Positions 1 to 64,000 of a stretch of DNA of 64,000 nt are shown here, piece after piece. The notes under the pieces are model-generated. The model was not told the origin of the DNA, did not search any database, and saw only the letters and a list, made by a program, of their open reading frames with translations. A program made the position numbers and the translations under genes. This DNA is from Serratia marcescens (GTDB lineage Bacteria > Pseudomonadota > Gammaproteobacteria > Enterobacterales > Enterobacteriaceae), in the NCBI RefSeq assembly GCF_001902635.1, contig NZ_MJAO01000006.1, positions 124,001-188,000 on the forward strand. The letters are read 5' to 3'. Numbering within the stretch: the first letter of the stretch is position 1; every line of letters starts with the position of its first letter.

Positions 1-333
1 GACGAACGGCAGACCGCGCTCCGCCGCCATGTTCACCGCGCCCAGATCGTTGGCTTCGATCAGGAACTCGCCGTTCTCCACATAGCGCTTCAACTCATTC
101 AGTTCGGACGGTGCCTGCAGCAACGCCAGCGTGGAGACAACCACCTGCTTGCCGCTGTGGGCGAGCTCGCGCGCCAACGCCAGCCAATCGCCGACCTTCA
201 TCTCGCGTCGCTTGGTGCAGACGCTCTCGCCGAGGTAAATGATGTCGGCGCTGCTGTCCGCCGCCTGCTGATAGAACGCCGCGATGTCGTTTTTCGGCCA
301 GTAGTAGAGCACCGGCCCCAGTGCGTATTTCAT
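1..333 (-). CDS. ubiV: UbiV, partial (3' end beyond left edge)
   Basis: This is the N-terminal 111 residues of UbiV (YhbV), a U32-peptidase-like iron-sulfur protein. With UbiU it performs O2-independent hydroxylation in ubiquinone synthesis. The reading frame starts at the ATG complement at 331-333 with a GGAGG ribosome site just upstream (338-342). It opens MKYALGPVLYYWPK. The cysteine at residue 39 matches the first [4Fe-4S] ligand known for E. coli UbiV; the other ligands lie outside the window. It follows ubiU after 11 bases on the same strand, so the two form an operon, as in E. coli. The C-terminal two thirds are not visible. Confidence 0.93.
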   Translation of the reverse strand, partial: MKYALGPVLYYWPKNDIAAFYQQAADSSADIIYLGESVCTKRREMKVGDWLALARELAHSGKQVVVSTLALLQAPSELNELKRYVENGEFLIEANDLGAVNMAAERGLPFV

Positions 334-344
334 GTTTCCTCCGG

Positions 345-1340
345 CTACTGCCATTTGCGGTGATAGGCGCCCAGCGTGGTCTGGGTACCCTCGGACATCG
401 CGCCCAGCGTTTCCATCCAGGCGGCGTCGGCGCGGTAGGCGGTCGGATCGGCCTGGCAACGGTCGATCGCCTGGCGCCAGACGCGCGCCACCTGGCTGAC
501 GTAAGCCGGGCTGCGCTGGCGGCCTTCGATCTTCACCGAGGCGATGTTGGCGGCCAGCAGCTCCGGCAGCAGTTCCAGCGTGTTGAGACTGGTGGGTTCT
601 TCCAGCGCGTGGTAGCGCACGTCGTCCACCAGATAGCGCCCTTTACACAGCGTCGGGTAACCGGCTTTTTCATGGTCCTGGTAGCGGTCGATCAGCACGT
701 CGTTCAGGCGCGACTCCATGCCCTGCGGGGTCTGCTGCCAGCGCACGAAGCGCGCCGGCGAACAGGCGCCGACGGTGTTCGGCGACTCGCCGGTCAGGTA
801 GGAAGAGAGATAGCAGCGCCCCTCGGCCATGATGCACAGGCTGCCGAAGGCGAACACTTCCAGCGGCACCGGGCTGGTGCGCGCCAGCTGTTTCACCTGG
901 TGCATCGACAGCACGCGCGGCAGCACCACCCGGCCCACCTCGAAGTTACGTTGGTAGAAACGGATCGCCTCCTCGTTGGTGGCGGAAGCCTGCACCGAGA
1001 CATGGCGCTCCAGCTGCGGGTAGCGTTGGGTGGCGTATTCCAGCATCGCCAGGTCCGCCAGAATCAGCGCGTCGGCGCCCAGTTGGGCCGCCATATCCAC
1101 CGCACGCTGCCAGCGGGCGTAGCCGTCGGGATGGGCGAAGGTGTTGATGGCGATATGCAGTTTGCGGCCGTGGCGGTGCACGTAATCGACCGCTTCCTGC
1201 AGCTTTTTCTCGGTGAAGTTGAGGCCGGCGAAGTGGCGCGCGTTGGTATCGTCTTTCAGACCGATGTAAACGGCGTCGGCGCCGTTATCCACCGCGGCCT
1301 TCAGGGCCGGCAGGTTGCCGGCGGGACAAAGCAGCTCCAT
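345..1340 (-). CDS. ubiU: UbiU, O2-independent ubiquinone hydroxylation protein
   Basis: A 331-residue U32-family protein, the same length as E. coli UbiU (YhbU). All four cysteines that hold the [4Fe-4S] cluster in E. coli are present at the same positions: C169, C176, C193 and C232. With UbiV and UbiT it makes ubiquinone without oxygen, using prephenate-derived oxygen in the family. The chosen start opens MELLCPAGN. A longer upstream frame reaches 1421 but lacks family similarity in its first 27 codons. It is divergent from ubiT. Confidence 0.96.
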   Translation of the reverse strand: MELLCPAGNLPALKAAVDNGADAVYIGLKDDTNARHFAGLNFTEKKLQEAVDYVHRHGRKLHIAINTFAHPDGYARWQRAVDMAAQLGADALILADLAMLEYATQRYPQLERHVSVQASATNEEAIRFYQRNFEVGRVVLPRVLSMHQVKQLARTSPVPLEVFAFGSLCIMAEGRCYLSSYLTGESPNTVGACSPARFVRWQQTPQGMESRLNDVLIDRYQDHEKAGYPTLCKGRYLVDDVRYHALEEPTSLNTLELLPELLAANIASVKIEGRQRSPAYVSQVARVWRQAIDRCQADPTAYRADAAWMETLGAMSEGTQTTLGAYHRKWQ

Positions 1341-1467
1341 AGATTTATCCTGGCTTAACCGTACGCCCGGCCGGGCGCACGCTGTCTTTAAAGGTTGCCG
1401 ACGGCGGTGTTCCGCCGGCAAACGCGAATTGGGGAGGCCATTTTAGGCAAAGGGTGGCGCGCAGGTT

Positions 1468-1529
1468 TTGATTTGAGGCAGCTTATGGCGTATTGATAAA
1501 CATGGCGGTGAAATGCACTATTTGTTGAT
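1468..1529. promoter_or_regulatory. ubiUV/ubiT divergent control region with FNR half-sites
   Basis: The 252-base gap between ubiU and ubiT contains three TTGAT half-sites, at 1468-1472, 1493-1497 and 1525-1529. FNR recognises TTGAT-N4-ATCAA and these genes are oxygen-controlled in E. coli. None of the three has a good second half, so this is only a weak pointer to FNR control. Confidence 0.25.
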
Positions 1530-1592
1530 ATAGACCGCTGAAGCCGCGCGTCAGTGTGGCAAAATAGCGGTAGTCCGTATTGAAAGGAGTGG

Positions 1593-2120
1593 ATGACCGT
1601 GTTGGAACAACTACGAGCACGCCTTGTGCGCCAGGGGCCGTCGCTGCTGCGCATACCGCTGAAATTCACGCCGTTCGCTCTGCAGCGCCAGCTGCTGCAA
1701 CAGGTGCTGAGCTGGCAGTTCCGCCAGGCGTTGGCGGATGGCGATCTGGAATTTCTCGAATCGCGCTGGTTGAAGATCGAAGTTCGCGATCTGGCGCTAC
1801 AATGGTTTATGACGGTAGAAAACGACAAACTGGTGGTCAGCCAGCACGCCGAAGCGGACGTCAGCTTCAGCGGCGACGCCAACGATCTGATCCTGATCGC
1901 GGCGCGCAAGCAAGATCCGGATACGCTGTTCTTTCAGCGTCGGCTGCAGATTGAAGGGGATACCGAATTGGGCCTGTATGTGAAAAATTTGATGGATGCC
2001 ATCGAGCTGGAAAGCATGCCCGCGCCACTGCGCATGGGCCTGTTGCAGCTGGCTGATTTTGTTGAAGCAGGGCAGCAGGAGGGCACGGCGTCGGTTTCCC
2101 GTGTACCGGTATCATGCTGA
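1593..2120 (+). CDS. ubiT: UbiT, SCP2-domain ubiquinone accessory factor
   Basis: A 175-residue protein with the SCP2 sterol-carrier fold typical of UbiT (YhbT). The family is the anaerobic counterpart of UbiJ and is thought to carry the lipid intermediates for UbiU and UbiV. The ATG at 1593 has a strong GAAAGGAG site immediately upstream. It is divergent from ubiUV, as in E. coli. Its stop overlaps the start of yhbS by 7 bases, so the two are translated from one message. Confidence 0.94.
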   Translation: MTVLEQLRARLVRQGPSLLRIPLKFTPFALQRQLLQQVLSWQFRQALADGDLEFLESRWLKIEVRDLALQWFMTVENDKLVVSQHAEADVSFSGDANDLILIAARKQDPDTLFFQRRLQIEGDTELGLYVKNLMDAIELESMPAPLRMGLLQLADFVEAGQQEGTASVSRVPVSC

Positions 2121-2617
2121 TCCGCGTAGAGATCCCGGTAGACGCGGCGGGCATCGACGCCTTGCTGCGCCGCGCCTTTGGCCGCGATGACGAAGCCGAT
2201 CTGGTGCAGCAGCTGCGCGAAGACGGCCTGCTGACGCTGGGCGTGGTCGCCACTGACGACGAAGGCGGGGTGGTAGGTTACGCCGCGTTCAGCCCGGTGG
2301 ACGTGGCCGGCGAAGACCGCCAATGGGTGGCGCTGGCACCGCTGGCGGTAGACGAAAGCCTGCGCCGTCAGGGGCTGGCTGAAAAGCTGGTGTACGAAGG
2401 CTTGGATTCGCTGAACGAATTCAGCTACGCCGCGGTGGTGGTGCTGGGCGATCCGGCCTACTACGGCCGCTTCGGCTTTAAACCGGCCGCCGCCTATGGC
2501 TTGAACTGCCGCTGGCCGAACACGGAAAACGCATTCCAGGTGTATCCGCTGGCGGAAGACGCCCTGAATGGCGTCAGCGGCGAAGTGGCTTTTTCGGCGC
2601 CGTTTAATCGCTTTTAA
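2114..2617 (+). CDS. yhbS: YhbS, GNAT family N-acetyltransferase
   Basis: A 167-residue GNAT acetyltransferase. The acetyl-CoA pyrophosphate loop region is seen as VDESLRRQGLAEKLVYE, followed by a typical YYGRFGF segment near the C terminus. The substrate is not established here. The start overlaps the ubiT stop, giving a ubiT-yhbS operon as in E. coli. Its last 14 bases overlap a relic of the yhbQ 3' end on the other strand. Confidence 0.92.
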   Translation: MLIRVEIPVDAAGIDALLRRAFGRDDEADLVQQLREDGLLTLGVVATDDEGGVVGYAAFSPVDVAGEDRQWVALAPLAVDESLRRQGLAEKLVYEGLDSLNEFSYAAVVVLGDPAYYGRFGFKPAAAYGLNCRWPNTENAFQVYPLAEDALNGVSGEVAFSAPFNRF

Positions 2618-2695
2618 CGATCGGCAATAGATACTCCAACGACAGCGGCGGGTGATTCACCAGCCGCTCTTTTTGTATTTTGCTCAGCTGTTTGA
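2604..2695 (-). pseudogene. Relic of the yhbQ 3' end
   Basis: The stretch 2631-2695 is a near-perfect copy (64 of 65 bases) of the 3' part of yhbQ at 3323-3387. Read on the minus strand it encodes [13 protein letters not shown] and then continues PIVKSD before a TAA at 2604-2606. The intact yhbQ ends in EYLLHH instead. The relic therefore probably keeps the ancestral yhbQ C terminus, cut off from its gene by the CRISPR segment. It has no start codon and is not expected to be expressed. Confidence 0.8.
2631..2695 (+). repeat. 65-bp direct repeat, left copy (yhbQ 3' sequence)
   Basis: This copy matches 3323-3387 with one difference (A at 2655, G at 3347). The two copies bracket the CRISPR leader and array in direct orientation. 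It is too long for an ordinary transposon target duplication. Confidence 0.95.
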
Positions 2696-2711
2696 GCTGA
2701 CAACTCAGCTC

Positions 2712-2951
2712 TTCTGTGGTGTCTATGCGTCTCAGTGAGACGGATGGAGATACCAAACAGAGAACCAATAATTCCCCCCTAAAAATGCAGGAATCTCACC
2801 TTACTTCGTTAGTGGTTGTCGAACCCTTTTTTGAGTGTCATTTTTAATTGATTGATTTAAAGTCATATTTTTAAGCGCTTTAAAAAAGGCTTTTTGAACG
2901 GGTATTTCGATTTTCCTAAATTAATCAGCTGATTAGCGCTAAGATTCAACG
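2712..2951 (+). promoter_or_regulatory. Probable CRISPR leader
   Basis: An AT-rich non-coding stretch directly precedes the first repeat and has runs such as TTTTTAATTGATTGATTT. Type I-F leaders sit on this side, given that the repeats here read toward CTTAGAAA and that the most degenerate repeat is at the far end. A small perfect hairpin (GAGCTGA/TCAGCTC, 2694-2711) marks its left border. No gene is seen in it. Confidence 0.6.
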
Positions 2952-3279
2952 GTGCACTGCCGTATAGGCAGCTTAGAAATGCACCCAGAATCAGTCAGTC
3001 TTTTGAACCAGGTTCACTGCCGTATAGGCAGCTTAGAAATGATTTGGTTGTTGTAGCGCTCATGGGACATAGTTCACTGCCGTATAGGCAGCTTAGAAAA
3101 ACGCCAATCCCATCAGCAGAGGGGCGATTAAGTTCACTGCCGTATAGGCAGCTTAGAAAAGAGGCGATTTTACGGCTGGCGCAGGCTGTCAGTTCACTGC
3201 CGTATAGGCAGCTTAGAAAGGCGATGCCGGTGCCGCTCTCACTGTTCGCCGGTGCACTGCCGTACAGGCAGTTTGAAAT
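2952..3279 (+). CRISPR. Orphan type I-F CRISPR array, 6 repeats and 5 spacers
   Basis: Six 28-base repeats start at 2952, 3012, 3072, 3132, 3192 and 3252. Each of the five spacers is exactly 32 bases. The repeat begins GTTCACTGCCGTATAGGCAG and ends CTTAGAAA, the type I-F (Yersinia) repeat. The first repeat carries GTGCAC in place of GTTCAC. The last is degenerate at several places (GTGCAC, TACAGG, TTTGAAAT), marking the leader-distal end. No cas gene lies in the window, so the array depends on Cas proteins elsewhere or is silent. No spacer matched another part of this window by eye. Confidence 0.97.
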
Positions 3280-3307
3280 ATAGAGGAAAAATCTTTACTA
3301 GGATGCA

Positions 3308-3601
3308 TTAATGGTGAAGCAAATACTCCAACGACAGCGGCGGGTGGTTCACCAGCCGCTCTTTTTGTATTTTGCTCAGCTGTTTGACGCGGTATTCCAG
3401 CTTCAGCGCCGTTGAGCGATCCCCTACTTGGCAGTGAAATACCAGCGTCAGTTCCCCTTTGCCGCGCAGCGCCTTGGCACCTTTGCCAGCCTGATGCTGC
3501 GCCAGGCGGCGCGCCACGTCGGTGGTGATGCCGGTATACAGCACGCCGCTCGGTAAACGCAGCATGTAGAGGTGCCAGGGAGTGGGAGAGGTGTTGGTCA
3601 T
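3308..3601 (-). CDS. yhbQ: YhbQ, GIY-YIG domain protein
   Basis: A 97-residue single-domain GIY-YIG protein. The signature appears as [16 protein letters not shown], followed by the helix [10 protein letters not shown] and the conserved acidic residue in KLEYRVKQL. The family is linked to DNA repair or processing as a small nuclease. The last residues (EYLLHH) differ from the reading of the duplicated relic at 2604-2695 (EYLLPIVKSD). This suggests that the CRISPR segment replaced its natural 3' end. The catalytic part is intact. Confidence 0.93.
3323..3387 (+). repeat. 65-bp direct repeat, right copy (inside yhbQ)
   Basis: This is the partner of 2631-2695 and lies inside the 3' part of the intact yhbQ gene. 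Together the copies flank about 630 bases of CRISPR leader and array. Confidence 0.95.
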
Positions 3602-3687
3602 CGTACGCCGTTTCGGTGGCCAGGGTCGGCGTATGATGGCATGTTCACCATCACAATCCCATCCCCGGCCGCCGGTGCCTTACCGCC

Positions 3688-5004
3688 TTACCCCTTTTTT
3701 CCCGCCAGTTCGAAGCGTGGCGAGACGATGCCGTACAGCGTCCAGCCGAGGAAGGTGGCGATGGCGCCCCACATCATCGCTTCCTCACCGGAGCTGTAGA
3801 GCGCGTAGAAGCTGTACAGCGCGCCGATGCCGGCGATGATATTGGCGATGCGGGCCTTGTTGTCCGGCACCTTCGCCACTTTCTGAATAATGACCAGCGC
3901 CGCCATCGACAGGATGTAAGGGATGATATTGGTCACCACCGCCAGGTTCACCAGCACGTTGAACTGCTTGTTCAGCGACGGGCTGATGGTCATCAGCGAC
4001 AGGCCGCTCTGGATGACGACGATGGTCAGCATGCCTTTAACCGGCGCATCGGCCTTGCTCAGCTTGGAGAAGATTTTCGGGAAGAAGCCGCTGTCGGCGG
4101 AGGATTTGAACACCTGAGCGATGGTGAACTGCCAGCCGAGCAGCGAGCCGACGCAGGACATCACCATCAGCGCCATGATGATCTTGCCGACCGTCGGGTT
4201 GAACATATGGGAGAACGCCAGCCCGAACGGGGCGGTGGAGTTGGCCAGATCCATGTTCGGCACGATGCCGGCGATCACGTTGGTCGAAACGATATAGATC
4301 ACCGCCGCGCTGAGGGTGCCGCCTAGCACGGCGATCGGCACGTTGCGCTCCGGATTTTCCACCACGTCGGTGTTGGCGCAGGCGGATTCCAACCCCAGGA
4401 ACGCCCACAGGGTCATCGAGATGGAGGCGCCGATGGCTTCGAAGGTCGGCACCTGATGCGGGTTCCAGGCGGCGACGTAGGCGCTGCCGCTGAACCAGTA
4501 CCAGCCGATGACCGAGATGCCCACCACCGGAATGATCACGCCCCAGACGGTGATGCCGCTGATTTTGCCGGTGATGCGCGCACCGCCGAAGTTGGCGACG
4601 GTCGCAAGCCACAGCACGCCGATGGTGGCGATACAGATCCCGAGCGGGCTGAGCGTAGCGCCAAATAGCTCGGTGCCGTAGCCGACGGCGGAAATGGCGA
4701 TGGCGATGTTGGCGATCAGCAGCGAAACGCCGTAGGTGTAGTTCGCCATAAAGTTGCCCGATTTGCCGAAGGCGTATTCGGCGTAGCCGCCCATGCCACC
4801 GGATTTACGGCTGAACATGCCGCATTTGGCGAAGGCGTAGGCCAGCGCCATCGAGCCGACGGCGGTCACCAGCCAGGAAACGATCGAAATCGTGCCCACT
4901 TCAGCCAGCTTGGTCGGCAGCATAATTATGCCGGAACCCATCATATTCACGGCGGTCAGGATCGTTAATTGCACGACCCCCATTTTATTATTGGACTTAC
5001 TCAT
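3688..5004 (-). CDS. potE: PotE, putrescine/ornithine antiporter
   Basis: A 438-residue APC-superfamily antiporter with about 12 membrane segments, closely similar along its whole length to E. coli PotE (for example GGMGGYAEYAFGKSGNFMAN and LESACANTDVVENPERN). It exchanges external ornithine for internal putrescine at the inner membrane. It follows speF after 62 bases, so decarboxylation and exchange are co-expressed for acid resistance. An in-frame ATG two codons earlier (5010) is also possible. MSKSNNKMGV aligns with the E. coli start. Confidence 0.96.
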   Translation of the reverse strand: MSKSNNKMGVVQLTILTAVNMMGSGIIMLPTKLAEVGTISIVSWLVTAVGSMALAYAFAKCGMFSRKSGGMGGYAEYAFGKSGNFMANYTYGVSLLIANIAIAISAVGYGTELFGATLSPLGICIATIGVLWLATVANFGGARITGKISGITVWGVIIPVVGISVIGWYWFSGSAYVAAWNPHQVPTFEAIGASISMTLWAFLGLESACANTDVVENPERNVPIAVLGGTLSAAVIYIVSTNVIAGIVPNMDLANSTAPFGLAFSHMFNPTVGKIIMALMVMSCVGSLLGWQFTIAQVFKSSADSGFFPKIFSKLSKADAPVKGMLTIVVIQSGLSLMTISPSLNKQFNVLVNLAVVTNIIPYILSMAALVIIQKVAKVPDNKARIANIIAGIGALYSFYALYSSGEEAMMWGAIATFLGWTLYGIVSPRFELAGKKG

Positions 5005-5066
5005 GATCATTTTCTCTTTTAGGATGCGATCCGGGCGGCGAAAATGATCGCCGCCCCGTAAGGTGA

Positions 5067-7229
5067 TTAATTTTTCATGACGTAGCCATAAGCGCGGTTC
5101 CAGCCGTCCTCATCCTGTTGGATATAAACGCCCTGCAATTCCGGCGCGAATCCCGGCAATAAATTGATGCCTTCTTCCAATGCCAGGAAATAACGCTGCG
5201 CGGCGCCGCCCCAAATTTCACCGGGCACGACGCACAGCACGCCAGGCGGGTAAGGCAGGGCGCCTTCGGCGGCGATGCGGCCCTCGGCCTTGGCCAGCGA
5301 GACCAATTCCACATTGCCGCGCACGAACTCGGTATTGGCGTCCTGCGGATTCATCACCACGCGCGGGAAATAACTTTTGCGGAACATCTCTTTTTGCAGT
5401 TCTTTAACGTCGTAGCTGACGTAAAGATCGTGCATTTCCTGGCACAGCTGGCGGATGGTGTAGTTTTTGTAGCGCTGCTGGTGGTTTTTATAGACCGCAG
5501 GCAGCACCTCGCTGAGCAGGGAGTTTTGCTCGATGTGTTTCTCGAAGCGGGCGATCAAGGCCACCAGATGCTGCATCTTGGCGATGTCTTCCGCCGGCGT
5601 CAGCAGGAACAGGATCGAGTTGAGATCGCATTTTTCCGGCACGATGCCGTTTTCACGCAGGTAGTTGGCCAGAATGGTCGCCGGGATGCCGAACTCGCTG
5701 TAGCTGCCGGTGGCGCTATCGATGCCCGGCGTGGTGAGCAGCAGTTTGCACGGATCAACGAAGTACTGCGATTCGGCGTAGCCTTCAAAGGCGTGCCATT
5801 TTTCGCCGGGTACAAAGTTGAAGAAGCGCAGATCGTTGGCCATCGCCGCGGTGTCATAGGCCTGCCACGGCTTGCCGTCGATCTGATCCGGTACGAACGG
5901 TTTGATCATCGTGCAGGTATCCAGCAGCATTTTGCGTGCTTCGATACCCACACGTACGCACTCCTGCCACAGGAGCTGGCCGCTTTTGCCCTCGTGCATC
6001 TTGGCGTTGACGTCCAGCGCGGCAAACAGCGGATAGAACGGGCTGGTGGAGGCGTGCAGCATAAAGGCGTTGTTGAAGCGCTTGTGGTTGCAGTAGCGGC
6101 TCTGGCCCTTGATGTGTTTGTCTTTTTTGTGGATCTGCGAGGTTTGCGAGAAGCCGGCCTGCTGTTTGTGCACCGACTGGGTGACGATGATACCGGGATC
6201 GTTCTCGTTCAGCTCCAGCAGCAGCGGCGAGCAGTCTTTCATCATCGGAATGAACTGCTCATAGCCCACCCAGGCGGAGTCGAACAGGATGTAGTCGCAC
6301 AGGTGGCCAATCTTGTCGACCACCTGGCGGGCGTTGTAGATGGTGCCGTCGTAGGTGCCGAGCTGGATGATCGCCAGGCGGAACGGGCGGGCCTCGTTGG
6401 CACGTTCCGGCGCCACTTCGCGGATCTGTTGGCGCAGGTAGCGTTCGTCGAAGCAGTGCGCGTCGATGCCGCCGATAAAGCCGAACGGGTTGCGGGCGGT
6501 TTCCAGATAGACCGGCGTCGCACCGGCCTGGATCAACGCGCCGTGGTGGTTGGATTTATGGTTGTTGCGGTCGAACAGCACCAGGTCGCCGCGTGTCAGC
6601 AGGGCGTTGGTCGCTACCTTGTTCGAGGCCGAGGTGCCGTTGAGCACGAAGTAGGTCTTGTCGGCGTTGAACACCTTGGCGGCGTGCTGCTGCGCAGCGC
6701 AAGGTGCGCCTTCGTGGATCAACAGATCGCCCAGTTTGACGTCGGCGTTGCACATATCGGAACGGAACAGGGTTTCGCCGTAGAAGTCGAAAAACTGGCG
6801 GCCCGCCGGGTGTTTGCGGAAGAACTCGCCGCCCTGGTGGCCGGGGCAGGCAAAGGTGGCGTTACCCATCTCCACATACTGCGTCAGCGTGTTGAAGAAC
6901 GGTGGCAGCAGTTCGCTTTCATATTTTGCGGCGGCGGCTTCCAGCTGTTTGCCGTAGAACGGGATGTTCTTCCCGCACAGTTCAAACACGCCGTGCAGCG
7001 CCGGCAACACGGCGTTATCCAGTTCTTCTTCGCAGCAGACGGCGACGAACAGCGGAATGTTCAGGCCGTGCTCTTCAATGCGCGCCACCATGCCTTGCGC
7101 GACGTCTTCTACCGACAGCACGATGGCGGCGACATCATTGAAATCGCTGTGATGCACATCGACGATGTCACGTTCAGTTTCAAAGCAACCGAGGGTGCGG
7201 GTATTGGCGGCGATTTTTAATTTTTTCAT
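5067..7229 (-). CDS. speF: SpeF, inducible ornithine decarboxylase
   Basis: A 720-residue PLP-dependent decarboxylase that converts ornithine to putrescine and CO2. The PLP lysine lies in SVHKQQAGFSQTSQIHKKD. The N-terminal wing domain is followed by the fold-type I core (FACPGHQGG, DRNNHKSNHHGA). It is specific to ornithine by overall likeness to SpeF rather than CadA or AdiA, and by its partner potE. The start at 7229 (MKKLKIA) has GAAGA nine bases upstream and aligns with E. coli MSKLKIA. An ATG at 7238 has no room for a ribosome site. Confidence 0.96.
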   Translation of the reverse strand: MKKLKIAANTRTLGCFETERDIVDVHHSDFNDVAAIVLSVEDVAQGMVARIEEHGLNIPLFVAVCCEEELDNAVLPALHGVFELCGKNIPFYGKQLEAAAAKYESELLPPFFNTLTQYVEMGNATFACPGHQGGEFFRKHPAGRQFFDFYGETLFRSDMCNADVKLGDLLIHEGAPCAAQQHAAKVFNADKTYFVLNGTSASNKVATNALLTRGDLVLFDRNNHKSNHHGALIQAGATPVYLETARNPFGFIGGIDAHCFDERYLRQQIREVAPERANEARPFRLAIIQLGTYDGTIYNARQVVDKIGHLCDYILFDSAWVGYEQFIPMMKDCSPLLLELNENDPGIIVTQSVHKQQAGFSQTSQIHKKDKHIKGQSRYCNHKRFNNAFMLHASTSPFYPLFAALDVNAKMHEGKSGQLLWQECVRVGIEARKMLLDTCTMIKPFVPDQIDGKPWQAYDTAAMANDLRFFNFVPGEKWHAFEGYAESQYFVDPCKLLLTTPGIDSATGSYSEFGIPATILANYLRENGIVPEKCDLNSILFLLTPAEDIAKMQHLVALIARFEKHIEQNSLLSEVLPAVYKNHQQRYKNYTIRQLCQEMHDLYVSYDVKELQKEMFRKSYFPRVVMNPQDANTEFVRGNVELVSLAKAEGRIAAEGALPYPPGVLCVVPGEIWGGAAQRYFLALEEGINLLPGFAPELQGVYIQQDEDGWNRAYGYVMKN

Positions 7230-7503
7230 TTTTCTCATTCTTCAGGCAAAGGCATTCCGCCGGTAAATAATTCCATTCACCGTTAACGCCTTCACGAAAA
7301 TAAAAGGTGTGCGAGAACCCAGTGATGCCGAAAGACATTAACTGTGTTCATTGTTTTATTTTGCTTGGGTGCCCTTTGACGATATTAAAAATGTATTGCG
7401 TGTCCTTCCCGGTTAGCGAGAAAGAGACATTATCACCGGAGTGCGGAGAATAAATAAAAACGCAATGACACTCTTATCAACGGCGTAAGAGCGAGGGGGA
7501 GGG
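7230..7503 (-). promoter_or_regulatory. speF leader RNA between speFL and speF
   Basis: The 274-base leader separates the speFL stop from the speF start. In E. coli and Salmonella, ornithine-induced ribosome arrest on SpeFL exposes this region, blocks Rho-dependent termination and allows speF translation. The layout is the same here. I did not resolve the individual hairpins. Confidence 0.6.
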
Positions 7504-7608
7504 TTATCTGTAGTTGAAGAATGCAAAGCTAAAGCAGCTGCGATGAGCCATCATCATAATATGGGTTGTGCGCCTGATGTGCGCCATTTTTCGGTTATTG
7601 TTTTCCAT
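7504..7608 (-). CDS. speFL: SpeFL, ornithine-sensing arrest leader peptide
   Basis: A 34-codon reading frame on the minus strand begins MENNNRKMAHIRRTTHIM and ends FFNYR. It is the same length as E. coli SpeFL and keeps the HIRRTTHIM core and the FF-N-R end that make up the ornithine-binding arrest peptide. A ribosome site AGGTGG (complement at 7617-7622) lies eight bases before the ATG. It is the first gene of the speFL-speF-potE message. High ornithine stalls the ribosome near its end and turns on speF. Confidence 0.92.
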   Translation of the reverse strand: MENNNRKMAHIRRTTHIMMMAHRSCFSFAFFNYR

Positions 7609-8042
7609 TTTCTAATCCACCTTGCTGAGTGAAAAGATGGCGCTATTTTAGCGCAAGGCAGGCTATAAATAGTGATGGAAGTCACATAAATGCCGCTATT
7701 TATAGATAACTATTCATCACTTATGCAGCTAATTGCATAAACGGCGCTCAGAGAAGCTTGCGTGCATGTAAATGAATTGCTAATCGGCGCCGTGCTGACG
7801 GGCTAACTTTCCGTTTTGCCAGGGTGAGAATAAAAAAATCGCGTGGTAAACCGGTTGCATAACGATCAAATAAATCCGCTTTGTGTTTTTTATGTTATAA
7901 ACGAACCCGTCACCTGAATTAATAAAAATGCATCTATTGTGATTTTATATTCACCTATGATTTCTTGATGATTATCGTTATTTGTGACTCGCCTCAACAA
8001 CGCAGGGTAAGATGAAGTGAGTGAACAAGGAGGCGAGTAACC
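7609..8042. other. Intergenic region upstream of speFL and yhbP
   Basis: This 434-base AT-rich stretch has no gene. It must hold the divergent promoters of the speFL operon (leftward) and yhbP (rightward). One small hairpin, GCGCTA-TTT-TAGCGC, is at 7640-7654. I could not choose a promoter with confidence. Confidence 0.5.
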
Positions 8043-8483
8043 TTGAATACCCCAGAACAACGGCAGCAGATTGCGGATTTCATCGGCAAACAACACGTCT
8101 TGACGCTGTGCGCCGGCGACGGCCTCGACATGTGGTGCGCCAACTGTTTTTACGTGTTCGACGCCGCGACGATGGCGCTGTGGCTGATGACCGAACCGCA
8201 CACCCGCCACGGCGGGCTGATGCTGAACAATGGCCGGGTGGTCGGCACCATCGCGCCGAAGCCGAAAAGCATCGCGCTGATCCGCGGCGTGCAGTACCGC
8301 GCCGAGGCGGTGCTGCTGAGCGGCGAAGAAGCCGAGGCGGCGCGCGCGCGTTACTGCAAGCGCTTTCCGATCGCCAGGGCGATGAAGGCCTCGGTTTGGC
8401 GGCTGGATCTGCACGAGGTGAAGATGACCGACAACACCCTCGGCTTCGGCAAGAAGCTGCATTGGGCGCGGTCTATACTTTAA
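8043..8483 (+). CDS. yhbP: YhbP, UPF0306 flavin-fold protein
   Basis: A 146-residue member of the UPF0306/YhbP family with a pyridoxamine-phosphate-oxidase-like split-barrel fold. It keeps [19 protein letters not shown] and the family C-terminal [10 protein letters not shown]. The function is unknown. Translation starts at TTG 8043, with a good GGAGG at 8029-8033. It lies next to yraR as in the E. coli yra/yhb region, but yhbO is missing and speF-potE lies between it and yhbQ. Confidence 0.9.
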
Positions 8484-8513
8484 GTCGAAATAGCCATTAC
8501 AACGGGAGATTGC

Positions 8514-9146
8514 ATGGCGCGAGCACTGTTAGTCGGCGCAACCGGGCTGGTGGGGCGCGAGTTGTTGCAGCGGTTGCAAAGCGATCCGCAGATAACGGCC
8601 ATCGTGGCGCCGACGCGCACGCCGCTGCCGCCGCACGGCAAGCTGACCAACCCGGTCGGCGATGCGCTGTTCGAGCTGCTGAGTGGCCAGCAGCAGCCGG
8701 TCGATCTGGTGTTCTGCTGCCTGGGCACCACCCGCCGGGCGGCGGGCAGCGCCGATGCCTTCCGTTATGTCGATTACCAGTTGGTGGTGGAGAGCGCGCT
8801 GACCGGCCGCCGGTTGGGGGCGCAGCACTGTCTGGTGGTGAGCGCGTTGGGCGCCAACGCGGATTCCACCTTCCTGTATAACCGCACCAAAGGCGAGATG
8901 GAGCAGGCGCTGCGCGAACAGCACTGGCCGCGCCTGACGCTGGTGCGGCCTTCCATGCTGGTGGGGGATCGCCCCGCGCCGCGCCTGATGGAGCGCCTCA
9001 CGCTGCCGCTGTTCAGGCTGCTGCCCGGCAAATGGCGCGCCGTCTCCGCCAAAGACGTGGCGCAAACGCTGCTGCAGCAGGCGTTCACGCCGGGTGAAGG
9101 CGTCAGGGTGCTGGAGTCGGATCGGCTACACTGCTACCGAGGCTGA
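8514..9146 (+). CDS. yraR: YraR, NAD(P)-binding Rossmann protein
   Basis: A 210-residue short-chain-reductase-like protein with the N-terminal nucleotide motif VGATGLVGRELL and a YNRTKGEME segment at the usual YxxxK position. Substrate unknown; the family is often called oxidoreductase/nucleoside-diphosphate-sugar epimerase-like. It starts 30 bases after yhbP with a GGGAGA ribosome site. Its last 44 bases overlap the end of the convergent phnP. Confidence 0.88.
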   Translation: MARALLVGATGLVGRELLQRLQSDPQITAIVAPTRTPLPPHGKLTNPVGDALFELLSGQQQPVDLVFCCLGTTRRAAGSADAFRYVDYQLVVESALTGRRLGAQHCLVVSALGANADSTFLYNRTKGEMEQALREQHWPRLTLVRPSMLVGDRPAPRLMERLTLPLFRLLPGKWRAVSAKDVAQTLLQQAFTPGEGVRVLESDRLHCYRG

Positions 9147-9885
9147 CGCTGAGGTGATCGAACGCCAGCTCCAGCCCGGCAGGCAGTTCGTTGTCCAGCA
9201 GCCACCGATCGAGACGGTGGCTGATGTGCGTCAGCAGCGTGCGTTTGGGTTGCAGCCGCTGCTGTGTCTCCTGCGCGCGGGTCAGATCGTTGTGGTTGCG
9301 CGGCGCCTGCGGCTGGGGCGGGAGGCTGCAATCGAGCACCAGCAGATCCAGCGCCACGTTCTGCAGATAGTCGGCGGTGGCCGGCGGCAGGCCGACGGTG
9401 TCGGTCAGGTAGGCCAGCGATGCGCCTGCGGCCTGGATCAGATAGCCGTGGGTCAGTTTGGAGTGTTGCAGTGGCAGCGGGGTGATGCGCATGCCGCCCA
9501 GTTCGATGGTGGCAAAGGGCGCTAGCGGCGGCTGAAACGCCAGAATACCGGGGTGTTTGAACAGGTCGTCGCAGCCCTGTTCATCCGGCGGGCCATATAC
9601 CGGAATGGAATTTCCGCACCCCCAACGCAAAGGAAATAACCCCTGAACGTGATCCATGTGGTAATGTGTAAGCAAAAAACGTTGAATTTGCCCCGCCGAA
9701 AATCGCCGCTCCAAAGACGGTAATCCCGCATCCAGTAAGGTCGTTTCTCCCTGATAGTTAAGCATGGCGCTGCACGCTCGCCGCCGAAATGCCGGTTCAC
9801 GCCGCGCCCGTTGGCAGATCAGGCAGTCGCAGCCGAACACCGGCACCTGCTGCGCGCCGCCGGTGCCGAGAAAGGTCAGTTGCAT
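9103..9885 (-). CDS. phnP: PhnP, phosphoribosyl cyclic phosphodiesterase
   Basis: A 260-residue metallo-beta-lactamase-fold enzyme. The metal motif is THYHMDHVQG, with a later LTDTVG aspartate and a C-terminal LLTHISHR histidine. An extra N-terminal Cys-rich turn (CDCLICQRAR) matches the extra zinc site of PhnP. It opens 5-phosphoribosyl 1,2-cyclic phosphate, the last step of C-P lyase phosphonate breakdown. It is the last gene of the phn operon, 13 bases after the acetyltransferase. Confidence 0.95.
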   Translation of the reverse strand: MQLTFLGTGGAQQVPVFGCDCLICQRARREPAFRRRACSAMLNYQGETTLLDAGLPSLERRFSAGQIQRFLLTHYHMDHVQGLFPLRWGCGNSIPVYGPPDEQGCDDLFKHPGILAFQPPLAPFATIELGGMRITPLPLQHSKLTHGYLIQAAGASLAYLTDTVGLPPATADYLQNVALDLLVLDCSLPPQPQAPRNHNDLTRAQETQQRLQPKRTLLTHISHRLDRWLLDNELPAGLELAFDHLSVSLGSSVADPTPAP

Positions 9886-9898
9886 CGCTCCCCCTCCG

Positions 9899-10501
9899 TT
9901 AAAGGTACTTCTCCGCGAAGCGGTTGATGTCGCGAAAATCTGCCAGCCGCGCCTGCAGCGTGGCGTGATCCCAGTGCCACCACTGGCTGCGTTCGATGCG
10001 CGCGATCAGCGCATCGTCAAAGCGCATGCCGATCTTTTTGGCCGCCACGCCGGCGACGATGCTGTAAGGCTCCACGTCCTTGGTGACCACCGCCGCGCTG
10101 CCGATCACCGCGCCGTTGCCGACGCTGACGCCCGGCATCAGGATGGCGTTATGGCCGATCCACACGTCGTGGCCGACGGTGACGTGGTGCTCGCGCCGCC
10201 AGTCGAAGAATGCCGCGTCATCTTCCCCCAGCCCGTACTCGGAGGCGCGGTAGGTGAAGTGGTGCTGCGCGATGCGCTGGTAGGTCGGGTGATTGCCGGG
10301 ATTGATGCGCGCATAGGAGGCGATGGAGACGAACTTGCCGAGGGTGGCGTAAAAGATCTGGTTGTGTCCGGCGGTGTAGGAGTAGTCCCCCATGTCCACC
10401 TCTTCCAGGATCGCATCGTCGGCCAGATGCACGTACTGGCCGAGCCGGGTGCGGTTAAGGGTCACGTTGTCGCCGATTTTCGGCTGGGCGAAGTCGTTCA
10501 T
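9899..10501 (-). CDS. Phosphonate-operon hexapeptide acetyltransferase
   Basis: A 200-residue left-handed beta-helix acyltransferase of the xenobiotic (CAT B/Vat-like) type, with WIGHNAILMPGVSVGNGAVIGSAAVVTKDV and the catalytic-type histidines of NPGNHPTYQR. It belongs with the hexapeptide proteins found in phn operons in place of the GNAT enzyme PhnO. Its exact acceptor is not known; acetylation of an aminophosphonate is a reasonable guess by position. The start overlaps the phnN stop as ATGA. Confidence 0.85.
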   Translation of the reverse strand: MNDFAQPKIGDNVTLNRTRLGQYVHLADDAILEEVDMGDYSYTAGHNQIFYATLGKFVSIASYARINPGNHPTYQRIAQHHFTYRASEYGLGEDDAAFFDWRREHHVTVGHDVWIGHNAILMPGVSVGNGAVIGSAAVVTKDVEPYSIVAGVAAKKIGMRFDDALIARIERSQWWHWDHATLQARLADFRDINRFAEKYL

Positions 10502-11067
10502 GGCGTCGCGTCCTGAGCTTGTCGGGTGGCGGTCGGCAGCAGCGCCAGCAGCGCCGCCAGGGTGTCATCGAGTGGGCCGTCGTTGTGCAGCACCCGGCAG
10601 CCGGCGGGCAGGCTTTGCTGATATTCCGCCGCCCGCGCCAGCCGCTGCTCGATCTGTGCGGCGCTTTCCCGCCCGCGATCCTGCAGGCGCCGGCGCAGGA
10701 TCCCGGCGCTGACCTGCAGGCACACCGGCAGCAGCTGTGCGCCGTAGCGCTGCTGCGCCTGCGGCAGATGAGCGCGCGAACCGTTGACTGCCACGTCGAT
10801 CCCCTGCAGCAGCCAAAGATCCACCTCGATCCCAAATGCGTAGCGCTGCTGGTGGGCTTGCCAGTCGAGCGCGAACAGCCCCCTGGCGCGGCGGCGCAGA
10901 AATTCCGGTTCGCTCAGCGCGATATGATTCTCGCAGCCGGCGTCCGCCGGCCGGGTGATGTAACGGTGCGCCACCAGCGGCGCGCTGTCGGCGTCGGCCC
11001 GCAGCGCGGCCAGCAGGCTGTCCTTGCCTGCGCCGGAAGGCCCCATCAGATAGATGAGCCGCGCCAT
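10498..11067 (-). CDS. phnN: PhnN, ribose 1,5-bisphosphate phosphokinase
   Basis: A 189-residue guanylate-kinase-like P-loop enzyme with Walker A GPSGAGKDSLL at residues 8-18. It phosphorylates ribose 1,5-bisphosphate to PRPP, after PhnP in the C-P lyase route. The start MARLIYLMGP at 11067 is coupled to phnM as TGATG. A longer frame to 11094 would overlap phnM more deeply and lacks family likeness. Confidence 0.95.
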   Translation of the reverse strand: MARLIYLMGPSGAGKDSLLAALRADADSAPLVAHRYITRPADAGCENHIALSEPEFLRRRARGLFALDWQAHQQRYAFGIEVDLWLLQGIDVAVNGSRAHLPQAQQRYGAQLLPVCLQVSAGILRRRLQDRGRESAAQIEQRLARAAEYQQSLPAGCRVLHNDGPLDDTLAALLALLPTATRQAQDATP

Positions 11068-12203
11068 CAGAACACCTGCCTGCCCTGGCGCCACACGTTC
11101 TGCACATAAACGTGTTCGCCGTGCGGCCGCGCCAGCACCAGATCAGCCCGCAGTCCTTCGGCGATGGTGCCACGATCCTGCAGATCCAGCGCCCGCGCCG
11201 GGTTGCGGGTGATCATGCGCACCGCCTGGGGCAGATCGTAGGCGTTGCGCTCGTCCGCCGCGAGGCGAAACGCCGCGTCCAGCAGGCTGGCCGGGTAATA
11301 ATCGGAAGAGAGGATATCCAGCACCCCCAGCGCCGCCAGATGGTGCGCCGCCACGTTGCCGGAGTGGGAGCCGCCGCGCACGATGTTCGGCGCGCCCATC
11401 AGCACCTGCAGGCCCTGCTGGTGCGAGGCGCGGGCAGCCGCCTCGGTGGTGGGGAACTCGGCAATCGCGCTGCCCAGCGCGCAGGACTCGGCCACGTGCT
11501 CGGCGGTGGCGTCGTCATGGCTGGCCAGCGAAATGCGGCGCGCGCGGCAGTGGGCGGCGATCGCCTCGCGGTTCGGCGCGGCCCAGCGGGCGGACAGGGC
11601 GACTTGCTGCTCCTCGTACTCGCTCATCTGCTGGTCGTTGAGGTGGTATTTGCCCTGATAATATTCGCGGTATTTTTCGCGCGAGGCGAACTGGCGCTGG
11701 CCCGGCGAATGGTCCATCAGCGACACCAGCGACACGCCGGGCTTGTCCATCAGCTGTTCGAACAGCGGCAGGGTGCTCTCGTTCGGCAGCTCGCAGCGCA
11801 GGTGCAGCCGGTGCTCGGCGCGGTTCACCCCGGCGCGCTGGCTGTGGATCACCGCATCGATCATCTTTTGCAGGTTTTCCAGCCGGTGGCCGCCGTCGCG
11901 CACGTCGCCGATCGCCACCGCGTCCAGCACTGTGGTGATGCCGTTGGCCACCATCAGCGCATCGTGGCTGCTCATCGCCGAATGGGCCGGCCAGTCGACG
12001 TTCGGGCGCGGGGTAAAGAACTTGTCCAGGTTGTCGGTGTGCAGTTCGATCAGCCCCGGCAGCAGCCAGCCGCCATCGCCGTCCAGCGCCTGCGGCAGCC
12101 GGCTCGGGCCGTCGGCGAAGCTGCGGATCACGCCGTCTTGCATCTCCAGCGAGCCTTGCACCACCTGGTCATCCAGCACCAGCTTAACGTTATTGACGAT
12201 CAT
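11067..12203 (-). CDS. phnM: PhnM, phosphonate triphosphate diphosphatase
   Basis: A 378-residue amidohydrolase-superfamily enzyme. Metal ligands are visible in LIELHTDNLDK, ISLASHDDAT and ILSSDYYP. It removes pyrophosphate from the ribosyl phosphonate triphosphate made by PhnGHIL, giving the substrate of PhnJ. It is coupled to phnL upstream and phnN downstream by TGATG overlaps. Confidence 0.97.
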   Translation of the reverse strand: MIVNNVKLVLDDQVVQGSLEMQDGVIRSFADGPSRLPQALDGDGGWLLPGLIELHTDNLDKFFTPRPNVDWPAHSAMSSHDALMVANGITTVLDAVAIGDVRDGGHRLENLQKMIDAVIHSQRAGVNRAEHRLHLRCELPNESTLPLFEQLMDKPGVSLVSLMDHSPGQRQFASREKYREYYQGKYHLNDQQMSEYEEQQVALSARWAAPNREAIAAHCRARRISLASHDDATAEHVAESCALGSAIAEFPTTEAAARASHQQGLQVLMGAPNIVRGGSHSGNVAAHHLAALGVLDILSSDYYPASLLDAAFRLAADERNAYDLPQAVRMITRNPARALDLQDRGTIAEGLRADLVLARPHGEHVYVQNVWRQGRQVF

Positions 12204-12907
12204 CAGAGGGCCTCCAGCGCCTGCGGCGCCTGCATGTCATAAAGCCGGTCGGCGACCTGTTGGCGGACGCCTTCATCGTGAAAAATGCCGACGATCGCCG
12301 CGCCGCGCGTCTTGGCGCGTTCGATAAGCTGCACCACAGCCGCGCTGTTGCGGCTGTCGAGCGAGGCGGTCGGTTCATCCAGCAACAGGATGGGGTAGTC
12401 GACGATAAAGCCGCGTGCGATGTTCACCCGCTGCTGCTCGCCGCCGGAGAAGGTGGACGGCGCCAGCGCCCACAGGCGCTGCGGCACGTTGAGCGTGGCG
12501 AGCAGCGCTTCGGCGCGTTCGCGGCACTCGGCGCGCTCGACGCCCTGTTCCAGCAGCGGCTGCATCACCACCTCCAGCGCGCTGATGCGCGGGATCACCC
12601 GCAGAAACTGGCTGACCCAGCCCAGCGTATGGCGGCGCACCGCCAGAATTTGGCGCGCGTCGGCGCTGACCATGTCCAGCCAGTCGCCCTGGTGGTTGAT
12701 CCAGATATGGCCGCTGTCCGGCAGGTAGTTGGCGTACAGCGAGCGCAGCAGGGTGGATTTACCGCTGCCGGAGTGGCCGTGCAGCACCACGCATTCGCCG
12801 CCGTGAACCGTCAGGTTGGCGTCGTGCAGCACCGGCAGGCGGGTGCCGTACTGCTGATGCAGCACAAAGGTTTTACTGAGATGTTCAACTCGGATTTGCA
12901 TAGTCAT
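12203..12907 (-). CDS. phnL: PhnL, C-P lyase ABC-type ATPase subunit
   Basis: A 234-residue ABC ATPase with Walker [10 protein letters not shown], signature [14 protein letters not shown] and Walker [12 protein letters not shown]. With PhnG, H and I it installs the triphosphoribosyl group on the phosphonate. It has no membrane partner and works in the soluble C-P lyase complex. The start MTMQIRV has AAGG nine bases upstream; a start at the second ATG is possible. Confidence 0.96.
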
Positions 12908-12923
12908 CTGTTATCGCCTTGGG

Positions 12924-13712
12924 TTACGACAGCACCGAAGAAACCAGCAGCTGGGTGTAAGGATGGTGCGGATCGTCCAACACCCGGTCGGTCAGGCCGC
13001 TCTCCACCACTTCGCCCTGTTTCATCACCAGCAGGCGGTGGGCCAGCAGCCGCGCCACGCCGAGATCGTGGGTGACGATCACCGCCGCCAGCTGCATCTC
13101 CACCACCAGGTTGCGCAGCAGATCGAGCAGGCGCGCCTGCACCGACACGTCCAGCCCGCCGGTCGGCTCATCCATAAACACCAGCTTGGGGTGGGTCACC
13201 AGGTTGCGGGCGATCTGCAGCCGCTGCTGCATGCCGCCGGAGAAGGTGGTCGGCAGATCGTCGAGGCGCGACAGCGGGATTTCGACGTCCTCCAGCCACT
13301 GGCCGGCCTGGCGGCGAATGTCGCCATAGTGGCGCTGGCCGATGGCCATCAGCCGTTCGCCGATGTTGCCGCCGGCGGAGACCTGCGGCCGCAGCCCATC
13401 GAGCGGGTGCTGGTGCACCACGCCCCAGTCGGTGCGCAGCAGGCGGCGGCGATCGCTCTCCGCCATGGCGTACAGATCGTGTTCCTGGCCCGCCTGCGGG
13501 CGGTAAAGGATCTGGCCGTGCTGCGGCGCCAGCCGCGCCGAGATCGATTTCAGCAGCGTGGTTTTGCCGGAGCCGGATTCGCCGACGATGCCCAGCACTT
13601 CACCGGGGTAGATGTCGAACGACACGTCGCTGAAGCCCTTGCCGGGGGCGTACAGGTGGGTGAGCCGGTTCACCGACAGCAGCGGAGTGGTGCTCAAAGG
13701 GATGGAAGTCAT
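12924..13712 (-). CDS. phnK: PhnK, C-P lyase ABC-type ATPase subunit
   Basis: A 262-residue ABC ATPase with Walker A GESGSGKTT, signature FSGGMQQRLQIAR and Walker B LVFMDEPTGGLD. In E. coli PhnK docks on the PhnGHIJ core. The start MTSIPLST at 13712 shares its A with the phnJ stop (TGATG). A longer frame to 13862 runs inside phnJ and is a shadow. Confidence 0.96.
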   Translation of the reverse strand: MTSIPLSTTPLLSVNRLTHLYAPGKGFSDVSFDIYPGEVLGIVGESGSGKTTLLKSISARLAPQHGQILYRPQAGQEHDLYAMAESDRRRLLRTDWGVVHQHPLDGLRPQVSAGGNIGERLMAIGQRHYGDIRRQAGQWLEDVEIPLSRLDDLPTTFSGGMQQRLQIARNLVTHPKLVFMDEPTGGLDVSVQARLLDLLRNLVVEMQLAAVIVTHDLGVARLLAHRLLVMKQGEVVESGLTDRVLDDPHHPYTQLLVSSVLS

Positions 13713-14572
13713 CAGTGCTGCGCCTCTTGCGAAGATTGCGCCAGCTGCTGCCGGCAGTAGTCGGTGTCCGAACAGACGAACATGCGGTTGCCTTGATCGT
13801 CGAGCACCACCTCGTCCAGGTAGCTCTGGCGCGAGCCGCACAGCGCGCAGGGTTCGTCCCACTGCTGCACGCTGAACGGATGGTCGTCGAAGTCCAGGCT
13901 CTCCACCTTGGTGAACGGCGGCAGGGCATAGATGCGTTTCTCGCGCCCGGCACCGAACAGCTGCAGCGCCGGCATCATGTGCATTTTCGGGTTGTCGAAT
14001 TTCGGGATCGGCGACGGATCCATCACGTAGCGATCGTTGACCTTCACCGGGTAGGCGTAGGTGGTGGCGATATGGCCGTAGCGCGCGATGTCTTCATACA
14101 GCTTCACCTGCATCACGCCGTACTCCTCCAGCGCGTGCATCTTGCGGGTCTCGGTTTCGCGTGGTTCGATAAAGCGCAGCGGCTCCGGGATCGGCACCTG
14201 ATAGATCAGGATCTGGTCTTCGCGCAGCGCGGTTTCCGGAATGCGGTGACGGGTCTGGATCAGCGTGGCCTCCGGCGTGCGTTCGGTGGTTTCCACCCCG
14301 GCGACGCGCTGGAAGAAGCGGCGGATCGACACCGCGTTGGTGGTGTCGTCGGCGCCCTGGTCGATCACCTTCAGCACGTCGGCGCGGCCGATAACGCTGG
14401 CGGTGAGCTGAATGCCGCCGGTGCCCCAGCCGTAGGGCATCGGCATCTCGCGGCCGCCGAACGGCACCTGATAGCCAGGGATCGCCACCGCCTTCAGGAT
14501 GGCGCGGCGGATCATGCGTTTGGTCTGTTCGTCCAGATAACCGAGGTTATAGCCGGTCAATACTTCACTCAT
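13712..14572 (-). CDS. phnJ: PhnJ, radical-SAM C-P lyase
   Basis: A 286-residue catalytic subunit that breaks the carbon-phosphorus bond using S-adenosylmethionine and a [4Fe-4S] cluster. The four characteristic cysteines are present with the family spacing CX2CX21CX5C, from CALCG to CSDTDYC. It overlaps phnI by 8 bases. The protein is full length with no missing key residue seen. Confidence 0.98.
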   Translation of the reverse strand: MSEVLTGYNLGYLDEQTKRMIRRAILKAVAIPGYQVPFGGREMPMPYGWGTGGIQLTASVIGRADVLKVIDQGADDTTNAVSIRRFFQRVAGVETTERTPEATLIQTRHRIPETALREDQILIYQVPIPEPLRFIEPRETETRKMHALEEYGVMQVKLYEDIARYGHIATTYAYPVKVNDRYVMDPSPIPKFDNPKMHMMPALQLFGAGREKRIYALPPFTKVESLDFDDHPFSVQQWDEPCALCGSRQSYLDEVVLDDQGNRMFVCSDTDYCRQQLAQSSQEAQH

Positions 14573-15650
14573 CGCGGGCCTCCTGACGCTCGCTGTATTC
14601 CTGTCGCAGCCGCTTGAGCAGCTCCAGTTCGGCCTGGAAGTCGACGTAGTGCGGCAGCTTGAGATGGGAGACGAAGCCGGCGGCCTCGACGTTGTCGGCG
14701 TGGGCCAGCACGAACTCTTCGTCCTGCGCCGGGCCGGCGACGCCTTCGCCGTAGTCGGGGCTCTGCAATGCGCGGTCCACCAGCGCCATCGCCATCGCCT
14801 TGCGCTCGGCGCGGCCGAACACCAGCCCGTAGCCGCGGGTGAAGTGCGGCGGATGGTCCTGCGGATCGACGAAGCCGTTGACCATTTCGCACTCGGTCAG
14901 CAGGATTTCGCCGATGTCGATGGCGAAACCGAGCTCTTCAGGCACGATCTCCACCGAAACGTGGCCGGTGCGGATCTCGCCGGCGAACGGGTGGTTGCGG
15001 CCGTAGCCGCGCTGGGTGGCGTAGCCGAGCGCCAGCAGAAAACCTTCGTCGCCGCGCACCAGCTGCTGCAGGCGCGCCGAGCGCGAGCAGGGGTAAACCG
15101 GCGGGTTGCGGGTGATGTCGTCCGGCGTACTGCCGTCGTCCTGTTCCTCGCGCGCCAGCTGTTGGCGGCACAGCAGATCGAACACATGGCTGCAGTTGTC
15201 CGGCAGCGGTTCGTCGGCCTGCGGCGTACGCGGCGCCTCGCCTTCCGCCAGCAGCGCGAAGTCCAGCAGCCGGTGGGTGTAGTCGTAGGTCGGCCCCAGC
15301 ACCTGCCCGCCGGGCAAGTCCTTGTAAACCGCCGAGATGCGCCGCTCCAGCCGCATGTTTTCGCTGGCCAGCGGCTCGCTGACCGCCAGGCGCGGCAGGG
15401 TGGTGCGGTAGGCGCGCAGCAGGAAGATCGCCTCCACCAGATCGCCGCTGGCCTGTTTGATGGCCAGCGCCGCCAGCTCGCGATCGTAGATGCCGCCTTC
15501 GGTCATCACCCGATCCACTGCCAGCCCCAGCTGCTGTTCGATTTGTTCCGCGCCGAGCGCCGGCAGCGCCTCGTCGCCGCGCCGCAGCTGTTCCTGCAGC
15601 TGATGGGCAGCCTCAATGGCTTTTTCGCCCCCTTTTACCGCTACGTACAT
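14565..15650 (-). CDS. phnI: PhnI, C-P lyase core subunit
   Basis: A 361-residue PhnI, close to the E. coli length of 354. Together with PhnG, H and L it replaces adenine of ATP by the phosphonate. Conserved segments include RLERRISAVYKDLPGGQ, PVYPCSRSARLQQL and the C-terminal KLPHYVDFQAELELLKRL. The start MYVAVKGGEKAIEAAH at 15650 is coupled to phnH by TGATG. Confidence 0.97.
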   Translation of the reverse strand: MYVAVKGGEKAIEAAHQLQEQLRRGDEALPALGAEQIEQQLGLAVDRVMTEGGIYDRELAALAIKQASGDLVEAIFLLRAYRTTLPRLAVSEPLASENMRLERRISAVYKDLPGGQVLGPTYDYTHRLLDFALLAEGEAPRTPQADEPLPDNCSHVFDLLCRQQLAREEQDDGSTPDDITRNPPVYPCSRSARLQQLVRGDEGFLLALGYATQRGYGRNHPFAGEIRTGHVSVEIVPEELGFAIDIGEILLTECEMVNGFVDPQDHPPHFTRGYGLVFGRAERKAMAMALVDRALQSPDYGEGVAGPAQDEEFVLAHADNVEAAGFVSHLKLPHYVDFQAELELLKRLRQEYSERQEARDE

Positions 15651-16231
15651 CAGCACACCTCCACGCGGGTGGTCCGCGGGATCGCCAGCAGGCGATCGCC
15701 GCAGGTCAGCAAAATATCCAGCCCCAGCGGGAAGCGCTGCGGGCGGTTGACCAGATAATCCAGCAGCGCCGGCGGCAGGCGCGGCGCAATCAGACGATGA
15801 TTCTCGATGCCGGGGCCGGTCAGGCGCAGTGCGGCGCCGTTTTCCAGCTCGACGAGCTGCACAATGACCGTGGCGCCGAACTCCGGCGAGATTTCAGTGC
15901 CGTGCGGCAACGCCTGCAGATCGGCGGCCTGCAGCTGCTCATCGAACAGGGCAAAACAGACCTCCTGCGCCGTGGCGGCCAGCGGCGCACCGCTGTGAAA
16001 ACGAATGTTTGTTAGCACTTGCTCACTTTTTAGCGCAGCGCACAGCTGCAGCGGCGTTTCCTGATCGGCCAGCGTCAGCAGCGCGGCGGTGCTGGCGGCG
16101 TTCAGCGGCGCCCAGGCCGGGCCGTTCGGCAGCGTCACCCGGTGGCCCGGTTCGCTCAAGGCTTTAAGAATCAAACGGAAAGCGTGCTGCGATTGGTCTA
16201 TCGGTTGCTCAAAACCGGTCAATAAACTCAT
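15650..16231 (-). CDS. phnH: PhnH, C-P lyase core subunit
   Basis: A 193-residue PhnH. It forms part of the PhnGHIJ core complex and has no catalytic signature of its own. Recognised by PIDQSQHAFRLILKALSEPGH at the N terminus and by position. It starts 3 bases after the phnG stop. Confidence 0.94.
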   Translation of the reverse strand: MSLLTGFEQPIDQSQHAFRLILKALSEPGHRVTLPNGPAWAPLNAASTAALLTLADQETPLQLCAALKSEQVLTNIRFHSGAPLAATAQEVCFALFDEQLQAADLQALPHGTEISPEFGATVIVQLVELENGAALRLTGPGIENHRLIAPRLPPALLDYLVNRPQRFPLGLDILLTCGDRLLAIPRTTRVEVC

Positions 16232-16234
16232 GGC

Positions 16235-16678
16235 TTAATCCCCTCGCACCAGCGTAAAGAAGTCCACCCGGCTGGAAGCGATGGCCCGGGCGCGCAGCTG
16301 GCGCTGCTCGTGCTGCAGCGCGGCCAGCGGCGCGATCAGCTGTTGTTGCAGGCGCTCGCCGTGTTCCGGCTGTTGCAGCAGCGCATCGGCCAGCGCGCAC
16401 AGCTCGGCGTGCGCCTTGTCGCGCCCGGCGATATAGCTGTAGCCGTAGCCGCCGTTGTCCAGCTGCACCACCGCGCGGGTGACTGTCATGTCCCCCAGCA
16501 CGAAGCGGCGGCCGGTGGCGCCCATGCGCCCCTGCAGCTGGGCCAGGCCGATCTCCGGCGCGCGGATGCTGCGGTAACCCGGGCTAAGGTTCAGCGCCTG
16601 CCAGTGGCTGCGCAGCTGCTCGGGCCGGCTGTGCGCCAGCACCGACATCCAGCGTTGTCTCGACTCTAAGGCTTGCAT
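16235..16678 (-). CDS. phnG: PhnG, C-P lyase core subunit
   Basis: A 147-residue PhnG with the typical RQRWMSVLAHS start and a GDMTVTRAVVQLDNGGYGY middle. It works in the PhnGHIJ core. The ATG follows directly on the phnF stop, so the regulator and the enzyme genes form one operon. Confidence 0.94.
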   Translation of the reverse strand: MQALESRQRWMSVLAHSRPEQLRSHWQALNLSPGYRSIRAPEIGLAQLQGRMGATGRRFVLGDMTVTRAVVQLDNGGYGYSYIAGRDKAHAELCALADALLQQPEHGERLQQQLIAPLAALQHEQRQLRARAIASSRVDFFTLVRGD

Positions 16679-17407
16679 TCAGTGCTCCATCGTCAGTTCA
16701 ATCATGTCGGCGCGGGCCAGGCTGACGGAGTATTCCGCCACGTCTTCGCCGCCGCTGCGGACGTTAAGGGTGCGCACGCACAGCAGCGGCGCGTGGGTGG
16801 CGATCTCCAGCAGCCGGCTCTCTTTGGCCTGCGCGCGGCGCGCGCTGATGCGCGTCTGGCGGCGGGTCAGCGGCTGCTGCAGGTGCTGTTCGATAAACTG
16901 GTGCAGCGAACCGCTGTGGAACTGCTGCAGCGCCGGCCACCAGTCCAGATCGGGCAGATAGTGGTCGATCACGCTCATCGGCACGCCGTTGACCCGGCGC
17001 AGGGTGCGCAGGTGGATCACCATTTCGCCTTCTTCACGCGAGAGTGCGCTGGCGACATGCCCATTGCACGGGCGCAAGACAGCGAGTAAGCGCTCACTGG
17101 TGGGATGGCTGCCCTGTTCGAACAGGTTCTGGCTGAAGCGGGTATTGGCGTGCAGCGGGTAGTCGTAAGGCCGCATCAGCACCAGAATGCCGACGCCGTG
17201 GCGGCGCTGCAGCCAGCCGCGCTCTACCAGCTGATCCACCGCGCGGCGCAGGGTGTGGCGATTGACCTGATAACGCTCGGCCAGCTGTTGTTCCGAAGGG
17301 AGATAGTCGCCGCAGCGGTATTGCGTGCGTAGTTCCTGTTCCAGCTGCGCGGCGATTTGCTGATAGCGGGTGGGGTAAGTGGTCGGATGTCTAGATAACT
17401 CCATCAT
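16679..17407 (-). CDS. phnF: PhnF, GntR/HutC-family phosphonate regulator
   Basis: A 242-residue GntR-family protein: winged helix (LPSEQQLAERYQVNRHTLRRAVDQLVERGWL, about residues 37-70) followed by a UTRA effector domain. It is the first gene of the operon. No phnC, phnD or phnE precedes it, unlike E. coli. The 227-base gap to the divergent permease gene should contain the operon promoter. A convincing Pho box is not visible; only a TTGTCAT half-site is present at 17516-17522 (complement). Confidence 0.94.
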   Translation of the reverse strand: MMELSRHPTTYPTRYQQIAAQLEQELRTQYRCGDYLPSEQQLAERYQVNRHTLRRAVDQLVERGWLQRRHGVGILVLMRPYDYPLHANTRFSQNLFEQGSHPTSERLLAVLRPCNGHVASALSREEGEMVIHLRTLRRVNGVPMSVIDHYLPDLDWWPALQQFHSGSLHQFIEQHLQQPLTRRQTRISARRAQAKESRLLEIATHAPLLCVRTLNVRSGGEDVAEYSVSLARADMIELTMEH

Positions 17408-17634
17408 AATAAAAACCTCGTCATACCGATGGCTGTGCGATGAAGGCGGAAGCGGTGCGTTTCATCGTGCGTCTACCCTGTGGTTTTCAAGTTGGCATCA
17501 TGGTGCCGGGCGCAGATGACAATCGCGTTACGCGTCGGTGGCGAACAGATGAACTATTTTGGACAACCCGACCGTGCACGGGCGGCGGCGGCGCGCTATG
17601 CTGGCGCCTTTGTTGACTGACTCTGGCCGCTACC

Positions 17635-18690
17635 ATGCCGCAACCTCTGAACGCCCCTGAACCCGCCCCACGCGCCTGGCCGCTGTGGAAACCGATCCTG
17701 TTTCTGCTGGTGGTGGCCGTCGGCCTCTACTACGTCAAATGGCAGCCTTACTACGGCAAAGCGTTCGTGGCGGCGGACAGCCACTCGATCGGCAAATCGA
17801 TCCTGGCCGACGGCGCCGCGAGCCCCTGGCTGGCGGCCTGGCAGTACGCGCTGGTCTACTTCACCGCGGTATGGAAGGCGGCGCTGCTCGGGGTGCTGTT
17901 AGGTTCGCTGGTGCAGGTGCTGATCCCGCGCGACTGGCTGGCGCGCACGCTCGGGCACCGGCGTTTTTCCGGCACCGTGCTGGGGGCGCTGATCGCGCTG
18001 CCGGGCATGATGTGCACCTGCTGCGCCGCACCGGTTGCCGCCGGCATGCGCCGCCAGTCGGTATCCAGCGGCGCCGCGCTGGCCTTTTGGCTCGCCAACC
18101 CGGTATTGAACCCGGCGACGCTGGTGTTTATGGGGTTTGTGCTCGGTTGGCCGTTCGCCGCCATCCGCCTGGTGGCGGGCGTGGTGATGGTGCTGGGCAT
18201 CGCCTGGCTGGTGCAGCGCGTGACCGCCAACGACCCGCAGCCCGCCGCGCCGCAGCCGCCGGTGATGACGGCGCAGAGCGACGAGCGGCCGTTCCTCGCC
18301 CGCTGGGGGAAGGCGCTGTGGGCGCTGTTTTGGTCGACCATCCCGATCTACGTGCTGGCGGTGCTGGCGCTGGGGGCGGCGCGAGTCTGGCTGTTCCCGC
18401 ACGCCGATGGCGCCGTCGACAATAGCCTGCTGTGGATCATCGGCCTGGCGATCGTCGGCTGCCTGTTCGTTATCCCCACCGCGGCGGAAATCCCGATCGT
18501 GCAGACCATGATGCTGGCGGGCATGGGCGCCGGCCCGGCACTGGCGCTGCTGATGACCCTGCCGGCGGTCAGCCTGCCTTCGCTGCTGATGCTCCACAAG
18601 GCCTTCTCCGCCCGGGCGCTGTGCCTGACGGCGGCGCTGGTGGCGCTGTGCGGCGTACTGACTGGCGTGGTGGGGATGGGGTTGGTGTAA
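17635..18690 (+). CDS. DUF318/ArsP-type permease
   Basis: A 351-residue inner-membrane protein with about eight hydrophobic segments. It belongs to the ArsP_1/YraQ (DUF318, UPF0718) permease family. The conserved cysteine motif is at ALPGMMCTCCAAPVAAGMRR, with matched NPVLNPAT and FVIPTAAEIPIVQ segments in the two halves. Members export organoarsenicals or other metal-related compounds. The substrate here is unknown. It is divergent from phnF, but a functional link to phosphonate use is not shown. Confidence 0.8.
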   Translation: MPQPLNAPEPAPRAWPLWKPILFLLVVAVGLYYVKWQPYYGKAFVAADSHSIGKSILADGAASPWLAAWQYALVYFTAVWKAALLGVLLGSLVQVLIPRDWLARTLGHRRFSGTVLGALIALPGMMCTCCAAPVAAGMRRQSVSSGAALAFWLANPVLNPATLVFMGFVLGWPFAAIRLVAGVVMVLGIAWLVQRVTANDPQPAAPQPPVMTAQSDERPFLARWGKALWALFWSTIPIYVLAVLALGAARVWLFPHADGAVDNSLLWIIGLAIVGCLFVIPTAAEIPIVQTMMLAGMGAGPALALLMTLPAVSLPSLLMLHKAFSARALCLTAALVALCGVLTGVVGMGLV

Positions 18691-18731
18691 CTGATTCGTG
18701 ACTTGACGCTATCTCAATGGAGGAAATGAGA

Positions 18732-18923
18732 ATGGAACAGCGGAATAAACCTGAAATGGACGTAGAGGCAATGTTGCTGGCGCAGGCGTTGCGTGAAAGG
18801 GTAGATGCCGCCCTTGAACGCTTAAAAAATGGCACCGCGGTTTATATAAGCCATTCGGAGGCAGAAAAACGAATGGCTTTATTCAAGGAGAAAATCCGGG
18901 AACGTTATCGGCGGGGGGATTGA
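18732..18923 (+). CDS. Small charged protein, antitoxin-like
   Basis: A 63-residue helical, charged protein. The start at 18732 has GGAGG at 18719-18723 at the right distance; an earlier in-frame ATG at 18717 overlaps that site. The C-terminal AVYISHSEAEKRMALFKEKIRE resembles the tails of small antitoxin-like proteins, but I cannot name a family and no toxin gene follows. It ends just before the AT-rich retron segment. Confidence 0.6.
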   Translation: MEQRNKPEMDVEAMLLAQALRERVDAALERLKNGTAVYISHSEAEKRMALFKEKIRERYRRGD

Positions 18924-19049
18924 GGGGGATTCGTTCTGGGCTGGCAGGTTCTGTGGATAGAGCAGAATCTTATCTGGCAGCAGGTTTGAGTGAGAAGCTG
19001 ACGCTGCATACAAAAGAAATTATATTATTTGTGTGGAAGTAGTTATCAA

Positions 19050-19184
19050 ATAAAAATAGGATATTGTAAATATATCATTTATATATAATAATCAAAGCCA
19101 CAGTTTGAAAAATAAACTAGAACTATCCCGGACGGGCGGTTGAGATACTAACCGGTGTGTAGAAATACAAAATCTTATTTTTAT
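19050..19184 (+). repeat. Inverted repeat and promoter region before the OLD gene
   Basis: ATAAAAATAGGAT (19050-19062) pairs with ATCTTATTTTTAT (19172-19184), 13 bp including one G-U. Inside are short hairpins: TCAAA/TTTGA near 19093, CCCG-GA-CGGG near 19128 and CGGTT/AACCG near 19137. A consensus TATAAT at 19084-19089 may be the promoter -10 of the retron operon; no good -35 is seen. The right arm touches the AAGGAG ribosome site (19185-19190). It may be chance in AT-rich DNA or a second structured RNA. Confidence 0.4.
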
Positions 19185-19198
19185 AAGGAGTGTCTTTT

Positions 19199-21463
19199 AT
19201 GGGCTTGCAAAGTATAAGAATAAAGAATTTGCTATCCTTTGATGATGTAACAATAAGTTCGTTAGAGGATGTCAATTGCATTATAGGAATGAATAATGCT
19301 GGAAAATCTAATCTTATGAAAATGTTGAGATATTTTTATGACAAACTTGATGATATGAAAGTAATACCTCCCGACTTTCATTCTAGTTACACTCCATCAG
19401 GATCAATAACATTAACCTATGATGTGACAAGAATAAAGAAGATTGTAATGAATCCCAACAATAATGGTCGCTTCCATAAACATATTTATAACACATTGTT
19501 TAGGCCGCAATCATTTATCCGAAAGCCACATAAATTAGTTTTCCCTTTCACTTTCCCTTTTAGTTTTCAGAGTAAAAGTACTTATAGTATAACTCTCACA
19601 ATTTCCAAAGATGATTCTATAACTTGGTCTATTAAAGATCAAAATGCTCGACGTTTAATTAAAACTTTATTCCCTTTTTTCCATATTGAAACCAGACATA
19701 TTAATTTGTACGATTGGAATAGTATTTGGAAAATGGTGAGTAGTATAAATTCGTTTAATTTTTCTGAAATTAAGAAAGAAGACCTTCTCGAGTTCTTGGA
19801 TGAGAAAATATCAACTAAACGAGGGAGTTACAAGAAGTATATAGAAAGAGTTGAAAATGTAATTCACACGAAACCTTATACATATAAAGATAAAGTTGTT
19901 AATTATCTCAAGATAGTTTTAGATGGTGATATTTTTACAAACAAAGGTGAAGAGTTACATGTTCAGTCTGATGGTACGAATTCCCATAAATATCTTGAAG
20001 TTATACTTAACTTATTAATTTCATTAACGAGAACAGAATTCATCAACCCAATTATATATATTGATGAACCTGAAATTGGGTTGCATCCAAAACTAAGTGA
20101 GAGTTTTATTGAAAACTTAAGCCTGACATATAAAAAGTACGATAAAACTTCTAAAGAAATTGAAATTAATAAATATTCAACGCCATACCCAACATTTATA
20201 TTTAGCACTCACTCTTCGAGTTTGCTAAAGCTAACATTAAAATCTTTTTTAAAAAAGCAACAGGTTTTACATTTTTCAAAAGGAAGTGATGGTTCGACCA
20301 TAGTATCGAAATTAAATTCCAAATATGATGATGCTAGGTTTATAAATATGCTTAGCGATAATGAGGCTCGTCTTTTCTTTAGTGAATATATACTGTTTGT
20401 AGAGGGTTCTACTGAAGTTGAATTATTTAGAAATTATAATTTGCAAAAGTTGTTTCCTGTGCTTAAAAGGTTAGATGTGTATGATTGCGATGAAGTAATG
20501 TTGAAAAATATAAAGCCAAGCTATTCAAATGCAGCAATTCCATTTCTGATAGTAAAAGATATTGATCAGATTGCTGTAATTGACTTCGAGCAAGGGAAGT
20601 TTAGATTTAATGCAAAGGGAAAGGCAATTATCAATAAATGCATAAAGAATGACAGGCTAACTTATTTTTCAAAACATAGAAAACCTTTTTTTGATACAGC
20701 TAAATTTCTTGAAAGTCAAGATGGAAGAAAAGTGGCATTTAGTGATAATGGCTTAAGATTTAGACGGTTTAGTATCGCCAGAGTTATAAATGCAGTTAAT
20801 TTTCTATCCTCTAGAGATAATGTTTATTATACATCTACAACTATAGAAGGCTCATTGATTAATGAACCTTCTTTAGACTTATTCTCTTTATGGATTAGAG
20901 ATGTAATAACGAAGGATTTTGGTATAAATAATAATAACCCCTCCAAAATGATTGATGCCTTATTGCGTAAATATGACATTAAAACTCAATCCAAACATCT
21001 ATTTTTAAAAATATTTTCGAATTGTCGATCTAATCATGACTTGTCATTACGTCATATGAGACTATTGAATATTATTAAAATTAGATATGTGAAAGAAATA
21101 ATTGAAGAGTTTAAAGAAAATATCCCTGATGTAAAGGATCAGCTGGCTATTCTTCGCCTTGCTTTTAGCGGCAAAACGGAAACATTAGTAAGTCTTGAAA
21201 TGCATTACAAAATTGCTCAAAAACCGATTTGTCAAGATATATTAGATTATATTAAGAAACTGAAGTCGGAAAATTTCTCTTTTTTGAACTCTTACATGGG
21301 AAAGACTTCTGGTTGGGTCACTAGCTTCATTGATTTTAGTATAAATCATTATGTAAGCCTAGATAAAGAAAATGTCGGAAAAAATTTTCGCTTGGCTTTC
21401 CCTGAATTATCACATATTATTGATCATGCTTCTTCTTCGATAGAAGCTGGAGGACTCAAATGA
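19199..21463 (+). CDS. OLD-family ATPase-TOPRIM nuclease, retron Eco8-type effector
   Basis: A 754-residue protein with an SMC/ABC-like ATPase and a TOPRIM nuclease domain. Walker A is GMNNAGKS at 30-37, Walker B IIYIDEPE at 285-292, the switch histidine is in STHSS at 336-340. TOPRIM acidic residues are in LFVEGSTE (E402) and VKDIDQ (D454, D456). This architecture is that of OLD nucleases and of the effector of Retron-Eco8. ATG 19199 has AAGGAG eight bases upstream; a GTG at 19190 overlaps that site. The gene is AT-rich, unlike its neighbours, and its last codons overlap the candidate msr-msd RNA. Confidence 0.85.
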   Translation: MGLQSIRIKNLLSFDDVTISSLEDVNCIIGMNNAGKSNLMKMLRYFYDKLDDMKVIPPDFHSSYTPSGSITLTYDVTRIKKIVMNPNNNGRFHKHIYNTLFRPQSFIRKPHKLVFPFTFPFSFQSKSTYSITLTISKDDSITWSIKDQNARRLIKTLFPFFHIETRHINLYDWNSIWKMVSSINSFNFSEIKKEDLLEFLDEKISTKRGSYKKYIERVENVIHTKPYTYKDKVVNYLKIVLDGDIFTNKGEELHVQSDGTNSHKYLEVILNLLISLTRTEFINPIIYIDEPEIGLHPKLSESFIENLSLTYKKYDKTSKEIEINKYSTPYPTFIFSTHSSSLLKLTLKSFLKKQQVLHFSKGSDGSTIVSKLNSKYDDARFINMLSDNEARLFFSEYILFVEGSTEVELFRNYNLQKLFPVLKRLDVYDCDEVMLKNIKPSYSNAAIPFLIVKDIDQIAVIDFEQGKFRFNAKGKAIINKCIKNDRLTYFSKHRKPFFDTAKFLESQDGRKVAFSDNGLRFRRFSIARVINAVNFLSSRDNVYYTSTTIEGSLINEPSLDLFSLWIRDVITKDFGINNNNPSKMIDALLRKYDIKTQSKHLFLKIFSNCRSNHDLSLRHMRLLNIIKIRYVKEIIEEFKENIPDVKDQLAILRLAFSGKTETLVSLEMHYKIAQKPICQDILDYIKKLKSENFSFLNSYMGKTSGWVTSFIDFSINHYVSLDKENVGKNFRLAFPELSHIIDHASSSIEAGGLK

Positions 21464-21577
21464 GTTGACGCATGCCGTCACTTGCTCCAGCAAACACTAG
21501 CTCGGATTATCTTGCGTCCGCCAAGCCGCTTTAAGCCTCACGGGGTGTAAAGATGTTATTGGTATCGAAGAGGAAGC
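21428..21577 (+). ncRNA. Candidate retron msr-msd RNA
   Basis: Two arms, GCTTCTTCTTCGATA (21428-21442) and TATCGAAGAGGAAGC (21563-21577), pair over 15 bp with one G-U and fit the a1/a2 ends of retron RNAs. A guanosine (21443) directly follows a1, where the branching G sits in known retrons. Two short hairpins follow: TGACG-catgc-CGTCA (21467-21481) and TTGC-TCCA-GCAA (21482-21493), like msr stem-loops. The core is visibly richer in G+C than the genes on either side. No long msd stem is obvious between 21497 and 21562. The a1 arm is inside the OLD gene, and a2 contains the RT ribosome site. Confidence 0.6.
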
Positions 21578-21583
21578 TTTTTT

Positions 21584-22681
21584 ATGAAGCACAAAATTAC
21601 GAAAATTAACAGTGATTTTTACAAAAATTTTTACCTTAGAGAAACGTTCACCGATGATATTATTATGACTCATGGAGTTCCTAATATTACCAATAGTGAA
21701 TATCAAAACATTTCATTTAACAATAGAGTATTTTTCTCTATTAAACAAAGCTCTCCACATAAAAAAATACAAGAAAGAATCATAAGAAATTTCCTGCAAA
21801 AGGTACCCCTTAGTTCACCCGCAATTGCCTATCGTAAGAAATTAAGTTATTTACATTTTTTAGAACCTCATATCTATGGTGAAAATTTTTGTCGAATTGA
21901 CTTGTGTAATTTTTTTCATAATATAAACTACGACTATGCAAGAGAATGTTTTAAATCCTACTTTGAAGATGAATATTTAGTAAATAAAAAAATAAAAGTT
22001 GTTGACGCTTTTTTGAATAGTTTGTCTGTTGAAGTAGAACTCAATGATAAGAAAAAAAGAATATTCCCAATGGGATTTTCTACATCACCATTTATATCCA
22101 ATATAGTTTTCAGAAAGTTAGATGTTTTAATTAAAAATCTGTGTGACAAAAGAAGCATTATGTACACGCGCTATGCCGATGATATGCTTTTTTCAAGTTC
22201 TGGAAAAGACAACCTTCTTGGAAGCGAGCATTTTGATAAAGAAATATCCTCCATTGTTAACATTGCAGGACTGAACCTCAATGTACATAAAAAAATATTT
22301 AAAAGAGGTATTGTTTCACTGAATGGTTATGTGATCGAGAATAAAGATGGAGGAGGTGAGCGAGGAAGCTTGAGAATATCTAATGGGAAGACGTACTTGA
22401 TAAGGAAAGCATTGGATAAATATAAAAAAGGGTATTCTAAAAAACATATCTGCCAAAAGGTACTCTCAGTAAAACCACCAAGTGTTAAGTACAAAAGTAA
22501 TGCAGATCAATTTGTAATGGAGTTTTATAACTCTCAGTTTCATAATAAGCTGGCTGGTTATCGTTCTTATTTAATTTCATTGGTGAAATTTAATGAGAAA
22601 TTTGGATGTTTTCACGAAAAAGAAATTACCAAGTACTCAGCGATTATTGATGAAATTTCTAGTGTGTTGCTAAAATCCTAG
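21584..22681 (+). CDS. Retron-like reverse transcriptase
   Basis: A 365-residue RNA-directed DNA polymerase. Motif A is RIDLCNFFHNI (D106), motif B PMGFSTSPFISN (162-173) and the catalytic box YADD (197-200). The retron NAxxH position reads FLEPH (92-96), keeping only the histidine. The VTG position reads SLNGYV (245-250). It has no maturase or endonuclease domain, so it is not a group II intron. It follows the effector gene and the candidate ncRNA. The ribosome site AGAGGA lies within the a2 arm. Confidence 0.85.
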   Translation: MKHKITKINSDFYKNFYLRETFTDDIIMTHGVPNITNSEYQNISFNNRVFFSIKQSSPHKKIQERIIRNFLQKVPLSSPAIAYRKKLSYLHFLEPHIYGENFCRIDLCNFFHNINYDYARECFKSYFEDEYLVNKKIKVVDAFLNSLSVEVELNDKKKRIFPMGFSTSPFISNIVFRKLDVLIKNLCDKRSIMYTRYADDMLFSSSGKDNLLGSEHFDKEISSIVNIAGLNLNVHKKIFKRGIVSLNGYVIENKDGGGERGSLRISNGKTYLIRKALDKYKKGYSKKHICQKVLSVKPPSVKYKSNADQFVMEFYNSQFHNKLAGYRSYLISLVKFNEKFGCFHEKEITKYSAIIDEISSVLLKS

Positions 22682-22702
22682 TGCTAAAAAATTTAAAATA
22701 AT

Positions 22703-22720
22703 GGCCCTAAAGTTAGGGCC
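22703..22720 (+). terminator. Terminator of the retron operon
   Basis: GGCCCTAA-AG-TTAGGGCC is a perfect 8-bp hairpin 22 bases after the RT stop, in AT-rich DNA. There is no long T run. It closes the retron segment. Confidence 0.7.
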
Positions 22721-22896
22721 TTAAAAGTAAAAACTAGTTGTTGGTATAAGCGCCCCAATAAAACAATCATTGACTGACATGCCTCCTAGCAACCTCTGCT
22801 CCAGGCACATACAATACCAGTCCGTCAGATTTGCTTTATGCCGTAGCCGTCTCCAGTCGACTCTGGATCAACACTGCTGAGATACATACTGCCAGC

Positions 22897-23361
22897 TCAA
22901 CGCAACCTATGCACCACCTGGTTGCTGCTGCCGCGCCAAATCAGCGCCGGGTCTTTCAAATCCTGCACGAACTTGCCGTCGATCAGCACGTTGATTCTGT
23001 CTACTACCTGCATTTGCTGTGCGTCCAGCTCCGCCAACCGGTAGCCGGTCCACAGCCAGATATCCTTGCCGGGGCATTCGGCGCGCACCCGTTTCACCAG
23101 CTTTAAGATGCTCGGCACGTTGGCCGGATGCAGCGGATCGCCGCCGGAGAGCGACAGCCCCTGGCGCGGCACGCGCGTATCGTTCAGATCGGCGATGATG
23201 CGGTCTTCCAGCGCCGGGGTAAACGGCTGGCCGGAGTTGAGCCGCCAGGTGCTTTTGTTGTAGCAGCCGGGGCACTGGTGCACGCAGCCGGCAACAAACA
23301 GCGTGCAGCGGGTGCCGGGGCCGTTGACTACGTCGATCGGGTAATACTGGTGATAATTCAT
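22897..23361 (-). CDS. nrdG: NrdG, anaerobic ribonucleotide reductase activase
   Basis: A 154-residue radical-SAM enzyme, the same length as in E. coli. The cluster motif CVHQCPGC (CX3CX2C) and the SAM-binding SLSGGDPL are present. It puts the glycyl radical on NrdD. It lies 168 bases downstream of nrdD on the same strand. The chosen start is MNYHQYYPID; an ATG five codons earlier is less likely. Confidence 0.97.
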   Translation of the reverse strand: MNYHQYYPIDVVNGPGTRCTLFVAGCVHQCPGCYNKSTWRLNSGQPFTPALEDRIIADLNDTRVPRQGLSLSGGDPLHPANVPSILKLVKRVRAECPGKDIWLWTGYRLAELDAQQMQVVDRINVLIDGKFVQDLKDPALIWRGSSNQVVHRLR

Positions 23362-23529
23362 GTGAGGCCTGCCCATCAGGCTATTTTACTGGCCATTTTG
23401 CCTCCGGGCAGTGCTGCCAATCCTCACGTACTGCGTGTACGCCGCGGTTTGTGCGCGCTGGCCGAAGGCAAACTGGCTGCGACAATCACGCCTGATGAAC
23501 AGGCTTCTGCATAGGTTGCACGGCGTTTC

Positions 23530-25668
23530 TCAGCCGAGCTGCCCGTTGCCGAGGTGTTTCACCCGGCGTTTCACCTCTTCCTGCTTGCCGGCGTTGAACG
23601 GCCGGGCATCGGGGCTGCCGAGGTAGCCGCACACCCGGCGGGTGACTGAGACTTTGGCCGAGTCGTGGTTGCCGCATTTCGGGCAGGTGAAGCCTTTGCT
23701 GGTGCAGGAGAATTCACCGGTGAAGCCGCATTCGTAGCACTCGTCGATCGGCGTGTTGGTGCCGTAGTAAGGCACCCGGCTGTAGCTGTAGTCCCACACG
23801 TCTTCCAGCGCCTTCAGGTTGTGCTGCAGGTTCGGGTATTCGCCGTAGCAGATGAAGCCGCCGCTGGCCAACGGCGGGTAGGGCGCTTCGAAGTCCAGCT
23901 TGTCGTACGGATTGACCTTCTTCTCCACGTCGAGGTGGAAGCTGTTGGTGTAATAGCCCTTGTCGGTGACGCCCGGCACCACGCCGAAATCGGCGGTGTC
24001 CAGCCGGCAGAAGCGATCGCATAGGTTTTCGCTCGGCGTGCTGTAGAGGCTGAAGCCGTAGCCGGTCTCGTCCTTCCAGGCGTCGACGGCGGCGCGCAGG
24101 CGCGCGACGATCGCCACCGCTTTGGCGCGCAGCGTTTCGTCGTCATACACGTGGTTTTCGCCGCCGAACAGCGCGTTGATGGTCTCGTGCAGGCCGATGT
24201 AGCCCAGCGAAATCGAGGCGCGGCCGTTCTTGAAGATATCGGCGATGTTGTCGTCGGCTTTGAGCCGCACGCCGCAGGCGCCTTCCATGTACAAGATTGG
24301 CGCCACCCGCGCCTTGATGCCTTCCAGCCGGGCGATGCGCGTCATCAGGGCCTTTTTCGCCAGCTGCAGGCGCTGATCCAGCAGCGCCCAGAAGCGCGAC
24401 TCATCGCCCATCGCCTCCAGCGCGATGCGCGGCAGGTTGAGGCTGATGACGCCGATGTTGTTGCGGCCGTCGTGCACCAGTTCACCGTCCTGCTCGTAGG
24501 TGCCGAGGAAGCTGCGGCAGCCCATCGGCGTTTTGAACGAGCCGGTCACCTTCACCACCTGATCGTAGTTGAGGATGTCCGGGTACATGCGCTTGCTGGC
24601 GCACTCCAGCGCCAGCTGTTTGATGTCGTAGTTCGGATCGCCGTACTGGTGGTTGAGGCCGTCGCGGATGGCGAACACCAGTTTGGGGAACACGGCGGTC
24701 TTGCGGTTTTTGCCCAGCCCGGCGATGCGGTTTTTCAGGATCGAGCGCTGGATCAGGCGCGACTCCCAGCTGGTGCCGAGGCCGAAGCCGAAGGTGACGA
24801 ACGGCGTCTGGCCGTTGGCGGTGTGCAGGGTGTTGACCTCGTACTCCAGCGACTGGAAGGCGTCGTAACACTCTTTCTCGGTGCGCGCCATGGCATAGCC
24901 TTTGGCGTCCGGGATCTGCCACTCTTCCGCCACCTGCAGGTGTTTGCGGAAGCTCTCGTCGACGAACGGCGCCAGAATTTCATCGATGCGGTTGATGGTA
25001 GTGCCGCCATAGATATGGCTGGCGACCTGGGCGATGATCTGCGCGGTCACGGCGGTGGCGGTGGAGATCGACTTCGGCGGCTCAATCTCGGCGTTGCCCA
25101 TCTTGAAGCCGTTGGTCAGCATGCCTTTCAGATCGATCAGCATGCAGTTGAACATCGGGAAGAACGGCGAGTAGTCGAGATCGTGATAGTGAATTTCGCC
25201 GCGTTCATGGGCCAGCACCACGTCGCGCGGCAGGATGTGCTGTTTGGCGTAGTGTTTGGCGACGATGCCCGCCAGCAGGTCGCGCTGGGTGGGGATCACC
25301 TTGCTGTCCTTGTTGGCGTTCTCGTTCAGCAGCGCGCGGTTGCTCTGCTCAACCAAGCCGCGAATTTCCTGGTTCAGGCGGCCGCGCAGCTCGCGCGCCA
25401 CGTCGCGATCGTGGCGGTATTCGATATAGGCGCGCGCCAGCTGTTTGTACTCGCCGGCCATCAGCTGGTTTTCCACCGCCTGCTGGATCTCGTGGATATC
25501 GACGCGCGGCTGCTGCTTCATGCGCTGAGCGACCACGCGGGCGACAGTGGCGCAGTAGTCGGCATCGACCACGCCCACCGCCAGCGCGGCGCGTTCGATG
25601 GCCTGCGCGATGCGCGCTTCGTCAAAAGGTACCTGGCAACCGTCCCGCTTAATCACTACTGGTTTCAC
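23530..25668 (-). CDS. nrdD: NrdD, anaerobic ribonucleoside-triphosphate reductase
   Basis: A 712-residue glycyl-radical enzyme, identical in length to E. coli NrdD. It has an N-terminal ATP cone, the zinc site CYECGFTG...CPKCG and the C-terminal radical motif RRVCGYLGSPDARPF. It reduces NTPs to dNTPs without oxygen. The start is a GTG at 25668 (VKPVVIKRDGC), six bases after AAGGAG and aligning with the E. coli N terminus. The in-frame ATG at 25701 is upstream of that ribosome site. Confidence 0.97.
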   Translation of the reverse strand: MKPVVIKRDGCQVPFDEARIAQAIERAALAVGVVDADYCATVARVVAQRMKQQPRVDIHEIQQAVENQLMAGEYKQLARAYIEYRHDRDVARELRGRLNQEIRGLVEQSNRALLNENANKDSKVIPTQRDLLAGIVAKHYAKQHILPRDVVLAHERGEIHYHDLDYSPFFPMFNCMLIDLKGMLTNGFKMGNAEIEPPKSISTATAVTAQIIAQVASHIYGGTTINRIDEILAPFVDESFRKHLQVAEEWQIPDAKGYAMARTEKECYDAFQSLEYEVNTLHTANGQTPFVTFGFGLGTSWESRLIQRSILKNRIAGLGKNRKTAVFPKLVFAIRDGLNHQYGDPNYDIKQLALECASKRMYPDILNYDQVVKVTGSFKTPMGCRSFLGTYEQDGELVHDGRNNIGVISLNLPRIALEAMGDESRFWALLDQRLQLAKKALMTRIARLEGIKARVAPILYMEGACGVRLKADDNIADIFKNGRASISLGYIGLHETINALFGGENHVYDDETLRAKAVAIVARLRAAVDAWKDETGYGFSLYSTPSENLCDRFCRLDTADFGVVPGVTDKGYYTNSFHLDVEKKVNPYDKLDFEAPYPPLASGGFICYGEYPNLQHNLKALEDVWDYSYSRVPYYGTNTPIDECYECGFTGEFSCTSKGFTCPKCGNHDSAKVSVTRRVCGYLGSPDARPFNAGKQEEVKRRVKHLGNGQLG

Positions 25669-25737
25669 GTTGTACTCCTTGTTCCCCGAGGGAGCGTTCA
25701 TACCCGCCTGGCGTGGCGAGCAACCGTCAAATTTCGC

Positions 25738-25802
25738 TTATCCACAGGGCAAAGCCGCAGCGCGCAAGGGCTGTGGCGGCGTGTGGATGATTTTGTGGAT
25801 AA
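25738..25802. promoter_or_regulatory. Three DnaA boxes upstream of nrdD
   Basis: TTATCCACA at 25738-25746 and its complement TGTGGATAA at 25794-25802 are perfect DnaA boxes. TGTGGATGA at 25782-25790 differs by one base. They lie in the presumed 5' leader of nrdD, just downstream of the NrdR boxes. Confidence 0.65.
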
Positions 25803-25803
25803 C

Positions 25804-25850
25804 TACTATATATAGGTGTCTGCAATTATTAATGCACTATATATAGATGT
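25804..25850 (-). promoter_or_regulatory. Paired NrdR boxes over the nrdD promoter
   Basis: Two 16-base boxes, TACTATATATAGGTGT (25804-25819) and CACTATATATAGATGT (25835-25850), start 31 bases apart, three helical turns. This is the usual arrangement for NrdR, the dNTP-sensing repressor of reductase genes. The second box covers a possible -10 (TATAGT on the minus strand). Confidence 0.85.
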
Positions 25851-25863
25851 TGGCGGCATTCTT

Positions 25864-25877
25864 TTGATGTAGGACAA
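25864..25877 (-). promoter_or_regulatory. FNR-like site upstream of nrdD
   Basis: TTGAT-GTAG-GACAA matches 8 of 10 FNR consensus positions. Its centre at 25870.5 is about 41.5 bases upstream of a start near 25829, predicted from the -10 at 25836-25841. That is the position expected for class II FNR activation, and nrdDG is FNR-activated in E. coli. Confidence 0.6.
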
Positions 25878-25912
25878 GGAAAGCGGAAGAGCGTGCGCAA
25901 GCTGAACAGTCG

Positions 25913-26827
25913 TCAATCGCCCGCAGGCCGATCGCGAAAATGTTCCAGCAGAAAATCGACCCAAACGCGCACCCGCGGCGGCAGATCCGCCGAGGCGTAA
26001 TAGAGCCACAGCTGCACCGGGCGCGGCCAGCATTCCGCCAGCACCGGCCGCAGCGTGCCCTGTTCGAAGTGTTTTTCGAGATACCAGCGCGCCAGGTTGA
26101 CGATGCCCAGCCCGGCCAGTGCCGCATCCAGCAACATTTCCGGGCGGCTGACCACCAGCCGGCCGTTCAGATCCAGCGCCAGCGTTTCGCCCTGATGGCG
26201 CAACTGCCATTTGACGTGGCGGCCGTTGCTGGGGTTACGGTGCAGCAGGCAGTCGTGCCGCAGCAGGTCGTGCGGCGTTTGCGGTTCACCGTGCCGCGCC
26301 AGATAGTCGGGCGATGCCGCCAGCATCATGTGCATTGGGTAGAGCGGGCGCGCCACCAGCCGGCTGTCGGGATCGACCCGGCTGCCGATGCCGACGTCGA
26401 AGCCTTCGCCCACCAGGTTCACCACCCGGGCATCCAGCGACAGATCGAGATCGATCTGCGGGTAGCGCGCCAGAAATTGCGGGATCAACGGCATCAGCAT
26501 TTGCCGGCCGAAGCCGGGGATCATCGTGACGCGCACCACCCCGGCCGGCGCCTGGCGTTCGCCGCCGGCGCTTTCCAGCGTCGCCGCCAATGCCTGCCAC
26601 AGCGGGGCCACCTGTGCCAACAGCGCTTTGCCCTCGTCGGTCAGCAGCACGTTGTGGGTGTTGCGCTGGAACAGCCGCAGCGCCAGCTTCTCTTCCAGCG
26701 CACGGATGTTTTTGCTGACCGCCGCCGGCGTGACGCCCAGCTGGCGGGCGGCGGCGGAGAAATTTTGCGCCTGCGCGGCGGCGAGGAAAGCCGGCAGCAG
26801 GCGGTGCACGTCAAAGGGCAGCGACAT
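25913..26827 (-). CDS. LysR-family transcriptional regulator
   Basis: A 304-residue LysR regulator: winged helix at about 8-65 (NFSAAARQLGVTPAAVSKNIRALEEKL) and a substrate-binding domain from about 92 to 295. It is divergent from the flavin oxidoreductase gene at 26934, which it probably controls. The ligand is unknown. Confidence 0.9.
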   Translation of the reverse strand: MSLPFDVHRLLPAFLAAAQAQNFSAAARQLGVTPAAVSKNIRALEEKLALRLFQRNTHNVLLTDEGKALLAQVAPLWQALAATLESAGGERQAPAGVVRVTMIPGFGRQMLMPLIPQFLARYPQIDLDLSLDARVVNLVGEGFDVGIGSRVDPDSRLVARPLYPMHMMLAASPDYLARHGEPQTPHDLLRHDCLLHRNPSNGRHVKWQLRHQGETLALDLNGRLVVSRPEMLLDAALAGLGIVNLARWYLEKHFEQGTLRPVLAECWPRPVQLWLYYASADLPPRVRVWVDFLLEHFRDRPAGD

Positions 26828-26933
26828 AGTGGTTGATACTTTCGGTTGAAATTGAAGTGACGCTTAACAGCCTACACCCGGAGCGGCGGAAATGAAAAAA
26901 TGCCTCATCTTCTTTACGTTCAAGGAATCATTT

Positions 26934-27458
26934 ATGTCGCGTATTTTAGTATTAACCGCCCACCGCACCCCCGACGAGTCGCGCATCAACCAGGCGCTGA
27001 TCGAGGCCGTACGCCCGCTGCCTAACGTCACCGTGCACGAACTGATCCGCGCTTACCCGGATTACCGCATCGACGTGGCGCGCGAGCAGGAGCTGTTAAA
27101 AGGCCATGATGCGGTGGTGATGATGTTCCCGTTTTTCTGGTACAGCTCGCCGGCGATCCTGCGCGAATGGCAGGATGCGGTATTAACCTATGGTTTCGCC
27201 TACGGCGACGAAGGCACCAAACTGCACGGTAAGCCGCTGCAGCTGGTGGTGAGCACCGGCGGTAACGCGCAGGCCTATACGCCGGCAGGGTACAACCGCT
27301 ATCCGGTGCAGGATCTGCTGCTGCCGTTCCACGCGCTGGCTAACCTGACCGGCATGGATTACCTGCCGCCGCACCTGGTGCAGGGCGTGAGCGACATGAG
27401 CGATGAGCAACTGGCGCAAGAGGCCGCCGGGGTGGTGAAACTGCTGGGGAAATGGTAG
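26934..27458 (+). CDS. NAD(P)H oxidoreductase, flavodoxin fold (KefF/MdaB-like)
   Basis: A 174-residue NAD(P)H dehydrogenase (quinone) family protein. It has the flavodoxin-like start RILVLTAHRTPDESRINQAL, the FMN-binding FPFFWYSSPAILREWQD and STGGNAQAYTPAG. It likely reduces quinones or electrophiles. ATG 26934 has AAGGA upstream; the frame could extend to 26892 but the 14 extra residues are not family-like. It is divergent from a LysR gene. Confidence 0.85.
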   Translation: MSRILVLTAHRTPDESRINQALIEAVRPLPNVTVHELIRAYPDYRIDVAREQELLKGHDAVVMMFPFFWYSSPAILREWQDAVLTYGFAYGDEGTKLHGKPLQLVVSTGGNAQAYTPAGYNRYPVQDLLLPFHALANLTGMDYLPPHLVQGVSDMSDEQLAQEAAGVVKLLGKW

Positions 27459-27480
27459 GGCGCAGCGCTCGCCGCGCCCT
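27457..27480. terminator. Terminator between the oxidoreductase gene and treC
   Basis: AGGGCGC (27457-27463) and GCGCCCT (27474-27480) form a 7-bp stem between two convergent genes. There is no T run. Confidence 0.45.
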
Positions 27481-27486
27481 GCGGGG

Positions 27487-29151
27487 TTAGTCTTCGAGCA
27501 GCCACCACACCGCTTCGAACGGCCGCAGCGTCAGCGCCCGCGGCTGATCCGCCGAGTCGCTGTAGTTGCTCATCAGCGGGCGCCATTGGGCGGAGGCTTC
27601 CACGCCTTCTGCCGCCCAGGCCAGCGGTTTGCGGCTCAGGTTGGCCGCCACCAGCAGGCGCTGGCCGTTCCAGCTGCGCTGATAGCACCACAGTGCCGGG
27701 TGTTCCGGCGCCAGATCCTGATAGTCGCCGTGGGTCAGCAGCGGATACTGCTTGCGCAGGGTGATCAGCTGGCGATAGGCGTAAAACACCGAGTCGAGAT
27801 CGGCCAGCGCCGCGTCGGCGTTGATCTGCGGGTAGTTCTCGGCGCAGCCGATCCACGGCGTGCCGGTGGTGAAACCGGCGTGCGGCGCGGCGTTCCACTG
27901 CATCGGCGTGCGGCCGTTGTCGCGCGATTTGTCCGCCAGGATCGCCAGCAGTTCGGCGTCGCTGCGGCCCTGGGCGCTCAGTTCGGCGTACATGTTCAGG
28001 CTTTCCACGTCGCGGTACTGCTCGATGGCGCGGAAGCCGGGGTTGGTCATGCCGATCTCTTCACCCTGGTAGATATAAGGCGTGCCCTGCATGCCGTGCA
28101 GCACCATCGCCAGCATTTTGGCGGCCGGCACCCGCAGTGCGCCTTCATCGCCGAAGCGCGACACGATGCGCGGCTGATCGTGGTTGCACCAGAACAGCGC
28201 GTTCCAGGCGCGGTTATGCATCCCTTGCTGCCAGTGGCGGAAGATCTGCTTCAGCGCCACGTAATCCGGCGCCGCCTGCGTCCATTTTTCTCCGCCGGCG
28301 TAGTCCACCTTCAGGTGGTGGAAGTTGAAGGTCATCGACAGCTCTTCGCCGCTTTGCGCCGCGTAGCGCTGGCAATGCTCAAGCGTGGTGGAAGACATCT
28401 CGCCCACCGTCATCAGGCCGCGCGGCTGAAACACCTCGCGGCTCATCTCCTGCAGGAACTCGTGGATGCGCGGGCCGTCGGTGTAGAAGCGGCGGCCGTC
28501 GCCCTGGCTGTCGGACGGGAAGTCCTGCTGTTTGGACACCAGGTTGATCACGTCGAGACGCAGGCCGTCGACGCCTTTATCCGCCCAGAACTGACACACT
28601 TTCTTCAGCTCTTCGCGCACCGGCGGGTGTTCCCAGTTGAGATCCGCCTGCTCGGTGGCGAACAGGTGCAGGTAGTACTGGCCGCTGTCGGCGTGCCACT
28701 GCCAGGCGTTGCCGCCGAACTTGGAGCGCCAGTTGTTCGGCGGCGTATCCCCCTCGCCGTCGCGCCAGACGTAGAACTGGCGATACGGGCTGTGGCGATC
28801 CTGCGCAGCCTTGAACCACGGGTGTTCGGTCGAGGTGTGGTTGAACACCATGTCCATCACGATGCGGATGCCGCGCCGGTGGGCGGCGGCGATCAGCTGC
28901 TCGAAGTCCGCCATCGTGCCGTAGGCCGGATCGATGGCGCAGTAGTCCGCCACGTCATAGCCGTTGTCCACCTGCGGTGATACGTAGACCGGCGTCAGCC
29001 AGATGGCGTCGATGCCCAGTTCCTGCAGATAGTCCAGCCGCCGGGTGACGCCGGCCAAATCGCCGTAACCGTTGCCGGTGCTGTCCTGAAAACTCTTCGG
29101 ATAAATTTGGTAGATGACGCCGTTCTGCCACCAGGGGGTTGGGTTGCTCAT
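27487..29151 (-). CDS. treC: TreC, trehalose-6-phosphate hydrolase
   Basis: A 554-residue GH13 enzyme that splits trehalose 6-phosphate into glucose and glucose 6-phosphate. Family motifs are MDMVFNHTS, GLRLDVINLV (nucleophile Asp), VGEMSS (acid Glu) and CNHDQPR. The start MSNPTPWWQNGVIYQIYPKSF at 29151 matches E. coli TreC (551 aa). It is downstream of treB, with an ERIC element in between. Confidence 0.95.
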   Translation of the reverse strand: MSNPTPWWQNGVIYQIYPKSFQDSTGNGYGDLAGVTRRLDYLQELGIDAIWLTPVYVSPQVDNGYDVADYCAIDPAYGTMADFEQLIAAAHRRGIRIVMDMVFNHTSTEHPWFKAAQDRHSPYRQFYVWRDGEGDTPPNNWRSKFGGNAWQWHADSGQYYLHLFATEQADLNWEHPPVREELKKVCQFWADKGVDGLRLDVINLVSKQQDFPSDSQGDGRRFYTDGPRIHEFLQEMSREVFQPRGLMTVGEMSSTTLEHCQRYAAQSGEELSMTFNFHHLKVDYAGGEKWTQAAPDYVALKQIFRHWQQGMHNRAWNALFWCNHDQPRIVSRFGDEGALRVPAAKMLAMVLHGMQGTPYIYQGEEIGMTNPGFRAIEQYRDVESLNMYAELSAQGRSDAELLAILADKSRDNGRTPMQWNAAPHAGFTTGTPWIGCAENYPQINADAALADLDSVFYAYRQLITLRKQYPLLTHGDYQDLAPEHPALWCYQRSWNGQRLLVAANLSRKPLAWAAEGVEASAQWRPLMSNYSDSADQPRALTLRPFEAVWWLLED

Positions 29152-29185
29152 AGCTGTATACCTTTGAATCGTGACAACGGGCCCG

Positions 29186-29309
29186 TACCCTTCATCTTTC
29201 AAACTGCAGCGTTGTTGGCTGCTGGCGCTGCACCCCAGTCACTTACTTGAGTAAGCTCCTGGGGATTTGCACCCTTGCCGCCTAGCTGCAGCTCGAAAGC
29301 TATAGGGTA
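29186..29309. repeat. ERIC element inside the treBC operon
   Basis: An intact 124-base ERIC palindrome, bounded by TACCCTTCATCTTTCAA and GAAAGCTATAGGGTA. Its core has CACCCCAGTCACTTACTTGA and AAGCTCCTGGGG, the segments used as ERIC2 and ERIC1R primers. It lies in the treB-treC spacer and is transcribed with the operon. Confidence 0.92.
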
Positions 29310-29348
29310 TTTCCAGCCCCTACATTCATGTTGCGTATTTTGCGTCAA

Positions 29349-30764
29349 TTAAACCGGCAGCTCGCCGCGGGCGGCCTTGCGCTTGTAGACCATGATGGTC
29401 AGCACCAGTGGGATGACGATCGCCACCAGAATAGCCAGCGAGTAAATCAGCCAGAACTGCGGCTTGATAGACAGGATGCCCGGCAGGCCGCCGACGCCGA
29501 TGCCGTTGGCCATCACGCCGTCCAGGCCGCAGATAAGGCCCGCGCAGGCGGAGCCGATCATCGCGCACAGCATCGGGAAGCGGTATTTGAGGTTGATGCC
29601 GTACATCGCCGGTTCGGTCACGCCGAGGTAGGCGGAGATCGCCGCCGGCACCGAGATTTCACGCTCGTTGGCCTTGCGGCTGATGATGATGATGCCGAGC
29701 ACCGCCGAGGCCTGCGCGATGTTGGACAGCGCAATCAGTGGCCATACCGGGGTGCCGCCCATGCTCTGGATCATCTGCATGTCGATGGCCAACGTGGTCT
29801 GGTGCACGCCGGTGATCACCAGCGGCGCATACAGGAAGCCGAACAGCGCGGCGCCTACCGGGGCGAAGCTGCCGGTCATCACCGCTTTCACCGCCCATGC
29901 GACGCCGTCGCCGATCATGCGGCCGAACGGCCCGATCAGCGCGTGCGCCAGGAACACCGCCAACAGCAGCGAAACCACCGGCACCACCACCAGATAGAGA
30001 TAGTCGGGGACGATCTTTTTCAGCCGGGTTTCGATCCAGCCCAGCGCCATGCCCGCCAGGATCGACGGGATCACCTGCGCCTGATAGCCGACTTTCTGGA
30101 TCACGAACCAGCCGAAGTTCCACACTTCCGGTGTTTGCTGGCCGAGCAGGTAGGAGTTCATCAGCTGCGGCGACACCAGGGTCACGCCCAGCACGATGCC
30201 GAGCACCGGCGTGCCGCCCATCTTTTTCACCGTCGACCAGCAGATGGCCACCGGCAGGAACATGAAGATCGCTTCACCCAGCAGCCACAGGAAGTCGTAA
30301 ATGGTTTTCCACGCCGGGTGCATCTGCGCCAGCGTTTGGCCGCCGGACATCGGGATGTCGCCGATCACGTTGCGGAAGCCGAGGATCAGACCGCCGCTGA
30401 TCAGCGCCGGCAGCAGCGGGAAGAAGATCTCGGCGAAGTGGGAGATGGTGCGCTCGGTCCAGGTCATGTTCTGGCGCGCGGCTACTTTGGCCTGTTCTTT
30501 GTCGGCCTCGTTGACGCCGGTGCTGGCGATCAGCGCCTGATAGTAGTCGCCGACGTCGGTGCCGATCACCACCTGGAACTGCCCGGCGTTGGTGAAGCAA
30601 CCTTTGACCATCGGCAGCTCTTCGATTTCTTTGGGGCTGGCCTTGCTGGGGTCATTGAGGACGAAACGCAGCCGGGTAATGCAATGGCTGACGGTGGCGA
30701 TGTTCTCGCGGCCGCCGACCAAAACAATCAGGCGATCAATATCCTGCTGTTTTACTTTGCTCAT
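29349..30764 (-). CDS. treB: TreB, PTS trehalose-specific EIIBC
   Basis: A 471-residue PTS permease. The EIIB domain has the phosphorylated cysteine in VSHCITRLRF (C28). The EIIC domain from about residue 110 has some ten membrane segments and the GVTEPAMYG loop. There is no EIIA, so glucose EIIA (Crr) must supply the phosphate. It brings in trehalose as trehalose 6-phosphate for TreC. Confidence 0.97.
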   Translation of the reverse strand: MSKVKQQDIDRLIVLVGGRENIATVSHCITRLRFVLNDPSKASPKEIEELPMVKGCFTNAGQFQVVIGTDVGDYYQALIASTGVNEADKEQAKVAARQNMTWTERTISHFAEIFFPLLPALISGGLILGFRNVIGDIPMSGGQTLAQMHPAWKTIYDFLWLLGEAIFMFLPVAICWSTVKKMGGTPVLGIVLGVTLVSPQLMNSYLLGQQTPEVWNFGWFVIQKVGYQAQVIPSILAGMALGWIETRLKKIVPDYLYLVVVPVVSLLLAVFLAHALIGPFGRMIGDGVAWAVKAVMTGSFAPVGAALFGFLYAPLVITGVHQTTLAIDMQMIQSMGGTPVWPLIALSNIAQASAVLGIIIISRKANEREISVPAAISAYLGVTEPAMYGINLKYRFPMLCAMIGSACAGLICGLDGVMANGIGVGGLPGILSIKPQFWLIYSLAILVAIVIPLVLTIMVYKRKAARGELPV

Positions 30765-30834
30765 TATGGGATACCTGCAGAGGTGTTGACTGAGTAATGA
30801 TCAAAGCTTAGCCACTCGGCTTTTTGAATGAAAT

Positions 30835-30846
30835 GGGAACGTTCCC
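30835..30846. promoter_or_regulatory. Probable TreR operator
   Basis: GGGAACGTTCCC is a perfect 12-base palindrome with the central CG usual for LacI-family operators. It lies between treR and treB, 70 bases before the treB start. Confidence 0.7.
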
Positions 30847-30901
30847 GGTTTGGGGCGAGGATCACAAAATGACAAAAAATGGTCAAATTCCAATCAGGTC
30901 G

Positions 30902-31849
30902 TCAGGAAAGTTTGCTGGGCACCACCAGGCGGCGGATCCCCTGTTCACCGCTGAGCTGCGCCAGCAGCTGCTGCGCCGCCAGCAGGCCGGCGCTGCCGTA
31001 GCCGAACTCGACCGACAGGGTATCGGGGAACAGGAAGCTGAGCAGCGGGGTGTTGCCGATGGCGCACACCTGAATGGCGCGTGCCGGCTGCTGCTGCAGG
31101 TATTTGATCGCCCCTAGGGCGATGCTGTCGGAGGCGCAGATCAGCGCGCTGGTGTGCGCGTCAATCACCTCGGCGGCGTGTTGGAAACCGCTTTGGTAGC
31201 TCAGCTCGCCCAGCGTGGCGCGCGGCGTGAGCTTGAGGCGTTCACAGGCGTCGAGATAGGCCTGATAGCGGCGCTGGCCGGTGGTGGCGTCGCTGAGCTG
31301 CACCCCCAGATAACCGATATGCCGGTGCCCTTGCTGATACAGGCGATCCATCAGCAGGTTTACCGCACCGGCGTCGTCGTAGCAGACGGACGAGAAGCCG
31401 TCGTATTCACGCACCATCACCACCATTTTTTCCTGCCACGGTTTGAGCATCGCCGCGGTCAGGCCGGTGAAGCCGAACAGGATCACCCCGTCGACGTTGC
31501 GCTGGCGCAGCACGTGCAGGTGCTCCTGCACCAGGCGGGTTTCGAACTGGCTTTCCATCACGATCGGGTCGAAGCCCTGCTGATACAGCAGCGGCAGCAT
31601 GGTGCGCACCGCCTGGTTTTCCGACGGCGAATCGAGACGGGAAACGATGATGCCCACCACCTTGTCGCTCTGGCCGCGCATGGCGCGCGCCGACTTGGAG
31701 GGGGTAAACCCCTGCTGACGGATCACCGCTTCCACCCGTTCGCGGGTTTGCGGGCTCACGCTGCCTTCATTGTTCAGCACGCGTGAGACGGTGGATTTGC
31801 CTACGCCGCTCAGGCGTGCGATGTCCTTGATGGTCAGCCGGTTTTGCAT
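30902..31849 (-). CDS. treR: TreR, LacI-family trehalose repressor
   Basis: A 315-residue LacI-family repressor: DNA-binding helix (LTIKDIARLSGVGKSTVSRVLNNEG) at residues 5-29 and a periplasmic-binding-like effector domain. TreR answers to trehalose 6-phosphate. It is upstream of treBC and next to mgtA, as in E. coli. Its start codon abuts a PhoP box that serves the divergent mgtA. Confidence 0.95.
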   Translation of the reverse strand: MQNRLTIKDIARLSGVGKSTVSRVLNNEGSVSPQTRERVEAVIRQQGFTPSKSARAMRGQSDKVVGIIVSRLDSPSENQAVRTMLPLLYQQGFDPIVMESQFETRLVQEHLHVLRQRNVDGVILFGFTGLTAAMLKPWQEKMVVMVREYDGFSSVCYDDAGAVNLLMDRLYQQGHRHIGYLGVQLSDATTGQRRYQAYLDACERLKLTPRATLGELSYQSGFQHAAEVIDAHTSALICASDSIALGAIKYLQQQPARAIQVCAIGNTPLLSFLFPDTLSVEFGYGSAGLLAAQQLLAQLSGEQGIRRLVVPSKLS

Positions 31850-31866
31850 GGTTTACTTGTCGTTTA
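31850..31866 (+). promoter_or_regulatory. PhoP box upstream of mgtLA
   Basis: GGTTTA-CTTGT-CGTTTA matches 11 of 12 consensus positions of (T/G)GTTTA-N5-(T/G)GTTTA. It is oriented toward mgtA, which is PhoP-activated at low magnesium in E. coli and Salmonella. Confidence 0.75.
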
Positions 31867-32019
31867 GGTTGTAAGGCGTAAATTGACGGCCAATAATGAA
31901 TGCCCGTCAGCATAGCTCATTTTCCGACGCGGATCTTGATGCAAAACGGGATTGTGACATTGCGATGAACGGCCGCTCCTGCCGCTCTGTTTTTCCCTTT
32001 ACCGGAGGTTATACCCCAT

Positions 32020-32067
32020 ATGGACCCCGACCCGACTGCTTTAGACACTCACTCGGTTCTCCGGTAA
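32020..32067 (+). CDS. mgtL: MgtL-like leader peptide
   Basis: A 15-codon frame reads MDPDPTALDTHSVLR. It keeps the acidic-proline MxPDPT start of E. coli and Salmonella MgtL ([17 protein letters not shown]), which destabilises translating ribosomes at low Mg2+ and so controls mgtA. A GGAGG site lies at 32004-32008. It sits in the mgtA leader between the PhoP box and mgtA. The C-terminal part is not conserved. Confidence 0.7.
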   Translation: MDPDPTALDTHSVLR

Positions 32068-32099
32068 AACCTCTCCGCCTGGCGCTGCTGTTTTACCGG
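32061..32099 (+). promoter_or_regulatory. mgtA leader stem-loop
   Basis: CCGGTAAAAC (32061-32070) and GTTTTACCGG (32090-32099) form a perfect 10-bp stem that includes the mgtL stop codon. Ribosome position on mgtL would decide whether it forms. The rest of the leader, 32100-32272, has no gene. Confidence 0.6.
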
Positions 32100-32272
32100 T
32101 GAAGTACATCACGGTAACCGGTGGCGCGCGCTTCGTCGTTCGCTCCTGCTGCTGAAAAAAAGAATAAGGATCTGCGTTGGCAGAGGCTTTTTGGCGTGCC
32201 CGCCGCAAGCCCGGCCGATGACGATCCCCGTTTACCCGCTGCCGTGAGGCACCGGGCGACGAGGTGCGAACC

Positions 32273-34981
32273 ATGAAACTGAAAAAACTCCCCCGTCAGC
32301 TGCTGGGCCTGTTCGCCCGCAGCCTTCCGCGCCGTTTGGTGCACCGCGACAGCCTGCTGGACAGCGTCGGCGGCGCTGCGCGCGATATGCCGGCCGGCCT
32401 GGCGCAACAGCGGCTGGAATGCGCCGCCGCAGAGACGATGCAGCTGTTTGAGCGTTTTCACAGCCACCCGGAAGGCATCACCGCCCATGAGGCGGAGCTG
32501 GCGCGTCAGCGCTGCGGCGAGAACGTCATCGACGATCAGCAGAAAGAGGCCTGGTGGCAGCACCTCTGGCACTGCTACCGCAACCCATTCAACCTGCTGC
32601 TGACCGCGCTCGGCATGATCTCTTACGCCACCGAGGATCTGACCGGCGCATTGGTGATCGCGCTGATGGTGCTGATCTCCACGCTGCTGAACTTCATCCA
32701 GGAGGCGCGATCCAACCGGGCGGCCGACGCGTTGAAGGCGATGGTGAGCAACACCGCCACGGTGATCCGCAGCGACGCGCTCACCGGCAAGAGCGAACAT
32801 GTGGAGCTGCCGATCGCGCAGCTGGTGCCGGGCGATATCATCAAACTGGCGGCCGGCGACATGATCCCGGCGGATTTGCGCGTGCTGTCGGCCAAGGATC
32901 TGTTCATCAGCCAGGCGGCGCTGACCGGCGAATCGCTGCCGGTGGAAAAATCCGCGGCGCCGCAGGCGTTGGCGGCCGATCCGCTGGACTGCCCGAACCT
33001 GTGCTTTATGGGCACCAACGTGGTCAGCGGCACCGCGCTGGCAATGGTGATCGGCACCGGCGGCGGTACCTATTTCGGCCAGCTGGCGCAGCGTGTCACC
33101 AGCCAGGATGAGCAGCCGAACGCCTTCCAGAGCGGCATCAGCAAGGTCAGTTGGCTGCTGATCCGCTTTATGCTGGTGATGACGCCGATCGTGCTGCTGA
33201 TCAACGGCTACACCAAGGGCGACTGGTGGGAAGCGGCGCTGTTCGCGCTGTCGGTGGCGGTCGGGCTGACGCCGGAAATGCTGCCGATGATCGTCACCTC
33301 GACGCTGGCCAAAGGGGCGGTGAAACTGTCGCGCCAGAAGGTGATCGTCAAACGGCTGGATGCCATCCAGAACTTCGGCGCGATGGATATTCTGTGTACC
33401 GACAAGACCGGCACCCTGACCCAGGACAAGATCGTGCTGGAGCGCCACACCGACGTGTTCGGCGCCAGCAGCGAGCGGGTGCTGCGCTACGCCTGGCTGA
33501 ACAGCTTCTACCAGACCGGTCTGAAAAACCTGCTCGACGTGGCGGTGCTGAGCTGCGCGGAGCAAAATCAGCAGCCGGAAGCGCTGCAGCACTACCGCAA
33601 GGTGGATGAGATCCCGTTCGACTTTGTGCGCCGCCGCATGTCGGTGGTGGTGGCCAAGGACAACGAGTATCACGAGCTGGTGTGCAAGGGCGCGCTGGAA
33701 GAGATGCTGGCGATTTGCAGCCACGTGCGCCACGAAGACGAGGTGATCCCGCTCAGCGAGGCGCTGCTGGCGCGCATTCGCCGCATCACCGACGATCTCA
33801 ACCAGCAGGGGCTGCGGGTGGTGGCGGTGGCCAACAAGATCCTGCCGGCGCAAACCCGTGAATACGGCGTGGCGGACGAGTCGGATCTGATCCTCGAAGG
33901 CTATGTCGCCTTCCTTGATCCGCCGAAGGAGAGCACCGCACCGGCGCTGGCGGCGCTGAAACAGAACGGCGTCACGGTGAAGATCCTCACCGGCGACAAC
34001 GAGCTGGTGGCCGCCAAAGTGTGCCGGGACGTCGGGCTGGAGGCCGATCACCTGCTGCGCGGCAGCGAGATCGAGCAGATGGACGACGAGCAACTGGCGC
34101 AGGCGGCGGCGCGCACCACGGTGTTCGCCAAGCTGACACCGCTGCACAAGGAGCGCATCGTCAAACTGCTGCGCCGCCAGGGGCACGTGGTGGGCTTTAT
34201 GGGCGATGGCATCAACGACGCGCCGGCGCTGCGTGCGGCCGATATCGGCATCTCCGTCGATTCGGCGGTGGACATCGCCAAGGAAGCCGCGGACATCATC
34301 CTGCTGGAAAAAAGCCTGATGGTGCTGGAGCAGGGGGTGATCGAAGGGCGCCGTACCTTCGCCAACATGCTGAAATACATCAAGATGACCGCCAGTTCCA
34401 ACTTCGGTAACGTGTTCAGCGTGCTGATCGCCAGCGCCTTTCTGCCGTTCCTGCCGATGCTGCCGCTGCACCTGTTGATTCAGAACCTGATGTACGACAT
34501 TTCGCAGATCGCCATCCCGTTCGATAACGTCGACGACGATCAGATCACCCAGCCGCAGCGCTGGAACTCCGCCGATCTGGGGCGGTTTATGGTGTTCTTC
34601 GGGCCGATCAGCTCGATCTTCGACGTACTGACCTTCAGCCTGATGTGGTGGGTATTCAAGGCCAATACGCCGGAAATGCAGACGCTGTTCCAGTCAGGCT
34701 GGTTCGTAGAAGGGCTGCTGTCGCAAACGCTGATCGTGCACATGATCCGCACGCGCAAAATTCCGTTTATCCAGAGCCGCCCGTCCTGGCCGCTGTGCAT
34801 CATGACGCTGGCGGTGATCGCCACCGGCATCGGCCTGGTGTTCTCGCCGCTGGCCGGCTTCCTGCAGCTGCAGGCGCTGCCGCTCGGCTACTTCCCGTGG
34901 CTGGTGCTGATCCTCGCCGGTTACATGGTGCTGACCCAGTGCGTGAAAGGCTGGTTCGTGCGCCGCTACGGCTGGCAATAA
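32273..34981 (+). CDS. mgtA: MgtA, Mg2+-importing P-type ATPase
   Basis: A 902-residue P-type ATPase of the IIIB (magnesium) type, close to E. coli MgtA along its length. It has the phosphorylation motif DKTGTLT, the LTGESLPVEK actuator loop, MGDGINDAPALRAADIG and about ten membrane segments. The chosen start MKLKKLPRQ at 32273 has GAGG upstream; a GTG three codons earlier overlaps it. It is controlled by the PhoP box, mgtL and the leader stem-loop. Confidence 0.97.
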   Translation: MKLKKLPRQLLGLFARSLPRRLVHRDSLLDSVGGAARDMPAGLAQQRLECAAAETMQLFERFHSHPEGITAHEAELARQRCGENVIDDQQKEAWWQHLWHCYRNPFNLLLTALGMISYATEDLTGALVIALMVLISTLLNFIQEARSNRAADALKAMVSNTATVIRSDALTGKSEHVELPIAQLVPGDIIKLAAGDMIPADLRVLSAKDLFISQAALTGESLPVEKSAAPQALAADPLDCPNLCFMGTNVVSGTALAMVIGTGGGTYFGQLAQRVTSQDEQPNAFQSGISKVSWLLIRFMLVMTPIVLLINGYTKGDWWEAALFALSVAVGLTPEMLPMIVTSTLAKGAVKLSRQKVIVKRLDAIQNFGAMDILCTDKTGTLTQDKIVLERHTDVFGASSERVLRYAWLNSFYQTGLKNLLDVAVLSCAEQNQQPEALQHYRKVDEIPFDFVRRRMSVVVAKDNEYHELVCKGALEEMLAICSHVRHEDEVIPLSEALLARIRRITDDLNQQGLRVVAVANKILPAQTREYGVADESDLILEGYVAFLDPPKESTAPALAALKQNGVTVKILTGDNELVAAKVCRDVGLEADHLLRGSEIEQMDDEQLAQAAARTTVFAKLTPLHKERIVKLLRRQGHVVGFMGDGINDAPALRAADIGISVDSAVDIAKEAADIILLEKSLMVLEQGVIEGRRTFANMLKYIKMTASSNFGNVFSVLIASAFLPFLPMLPLHLLIQNLMYDISQIAIPFDNVDDDQITQPQRWNSADLGRFMVFFGPISSIFDVLTFSLMWWVFKANTPEMQTLFQSGWFVEGLLSQTLIVHMIRTRKIPFIQSRPSWPLCIMTLAVIATGIGLVFSPLAGFLQLQALPLGYFPWLVLILAGYMVLTQCVKGWFVRRYGWQ

Positions 34982-34988
34982 CCCGTTC

Positions 34989-35011
34989 GCCCCCTCCGGC
35001 CGGGAGGGGGC
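34989..35011 (+). terminator. Hairpin after mgtA
   Basis: GCCCCCTCC and GGAGGGGGC form a perfect 9-bp stem with a 5-base loop, eight bases after the stop. There is no T run. Confidence 0.6.
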
Positions 35012-35094
35012 AACTGTGATCCCGTCCGCTTTTTCACCGTAACGGTTGGACATCTGTTCTGTGCTAAGTCTTTATCTACAGCGTTGGCTGTTTT

Positions 35095-35218
35095 CCCCTG
35101 CGCCTTTCAAGCCACCGCGTTGTTGGCTGTACGCCCGCCCCCCAGTGACTTAGCAGGCCTAAGCGCCTGGGGATGCAGGCGCTTGCCGCCTGGCGGTGGT
35201 TTGAAATTCATTGGGGAT
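35095..35218. repeat. Degenerate ERIC element upstream of the GH20 gene
   Basis: The ERIC pattern is recognisable (CTTTCAAGCCACCGCGTTGTTGGCTG, split here by its centre CCCCAGTGACTTAG and GCGCCTGGGGATG). The end GCCTGGCGGTGGTTTGAAA pairs with the start. It ends 30 bases before the gene start and probably lies in its leader. Confidence 0.8.
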
Positions 35219-35248
35219 ATTTTGTTTTTTTCCTCTGAGGAATTTCCG

Positions 35249-37645
35249 ATGCACAGACCTTACCGTTATACGCTACTGGCTTCATCGTTATGGTTTTCTT
35301 GCGGCGCGCTGGCGCAGCCGGCCGGCGATCTGCCGCTGATGCCCTGGCCGCAGCAGGTGGAAGTGACGCAACCTGCGGGCAAGCTGGTGCTGGATCACCG
35401 CTTGTCTCTGACGCTGCAGGGTGACGACTTGGGCGACGCGCTGCCGCGCTGGCGCCAGCGCATCGAACTGCAGACCGGCTGGACGCTGGCGCCGGCGGGT
35501 GAAGCGAAGGGCGGCGCGGCGATCAGGGTGATGATCAAAGATCGGGTGGCGGCGCAGCCGCTGCCGGGCAGCGACGAGAGCTACCGGCTGGCGGTCACGC
35601 CGCAGGGCGCCACGCTGACCGCCAACACCCGCTTCGGCGCGCTGCGCGGCATGGAGACCCTGCTGCAGCTGCTGCAGACCGACGGGCAAAATACCTTCCT
35701 GCCGCTGGTGGATATCCGCGACGTGCCGCGCTTCCCCTGGCGTGGCGTCTTGTTGGATTCGGCGCGCCATTTCCTGCCGCTGCCGGACATTCTGCGCCAG
35801 CTCGACGGCATGGCGGCGGCCAAGCTTAACGTGTTCCACTGGCACCTGACCGACGATCAGGGCTGGCGCTTTGCCTCCGAGCATTACCCCAAGCTGCAAC
35901 AGCAGGCCAGCGACGGCCAGTTCTACACCCGCGAGCAGATGCGGCAGGTGGTGGCTTACGCCACGGCGCGCGGCATTCGCGTGGTGCCGGAGATCGACAT
36001 GCCGGGGCACGCCTCCAGCATCGCGGTGGCCTATCCCGACCTGATGAGCGCGCCGGGGCCGTATCGCATGGAGCGCGAGTGGGGCGTGCATAAGCCGACG
36101 CTCGATCCGAGCCGCGACGAGGTGTATCAGTTTGTCGACACGATCGTCGGCGAGCTGGCGGCGATCTTCCCCGATCCTTATCTGCACATCGGTGGCGACG
36201 AGGTGGACGCCAGCCAGTGGCGGGCGTCGCCGTCGATTCAGGCGTTTATGCAGAAGAACGGGCTGGCGGATACCCATGCGCTGCAGGCCGACTTCAACCA
36301 GAAGCTGGAAAAGATCCTCGAGAAACACCAGCGGCAGATGGTCGGCTGGGACGAGATCTACCATCCGTCGCTGCCGCGTTCGATCGTCATTCAGTCCTGG
36401 CAGGGGCAAGACTCGCTGGGTGCCAGCGCCCAAGACGGCTATCAGGGCATTCTCTCCACCGGTTTCTACCTCGATCAGCCGCAAAGCACCGCCTATCACT
36501 ACCGTAATGAAATTCTGCCGCAGCCGCTGGGGGTTGAGACGGCGGTGCAACCCGGCGAGCAGGCGCAAAGCTGGCGTTTCAGCCTGCCGCGCCTGAAGGG
36601 CAGCGCGGTGGAGGGCAGCTTCACGCTGATCGAGGGCAAGCAGGGCTGGCGCGGCTTTATCGATTTCAACGGCAAATCGCGCCGCGCGGTGCACGACATC
36701 GTCTGGCGCACGCCGCAGCAGGTGACGTTCCGCGTCGATACCTGGATGGGCGACACGCGGCCGGTGTTCACGCTGCAGCAGGACAAGCTCAGCGGCTATA
36801 CGCTGGTCGGCAACGTGCGTTACCCCACCCGCGGCGACAAGCTGGCGGCGGTGCCGGCGGGCAAGATGCCGGTGGTGCCGGACGAGAAGGGGCAGGCCAA
36901 CATTCTCGGCGGCGAAGCGGCGCTGTGGGCGGAAAACGTGCGCGCGCCGCTTCTCGATCTTAAGCTGTGGCCGCGCGCCTTCGCGGTGGCGGAGCGGCTG
37001 TGGTCGGCGCAGGACGTTACCGACGAAAGCAACATGTACCGGCGGCTGGCGGCGATCGACGCCTGGTCGGTGGTGTCGGTCGGCCTGCAGCAGCACGCGG
37101 AAACGGCGCGCGAATTCACCCGGCTGAGCAACAGCGTGCAGATCGTGCCGCTGCAGATCCTGGCAGAGGCGGTGGAGCCAGCGCAGTATTACACCCGCCA
37201 GCACCTGAAGTTCCAGGCCGGCAACTATCACCAGTTCGAACCGCTGAACCGCTTTGCCGATGCGCTGCCGCCGGAGAGCGGCGCGGTGCGCGACATGCAT
37301 GCCCAGGTCGCGGCCTTGTTGCAGGATAAGCGCGATAAGGCGGCGGCGCAGGCGCTGCGCGAACGGCTGCAGCGCTGGCAGGCGAACGGCGCGGCATTGC
37401 AGACGGCGATCGCGGGCAACCGCACGCTGCGCGAGCTGGCGCCGGTGGCGCAGGACGTTGGCGCCTTGGCCACGCTGGGCTTAACGCTGCTGGATCGCCA
37501 TCAGCAGGGCAAACCGCTGAGCCGGGCCGAGTCCGAGCAAGCGCAGCGCCAGCTGGATGCGGCGGCGCAGACGCGCGACGAAGTGGTGATTGCGGCGGTG
37601 TACCCGCTGGAGGCGCTGCTGCGCGGGATGCAAACGGTGCAGTAA
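35249..37645 (+). CDS. Exported GH20 beta-N-acetylhexosaminidase
   Basis: A 798-residue protein with a signal peptide (hydrophobic stretch, then GALAQP), an N-terminal GH20b domain and a GH20 barrel. The catalytic pair is in HIGGDEV (D317, E318), with HWHLTDDQGWR and EIDMPGHA upstream. It should release N-acetylglucosamine from chitooligosaccharides or other N-acetylhexosaminides in the periplasm or outside. It is not the classical 885-residue Serratia chitobiase. ATG 35249 has TGAGGAA upstream. No other chitin gene is adjacent. Confidence 0.9.
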   Translation: MHRPYRYTLLASSLWFSCGALAQPAGDLPLMPWPQQVEVTQPAGKLVLDHRLSLTLQGDDLGDALPRWRQRIELQTGWTLAPAGEAKGGAAIRVMIKDRVAAQPLPGSDESYRLAVTPQGATLTANTRFGALRGMETLLQLLQTDGQNTFLPLVDIRDVPRFPWRGVLLDSARHFLPLPDILRQLDGMAAAKLNVFHWHLTDDQGWRFASEHYPKLQQQASDGQFYTREQMRQVVAYATARGIRVVPEIDMPGHASSIAVAYPDLMSAPGPYRMEREWGVHKPTLDPSRDEVYQFVDTIVGELAAIFPDPYLHIGGDEVDASQWRASPSIQAFMQKNGLADTHALQADFNQKLEKILEKHQRQMVGWDEIYHPSLPRSIVIQSWQGQDSLGASAQDGYQGILSTGFYLDQPQSTAYHYRNEILPQPLGVETAVQPGEQAQSWRFSLPRLKGSAVEGSFTLIEGKQGWRGFIDFNGKSRRAVHDIVWRTPQQVTFRVDTWMGDTRPVFTLQQDKLSGYTLVGNVRYPTRGDKLAAVPAGKMPVVPDEKGQANILGGEAALWAENVRAPLLDLKLWPRAFAVAERLWSAQDVTDESNMYRRLAAIDAWSVVSVGLQQHAETAREFTRLSNSVQIVPLQILAEAVEPAQYYTRQHLKFQAGNYHQFEPLNRFADALPPESGAVRDMHAQVAALLQDKRDKAAAQALRERLQRWQANGAALQTAIAGNRTLRELAPVAQDVGALATLGLTLLDRHQQGKPLSRAESEQAQRQLDAAAQTRDEVVIAAVYPLEALLRGMQTVQ

Positions 37646-37787
37646 GGATAGGTTGACTAAGAAACTGCGGGGCGTATTCCATATCTCGACACTGCGGTGT
37701 GGTTGAAAGAGCAGAAACGACGGGCTGGTTGTAAAATCCAGCCCTGGCTGTTCATTCAATACGGTTTACGCATTCAAGGGATTGATA

Positions 37788-38366
37788 ATGCCGCATGTTT
37801 TTAATGTCCGATTGATTGGAGAAGGCGCATTGGCTGCAACCAATGACATCTTTGCTGAGGCCGGGTATGGCGTCCGGGTGCAAATGATGAATGCTGAGGA
37901 TTTTGAGTGGTGCGTTGCGCTGGCCCGCCAACAGCCTGAAGAGCGCCGTATTCCCTGGGCGCTGAATGGCGCCGCGTTGGGCGATCCTGACGGCTTTACG
38001 TTTAGCTTTAAGATACTGGGCATCGATGACCGGCCAGCAGGTGCCTGTATCTGCCGGTTTTGTCCGGCTTCGGGCGAGCAACTGGCGATGTTAAACATTG
38101 AGATGCTGCAAAATTTTCGTATTAGAGCCTCGAGCCTTGATGGCAATACGCTACGTTTTGCGCTCTATGTCGCCGTGCTCTTTATGGTGGATACGGCATG
38201 CGCAGGTTTGCGCTTAATATCGCCGATTAATACGGAGTTGGCCGATTATTATATAAATCATCATCATTTTGTCGATCTCACCGGGGGGCTAAAACAGATA
38301 CTTTATCGAGATGCTGAGGCGCTTTTCCTGTGGTTCCAGGAAGGTTTTTCGCCGCCGGCCTCATAA
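37788..38366 (+). CDS. Unknown protein, possibly GNAT-like
   Basis: A 192-residue protein that I do not recognise. The second half (LNIEMLQNFRIR, then a long helix ALYVAVLFMVDTACAGLRLI and ELADYYINHHHFVDL) has the look of a GNAT acetyltransferase: strand, helix, strand, then a Y..HHF segment. The acetyl-CoA loop is not clear. ATG 37788 has AAGGGA upstream; the frame could begin at TTG 37782. A small gene follows 62 bases later on the same strand. Confidence 0.65.
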   Translation: MPHVFNVRLIGEGALAATNDIFAEAGYGVRVQMMNAEDFEWCVALARQQPEERRIPWALNGAALGDPDGFTFSFKILGIDDRPAGACICRFCPASGEQLAMLNIEMLQNFRIRASSLDGNTLRFALYVAVLFMVDTACAGLRLISPINTELADYYINHHHFVDLTGGLKQILYRDAEALFLWFQEGFSPPAS

Positions 38367-38428
38367 TTGAAGGTGGGTGAAATTTGCGCAATAATGGCGA
38401 AATGCCGGTAGGGGCACAGGAGGTTCGC

Positions 38429-38695
38429 ATGGTGATAAAGTCAACAAAACGTCAGGTAACAAAACCTGCCTCTTATGCGCTGAAGGTGTATAAATTCGGC
38501 ATGGAAGGTGTAGATACAGTGAAAATCTATACATCTGAACAGATTGACCGCATAACGCCTCGCGGTAAACCGATTACGGCTTCGCGAGAAGAGGTTATCG
38601 CCGTTTTGAAGCTGGCGGCGAAGCAGGTTAACGCTTCATCCTCTCCGGATGCTGAAACTCTGGGCTGTGTCCGTCAGCGCCAAGCATTCAATTAA
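38429..38695 (+). CDS. Unknown small protein
   Basis: An 88-residue basic protein of unknown function. ATG 38429 has a strong AGGAGG six bases upstream, which decides the start over a TTG at 38384. The middle (DTVKIYTSEQIDRITPRGKPITASREEVIAVLKL) suggests alternating strands and helices. It probably forms an operon with the preceding gene. A strong terminator follows. Confidence 0.65.
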   Translation: MVIKSTKRQVTKPASYALKVYKFGMEGVDTVKIYTSEQIDRITPRGKPITASREEVIAVLKLAAKQVNASSSPDAETLGCVRQRQAFN

Positions 38696-38702
38696 TTGAA
38701 AA

Positions 38703-38724
38703 ACGGCCAGTCTGCACTGGCCGT
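38703..38724. terminator. Bidirectional terminator
   Basis: ACGGCCAG-TCTGCA-CTGGCCGT, a perfect 8-bp stem, lies between two convergent genes (the unknown pair and ridA). An A run precedes it, giving T on the minus strand. Confidence 0.75.
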
Positions 38725-38742
38725 GATGCGCGTGCGTGTCGA

Positions 38743-39129
38743 TTAACGACGCACGGCGATGGCTTCGATTTCGATCTTCACGTCTTTCGGCAGACGTGCC
38801 ACTTCCACGCAGGAGCGGGCCGGGAACGGCGCGCTGTGTTCGGTGAAGAAGGCTTCGTACGCGGCGTTGACGGTGGCGAAGTCGTTCAGGTCTTTCACGA
38901 ACACGGTGGTTTTCACGATGTCGGCAACGATCAGGCCGGCGGCTTCGACGATCGCTTTGACGTTTTCCAGCGACTGGCGCGCCTGAGCGGCGACGTCGTC
39001 GGCGACGGCGCCGGTTTTCGGATCGACCGGGATCTGGCCGGAAGTGATGATCATGCTGCCCAGATCAACGCCCTGCACGTAAGGACCAATGGCTGCCGGG
39101 GCGAGTTCAGTGCTGATGTTACGTGACAT
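38743..39129 (-). CDS. ridA: RidA, enamine/imine deaminase
   Basis: A 128-residue RidA (YjgF) protein with the arginine-containing FPARSCVEVARLPKDVKIEIEAIA C-terminal motif and GPYVQGVD. It removes reactive enamines made by PLP enzymes such as threonine dehydratase. It is downstream of pyrBI as in E. coli. Confidence 0.96.
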   Translation of the reverse strand: MSRNISTELAPAAIGPYVQGVDLGSMIITSGQIPVDPKTGAVADDVAAQARQSLENVKAIVEAAGLIVADIVKTTVFVKDLNDFATVNAAYEAFFTEHSAPFPARSCVEVARLPKDVKIEIEAIAVRR

Positions 39130-39141
39130 GTTTTCTCCTGA

Positions 39142-39201
39142 TAGACCCGTTGTCTTTCACGCCGCCGCGCTCGGCCGCAGCTTGAAATTCGGTGGGTAGC
39201 A
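39142..39201. repeat. ERIC-like remnant
   Basis: About 60 bases resemble the two ends of an ERIC element joined without the central part: TTGTCTTTCACGCCGCCGCG at one end and CGGCCGCAGCTTGAAATTC at the other. It lies in the ridA-pyrI gap. Confidence 0.45.
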
Positions 39202-39243
39202 ACGTGGGTAGAGTTATTTTCAGAGGGCCCATTATAGGGCGTC

Positions 39244-39273
39244 ACCGGGAGAATAACAGCGCCATCTCCCGGT
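39244..39273 (-). terminator. Hairpin after pyrI
   Basis: ACCGGGAGA and TCTCCCGGT form a perfect 9-bp stem 14 bases downstream of the pyrI stop. The loop is 12 bases and there is no T run. Confidence 0.55.
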
Positions 39274-39286
39274 ACAAATGCCGGAC

Positions 39287-39751
39287 TTAGTCCGCCTGCA
39301 GCACCACCTGATGCTCGAACTCTTTTTCGCAGTAGCGGCACTTCAGGTGCACTTCGCCGTCGCGCGGCTTCACGCTGAAGCTCGACGCCACCGGCTCGCT
39401 GCGGCTGATGCAGTTGCTGTTCGGGCAGGTCAGCACGCCGTCGATGTGGTCCGGCAGGCTGAGGGTCAGCTTGCGCACCACTTCGTAGTTGTCGATGCGG
39501 TTCACCGTGGCCTTCGGCGCGTACATCGCCAGCTGGTTGGCCTGTTGCTCGGTCAGAAACGTGTTCTCGATCTTGATCAGATCCTTGCGGCCCAGCTCGT
39601 TGGAGGGCAGGTTCAGGCCGATGGTGATGCGCTGATCGGTGGCGGTCAGCTTGAACAGCGTCAGCAATTTGAAGCCGACCTGCGCCGGAATGTGGTCGAT
39701 CACCGTGCCGCATTTGATCGCTTCGACCTGCAGTTTGTTGTCGTGAGTCAT
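39287..39751 (-). CDS. pyrI: PyrI, aspartate carbamoyltransferase regulatory chain
   Basis: A 154-residue regulatory subunit: N-terminal nucleotide-binding domain (CTP/ATP allostery) and a C-terminal zinc domain with CPNSNC and CRYC. It begins 12 bases after pyrB. Confidence 0.97.
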
Positions 39752-39763
39752 GGCGGTTCCCCC

Positions 39764-40699
39764 TTAAAGAGCCAAGTCTGCGTTGAGCACCAGCGCCAGC
39801 AGCGCCTGACGAGCGAAGATGCCGTTGCCCGCCTGCTGGAAGTAGTAAGCGTGCGGCGTTTTATCCACGTCGGTGGCGATCTCGTCGATGCGCGGCAGCG
39901 GGTGCAGCACCTTGAGGTTGGCGCGCGCGCCGGCCAGATCCGCAGCGCGCAGCACGAACTGCGCCTTCACGTTGGCGTATTCGGACGGATCGAGACGCTC
40001 TTTCTGCACCCGGGTCATGTAGAGAATATCCAGCTCCGGCACCACTTCTTCAATGCTGCCGTGCAGGCTGTACTCGATGCCTTTCTCTTCCAGCATTTTC
40101 AGGATGTAGGCCGGCATCGCCAGTGCGTCCGGGGCGATGAAGTAGAAGCGGTTGCCTTCGAACTTGGCCAGCGCCTGGGTGAGCGAGTGCACGGTGCGGC
40201 CGTACTTCAGGTCGCCGACCATGGCAATGCTGAGGTTGCTCAGGCGCCCCTGGGTTTCCTGGATGGTGAACAGATCCAGCAGGGTCTGGGTCGGGTGCTG
40301 GTTGGCGCCGTCGCCGGCGTTGAGCACCGGCACGTTGCCGGAGAATTCAGCGGCCATGCGCGCCGCGCCTTCCTGCGGGTGGCGCATCACGATAGCGTCT
40401 ACGTAGGTGCTGATCACCGAGATGGTGTCGGCCAGGGTTTCGCCTTTCTTGCCGAGCGAGGTGTTGCTGCCGTCGGCGAAGCCGACCACCGACGCGCCGA
40501 GGCGGTGCATCGAGGTTTCGAACGACAGGCGGGTACGGGTCGAGGCTTCGAAGAAGCAGCTGGCGATCACCTTGTGTTTCAACAGTTCCGGCTGCGGGTT
40601 GGTTTTCAGACCGGCGGCGGTGCGCAGCACCAGCTCCAGATCCTCGCGGCTGAGATCGTTAATAGAGATGATGTGTTTGTGATACAGCGGGTTGGCCAT
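39764..40699 (-). CDS. pyrB: PyrB, aspartate carbamoyltransferase catalytic chain
   Basis: A 311-residue catalytic subunit. The carbamoyl-phosphate motif [13 protein letters not shown], the HPTQTLLD loop and the aspartate-site HPLPRIDEI are all present. It makes carbamoyl aspartate, the committed step of pyrimidine synthesis. It is preceded by the pyrL attenuator. Confidence 0.98.
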
Positions 40700-40746
40700 T
40701 TTTCACTCCTCCTCGACGCGTGCCCGTGGCGCGGGACTTTTTAAGG

Positions 40747-40774
40747 CAAAAAAAAGCCCCTCAATGAGGGGCTT
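40747..40774 (-). terminator. pyrBI attenuator
   Basis: On the minus strand AAGCCCCTC-ATT-GAGGGGCTT is followed by a T run (A run at 40747-40755). The pyrL stop codon lies inside the stem. This is the UTP-sensing attenuator: ribosomes close behind RNA polymerase at low UTP prevent the hairpin. Confidence 0.92.
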
Positions 40775-40874
40775 GAAACGATCGGTTTAGCAACAGGAGA
40801 AACAACGGCAGCTGGCCGCCGATAGGCAGTCGGTTTTGTCGATTGCGGCTAACAAAACAAACGTCGTTTTTCAT
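40761..40874 (-). CDS. pyrL: PyrL leader peptide
   Basis: A 37-codon frame begins [20 protein letters not shown] and ends in RSFQAPH with its stop inside the attenuator stem. An AGGAGA site precedes the ATG. The peptide sequence differs from E. coli PyrL (44 aa), but the U-rich codons early on and the stop placement are what the mechanism needs. Confidence 0.85.
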
Positions 40875-40988
40875 GCTTTCTCCTGGCAAATTGTGGCGCA
40901 TTATACTCGCGCTTTTCGCCACTGCAAGCGTTAAAACGCCGTTTTTTGCCGCCCCGCAATCGATTGGCCGGCGATGGTCGCCCGCCGG

Positions 40989-42557
40989 CTATTTGCTGAC
41001 ACGATCGTAGTACACCATGTCGGCATTCAACCCCTGCTGGTAGCCTTTGACGTTGTCGCGCAGCACCACTTCGGTTTTGGCCTGATCGATAAACACGTAC
41101 GGCGAACTGCGCTGCAGTTCCTGCTGCATGGCGGTGTACAGCGCGCGGCGCTTGGCCGGATCGGCTTCGGCCAGCGCCGCCAGCGTCTGCTGGTTCAACT
41201 GCGGGATCTGCCAGCCGTTCAACCCGGCCACCGTGCTGCTCTTGCCGTCGTTGTAGGCGAAGGCGCTGGCGTTGGAGTGGGCGTCGAAGTAATCCGGGAT
41301 CCACAGGCGGATCGCCGCCTGATGCTGCCTGGCGCGCACGCGGGAGTAAACCTGGCTGCCCGCGGCCGGCAGCAGCTCTACCTTCACGCCGGCGGCGGCG
41401 AAGCTGCCCTGCAGCGCCTGCGCGATGGTGATGAACGGCGGCTTGTTCTCTACGTCCAGCGTAAAGGCGGCGTGGGTGATGCCGGCCTTGGCCAGGATGG
41501 CTTTCGCCTTGTCCGGATCGTAGCTGAACGGGTTGGTCTTCAGCGCGCCAGGCAGCCCGACCGGCAGGAAGCTCTGGTGCACGAAGTATTGGCCCTTCAG
41601 CAGATCCTTCGTGATGCCCTGATAGTCCACCAGGTAGCGCGCCGCTTCCCAGAAGGCCGGGTTGTTCAGCAGCGGATTGGCACCGTTGCCGGTGTTGAAC
41701 ACCAGGTAGTTTTGTTCGGCGGACGGGATCTCCAGCACCTTGACGCCCGGCTGGTTCTTCAGCGTGTCGGTCTGATCGGCGCCCAGTTCGCGGGCGATAT
41801 CGGCGTCGCCCTGCTGGATCAGCAGGCGGCGGGTGGCCGGATCCGGCACGTTTTTAATGATGATGTTTTTCAGCTGCGGCTTGTCGCCCGGCGTGGTGGC
41901 GTTGGCGTCCAGCACGATCGCCTGATGCGGCTGATAGACGCGCATCTTGAACGGGCCGCTGCCGGCGGAGTGCATTTTCAGCCAGGCGTTGCCGAAGTCG
42001 CCGTCTTTGACGTTGGCCAGCGCCGCCTTGCTGTCGACGATCGAGGCGATCGGCGTCGAGAGGATATTCAGCGCCACCGCCGGGCTGACGTCCGCCGTCC
42101 AGCGCAGCTGCACGGTATGTTCGTCAATCTTTTTCAGCTGCGCGTCGATGTTGTCCGGCTGCCAGCCGAGCACGTTGAGGATGAACGCCGGCGATTTGTT
42201 CATCTTGACCGCGCGGCGGTAGGAGAAGATCACGTCGTCGGCGGTCAGCGGGTTGCCGGAGGCGAACGCCGCCTGCGGCCGCAGTTTCACCGTCAGCGTT
42301 TTGGCCGCCGCATCGCCCTGCCAGCTTTCCGCCAGCACCGGCGCCACTTTGGCCGGATCGTCGCGATCTGCCTGCACCAATCGTTGATACAGGCTGGGCA
42401 CCGTCTGGATGCTGGAGAGTTCGTTGGCTTCCGCCGGATCGAGGCTGACGATGTCATCCAGCGATTGCACCACCACCAGCGTATTCGGCGGCGTGGCGGC
42501 TAACGCGGCGGCGGGCAGGGCGGCGAGCAGGAACAGCGGCAAGAGTTTGGCTTTCAT
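40989..42557 (-). CDS. ABC transporter substrate-binding protein, family 5
   Basis: A 522-residue periplasmic binding protein of the oligopeptide/nickel (SBP_bac_5) type. It has a clear signal peptide (KAKLLPLFLLAALPAAALAA) and family motifs such as AESWQ, KLRPQAAFASGNPLTADDV and YDPDKAKAILAKAG. The ligand is probably a peptide. No permease or ATPase genes are beside it, so it is an orphan binding protein. The start MKAKLLP at 42557 has AGGGG upstream. Confidence 0.88.
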   Translation of the reverse strand: MKAKLLPLFLLAALPAAALAATPPNTLVVVQSLDDIVSLDPAEANELSSIQTVPSLYQRLVQADRDDPAKVAPVLAESWQGDAAAKTLTVKLRPQAAFASGNPLTADDVIFSYRRAVKMNKSPAFILNVLGWQPDNIDAQLKKIDEHTVQLRWTADVSPAVALNILSTPIASIVDSKAALANVKDGDFGNAWLKMHSAGSGPFKMRVYQPHQAIVLDANATTPGDKPQLKNIIIKNVPDPATRRLLIQQGDADIARELGADQTDTLKNQPGVKVLEIPSAEQNYLVFNTGNGANPLLNNPAFWEAARYLVDYQGITKDLLKGQYFVHQSFLPVGLPGALKTNPFSYDPDKAKAILAKAGITHAAFTLDVENKPPFITIAQALQGSFAAAGVKVELLPAAGSQVYSRVRARQHQAAIRLWIPDYFDAHSNASAFAYNDGKSSTVAGLNGWQIPQLNQQTLAALAEADPAKRRALYTAMQQELQRSSPYVFIDQAKTEVVLRDNVKGYQQGLNADMVYYDRVSK

Positions 42558-42713
42558 CGGTATGTATCCCCTGAAGGCGCCGCAAGGCGGCGCTGAGCAC
42601 GGTTTGTTATCGTTGGTTTTCACGGCGCGGGCGCCGTCGGCCTGTCACGGTAGAACCTTTGCCGGCGGTGGGCAAAGGTCAATCTGCTATTTGATATTCC
42701 AGGAATATATTAG

Positions 42714-42740
42714 CCGCCCTGGCCGGGGGGGCCAGGGCGG
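42714..42740 (-). terminator. Strong hairpin after argI
   Basis: CCGCCCTGGCC and GGCCAGGGCGG form a perfect 11-bp stem with a five-G loop, 12 bases downstream of the argI stop. No T run follows. Confidence 0.7.
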
Positions 42741-42751
42741 AGGGGGGATTG

Positions 42752-43771
42752 TCAGAGGGTTTTGCTCAGCGTGGCGACCAGCACCGCCTTGATAGTGTGC
42801 AGCCGGTTTTCCGCCTGATCGAACACTACGCTGTGCGCCGACTCGAACACCTCGTCGGTCACTTCCATGCCGCCGTGCAGATCGTACTGCTGCGCCATCT
42901 GTTTGCCGAGCGTGGTTTTATCGTCGTGGAACGCCGGCAGGCAGTGCAGGAACTTCACGTTCGGGTTGCCGGTCAGTTTCAGCATCGCCATGTTGACCTG
43001 ATACGGCTGCAGCAGCGCGATACGCTCGTGCCAGGTCTCTTTCGGTTCGCCCATCGACACCCACACGTCGGTGTAGAGGAAATCGGCATCCTGCACCCCT
43101 TCGGCGATGTCTTCGGTCAGGGTGAGTTTTGCGCCGGTTTGCTGCGCCAGCGCCTGGCACTCGGCCACCAGCTCCGGCTGCGGCCAGCAGGCCTTCGGCG
43201 CCACCAGCCGCAGATCCATGCCCGCCAGCGCGGCGGCTTCCAGCAGCGTGTTGCCCATGTTGTTGCGCGCGTCGCCGACGTACGCCAGTTTCACTTCACT
43301 CAGCGCCTTGCCCGGCAGGTGTTCCTGTACGGTGAGCAGGTCCGCCAGCAGTTGGGTGGGGTGGAACTCGTCGGTCAGGCCGTTCCACACCGGCACGCCG
43401 GCGTGTTCCGCCAGGGTATCCACCAGCGCCTGGCCGTAGCCGCGATATTGAATACCGTCGTACAGGCGGCCCAGCACCCGGGCGGTGTCTTTCATCGACT
43501 CTTTATGGCCGATCTGGCTGCCGCTTGGGCCGAGGTACGTGACCTGGGCACCCTGATCGAATGCGGCAACTTCGAAAGAGCATCGCGTGCGGGTCGAGTC
43601 TTTTTCGAAGATGAGCGCAATGTTTTTGCCCTGCAGCCGGCGCTGTTCCTGCCCCTGCTTCTTGGCCTGCTTCAGGTCGGCCGAAAGCCGCAGCAGCGCC
43701 TGCAGCTCGGCGGGGGTGAAATCCATTAACCTCAGAAAGTGACGTTGGTAGAACGCATTGCCGGTGCTCAT
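42752..43771 (-). CDS. argI: Ornithine carbamoyltransferase
   Basis: A 339-residue OTCase with the carbamoyl-phosphate site [22 protein letters not shown] and the ornithine-site HCLPAFHD. It forms citrulline in arginine synthesis. It is divergent from rraB, as argI is in E. coli. The start is [13 protein letters not shown] at 43771. Control is by the tandem ARG boxes upstream. Confidence 0.95.
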
Positions 43772-43793
43772 AGTCCGATTCCCTGATTGTTTA

Positions 43794-43832
43794 ATTGAAT
43801 TAAAATTCACTTTATATGTATGAATATTCAAT
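43794..43832 (-). promoter_or_regulatory. Tandem ARG boxes (ArgR operator)
   Basis: Box 1 (43794-43811) contains TGAAT-TAAA-ATTCA, a perfect match. Box 2 (43815-43832) contains TGTAT-GAAT-ATTCA, 9 of 10. The 3-base spacing is the usual one for an ArgR hexamer. Confidence 0.9.
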
Positions 43833-43933
43833 TTCAACCCCGACAAGGAAATCTTTCACGTTTATCGTGGAAGCAATGTCGGCGGTGTGTGAAAATAGAA
43901 GGAATGAAGGCCATTTGACTTGAGGATATAGGC

Positions 43934-44359
43934 ATGGCAAACCGCGAATTGCTGGAAGAACAACGTGAAGAGACTCGCCTGATCATCGAAGAACTGCTGG
44001 AAGACGGCAGCGATCCGGACGCGCTCTACACCATCGAGCACCATCTGTCCGCCGAGAAATTTGAGGTTCTGGAGCAGGCCGCCGTTGAAGCCTTCAAGCT
44101 GGGCTACGAAGTGACCGACGCCGAAGAGCTGGAAGTGGAAGACGGTTCGATGGTGATGTGCTGCGACGTGATCAGCGAAGTCGGCCTGAACCCCGAGCTG
44201 ATCGACGCCCAGGTAGAACAGCTGGTGGCGCTGGCGGAACGCTGCGGCGTCAACTACGACGGCTGGGGCACCTACTTCGAAGATCCGAACGGTGAAGACG
44301 GTGAGGATGACGAAGACGGCGACTACATCGACGAAGACGACGACGGCAAACGCCACTAA
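43934..44359 (+). CDS. rraB: RraB, RNase E inhibitor
   Basis: A 141-residue acidic protein matching Rra[31 protein letters not shown], and an Asp/Glu-rich tail. It binds the C-terminal half of RNase E and alters degradosome composition. It is divergent from argI. Confidence 0.95.
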
Positions 44360-44406
44360 TCCCTTTCCGATCAATACCTGTGGGCCGGTTCTCGCCGGCC
44401 CCTGAT

Positions 44407-44529
44407 ATCCCCGTCGTCTTTCAAGCAGCAGCGTTGTTAGCTGCACTCTCTCACCCCAGTCACTTACCTAAGTAAGCTCCTGGGGATGAGTGAGCTGGCC
44501 GCCTAGCTGCAACTTGAAATACATAGGGC
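44407..44529. repeat. ERIC element abutting miaE
   Basis: An intact ERIC palindrome with CACCCCAGTCACTTACC and AAGTAAGCTCCTGGGG at its centre. Its right end (ATAGGGCA) runs straight into the miaE start codon at 44531, so the ERIC end lies where the miaE ribosome site should be. Confidence 0.92.
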
Positions 44530-44530
44530 A

Positions 44531-45304
44531 ATGAAGCCGATGACATACCAATCCCTGTTAGCCCCGATTTTAAGCTTCCTGCACTGTGAAACTCCCGATG
44601 CCTGGATCGACGCCGCGCGCCGTCCGGAGAACCTGCAGCTGTTGCTGACCGACCACCTGGTGTGCGAGCTGAAAGCCGCGCAGACCGGCATGTGGCTGAT
44701 CCGCCGCTATGTGGCGGATAAAGAGAGCGGCGATGCGCTGTTGGCGCTGCTGCGCCCCTACGAGGCGTTTCTGCACGAAGCGCAGGGTGCGCCCGACACG
44801 CTGTTCCGGCAGGGCCAGTTCACCCGCAAGATCCTGCCGAAAAACGGGTCTGCCTACGGCCAGGATCTGGCGGATCGCATGGTGTTGTTAATCAAGGAAG
44901 AGTTGCACCACTTCTCGCAGGTGCTGGAGATCATGCAGGCGCGCGGGATCCCGTATCGCAAGATCACCGCCAGCCGCTATGCCAAAGGCATGATCCGCGA
45001 GATCCGCACCCACGATCCGGCGACGCTGATCGACAAATTGATCTGCGGTGCCTACATCGAAGCGCGATCCTGCGAACGCTTCGCCAAACTGGCGCCGCAC
45101 CTGGACGACGAGCTGAACCGCTTTTACGTCTCGCTGCTGCGATCCGAAGCGCGCCACTATCAGGACTACCTGACGCTGGCCGAGCAGATCGCCGGCGGCG
45201 ACATCAGCGAACGGGTGGCGCATTTCGGCCGCCTCGAAGCTGAACTGATCCTGTCCCCGGACAGCGAGCTGCGTTTCCACAGCGGCGTGCCCGCCGCCGC
45301 ATGA
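44531..45304 (+). CDS. miaE: MiaE, tRNA 2-methylthio-N6-isopentenyladenosine hydroxylase
   Basis: A 257-residue di-iron monooxygenase like Salmonella MiaE. Iron ligands are visible as KEELHHFSQV, YIEARSCERF and RSEARHYQDY. It hydroxylates ms2i6A37 in tRNAs. E. coli K-12 lacks it. The start is ATG 44531 or 44540. The only ribosome-site candidate is AGGG from the end of the ERIC element. Confidence 0.94.
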   Translation: MKPMTYQSLLAPILSFLHCETPDAWIDAARRPENLQLLLTDHLVCELKAAQTGMWLIRRYVADKESGDALLALLRPYEAFLHEAQGAPDTLFRQGQFTRKILPKNGSAYGQDLADRMVLLIKEELHHFSQVLEIMQARGIPYRKITASRYAKGMIREIRTHDPATLIDKLICGAYIEARSCERFAKLAPHLDDELNRFYVSLLRSEARHYQDYLTLAEQIAGGDISERVAHFGRLEAELILSPDSELRFHSGVPAAA

Positions 45305-45319
45305 CGTTGAGGGGCGCCC

Positions 45320-46927
45320 CTACTGCGGCGCGCCCAGCAACAGATCCACCGCCTTTTCCGCCAGCATGATGGTCGGCGCATTGGTGTTGCCGCTGGTGAG
45401 CTGCGGCATCACCGAGCAGTCGATCACCCGCAGCTGCTCAAAACCGTGCACCCGCAGCTGCGGATCGGTCACCGCGTCCTGCGGCGATGGCCCCATGCGG
45501 CAGCTGCCCACCGGGTGATACACCGTCTTGCAGAAGTTGCGCACGAACTCTTCCAGCTGCGCTTCGTCGCGCGTCCACTCCGGCTGCGGCATCAGCAGAT
45601 CTTTGATCAGCGGCTTCAGCGCCGCAGTTTGCAGGAAGCCCAGGCCAAACTTCACCGCACGCACGCTGCCGGCCAGATCGTCCGGATGGCCGAGGTAGTT
45701 GGCGTGCAGCTTGACCGGATCGCGCGGGTTGCTGCTGCGCAGCAGCACTTCGCCGCGCGCCTTCGGCTGCAGGTAGCCGACCTTGAGCGTGAAGCCGTGA
45801 ATGTTCGGCAGCGGCTCGCCGGGCACGTCGTCCCAGCTGTCCAGCAGCGGCAGGAAGTGGATCTGCACGTCCGGCCGGCCGCCGCCCTGGCTGTCGGTGA
45901 AGGCGGCGCCTTCCAGCACGTTGGACGAAAGCACGCCGCTGCGAAACGCCAGCCACTGCGCGCCGTGGCTCAGCGCCTGCAGGCCGCGATCGGCGCCGAA
46001 CAGGCTGATCGGCTCGCGGGTGCTGACGTTGATCGACATGTGCAGATGGTCGTGGAAGTTTTTGCCCACCGGCAGATCCGCCCGCACCTCGATGCCCAGC
46101 TGCTGCAGGTGGTCGCGCGGGCCGATGCCGGACAGCATCAGCAGCTTCGGCGAACCGACCGCGCCGGCGCTGACGATCACCTCTTTGGTGGCGCGTGCAG
46201 TCATTTCCGCGCCGCCGTTCTGGCTGTAGACCACGCCGGTGGCGACGTTGCCCTCAAAAGTCAGCCGATGCGCCAGGGCGTTCAGTTTCACCACCAGCCG
46301 CCGTTCGTCGCGCACCGCCTTCAGGTAGGTGCGGGCGGTGCTGGCGCGTTCGCCGTTGTGGGTGGTGGTTTGATAGAAACCGACGCCGTGCTGGCTGTCG
46401 CCGTTGAAGTCGTTGCGATAGGGCAGGTTCAGCTCCTGGCCGGCGCGGATAAACGCCATGCTCAGCGGGTGGCGGTAGCGGTTTTCGCTGACCGGCAGCA
46501 ACCCATCGGCGCCGTGGTAGTCGTCCGACAGGCTTTCGTTGGCTTCGGCGCGTTTGAAGTAGGGCAGCACCTCCCGGTAGCTCCAGCCGGTGCAGCCGTA
46601 GCGCTCGGCCCAGTCGTCGTAGTCCTGCGGCTGGCCGCGCAGGTAGATCATGCCGTTGACCGAACTGCTGCCGCCCAGCACCTTGCCCTGCGCGATCTGC
46701 ATGCGGCGGTTGTTGGCGTGCGGTTCCGGTTCCGTCTCGTAGGGCCAGCTCTTTTTGGCGATGATCTTGGCCACGCCGGCCGGCATCTTGATGAACAGGT
46801 TATTGTCGTCGCCGCCGGCTTCCAGCAGCAGCACCCGCGCCTGGGTGCGGCGGATCAACTGCGCCGCCAGCACACAGCCGGCGGATCCGGCGCCGACGAT
46901 GATGTAATCAAAGGTATTTTCCGACAT
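45320..46927 (-). CDS. GMC-family FAD oxidoreductase (choline-dehydrogenase-like)
   Basis: A 535-residue GMC oxidoreductase with the FAD motif DYIIVGAGSAGCVLAAQL, the GMC signature GKVLGGSSSVNGMIYLRG and the C-terminal active site TVYHPVGSCRMG...SGNTNAPTIMLAEK. It oxidises an alcohol. It is not called betA because no betB, betI or betT is beside it. The start MSENTFDYI at 46927 is chosen over a longer frame to 46987. Confidence 0.88.
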   Translation of the reverse strand: MSENTFDYIIVGAGSAGCVLAAQLIRRTQARVLLLEAGGDDNNLFIKMPAGVAKIIAKKSWPYETEPEPHANNRRMQIAQGKVLGGSSSVNGMIYLRGQPQDYDDWAERYGCTGWSYREVLPYFKRAEANESLSDDYHGADGLLPVSENRYRHPLSMAFIRAGQELNLPYRNDFNGDSQHGVGFYQTTTHNGERASTARTYLKAVRDERRLVVKLNALAHRLTFEGNVATGVVYSQNGGAEMTARATKEVIVSAGAVGSPKLLMLSGIGPRDHLQQLGIEVRADLPVGKNFHDHLHMSINVSTREPISLFGADRGLQALSHGAQWLAFRSGVLSSNVLEGAAFTDSQGGGRPDVQIHFLPLLDSWDDVPGEPLPNIHGFTLKVGYLQPKARGEVLLRSSNPRDPVKLHANYLGHPDDLAGSVRAVKFGLGFLQTAALKPLIKDLLMPQPEWTRDEAQLEEFVRNFCKTVYHPVGSCRMGPSPQDAVTDPQLRVHGFEQLRVIDCSVMPQLTSGNTNAPTIMLAEKAVDLLLGAPQ

Positions 46928-47113
46928 GACAGCTCTCCGTGCGCGATTGGGATACTGGCAGAGTAACGCGGGGGAAAAGGCGGTCAATTTACAATCGTTA
47001 ATTTATTAACGAACTTCACATTAAATTTACATAGTGGTTTTTAACGTCAGTTTATCTGCTTGAAAAACGGCGTTATAGCGAGTTTTACTGATTGATTGCG
47101 ATATTAATAAAAA

Positions 47114-47131
47114 GGCGCAGCAAGCTGCGCC
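47114..47131 (-). terminator. Terminator of yjgM
   Basis: GGCGCAGC-AA-GCTGCGCC is a perfect 8-bp hairpin, with an A run at its left (T on the minus strand), 22 bases beyond the stop. Confidence 0.75.
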
Positions 47132-47152
47132 CGGATGGGGAGGCGGGGGTGA

Positions 47153-47656
47153 TTACAGCGTTTTCAGCATGGTGACTTCGCAATCGACGTGGCCGGTGGC
47201 GCCCATCGCGTGGTCGATGTGTTCGAAGCCCAGGTGTTCGTACAGCGCGACGGCCTGCGTCAGGCTGCCGGTGGTCTCGAGGTAACAACAGCGGAAGCCG
47301 TGTTGGCGGGCGAAATCCAGCGCCTGCAGCGCTAGGCGTTTCGCCAATCCCTTGCCGCGCAGCACCGGCAGGAAATACATCTTCTGCAATTCGCAAATGT
47401 CGTCAGCACCGCCCTGCAGCGGCGCGATGCCGCCGCCGCCGGCGACCTGGCCGTCCACCTCGATCACCCAGTAAGCGCTGCGCGGCAGGCTGTAGAGCTG
47501 ATACAGGGCGTCCAGATTGGGATCGGAGACGGTATAGCCTTTATCCGCCGTCAGGCCGTGCTCGGCGGAGACTTCGCGAATGACGTGAGCAATGGCGGCA
47601 TTGTCTTCCGCCGTGATAGGGCGCACCAGCAGGCGCACCGGGGTTGCTGTTGTCAT
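47153..47656 (-). CDS. yjgM: YjgM, GNAT N-acetyltransferase
   Basis: A 167-residue GNAT protein, the length of E. coli YjgM. Motifs include [20 protein letters not shown] (acetyl-CoA loop) and [22 protein letters not shown]. The substrate is unknown. The start [10 protein letters not shown] at 47656 fits the family; an ATG at 47671 is possible. Confidence 0.88.
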
Positions 47657-47803
47657 GTTTACACTCGCCATTGAAAGAGACCACGTTCGTTTTTCGTTTT
47701 TATCGCAGCACGAAACGCGCCGGGGATTATTTCCCGGCGGCGTCCCTGCAGCAGTAATATCTTGTAATAACATCTAACCCGGCCCGGATGCAACGGCGAT
47801 AAA

Positions 47804-47831
47804 AAAACAGCGGGGAAGACCCCGCTGTTTT
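47804..47831 (-). terminator. Terminator of valS
   Basis: CAGCGGGG-AAGA-CCCCGCTG, extended by A and T runs on both sides, so it works in both directions. Confidence 0.88.
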
Positions 47832-47855
47832 TAGGCGTTGGCGTGAGCCGGTGAA

Positions 47856-50732
47856 TTACAGCGCGGCGATGGTCGCCTGCTGTTCCTGCAGCTTCACTTT
47901 GCCTTCTTTGCAGGCCGCCAGACGATCGCGCTCTTTGGCGACCACTGCTTCCGGCGCGCGCGCCACGAAGCCTTCGTTCGCCAGCTTGCCTTCGATCGAA
48001 GCGATTTCCGCATCCAGTTTGCCCATCTCTTTCGCCAGACGCGCGATCTCGGCGTCTTTGTCGATGAAACCGGCCATTGGGATCAGCAGCTCGGCGCCGT
48101 CCACCAGCTTGGTGACGGAGACCGGGCCTTTATCACCGGCCGGCAGCAGCGCGATGGACTCCAGGCGCGCCAAACGGGCGATAAAGCTTTGGTTCTCCTG
48201 CACGCGGCGCTGGGCGTCGGCGCTGCAGTTGCGCAGCAGCACGTCGAGCATCTTGCTTGGCGCGATGTTCATCTCGGCGCGGATGTTGCGCACGGCGATG
48301 ATGGTCTGCTTGATCCACTCCAGATCGTTCAGCGCCTGCTCGTCTTCCAGCGCGGCGTCGTAGGCCGGGAACGGCTGCAGCATGATGGTGTCTGCGGTCG
48401 TGCCGGTCAGCGGCTTCACGCGCTGCCAGATGGTTTCGGTGATGAACGGAATGATCGGGTGCGCCAGGCGCAGCAACGCTTCCAGCACGGTGATCAGCGT
48501 GTGGCGGGTGCCGCGCTGTTCCGCTTCGCTGCCGTTGCTCACCACCGGCTTGGTCAGCTCCAGATACCAGTCGCAGAACTGGTTCCAGGTGAATTCGTAC
48601 AGGATGTTGGCCGCCAGATCGAAGCGGTAGGTATCCAGCGCTTCGCGGTAGGCTTTCACCGTGCGGTTGAATTCGGCCAGGATCCAGCGATCCGCCAACG
48701 ACAGCACTTTCTCGCCGCCGTTGAAGCCGCAGTCGTGCGCTTCGGTGTTCATCAGCACGAAGCGGCTGGCGTTCCACAGCTTGTTACAGAAGTTGCGGTA
48801 GCCTTCCAGGCGCTTCATGTCCCAGTTGATGTCGCGGCCGGTCGAGGCCAGCGCCGCCAGGGTGAAGCGCAGGGCGTCGGTGCCGTGCGGCTCGATGCCG
48901 TTCGGGAACTGCTTCTCGGTGCGCTTGCGGATTTTCTCCGCCAGCTGCGGCTGCATCATGTTGCCGGTGCGTTTTTCCAGCAGATCTTCCAGCGAGATGC
49001 CGTCGACCATGTCCAGCGGATCGATCACGTTGCCTTTCGACTTGGACATCTTCTGGCCTTCGTCGTCGCGGATAAGGCCGGTCATGTAGACGGTCTTGAA
49101 CGGCACCTGCGGCTTACCGTTTTCATCCTTGATGAAGTGCATGGTCAGCATGATCATGCGCGCGATCCAGAAAAAGATGATGTCGAAGCCGCTGACCATC
49201 ACGCTGGTCGGGTGGAAGGTTTTCAGCGCGTCGGTCTGCTCCGGCCAGCCCAGGGTGGAGAAGGTCCACAGGCCGGACGAGAACCAGGTGTCCAGCACGT
49301 CTTCGTCCTGGGTCAGCACCACGTCGGCGCCCAGGTTGTTCTCGCTGCGCACTTCTTCTTCGCTGCGGCCCACGTAGACTTTGCCGTTCACGTCATACCA
49401 GGCAGGGATACGGTGGCCCCACCACAGCTGACGCGAGATGCACCAGTCCTGAATGTCGCGCATCCAGCTGAAGTACATGTTTTCGTACTGCTTCGGCACG
49501 AACTCGATTTGGCCCTGTTCGACCGCTTCCACCGCCACTTTGGCCAGCGGCGCGGTGCGCACGTACCATTGGTCGGTCAGCATCGGCTCGATCACCACGC
49601 CGCCGCGGTCGCCGTAAGGCACCGTCAGGTCGTGCGGTTTGATCTCGTCCAGCAGGCCCAACTGATCGAAGGCGGCAACCACCGCTTTACGCGCCGCGAA
49701 GCGCTCCAGGCCACGGAACTCGGCCGGGATCTCGTTGCAGTAGTCGGTGCAGACTTCGCCCAGGGTGTTGAACACTTCCGCTTCCTGACGGATGTCGCCG
49801 TCGAAGGTCAGAATGTTGATCATCGGCAGGCCGTGGCGTTTGCCGACTTCGTAGTCGTTGAAATCGTGCGCCGGGGTGATCTTCACACAGCCGGTGCCTT
49901 TTTCCATATCGGCGTGCTCGTCGCCGACGATGCGGATGCGGCGGCCGACCAGCGGCAGAATGATCTCTTTGCCGATCAGGTCTTTATAGCGCGGATCTTC
50001 CGGGTTGACCGCCACGCCGGTATCGCCCAGCACGGTTTCCGGACGGGTGGTGGCAACCACCAGATAGTCTTTGCCCTCGGCGGTTTTCGCGCCGTCGGCC
50101 AGCGGGTAGCGCAGGTGCCACATGGAGCCTTTGGATTCGCGGTTTTCCACTTCCAGATCGGAGATAGCGGTGCGCAGCTTCGGATCCCAGTTCACCAGGC
50201 GCTTGCCGCGGTAGATCAGGTCTTCTTTGTGCAGACGGACAAACACTTCGCGCACCGCGTTCGACAGGCCTTCGTCCATGGTGAAGCGCTCGCGCTCCCA
50301 GTCCACGGAGTTGCCCAGACGGCGCATCTGGCGGGTGATGGTGCCGCCGGATTCCGCTTTCCACTGCCAGATTTTGTCGATGAACGCGTCACGGCCGTAG
50401 TCGTGGCGGGTTTTGCCTTCTTCCGCGGCGATTTTGCGCTCCACCACCATCTGGGTGGCGATGCCGGCGTGGTCGGTGCCCGCCTGCCACAGGGTGTTTT
50501 TACCCTGCATGCGCTGATAGCGAATCATGGTGTCCATGATGGTCTGCTGGAACGCGTGGCCCATGTGCAGGCTGCCGGTGACGTTCGGCGGCGGGATCAT
50601 GATGCAGAAGCTTTCCTGGCTGGTGTCGCCGTTCGGCTTGAAGTAACCCTGACCTTCCCAGTGATCGTACAGCTTCTGTTCGATCTGTTTTGGGTCGTAT
50701 GCGGTGTCGAGCTGACTGTTTGTCTTTTCCAT
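47856..50732 (-). CDS. valS: ValS, valyl-tRNA synthetase
   Basis: A 958-residue class I synthetase. The HIGH motif is [13 protein letters not shown], the KMSKS motif [10 protein letters not shown]; the editing domain and the C-terminal coiled-coil arm ([25 protein letters not shown]) are complete. It is 12 bases downstream of holC. Confidence 0.98.
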
Positions 50733-50744
50733 TCTTTATCGTAT

Positions 50745-51194
50745 TCAGTGAGTTGGCGGCGTAGCCGTGGTCAAATGGAAGCCGACGCTGCGATAGGCCT
50801 TGTAACGGTCGCGCGCCAACTGTTTCAGAGTGTCTTCGTAAGGAACGAAGTCTACCACTTCATGGAAAGCGGTAGCAAAATCGGCAAACTGCGGCAGCAG
50901 GGCGATCAGCAGATCGCGCGGGGCATTGCCGCGCTTGCCGGGCCAGCACAGTTCCACCGGCGCACCGTAGTGCGGCCCTTCGCCGGCCAGGTTGTGCGGC
51001 ACGAATTCATGCGGCTCGCGCTGCCACAGCGCTTCGTCCAGCCGCTGGGCCTGCTCCTGGCTCTCGCAGGCGATCAGCACCCGCTTGCCGGCACGCCAGC
51101 GTTCGGCGGCAACGGCACAGGCCACGGCCTCATGGGCGCTGAGCGCGCCTGACGGTTCCGCGTTGTCGAGCAAATAAAACGTCGCCTGTTTCAT
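50745..51194 (-). CDS. holC: HolC, DNA polymerase III chi subunit
   Basis: A 149-residue chi subunit beginning MKQATFYLLDN and containing WQREPHEFVPHNLAGEGP. It links the clamp loader to SSB. It lies between pepA and valS as in E. coli; an ERIC element separates it from pepA. Confidence 0.95.
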   Translation of the reverse strand: MKQATFYLLDNAEPSGALSAHEAVACAVAAERWRAGKRVLIACESQEQAQRLDEALWQREPHEFVPHNLAGEGPHYGAPVELCWPGKRGNAPRDLLIALLPQFADFATAFHEVVDFVPYEDTLKQLARDRYKAYRSVGFHLTTATPPTH

Positions 51195-51300
51195 TAAGGA
51201 TCCACCGCTGCCGATAAAAAAACAGGGCACAACATGTCGGTTGCGCCCTTTTAGGGAACGGAGCAGATAACTCTACCCCTTCGCTGCTGAGAGGATTATA

Positions 51301-51424
51301 TACCCAATAGATTTCAAGTTGCAGCTAGGCGGCAAGTTCGTTCATCCCCAGGAGCTGACATCAAGTCAGTGACTGGGGTGAACGAATGCGGCCAACAACG
51401 CTGCGGCTTGAAAGATGAAGGGTA
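51301..51424. repeat. ERIC element between pepA and holC
   Basis: An intact 124-base ERIC, bounded by TACCCAATAGATTTCAAG and CTTGAAAGATGAAGGGTA. The centre reads CCCCAGGAGCTGACATC and CAGTGACTGGGGTG. It ends one base before the pepA stop codon. Confidence 0.93.
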
Positions 51425-51425
51425 T

Positions 51426-52952
<1,527 letters not shown>

Positions 52953-53219
52953 TTAAAGACAAAGGCGGACGCTACGGCTAGAATAACCGACTCCGTAACG
53001 ATCTCCTGCCATTTGAGTTAACAGATTATGTTAACCTGAACGGCATAAATTGCTCTGTTTTGGCGACTATAAGCAAGTTCCTATAGGACACCCAAACGGC
53101 TTGATGTTGTAATACTATTTTAGCTGTGAAGGTTGCCATATGATGAGAATAAATGGCGGATTAACGATGAAATTATCGATTTTCCTGCAAAAAGACAAGT
53201 TTTCACAGGCGTAATAAGC

Positions 53220-54314
53220 GTGATCATCATAAGATATCTGGTACGGGAAACGCTCAAGAGCCAAATCGCCATCCTGTTCATCCTGCTTCTGATCTTCTTT
53301 TGTCAGAACCTGGTCAGGGTGTTGGGCGACGCGGTGGACGGCAATATCCCGACAAACTTAGTACTCTCCCTGCTCGCGTTGGGCGTGCCGAAAATGGCGC
53401 AGCTCATCCTGCCTTTGAGCCTGTTTCTCGGCTTGCTGATGACGCTTGGGCGGTTGTATACCGAGAGCGAAATCACCGTCATGCACGCCTGCGGGCTGGG
53501 CAAACGCACCCTGATTATCGCCGCCATGATCCTGGCGCTGTTCACCTCTGCGGTCGCGGCGGTGAACGTGTTCTGGGCCGGCCCCTGGGCCTCGCGCTAT
53601 CAGGACGTGGTGGTGAACGAAGCCAAGGCCAACCCGAGCATCGCCGGGCTGGCAGAAGGGCAGTTCAAACCCTCGCAGGACGGCAACGCGGTGCTGTTTA
53701 TCGGCAACGTGAAGGGCAGCACCTTCAACGACGTGTTCCTGGCGCAGCTGCGGCCGAACGGCAACCAACGCCCGTCGGTGGTGGTAGCTGAACACGGCAA
53801 CATCGTGCAGCAGAAAGACGGCTCGCAGGTGGTGACGCTCGACAAGGGCACCCGCTTTGAAGGCACCGCGCTGCTGCGCGACTTCCGCATTACCGACTTC
53901 AACGACTACAAAGCGGTGATTGGCCACCGCACCGTGGCGGCGGACAACACCGAATCCGAGCAGATGTCGATGCAGACGCTGTGGGAATCCGACGATCCGG
54001 ACGCGCGCGCCGAGCTGCATTGGCGCCTGACGCTGGTGGTGTCGGTGGCGCTGATGGCGCTGCTGGTGGTGCCGCTCAGCGTGGTGAACCCGCGCCAGGG
54101 CCGCGTGCTGAGCATGCTGCCGGCCATCCTGCTGTATCTGATCTTCTTCCTGCTGCAGACCTCGCTGCGCTCCAACGCCGGCAAGGGCAAGCTGGATCCG
54201 ATGCTGTGGCTGTGGCTGGTTAACGGCGCTTACTTCGCGCTGGCGCTGGCGCTGAACCTGTGGGATACCGTGCCGATGCGCAAACTGCGCGCACGCCTGA
54301 GAGGAGCGGCCTGA
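53220..54314 (+). CDS. lptF: LptF, LPS export permease
   Basis: A 364-residue inner-membrane subunit of the LptB2FG transporter, which lifts LPS out of the inner membrane. Three membrane segments lie on each side of a periplasmic beta-jellyroll. The start is a GTG at 53220 (VIIIRYLVRETLKSQ), aligned with E. coli LptF; an upstream ATG at 53133 adds residues foreign to the family. It overlaps lptG as TGATG. Confidence 0.95.
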   Translation: MIIIRYLVRETLKSQIAILFILLLIFFCQNLVRVLGDAVDGNIPTNLVLSLLALGVPKMAQLILPLSLFLGLLMTLGRLYTESEITVMHACGLGKRTLIIAAMILALFTSAVAAVNVFWAGPWASRYQDVVVNEAKANPSIAGLAEGQFKPSQDGNAVLFIGNVKGSTFNDVFLAQLRPNGNQRPSVVVAEHGNIVQQKDGSQVVTLDKGTRFEGTALLRDFRITDFNDYKAVIGHRTVAADNTESEQMSMQTLWESDDPDARAELHWRLTLVVSVALMALLVVPLSVVNPRQGRVLSMLPAILLYLIFFLLQTSLRSNAGKGKLDPMLWLWLVNGAYFALALALNLWDTVPMRKLRARLRGAA

Positions 54315-55384
54315 TGTTTGGCGTATTAGACCGTTATATCGGTAAAACGATTTTCAACACCATCATCATGACGCTGTTCATGCTGGTGTCGCTGTCCGGC
54401 ATCATCAAGTTCGTCGATCAGCTGCGCAAGGTGGGCCAGGGCGAATACACCGCGCTGAGCGCCGGCATGTACACCCTGCTGAGCGTGCCGAAAGACATCG
54501 AGATCTTCTTCCCGATGGCGGCGCTGCTCGGCGCGCTGCTCGGCCTGGGCCAGCTGGCGACGCGTAGCGAACTGGTGGTGATGCAGGCTTCCGGCTTCAC
54601 CCGCCTGCAGATCGCCGGCTCGGTGATGAAAACCGCCATTCCGCTGGTGTTGCTGACCATGGCTATCGGCGAGTGGGTGGCGCCGCAGGGCGAGCAGATG
54701 GCGCGCAACTACCGCGCCCAGCAGATGTACGGCGGCTCGCTGCTCTCCACCAAGAGCGGGCTGTGGGCGAAGGACGGCAACGACTTCATCTACATCGAGC
54801 GCGTCTCCGGCGATAAAGAACTCTCCGGCGTGAACATCTACCACTTCAACGATCAGCGTCGCCTGGAGACGGTGCGCTATGCCGCCACCGCCAGCTTCGA
54901 GAAAGGCCTGTGGCAGCTTTCGCAGGTGGACACCTCGGATCTGACCAACCCGAAACAGGTGACCGGCACCCAGACGCTGACCGGCGAATGGAAAACCAAC
55001 CTGACCCCGGACAAGCTGGGCGTGGTGGCGCTGGATCCGGATTCGCTTTCCATCAGCGGGCTGCACAACTACGTGAAGTACCTGAAGCAGAGCGGCCAGG
55101 AGTCCAGCCGTTACCAGCTCAACATGTGGAGCAAGATCTTCTCGCCGCTGTCGGTGGCGGTGATGATGCTGATGGCGCTGTCGTTCATCTTCGGCCCGCT
55201 GCGCAGCGTGCCGATGGGCATCCGCGTGGTGACCGGCATCAGCTTTGGCTTCCTGTTCTACGTGCTGGATCAGATCTTCGGCCCGCTGAGCATGGTATAC
55301 AACATGCCGCCGGTGCTGGGTGCGCTGCTGCCGAGCATGCTGTTCCTGCTGATCAGCGTGTATATGCTGCTCAAACGCAAATAG
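54314..55384 (+). CDS. lptG: LptG, LPS export permease
   Basis: A 356-residue partner of LptF. It starts MFGVLDRYIGKTIFNTI at 54314, sharing a base with the lptF stop. Membrane segments lie at both ends (for example SPLSVAVMMLMALSFIFGPL). A terminator follows. Confidence 0.96.
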   Translation: MFGVLDRYIGKTIFNTIIMTLFMLVSLSGIIKFVDQLRKVGQGEYTALSAGMYTLLSVPKDIEIFFPMAALLGALLGLGQLATRSELVVMQASGFTRLQIAGSVMKTAIPLVLLTMAIGEWVAPQGEQMARNYRAQQMYGGSLLSTKSGLWAKDGNDFIYIERVSGDKELSGVNIYHFNDQRRLETVRYAATASFEKGLWQLSQVDTSDLTNPKQVTGTQTLTGEWKTNLTPDKLGVVALDPDSLSISGLHNYVKYLKQSGQESSRYQLNMWSKIFSPLSVAVMMLMALSFIFGPLRSVPMGIRVVTGISFGFLFYVLDQIFGPLSMVYNMPPVLGALLPSMLFLLISVYMLLKRK

Positions 55385-55408
55385 CGGCACAATCGGTATT
55401 TGAAGAAA

Positions 55409-55436
55409 GGCGTGGCCGCGGGGCCGCGCCTTTTTT
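55409..55436 (+). terminator. Terminator of lptFG
   Basis: GGCGTGGCC-GCGG-GGCCGCGCC (one G-U) is followed by six T, 25 bases after lptG. Confidence 0.9.
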
Positions 55437-55713
55437 GTTGGCACGGAATTATTCCGCCGATAGGCTGACATGTTCCTATAGTTGATGACATTCGATATAA
55501 ATCTAAAAAATAGATAAAATCAGATAGGAATTATATTATTTTGATTGAAAGGGTGGTGGATGAATATAGTGATGGTAGTCGATTTTTTTCGGTGCTACAT
55601 AATAATCCGTCTGAACGACTAACGGTCTGTCAAAGCACTGTGTCTTAGTTTGATTGGTGTCTAACTCACTAAATTAGTACAATTTTTCCCTTATATATCG
55701 CTGATAAAAATAT

Positions 55714-55835
55714 AAAAAAAAACCTGGCCTCGTCGGGCCAGGCTGCCAATATAGGCCAACACCAGGGAAAATTTTCTTGCATCATCTTAAAACTATTAAC
55801 TCCGCAGAGGCAAGTGCTCTCTGCTGGTTTTTAGC
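55714..55835 (-). ncRNA. ArcZ-like Hfq small RNA
   Basis: On the minus strand the sequence TTTCCCTGGTGTTGGC (complement of 55755-55770) matches the conserved seed core of ArcZ. As in ArcZ, a GC hairpin and a T run follow: CCTGGCC-cgacga-GGCCAGG (55723-55742) then nine T (55714-55722). The 5' end is a guess from the usual ArcZ length of about 120 bases. The upstream half does not match E. coli ArcZ clearly. E. coli arcZ is next to arcB, so this could be a second, related RNA. A stem CAGAG/CTCTG lies at 55805-55823. Confidence 0.6.
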
Positions 55836-56119
55836 GCCAGGTAGCTATTTTGCCAGGAGTGTAAGCTATTTTTTGATGGTTTTGGCTAGAGCGCTATCCA
55901 ACGAAAATAACCTCATCTTCGATGAAGATCCTGCGTTGAATTAATTATTTCCTGTTAAATGTCAAAAAGTAAAAGTAGTGTTTCTGGAATGTTTTGCAGA
56001 CTCATTTTTTATTGGCCGAATCATTGCCCGGTAATTATGCGCAGTATTGTCATTCCGCTTCGGGATCTTTTAGCACTTGCTTTGGTTGAGCAGAACCCAT
56101 GGCAGCAGTAAGAGGAAGG
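55836..56119. other. Non-coding AT-rich stretch
   Basis: No gene is seen. A short hairpin ATCTTC-GAT-GAAGAT is at 55915-55929. It should hold the promoter of the ArcZ-like RNA. The stretch 55437-55713 on the other side also shows no gene. Confidence 0.5.
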
Positions 56120-56149
56120 CAAGGCGCGTTCCCCATAGATCGCGCCTTG
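56120..56149 (-). terminator. Hairpin after the gntP-family gene
   Basis: CAAGGCGCG and CGCGCCTTG form a perfect 9-bp stem with a 12-base loop, 18 bases after the stop. Confidence 0.6.
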
Positions 56150-56167
56150 TAGCTGAAGGAGGAAGCG

Positions 56168-57550
56168 TTACAGCAGCCAGTCCAGCAACACCACGCCGCA
56201 CAGGCTGATGGCCCAGGCGATAGTGGTGGGCACCGACCACACCATCATCTGTTGGCGTACATCCTTGATGCCCATCATGCGGTTGACCACCCAGAACATG
56301 CTGTCGTTGAAGTAGCTGAAGAACAGCGCGCCCAGGGTGGCCGCCTGCGCCGCCGCCAGCATATTGACGCCGGGCAGCAGGCTGACGATCGGTGCTGAGA
56401 TCGACGCGGCGGTGATCATCGCCACCGTGCCGGAACCCTGTATCACCCGTACCAGTGTGGCGATGACGAACGGGATCAGCACCGGCGATATCGGCAGCCC
56501 GGCGACCTGCTGCGCCAGCTGCGTGCCGGCGCCGCTCTCGCGCAATACCGCCCCCAGCGCGCCACCGGCGCCGGTGACCAGCAGGATGATGCCGGCGGTC
56601 TGCAGGCCTTCCTCCAGCCGCTCCAGCGTGTCGTGCTTGTTGGCGTGCGGCATCAGGGTGTACACCGCCAGCAGCACGCTGATCGCCAGTGCGATCATCG
56701 GCGAGCCGAGAAAGGCGAAGCTTTGGCCCCACAGGCTTTCCGCCAGCCAGCCCATGCCCTCGCGCTTGGCCAGCATATTGTTGACCGCGTTGACGAAGAT
56801 CAGCCCGATCGGCGTCAGGATCGGCAACAGTGATAACGTCAGGCTCGGCAGCGCCTTGCCCTCTTTCTCCGCCAGATACTGCTGATGCGCGGCGCGCAGA
56901 TCCTGCGGCGCTTCCTCTTCCTGCGGCATAAAGTCTGGGTAGCGCGTGCCTAGCCAGCGCGCATACAGCACGATGCCGATCACACAGGGGATGGCCAGCA
57001 CCAGCCCGGCCAGCATCATGGCGCCGATATCCACGCCGAAGATGCCCGCCACGCCCAGCGGCCCCGGTGTTGGCGGCACCGCGTGGTGGGTGAGGATCAG
57101 CCCGCCCGCCAACGCGACGCCAAGCGTCAGCAGGTTGCGCTTGCCCTTTTTCGCCAGCGCCTTGACCAGCGGATAGAGGATGATGAACGCCGAATCGACA
57201 AAGATCGGGATGCTGACGATATAGCCGGTGATGGCCAGCGCCCACTCTTCGCGCTTTTTGCCCAGCCATTTGATAAAGCTGTAGGCGATCTGCTCGGCGG
57301 CGCCGGAGACTTCCAGCACCCGGCCCATCATCACCCCCAGCCCGATGACGATGCCGATGCTGCCGAGCGTGGAGCCGAAGCCCTTGGTGATGGCGTCGAC
57401 GGTTTGCGTGGCGCCCATCCCGCCGGTAATGCCGGCGATGGAGGCGGCGATCAGCATGGCGATCAACGCATGCACGCGGGTGCGCAGCACCAGGAAGATC
57501 AGCGCGAACACCGCCACCGCCAGCCCGATGATTGGGGTATACATCGCCAT
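56168..57550 (-). CDS. GntP-family sugar-acid/H+ symporter
   Basis: A 460-residue inner-membrane permease of the gluconate:H+ symporter family, with about 12 hydrophobic segments and the conserved ILTHHAVPPTPGPLGVAGIFG and VIQGSGTVAMITAASI. By its neighbour denD it probably carries a four-carbon sugar acid such as erythronate or threonate. It starts 2 bases after denD. Confidence 0.88.
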   Translation of the reverse strand: MAMYTPIIGLAVAVFALIFLVLRTRVHALIAMLIAASIAGITGGMGATQTVDAITKGFGSTLGSIGIVIGLGVMMGRVLEVSGAAEQIAYSFIKWLGKKREEWALAITGYIVSIPIFVDSAFIILYPLVKALAKKGKRNLLTLGVALAGGLILTHHAVPPTPGPLGVAGIFGVDIGAMMLAGLVLAIPCVIGIVLYARWLGTRYPDFMPQEEEAPQDLRAAHQQYLAEKEGKALPSLTLSLLPILTPIGLIFVNAVNNMLAKREGMGWLAESLWGQSFAFLGSPMIALAISVLLAVYTLMPHANKHDTLERLEEGLQTAGIILLVTGAGGALGAVLRESGAGTQLAQQVAGLPISPVLIPFVIATLVRVIQGSGTVAMITAASISAPIVSLLPGVNMLAAAQAATLGALFFSYFNDSMFWVVNRMMGIKDVRQQMMVWSVPTTIAWAISLCGVVLLDWLL

Positions 57551-57552
57551 GA

Positions 57553-58518
57553 TCAGCCCCCGCCTTGCGGCATGTCATCGCGGATAAAGGTGCGGATCGC
57601 CTGCTCGAAGCTTTCATCGGCAATAAAGCCCAACTGTTGCGCCCGCCCGGTGTCGAACTTGCCTGGCCAACCTGCAACGATGCGGTTGATGGCGGCGTCC
57701 GGCTCGAAGCGCACCCGTGCGGCGACGGCGTCACCGGCCACCGTGCGCAGTGCTTCGAGCATCTCCCGCACGCGCACGCTGATGCCGGGCAGGTTGAGCG
57801 TGCGCAGCGTGCCGAACGCCGAAGCGGGCAGCGTGGCGGCGCGGATGAAGTTGCGCACCACCGCGGCTGGGCTGGAGAGCCACAGCGCCAGCTCGGCGTC
57901 TACCGGGCACACCGCCTGCTCACCGTGCAGCGGCTCGCGGATGATGCCGCTGGCGAACGACGAGGCCGCCTTGTTCGGCTTGCCCGGCCGCACGCTGATG
58001 GTGGGCAGGCGCAGCACGCGGCCATCGACGAAGCCTTTGCGCGCATAGTCGTTGATCAGCAGCTCGCACATCGCCTTCTGCGTGCCGTAGGAGGATTGTG
58101 GGGTGACCGCGCAGCGATCGTCGATCACCGGCGGCAGCTCGCCGCCGAACACCGCCAGCGAACTGGTGAAGATAAACTTCATGCCCGGCGCCCGGCGGCG
58201 CGCCGCTTCCAGCAATTGGCGGGTGGCGTCGAAATTGACTTGCATGCCGAGATCGAAATCGCTCTCCGCGTGGCTGCTGACGATGGCCGCCAGGTGGAAC
58301 AGCACGCCGCAGTCGGCGTCGATCAGCCGCTCCGCCGCGCCGGGCTGCGACAGATCGAGCGCCAGACACTGCAGGCGCGCATCCGGCAGCGGGGCGGGCG
58401 GAGGGGTGATGTCCGCCAGGATCAGCCTGTCGAAGGCCAGCGGACAACTGCCGTGTAGCAGCGCTTTCGCCAGCCGCTGGCCGAGAAAACCGGCGCCGCC
58501 GGTGATGACGATGTTCAT
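57553..58518 (-). CDS. denD: DenD-like D-erythronate dehydrogenase
   Basis: A 321-residue extended short-chain dehydrogenase with MNIVITGGAGFLGQRLA (NAD site) and the catalytic SSYGTQK. It resembles DenD, which oxidises D-erythronate at C2 to start its breakdown. The kinase, epimerase or isomerase and decarboxylase that usually complete this route are not in the window. The assignment rests on family likeness and on gntP. Confidence 0.78.
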   Translation of the reverse strand: MNIVITGGAGFLGQRLAKALLHGSCPLAFDRLILADITPPPAPLPDARLQCLALDLSQPGAAERLIDADCGVLFHLAAIVSSHAESDFDLGMQVNFDATRQLLEAARRRAPGMKFIFTSSLAVFGGELPPVIDDRCAVTPQSSYGTQKAMCELLINDYARKGFVDGRVLRLPTISVRPGKPNKAASSFASGIIREPLHGEQAVCPVDAELALWLSSPAAVVRNFIRAATLPASAFGTLRTLNLPGISVRVREMLEALRTVAGDAVAARVRFEPDAAINRIVAGWPGKFDTGRAQQLGFIADESFEQAIRTFIRDDMPQGGG

Positions 58519-58548
58519 ATGGTGCTCCTTTCCCTAGCGTTGTTGTTA

Positions 58549-59316
58549 TCAGAGTTGGACGTTGTGCAGTTGCAGACCGCGCTCGCGCAGCAACTGCTGC
58601 GCTTCCGGCGGCAGCGCGGCGTCGCAGATGATGTCGCTCAGCGCCTCCAGCGGGCAGACGCGGAACATGCCGTATTTGCCGTACTTGCTGCTGTCGGAGA
58701 CCAGCACCCGGCGGCGAGCGACCTCCAGCAGCGCCTGCTTGACCAGCACCTTCTCCTCGTGCGGCGTGGAGAGGCCGTGCTCCAGATCCCACGAGCTGGT
58801 GCTGATGAAAGCCACGTCGATATTCAGGCTGCGCAACAGTATGGCGGCGCTGTTGCCGACGCAGGAGTAGTTGCGCTGATCCACCTGGCCGCCGGTGTGG
58901 AACAGGCTGAGCTGCGGGCGATTCATCAGATGCTGGATGATGGAAAAATCGTTGGTGACTACCGTCAGATTGAAGCGCTCCGCCAGGCTGCGGGCGATCT
59001 CGAAGGTGGTGGTGCCGGCGTCGAGATAGACTACCTGACCGTCTTCCACCAACCCGGCGGCGTATTTGCCGATCTCGCGCTTGTGGCGATGGTGCAGCTG
59101 CGCCTTCTCGCAATAGGCCAGCTCCTGGCGCAACGCCTCGCTCAGGCGCACGCCGCCGCTGACGCTGACCACTTTGCCTTGCTCTTCCAGCACGCGGATA
59201 TCGCGCCGTACTGTCATGTGCGAGACGCTCATCAGCTCCGACAGCGCGCTGATGCTAGCCAGCTGATATTCATGCACATAGCGATAGATGTAATCGCGGC
59301 GTTCAGACGGGATCAT
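58549..59316 (-). CDS. DeoR-family transcriptional regulator
   Basis: A 255-residue DeoR/GlpR protein: N-terminal helix-turn-helix (ISALSELMSVSHMTVRRDIRVLEEQGKV) and a sugar-phosphate sensor with YLDAGTTTFEIA. First gene of the denD-gntP cluster, which it likely represses. Confidence 0.9.
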   Translation of the reverse strand: MIPSERRDYIYRYVHEYQLASISALSELMSVSHMTVRRDIRVLEEQGKVVSVSGGVRLSEALRQELAYCEKAQLHHRHKREIGKYAAGLVEDGQVVYLDAGTTTFEIARSLAERFNLTVVTNDFSIIQHLMNRPQLSLFHTGGQVDQRNYSCVGNSAAILLRSLNIDVAFISTSSWDLEHGLSTPHEEKVLVKQALLEVARRRVLVSDSSKYGKYGMFRVCPLEALSDIICDAALPPEAQQLLRERGLQLHNVQL

Positions 59317-59707
59317 GTTCGCTCCTGTGGCCCCGGCGGCGGCAGGGGCGCCGCGAAGCTGTTATTTTTTGTTATGGAGGAACATCTTCAATCATCGCGG
59401 TTAACAAGTAAGCGACGGTTATCACAAATGCCGGCGTGGGTGTTTGGGGTGGTTTTTAAATTAACTATATGATTAATTTCTTATTATTCTCTATCTGGCA
59501 GGTTTCTCTGCGCAACACTATCCTGTGATAATTAATGTGATATGGCACAGGGTTTGTGACGCGGCTGAGCGGCGGGGAGCTGAGAGAGAGTGGGCAAACG
59601 TGCGCTGCGGCGCTTTTTTCGACACTTAACTCATTGAACAACGGATAAGTGTTGCACGCGGATCGCTGAAAGGTATAATGCACCCGTTTTCCGCATACTA
59701 CTTCAGT
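59317..59707. other. Gap between deoR and leuX
   Basis: No gene is seen in this 391-base stretch. It should carry the deoR and leuX promoters; a possible -10 TATAAT lies at 59675-59680, about 28 bases before the tRNA. Confidence 0.5.
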
Positions 59708-59792
59708 GCCGAAGTGGCGAAATCGGTAGACGCAGTTGATTCAAAATCAACCGTAGAGATACGTGCCGGTTCGAGTCCGGCCTTCGGCACCA
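59708..59792 (+). tRNA. leuX: tRNA-Leu(CAA)
   Basis: An 85-base class II tRNA. The acceptor GCCGAAG pairs with CTTCGGC and is followed by A and an encoded CCA (59790-59792). The anticodon loop TTCAAAA gives CAA. The T arm GCCGGTTCGAGTCCGGC is intact. The leuX locus is a known integration site for islands in Enterobacterales. Confidence 0.97.
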
Positions 59793-59815
59793 TTAAGTAC
59801 CGCGCGAACAAGAAG

Positions 59816-59836
59816 CCACCGAAAGGTGGTTTTTTT
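59816..59836 (+). terminator. leuX terminator
   Basis: CCACC-GAAA-GGTGG followed by seven T, 23 bases after the tRNA. The stretch 59837-60005 has no gene. Confidence 0.88.
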
Positions 59837-60005
59837 GTGTTTGGAATCTGCCTGTTGCCACTGCCTGCCTATTTGACTCTGTATTGACGCATTTCCCATT
59901 TTAGTAAAACCCAGATCTTCCTGATGCTTTCCTAATTATCATCTGATTGATATTAAAGGATAAAATTTCGTCTTATTGAACTCTTTCGGATCAAGGAGTT
60001 CCAGG

Positions 60006-60472
60006 ATGGAGCCAAAACAGGAAGGGATCATGCGGGCGTTAACTCCGGGCTAGGCCAACCTGGCGCGTTCAGTGTTTGGCAGCACTATTTTCTATCAGGG
60101 CGTGTTGGTTCACTGCGATAGCTACCTGCCATTTGGGTTACAGAATCAGTACACGGCGATGAGTCAGAATGGGGAGCCGTACTTTCGTAGGGCTTTATAT
60201 AAAAAGGATTATGCGAGCCAGGATCCTGAAGCTCAGCATCTTTTTATTCATGAGATGGTACACGTTTGGCAGCACCAGAAGGGCTGTGGGTACGTACCCG
60301 TGGGCTTCTCAGTTGGGCGGTAAGTTATCAATATCGGCTTGATAAACCTTTGCTGCACCACTACAGCATGGAACTGCAGGCATCGATAATTGCGGACTAT
60401 TTCATTCTCAAGAGATATGGGGTGAAACTGGTACTATTATTGAAGGTGATAGGAGTCTATGTGTGTTGTTAG
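60006..60472 (+). pseudogene. Broken metallopeptidase-like gene (HEMVH motif)
   Basis: From ATG 60006 the frame hits an in-frame TAG at 60051. It goes on with ARSVFGSTIFYQGV and YLPFGLQNQYTAM to IHEMVHVWQHQKG (a zinc HExxH motif). The frame then shifts near 60285: the continuation SYQYRLDKPLLHHYSMELQA is in another frame and ends at 60472. The parts fit one family of small proteins with HEMVHVWQ that often accompany vgrG/rhs genes. At least two inactivating changes mean it is not functional. Confidence 0.8.
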
Positions 60473-60575
60473 GATTAATTAAACTGATTCGTCTATCTTT
60501 TTACAACTTCTGCTTTTCTATGAAAAGTTAGCAGCTACTTACGACGGTGCATGCATAGCTGCAATATCGGGATAA

Positions 60576-61796
60576 TTAACTAACTATCTTTTTTACTTTC
60601 TTGTTTTTCAAATAACTGATTGCATCATCTAACCATTCTGGCTGTTTTAAACTATCTACAAACCATATTATGAATTTTTCAGAGTATCTATGTCTCTTGT
60701 CAATTTCAAAATGCATAGGGGATTTTTTGTTGTTTTGAACTTTGTGTTTACTAATTACAGCTCTGAATGAATATCGAGTGATCGAGAACTCACTTTGCTG
60801 ATTGTTTATTCTTTCAATGGCTGTCCCTTCATAATAAGGATGGGTGATATCTGGATCTCTGACCTCTCTAATAATAATGGCATTATGACCTTTCTCACCT
60901 ATGCCTAATGACAAATCACTCTCTTTAGTATTTTTTGTTAGCGTTAACTTATAGTCCACTGGTATTGTGAATTCTACAGAATCATATTCACTTGCATTTT
61001 TATTGAATCTTCCCAGAAACTCTTCAGCTACTGCTGCTGTCATACTCCCATAGTTTTCTTTAATAATAGAGATATCACTCTGTGGACCATCAATAACTAA
61101 GCTGAGCATTCCAATGCTTTGGCCTGATAACGGTGATGAACCTGTTTCATTTAAATATCGCTGTTGATAGTTCAGTACATTTGCTTGGAATAGTCTTGAC
61201 AACTCGGGCTGTAATTCAGGGATAAGTAAGTGTATCGCGCTATCTCGTAATTCAACTAGTGTTTCTAGATTCTTCCTGACGGGATCATTCTGTTGTAATC
61301 TTTTATTTAGTGCATCACTTATACTAATCGAATGGCCACTAGACTTGAATACAGTATCCAAACTTAGCGCTTTAATTAATTCAGCCTTAAGTAATAATTC
61401 CCACGCATTTATTGAAAGAATGCAAAATGCTTCAACACGGTTATCTAAGCTTGGCCTGTTATATACTTCAAGTGAAAGGATGAAAGCATCTAAACTGCGC
61501 TTTAATAGTCCTTTATATATCTTCAACTCAGGTGTGACGGTTTTTGCTTTCAAAGATTGAGACATCATTCTTATAAAATCATCATTTGATAATTTTAATA
61601 GCCCATCACATCGCCATTCTTTTTCATTGATTGGGTGTAAGTAAACGCCGTTTAACTTTTCATTAATATATTTTCTGATGCTATTTTCATTGTAGCCGGT
61701 AGAGTTAACAAGATCTTTTATAGAGAACTTATGATTGTTTTTTTCATGTAACCTAAGTGAGTCCAAGAGTTTCAACTGTTTTGTTGAACGATTCAT
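60576..61796 (-). CDS. DUF3644-like protein beside hsdR
   Basis: A 406-residue protein with an N-terminal helix-turn-helix-like region (FSIKDLVNSTGYNENSIRKYINEKL) and the segment EAFCILSINAWELLLKAELIKAL, typical of DUF3644 proteins. The C-terminal half is not recognised. It is AT-rich and lies 66 bases downstream of hsdR on the same strand. Such proteins are recurrent passengers of restriction loci; a defence role is inferred from position only. Confidence 0.65.
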   Translation of the reverse strand: MNRSTKQLKLLDSLRLHEKNNHKFSIKDLVNSTGYNENSIRKYINEKLNGVYLHPINEKEWRCDGLLKLSNDDFIRMMSQSLKAKTVTPELKIYKGLLKRSLDAFILSLEVYNRPSLDNRVEAFCILSINAWELLLKAELIKALSLDTVFKSSGHSISISDALNKRLQQNDPVRKNLETLVELRDSAIHLLIPELQPELSRLFQANVLNYQQRYLNETGSSPLSGQSIGMLSLVIDGPQSDISIIKENYGSMTAAVAEEFLGRFNKNASEYDSVEFTIPVDYKLTLTKNTKESDLSLGIGEKGHNAIIIREVRDPDITHPYYEGTAIERINNQQSEFSITRYSFRAVISKHKVQNNKKSPMHFEIDKRHRYSEKFIIWFVDSLKQPEWLDDAISYLKNKKVKKIVS

Positions 61797-61862
61797 CAGA
61801 TGTTATCCTCGCAAGCCTAAATTATTAGAGATGGGAGGTGATGTGCCCTCCCTTTATATTTA

Positions 61863-64000
61863 TTAGCTGGTCCAATTATTCGAAACAACCTCGGCTTGTT
61901 TCAAAATAAGCTCAACTGCGCCTGCGGTTTTATCCGGAGGGTATTTATATTTACGCAGTGTTTGTCTTACCAAAATACGCAGTCTGGCACGCACACTTTC
62001 TCGTACTTGCCAGTCTACCGTAGTGGACTGTCGCAGTTTCAAGGTAACTTCAATTGCCAGTTTTTTGAGCGTTTCGTCACCTAGTTCACGCACAGCACTT
62101 TCGTTTTCTGCTAATGCATCGTAGAACGCGATCTCATCCGGATTGAGACCTAGAGCATCGTCGCGTGCCATGGCTTCTTGGAACTCTTTAGCCATCTGTA
62201 TAAGCTCTTCAATTACCTGTGCAGTTTCTATTGCGCGGTTATTGTACTTAAGCAATACGGCCCTAAGGCGATCTGAATACTTTTTCTCCTGTACTACGTT
62301 ATTTTTTGTACGAGCATGAATTCCGTCGTTCAACAACTTCTCTAGCAATTCAACGGCCAGATTACGCTGAGGCATTTCACGCACTTCTTCTAAAAACTCT
62401 TCTGAAAGTAAGCCGATATTGGGTTTTCCCAACCCCGCCAGTGCAAACACATCATCCACCCCTGTCGCAATAATAGCGTTATCAAGGATTTTACCGAGCA
62501 GCGTGTTTTTCTCTGACTGGCTGAATTTCTTGTCGGTTGTCGTCAGCTTGATAATCGCTACTTTCACCGCTGACAGAAACGCTATCTCTTTTTGCAATGG
62601 TTTGGCTTCATCCAGCGTACTGCACAGTGACCAGGCTTTGTTCATTGCCAGTACGACATCAAAAAAGCGTTTTTTACCATCATCGAGGCCCAGCACGTAA
62701 TCTGCAGCTTTGAGTAAAAACCGTTGGGGTACTTCTTCAAAACCAGTGTAATCAAACCCGGCAGCGGTTGGTGTTTTGGCAAACATGCCGTGAATTACAT
62801 CCAGCTTTTCAAGCAGAATAGCGAAAGCTTCATGAGCATCGATAGTGGTCTGCCCCTTACCTTTTGAATCGGTATAGGTTTTCAAAGCTTGCTTCAGCTC
62901 GTTAGCAATCCCGATGTAATCGACCACCAACCCGCCAGGTTTGTCTTTAAAGACACGGTTAACGCGTGCAATGGCCTGCATTAGGTTATGTCCGCGCATT
63001 GGCTTGTCGATATACATGGTATGGCAGCAGGGGGCATCAAACCCGGTAAGCCACATATCGCGCACAATTACCAGTTTGAGCGGATCGTTGAGATCTTTAA
63101 AGCGTGCTTCAAGGCGTTTTTTGGTCTGCTTATTGTAGATGTGCGGCTGCAGGAATTTATTATCGGAGGCTGAGCCGGTCATGATGATTTTGATTTCACC
63201 CTTTTCAACATCATCGCTGTGCCATTCTGGACGTAACGCGACCAATGCGTTATACAGTTTCACGCAGATTTCACGGCTCATGGCAACAATCATCGCTTTG
63301 CCATCCATTGTGGCGTTACGGGCCTCAAAATGCTGAACCAGATCGGCAGCCACCTGATTGATACGCGGTTCAGAACCTACAAGTTTTTCCAGGCGGCTCC
63401 AGTCACCTTTGGTTTTCTCTTTCTGATCGGTCTCTTCGTCTTCGACCAGCTCATCAACTTGCTCAGAGAGCGTTTCCAGCTCTTCGTGGTTGAGGTCGAG
63501 TTTTGCCAGACGCGATTCATAGTAGATAGGCACGGTTGCACCGTCTTCCACTGCATCCTGAATATCGTAGATAGAGACGTAATCGCCGAACACAGCGCGC
63601 GTATCTTTATCTTCGGAAGATACAGGTGTTCCGGTAAAGCCCATAAACGATGCATTGGGTAATGCATCGCGCATATGTTTGGCGTAACCGTACTTATAAG
63701 CGCCTGTTTCGCGATCCAACGTGGCGTTAAGGCCATATTGACTGCGGTGCGCCTCATCGGAAATGACGACGATATTGCTGCGTAGATTGAGCGCTGGGTG
63801 AGTTTTTTCGCCGTCCAGCGGGGCAAATTTTTGTACGGTGGTAAAAATAATTCCGCCTGATTCACGGGCATTGAGCATCTCGCGGAGCTGGTCGCGGTCG
63901 TTCGCCTGCAACGGTTCCTGTTTAAGCAAATCTTGCGCCTGGCAGAACGTGGCATAAAGTTGTCCGTCGAGATCGTTACGGTCGGTCACTACCACGATGG
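61863..64000 (-). CDS. hsdR: HsdR, type I restriction endonuclease subunit, partial
   Basis: The C-terminal part (about 710 residues visible) of a type I restriction subunit. Helicase motifs are seen: [12 protein letters not shown] (Ia), [12 protein letters not shown] (II), MGFTGTP (III), [16 protein letters not shown] and QAIARVNRV (V and VI). The C-terminal helical domain that binds the methylase is complete (to NNWTS). The nuclease domain and Walker A lie beyond the right edge, as do hsdM and hsdS. Confidence 0.93.

Follow-up and report, generated by a model that had tools for sequence, protein, structure and literature searches.

The Hfq-associated RNA ArcZ, also called SraH or RyhA, is a central regulator through which oxygen is linked to RpoS, to motility and to secondary metabolites. 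The question raised by the locus described here is what an ArcZ-like core, followed by a terminator, is doing away from arcB in a stretch of Serratia marcescens DNA (hereafter the window, meaning all 64,000 nucleotides analysed). An initial annotation had recognized sixteen bases of the ArcZ seed core with a terminator behind them, lying between lptG and a gntP-type gene; the match is indeed an exact 16-mer and the neighbours are as described, and the strand, absent from that annotation and fixed here, is the minus strand (Table 1).

Table 1. Features of the ArcZ-like locus, in positions of the window.
Feature	Position	Strand	Basis or remark
Predicted small RNA, ~64 nt	55714..55777	minus	Promoter spacing, terminator, conservation island, fold; 5' end (55775-55779) inferred from promoter, 3' end within T-run
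ArcZ seed core TTTCCCTGGTGTTGGC, 16 nt	55755..55770	minus	Exact match
Small hairpin GCC-TATATT-GGC, 3' of core	55745..55756	minus	Fold
Rho-independent terminator, 9-pair stem (55744-55721) and nine T (55722-55714)	55714..55744	minus	
-10 element TAAGAT	55784..55789	minus	13 nt upstream of core; promoter scan
-35 element TTGCCT	55808..55813	minus	Promoter scan
Imperfect dyad CAGCAGA-11 nt-TCTGCGG, overlapping -35	55802..55826	minus	Sequence
Conserved block in 13 Serratia loci including the window (-60 to +59)	55711..55830	minus	
Deletion scar	55459..55598	none	Alignment to S. marcescens 106R
lptG, conserved left neighbour	54260..55384	plus	Initial annotation; position beside lptF-like frame
GntP-family transporter, right neighbour	56168..57550	minus	TIGR00791

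Relocation of arcZ is ruled out, as arcZ still sits beside arcB: the genome search for an arcB-linked arcZ that had been proposed as a check recovers it, intact, at G000:C9:35630-35735 with 83.3 bits against Rfam RF00081, its core starting 48 bases away from where the arcB reading frame ends (HKR_ArcB_TM and other domains). The gene in the window is therefore an additional gene and, judged by its sequence, a paralogue. The proposal of a second copy with its own control survives to the extent that there is an extra copy of the seed, under separate control, while arcZ remains at arcB, but the copy is not a single one, and belongs to a large family.

The window RNA resembles ArcZ in its 16-nt seed core, in the small hairpin that comes next (GCC-TATATT-GGC in the window, GCGC...GCGC in ArcZ) and in its terminator. 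In passages of an ArcZ review, the processed form of 55-60 nt is described as the active one, most likely freed by cleavage (PMC11331407), and in the window RNA, as in that form, the core is predicted to be exposed. It differs from ArcZ in lying away from arcB, in lacking the ArcZ 5' half, in having its own promoter and in probably being born short. RF00081 aligns end to end at the window locus with 20.1 bits, below its gathering cut-off of 66, so that the window RNA is not an Rfam ArcZ; among ten family loci scanned with Rfam at gathering thresholds, arcZ alone gave a match.

The exact 16-mer occurs three times in this genome, in the window (contig C6), at arcZ (C9) and on contig C13. With up to two mismatches there are 20 sites as against 2 for a reversed control, and core, hairpin and T-run come together at five loci: the window, arcZ, C13, C25 and C27. 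Across the genus, the 14-mer TTTCCCTGGTGTTG is present in 150 exact copies in 29 of 30 genomes and its reversed control in none; a script placed a terminator 3' of 128 of the 150, with 1-6 such places per genome, the other 22 being coding or unexplained. In the wider family, 67 of 119 genomes carry the 14-mer, many of them at arcZ alone or in a coding match, and since the census requires the exact 14-mer, drifted copies are missed from it. The contexts of all 150 genus places and of part of the others, 213 of them distinct, were grouped by flanking similarity. Class 0 is arcZ (56 members), followed by classes 1 (26), 2 (19, including C13), 3 (17), 4 (14), 5 (13, including the window), 6 (12, including C25), 7 (11), 8 (6), 9 (3), 10 (3) and some small ones. 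A terminator lies 43-53 nt past the start of the core in every member of classes 0-3 (56/56, 26/26, 19/19 and 17/17), in 13/14 of class 4, 13/13 of class 5 and 12/12 of class 6. It was found at 0/11 class-7 loci and 0/12 loci of classes 8-10, whose core matches we rejected as sRNAs, class 7 appearing by eye to be a LacI-type gene; the singleton classes 25, 28 and 37 pass the terminator script and look doubtful. As far as sequence can tell, the window RNA is thus one of many related RNAs in which the seed and 3' architecture of ArcZ are used again.

Several further loci are worth recording. Those at G000:C27:24586-24599 (L057), near dsbB and ycgN, and G000:C25:9518-9531 (L056) have core and terminator of the TTTCCCTGGTGTTGTTGTGTGTC type; the first recurs in 26 genomes of the genus and the second in 12, in neither case with lux genes. 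Class-3 loci (L191, L160 and others) have core and terminator with variable upstream sequence; L191, which has an MFS gene on one side and a DUF1097 gene on the other, is perhaps freed from an mRNA 3' end. Core and terminator also occur amid small prophage-like genes at L218 and L219 (genome G021) and L154 (G029), with an Rz lysis protein as neighbour in L218 and a DUF2513 protein in L154. Among 80 IMG/VR loci listed, at least four viral contigs (L277:1475, L309:1587, L310 and L334:2440) have core, hairpin and T-run, in the form TTTCCCTGGTGTTGGCCAGCC...GCTGGTC; the APSE phages LR794147, LR794148 and LR794152 match the L309 stretch at 80%, and a copy in APSE-2 near an annotated integrase has one core mismatch (TTTCCCTGGTGCTGG) with hairpin and T-run present. 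The window sRNA itself had no match when searched against phages. Elsewhere in the window, a CRISPR array with CRISPR-DR4 repeats lies at 2952-3219 on the plus strand, and Rfam Ysr276 matches 52185-52379 (plus strand, 194 bits), antisense inside a pepA-like frame (51426-52937), a match that may reflect coding conservation alone.

When the window locus was used as a BLAST query, with no demand that the core be present, matches came from 13 further genomes of the genus (E<=1.1e-17). Twelve of them keep the core unaltered, and the thirteenth, G010, has a decayed orthologue with a deletion between the -10 and the core in addition to a core mutation. The 12 intact orthologues, which were chosen for an identical core, form a conservation island that spans -60 to +59, and identity falls off to either side of it. 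In RNAalifold of 44 relatives, 10 pairs were predicted, 7 of them with changes on both sides; 95.2% of cells are paired and 23 cells are changed on both sides, and none of 500 shuffles was as high on any measure and all six slid versions were lower, these statistics being read with the provisos that four of the seven double-change pairs rest on one sequence each and that related sequences can beat shuffles. In the terminator stem, each of the six consensus pairs is altered on both sides in at least one case. At columns 35-56 the window has a G-C pair, changed on both sides and unique among the 44, where eight class-5 loci have G-U, and at columns 18-26 of the small hairpin the counts are 29 C-G, 7 U-A, 4 U-G and 4 other. 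A covariance model (R1) built from the 44 relatives without arcZ recovers from this genome arcZ (E=1.7e-8), which we judge to be mostly through the core, C27 (3.8e-5) and C25 (1e-4), the next match being the class-7 coding site on C41 (0.002). The window has the core, small hairpin and terminator that define the R1 family, its score of 66.7 bits being high by construction as the window is in the training set.

A promoter scan was confined to the 60 nt before the core, and its counts are of unique sequences at shuffle p<=0.05. Class 2 has TTGACA-17/18-(A/G)ATAAT in 16/16 unique sequences and class 5 has TTGCCT-18-TAAGAT in 7/9, the window at p=0.023, though with only four of six positions matching the consensus in each element. 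Among relatives, the -10 is TAAAAT in S. silvae (14 nt before the core) and TATAAT in Arsenophonus (13 nt), the latter with a poor -35 (p=0.14). Elsewhere the scan found 2/39 for arcZ, whose full-length RNA starts farther upstream, and 2/14, 7/21, 1/16 and 0/6 for classes 4, 1, 3 and 6. Because their promoter lies directly upstream of the core, RNAs of classes 2 and 5 are probably born at ~60 nt, shaped like processed ArcZ, and we limit this proposal to those two classes because the scan was poor in classes 1, 3 and 6. In predicted folds the core is unpaired at 0.90 in the short window RNA and 0.45 in a long version, compared with 0.96 in processed arcZ, 0.29 in full arcZ and 0.74 in the short C13 RNA. 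The "different 5' half" of the initial annotation is indeed dissimilar from that of ArcZ, but promoter spacing and fold indicate that it is most likely promoter and regulatory DNA and not RNA. The C13 sRNA, of class 2, offers a close comparison: it has the core, hairpin and terminator of the window RNA, has TTGACA-18-AATAAT just upstream and adjoins luxI/luxR, but lies at a separate locus near a GDSL autotransporter gene and is divergent from luxR.

The alternative would be a longer RNA whose start lies at 55830 or further upstream, making it ~120 nt or longer; it would carry a hairpin at its 5' end (GCAGAG...CTCTGC) and, like ArcZ, would have to be cleaved to free the core. It would account for conservation that starts at -60 and not at -35, and it has a model in class 4, which has a 5' hairpin in place of an adjacent promoter and whose member pPAR237 is given as 191 nt. 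Against this, the promoter is inside the block in 7/9 unique sequences, with TAAAAT or TATAAT in relatives; the region beyond -60, where the longer RNA would need its promoter, is less conserved; and the left hairpin arm is changed without compensation in 8/13 class-5 loci. We regard the longer RNA as unlikely, and a short primary transcript of ~64 nt in the window is supported by the promoter and fold predictions. The dyad over the -35 is a possible operator; its arms are perfect (CAGCAGA/TCTGCTG) in S. inhibens and Arsenophonus, and the operator reading is weakened because the left arm is CAGCTGA in 8/13 class-5 loci.

The neighbours of the family bring quorum sensing into the picture. Pfam identified an autoinducer-binding LuxR beside one class-2, one class-4 and one class-5 locus, and a LuxI beside C13. 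With HMMs trained on four LuxR and two LuxI sequences taken from these loci, which makes the source loci positive by construction, luxR and/or luxI are adjacent at 12/13 class-5, 14/14 class-4 and 10/19 class-2 loci, and at the single members of classes 17 (1/1) and 38 (1/1). The same HMMs found nothing beside arcZ (0/56), beside classes 1, 3 and 6 (0/26, 0/17 and 0/12; together 0/55) or beside class 7 (0/11). The linkage is not strict, as 9/19 class-2 loci are without lux genes. On named contigs, with arcZ excluded, lux genes lie no more than 2 kb away at 35 of 43 loci with the core and hairpin pattern, some few being weak or partial matches, and three of the eight without (L383, L407 and L408) are truncated near the RNA. 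Hosts include Serratia, Rahnella, Edaphovirga, Mixta, Pantoea, Rouxiella, Edwardsiella, Erwinia, Izhakiella, Hafnia, Yersinia and Arsenophonus. The window RNA also matches six plasmid records; the three that were opened all have intact core and T-run and, by depositor annotation, the neighbours are LuxR and LuxI in two plasmids of S. marcescens, and EsaR and EsaI in one of Erwinia. Orientation relative to luxR varies: class 2 is divergent, class 4 is upstream on the same strand and class 5 is convergent.

The location that had been called unexpected ceases to be so when relatives are compared: in other Serratia it is an lptG-luxR-(luxI)-sRNA island, from which the lux genes have been lost here. 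In S. marcescens 106R, S. ureilytica and S. nevei, luxR lies between lptG and the same sRNA, and in S. inhibens both luxR and luxI do. The window alignment leaps from 55458 to 55599 over ~980 nt of 106R that include luxR, ~140 nt in the window standing in for them, and from 55439 to 55554 over ~1.9 kb of S. inhibens that include luxR and luxI, where ~115 nt (55440-55553) take their place. Within 2 kb, luxR/luxI are absent at the window and present at all 12/12 other class-5 loci. These alignments indicate that luxR/luxI were deleted in the window between lptG and the RNA, and that the sRNA was retained. The sole autoinducer-binding LuxR found in this genome is at C13, and no lux box was seen by eye at the class-5 promoter; quorum control of the window copy may for these reasons have been lost.

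Could the sRNA then be an orphan relic, unexpressed or useless since the loss of luxR/luxI, and drifting? The window is the sole class-5 locus of 13 without lux genes, no such LuxR was found outside C13, and G010 shows that decay happens. The window copy, however, has its core, -35 and -10 elements and terminator intact, its singular terminator pair has been altered at both positions without loss of pairing, as G-C, and the 9/19 class-2 loci without lux genes persist as well. A relic seems improbable to us, and we continue to favour a working sRNA gene.

One published RNA, from Pantoea, belongs to the same family. According to passages of PMC6749038, pPAR237 and pPAR238 of Pantoea ananatis are Hfq-dependent, lie near eanIR, are partly mutually antisense and are abundant at low density, pPAR237 having a predicted terminator and a listed length of 191 nt; no connection of pPAR237 to ArcZ is made in those passages. 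When the printed primers were mapped on the LMG 2665 contig, pPAR237 proved to be the core strand, and pPAR238 the opposite one, covering the complement of the core. By this mapping, pPAR237, published and unexplained, is a member of the ArcZ-seed family. It is like the window RNA in having core and terminator beside luxI/luxR (eanI/eanR), and differs in its class-4 arrangement, lying ahead of luxR in the same orientation, and in a long form with a 5' hairpin and the overlapping antisense pPAR238; the position of pPAR237 has no counterpart in the window, where there is no luxR and whose orthologues are convergent with luxR. In the literature searched, with the original YenS and EsaR papers and supplements outside its scope, we found no report of ArcZ copies or of an ArcZ link of pPAR237 or YenS, and the words copies, paralog and duplicat are absent from the ArcZ review (PMC11331407).

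YenS and EsaS resemble the family in being a quorum-linked RNA or promoter beside luxR/luxI, and differ in being divergent from luxR and, for YenS (RF02374), in holding the complement of the seed and not the seed. As described in excerpts of the sources, EsaR represses esaR and, without AHL, activates the divergent esaS (PMC13365800), and in Y. enterocolitica YenS represses yenI, YenR activates YenS at low OHHL, and deletion of yenS lowers the hyper-motility of a yenI mutant (PMC3493969). YenS is present in 17/25 genomes of the genus of G107, taken as Yersinia on the strength of this match. Its site has three or fewer mismatches to GCCAACACCAGGGAAA in 16/17 genomes and five in one, a common change keeping a G-U pair and others (two genomes) losing pairing, and in 16/17 a core and hairpin locus lies on the same strand ~195-325 nt past the end of YenS (L252/L419, L468-L483). 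A sponge relation is plausible on these grounds, and would fit the yenI-independent effect of YenS on motility because ArcZ, according to excerpts, represses flhDC. No separate YenS-like sponge was found consistently near the Serratia loci.

These precedents are what might recommend a functional RNA on the plus strand of the window, an antisense or sponge RNA in the manner of YenS or EsaS that would pair with the ArcZ core: a near-complement of the core is conserved in YenS, pPAR238 is reported to be antisense to pPAR237, and RF02374 matches the plus strand with 12.1 bits. With a cut-off of 80, this score falls far short and comes chiefly from the complement of the core, and RF02374 has no match in this genome at E<=0.001; the T-run and promoter are both on the minus strand, and the divergent geometry of esaS, as its excerpted source gives it, is inapplicable to a luxR-convergent locus. 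We consider such an RNA very unlikely. Chance or convergent similarity to ArcZ, suggested by how little is alike outside the core and architecture, is the least credible reading of all, since the exact 16-mer, the nearly fixed terminator spacing in seven large sRNA classes and the excess of 150 over 0, which makes a chance match very unlikely, speak against it, and convergence on the seed, though possible, would itself imply function.

What the window RNA might regulate is suggested by its seed. Sharing of targets with ArcZ (rpoS, flhDC) would follow from seed identity; duplex energies with the rpoS and flhD leaders of this genome were not better than those of shuffles, a weak test for the window RNA, whose query was cut at 26 nt and had no GGC end. 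The luxI/luxR mRNAs were considered as common seed targets and rejected, as their energies scatter about the mean of mononucleotide shuffles, although z reaches -2 to -3.5 for certain leaders of luxR and luxI. At the class-4 loci L026, L030 and L198, the luxR leader has sites resembling CACCA-AGGGAA, for which duplexes with the core are predicted at -18.7 to -20.1 kcal/mol (z of -2.0 to -2.7 against shuffles); local feedback on luxR is possible at these three, and not general.

Taken together, we think it probable that the locus is a real gene for a trans-acting sRNA of the ArcZ-seed family, of the lux-cassette class, with a short primary transcript and ArcZ targets. Its expression, Hfq binding, target sharing and regulator are predictions of this model. 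The ArcZ seed and 3' end (exposed core, small hairpin and terminator) are reused under unrelated promoters, class 5 belongs to a luxR/luxI cassette beside lptG, and the window retains the sRNA after loss of luxR/luxI. A sigma-70-type promoter of its own would give a ~64-nt transcript equal to the active, RNase E-processed ArcZ and, being born in processed form, this RNA should be independent both of processing and of control by ArcA/oxygen. Its expected action is Hfq-assisted pairing with the targets of ArcZ, rpoS going up and flhDC and other mRNAs down. Multi-copy siblings tied to quorum sensing have a parallel in the Qrr sRNAs of Vibrio, which differ from the ArcZ-seed RNAs in having unrelated sequence and regulators.

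It is tempting to go further, and we do so tentatively, at odds we would put on the doubtful side of even: enterobacterial luxI/luxR cassettes, on chromosome or plasmid, may plug density sensing into the ArcZ regulon by means of a born-processed seed RNA and the sponges YenS and pPAR238/EsaS, a design that temperate phages would have borrowed. If so, YenS or pPAR238/EsaS, in Yersinia and Pantoea, would be sponges both of the neighbouring seed RNA and of ArcZ, and the effect of YenS on motility independent of yenI would be explained. Serratia has up to six loci per genome bearing seed and terminator. A family of same-seed genes would mean that the phenotypes of arcZ knockouts are perhaps masked in Serratia, Pantoea and Yersinia; through it, quorum sensing would reach the ArcZ regulon directly, and pPAR237, pPAR238/EsaS and the second role of YenS would gain a testable function. 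The born-processed design would be a natural test of the need of ArcZ for RNase E cleavage, and through the linkage to lux genes the control that ArcZ exerts over stress and motility may be coupled to the sensing of cell density.
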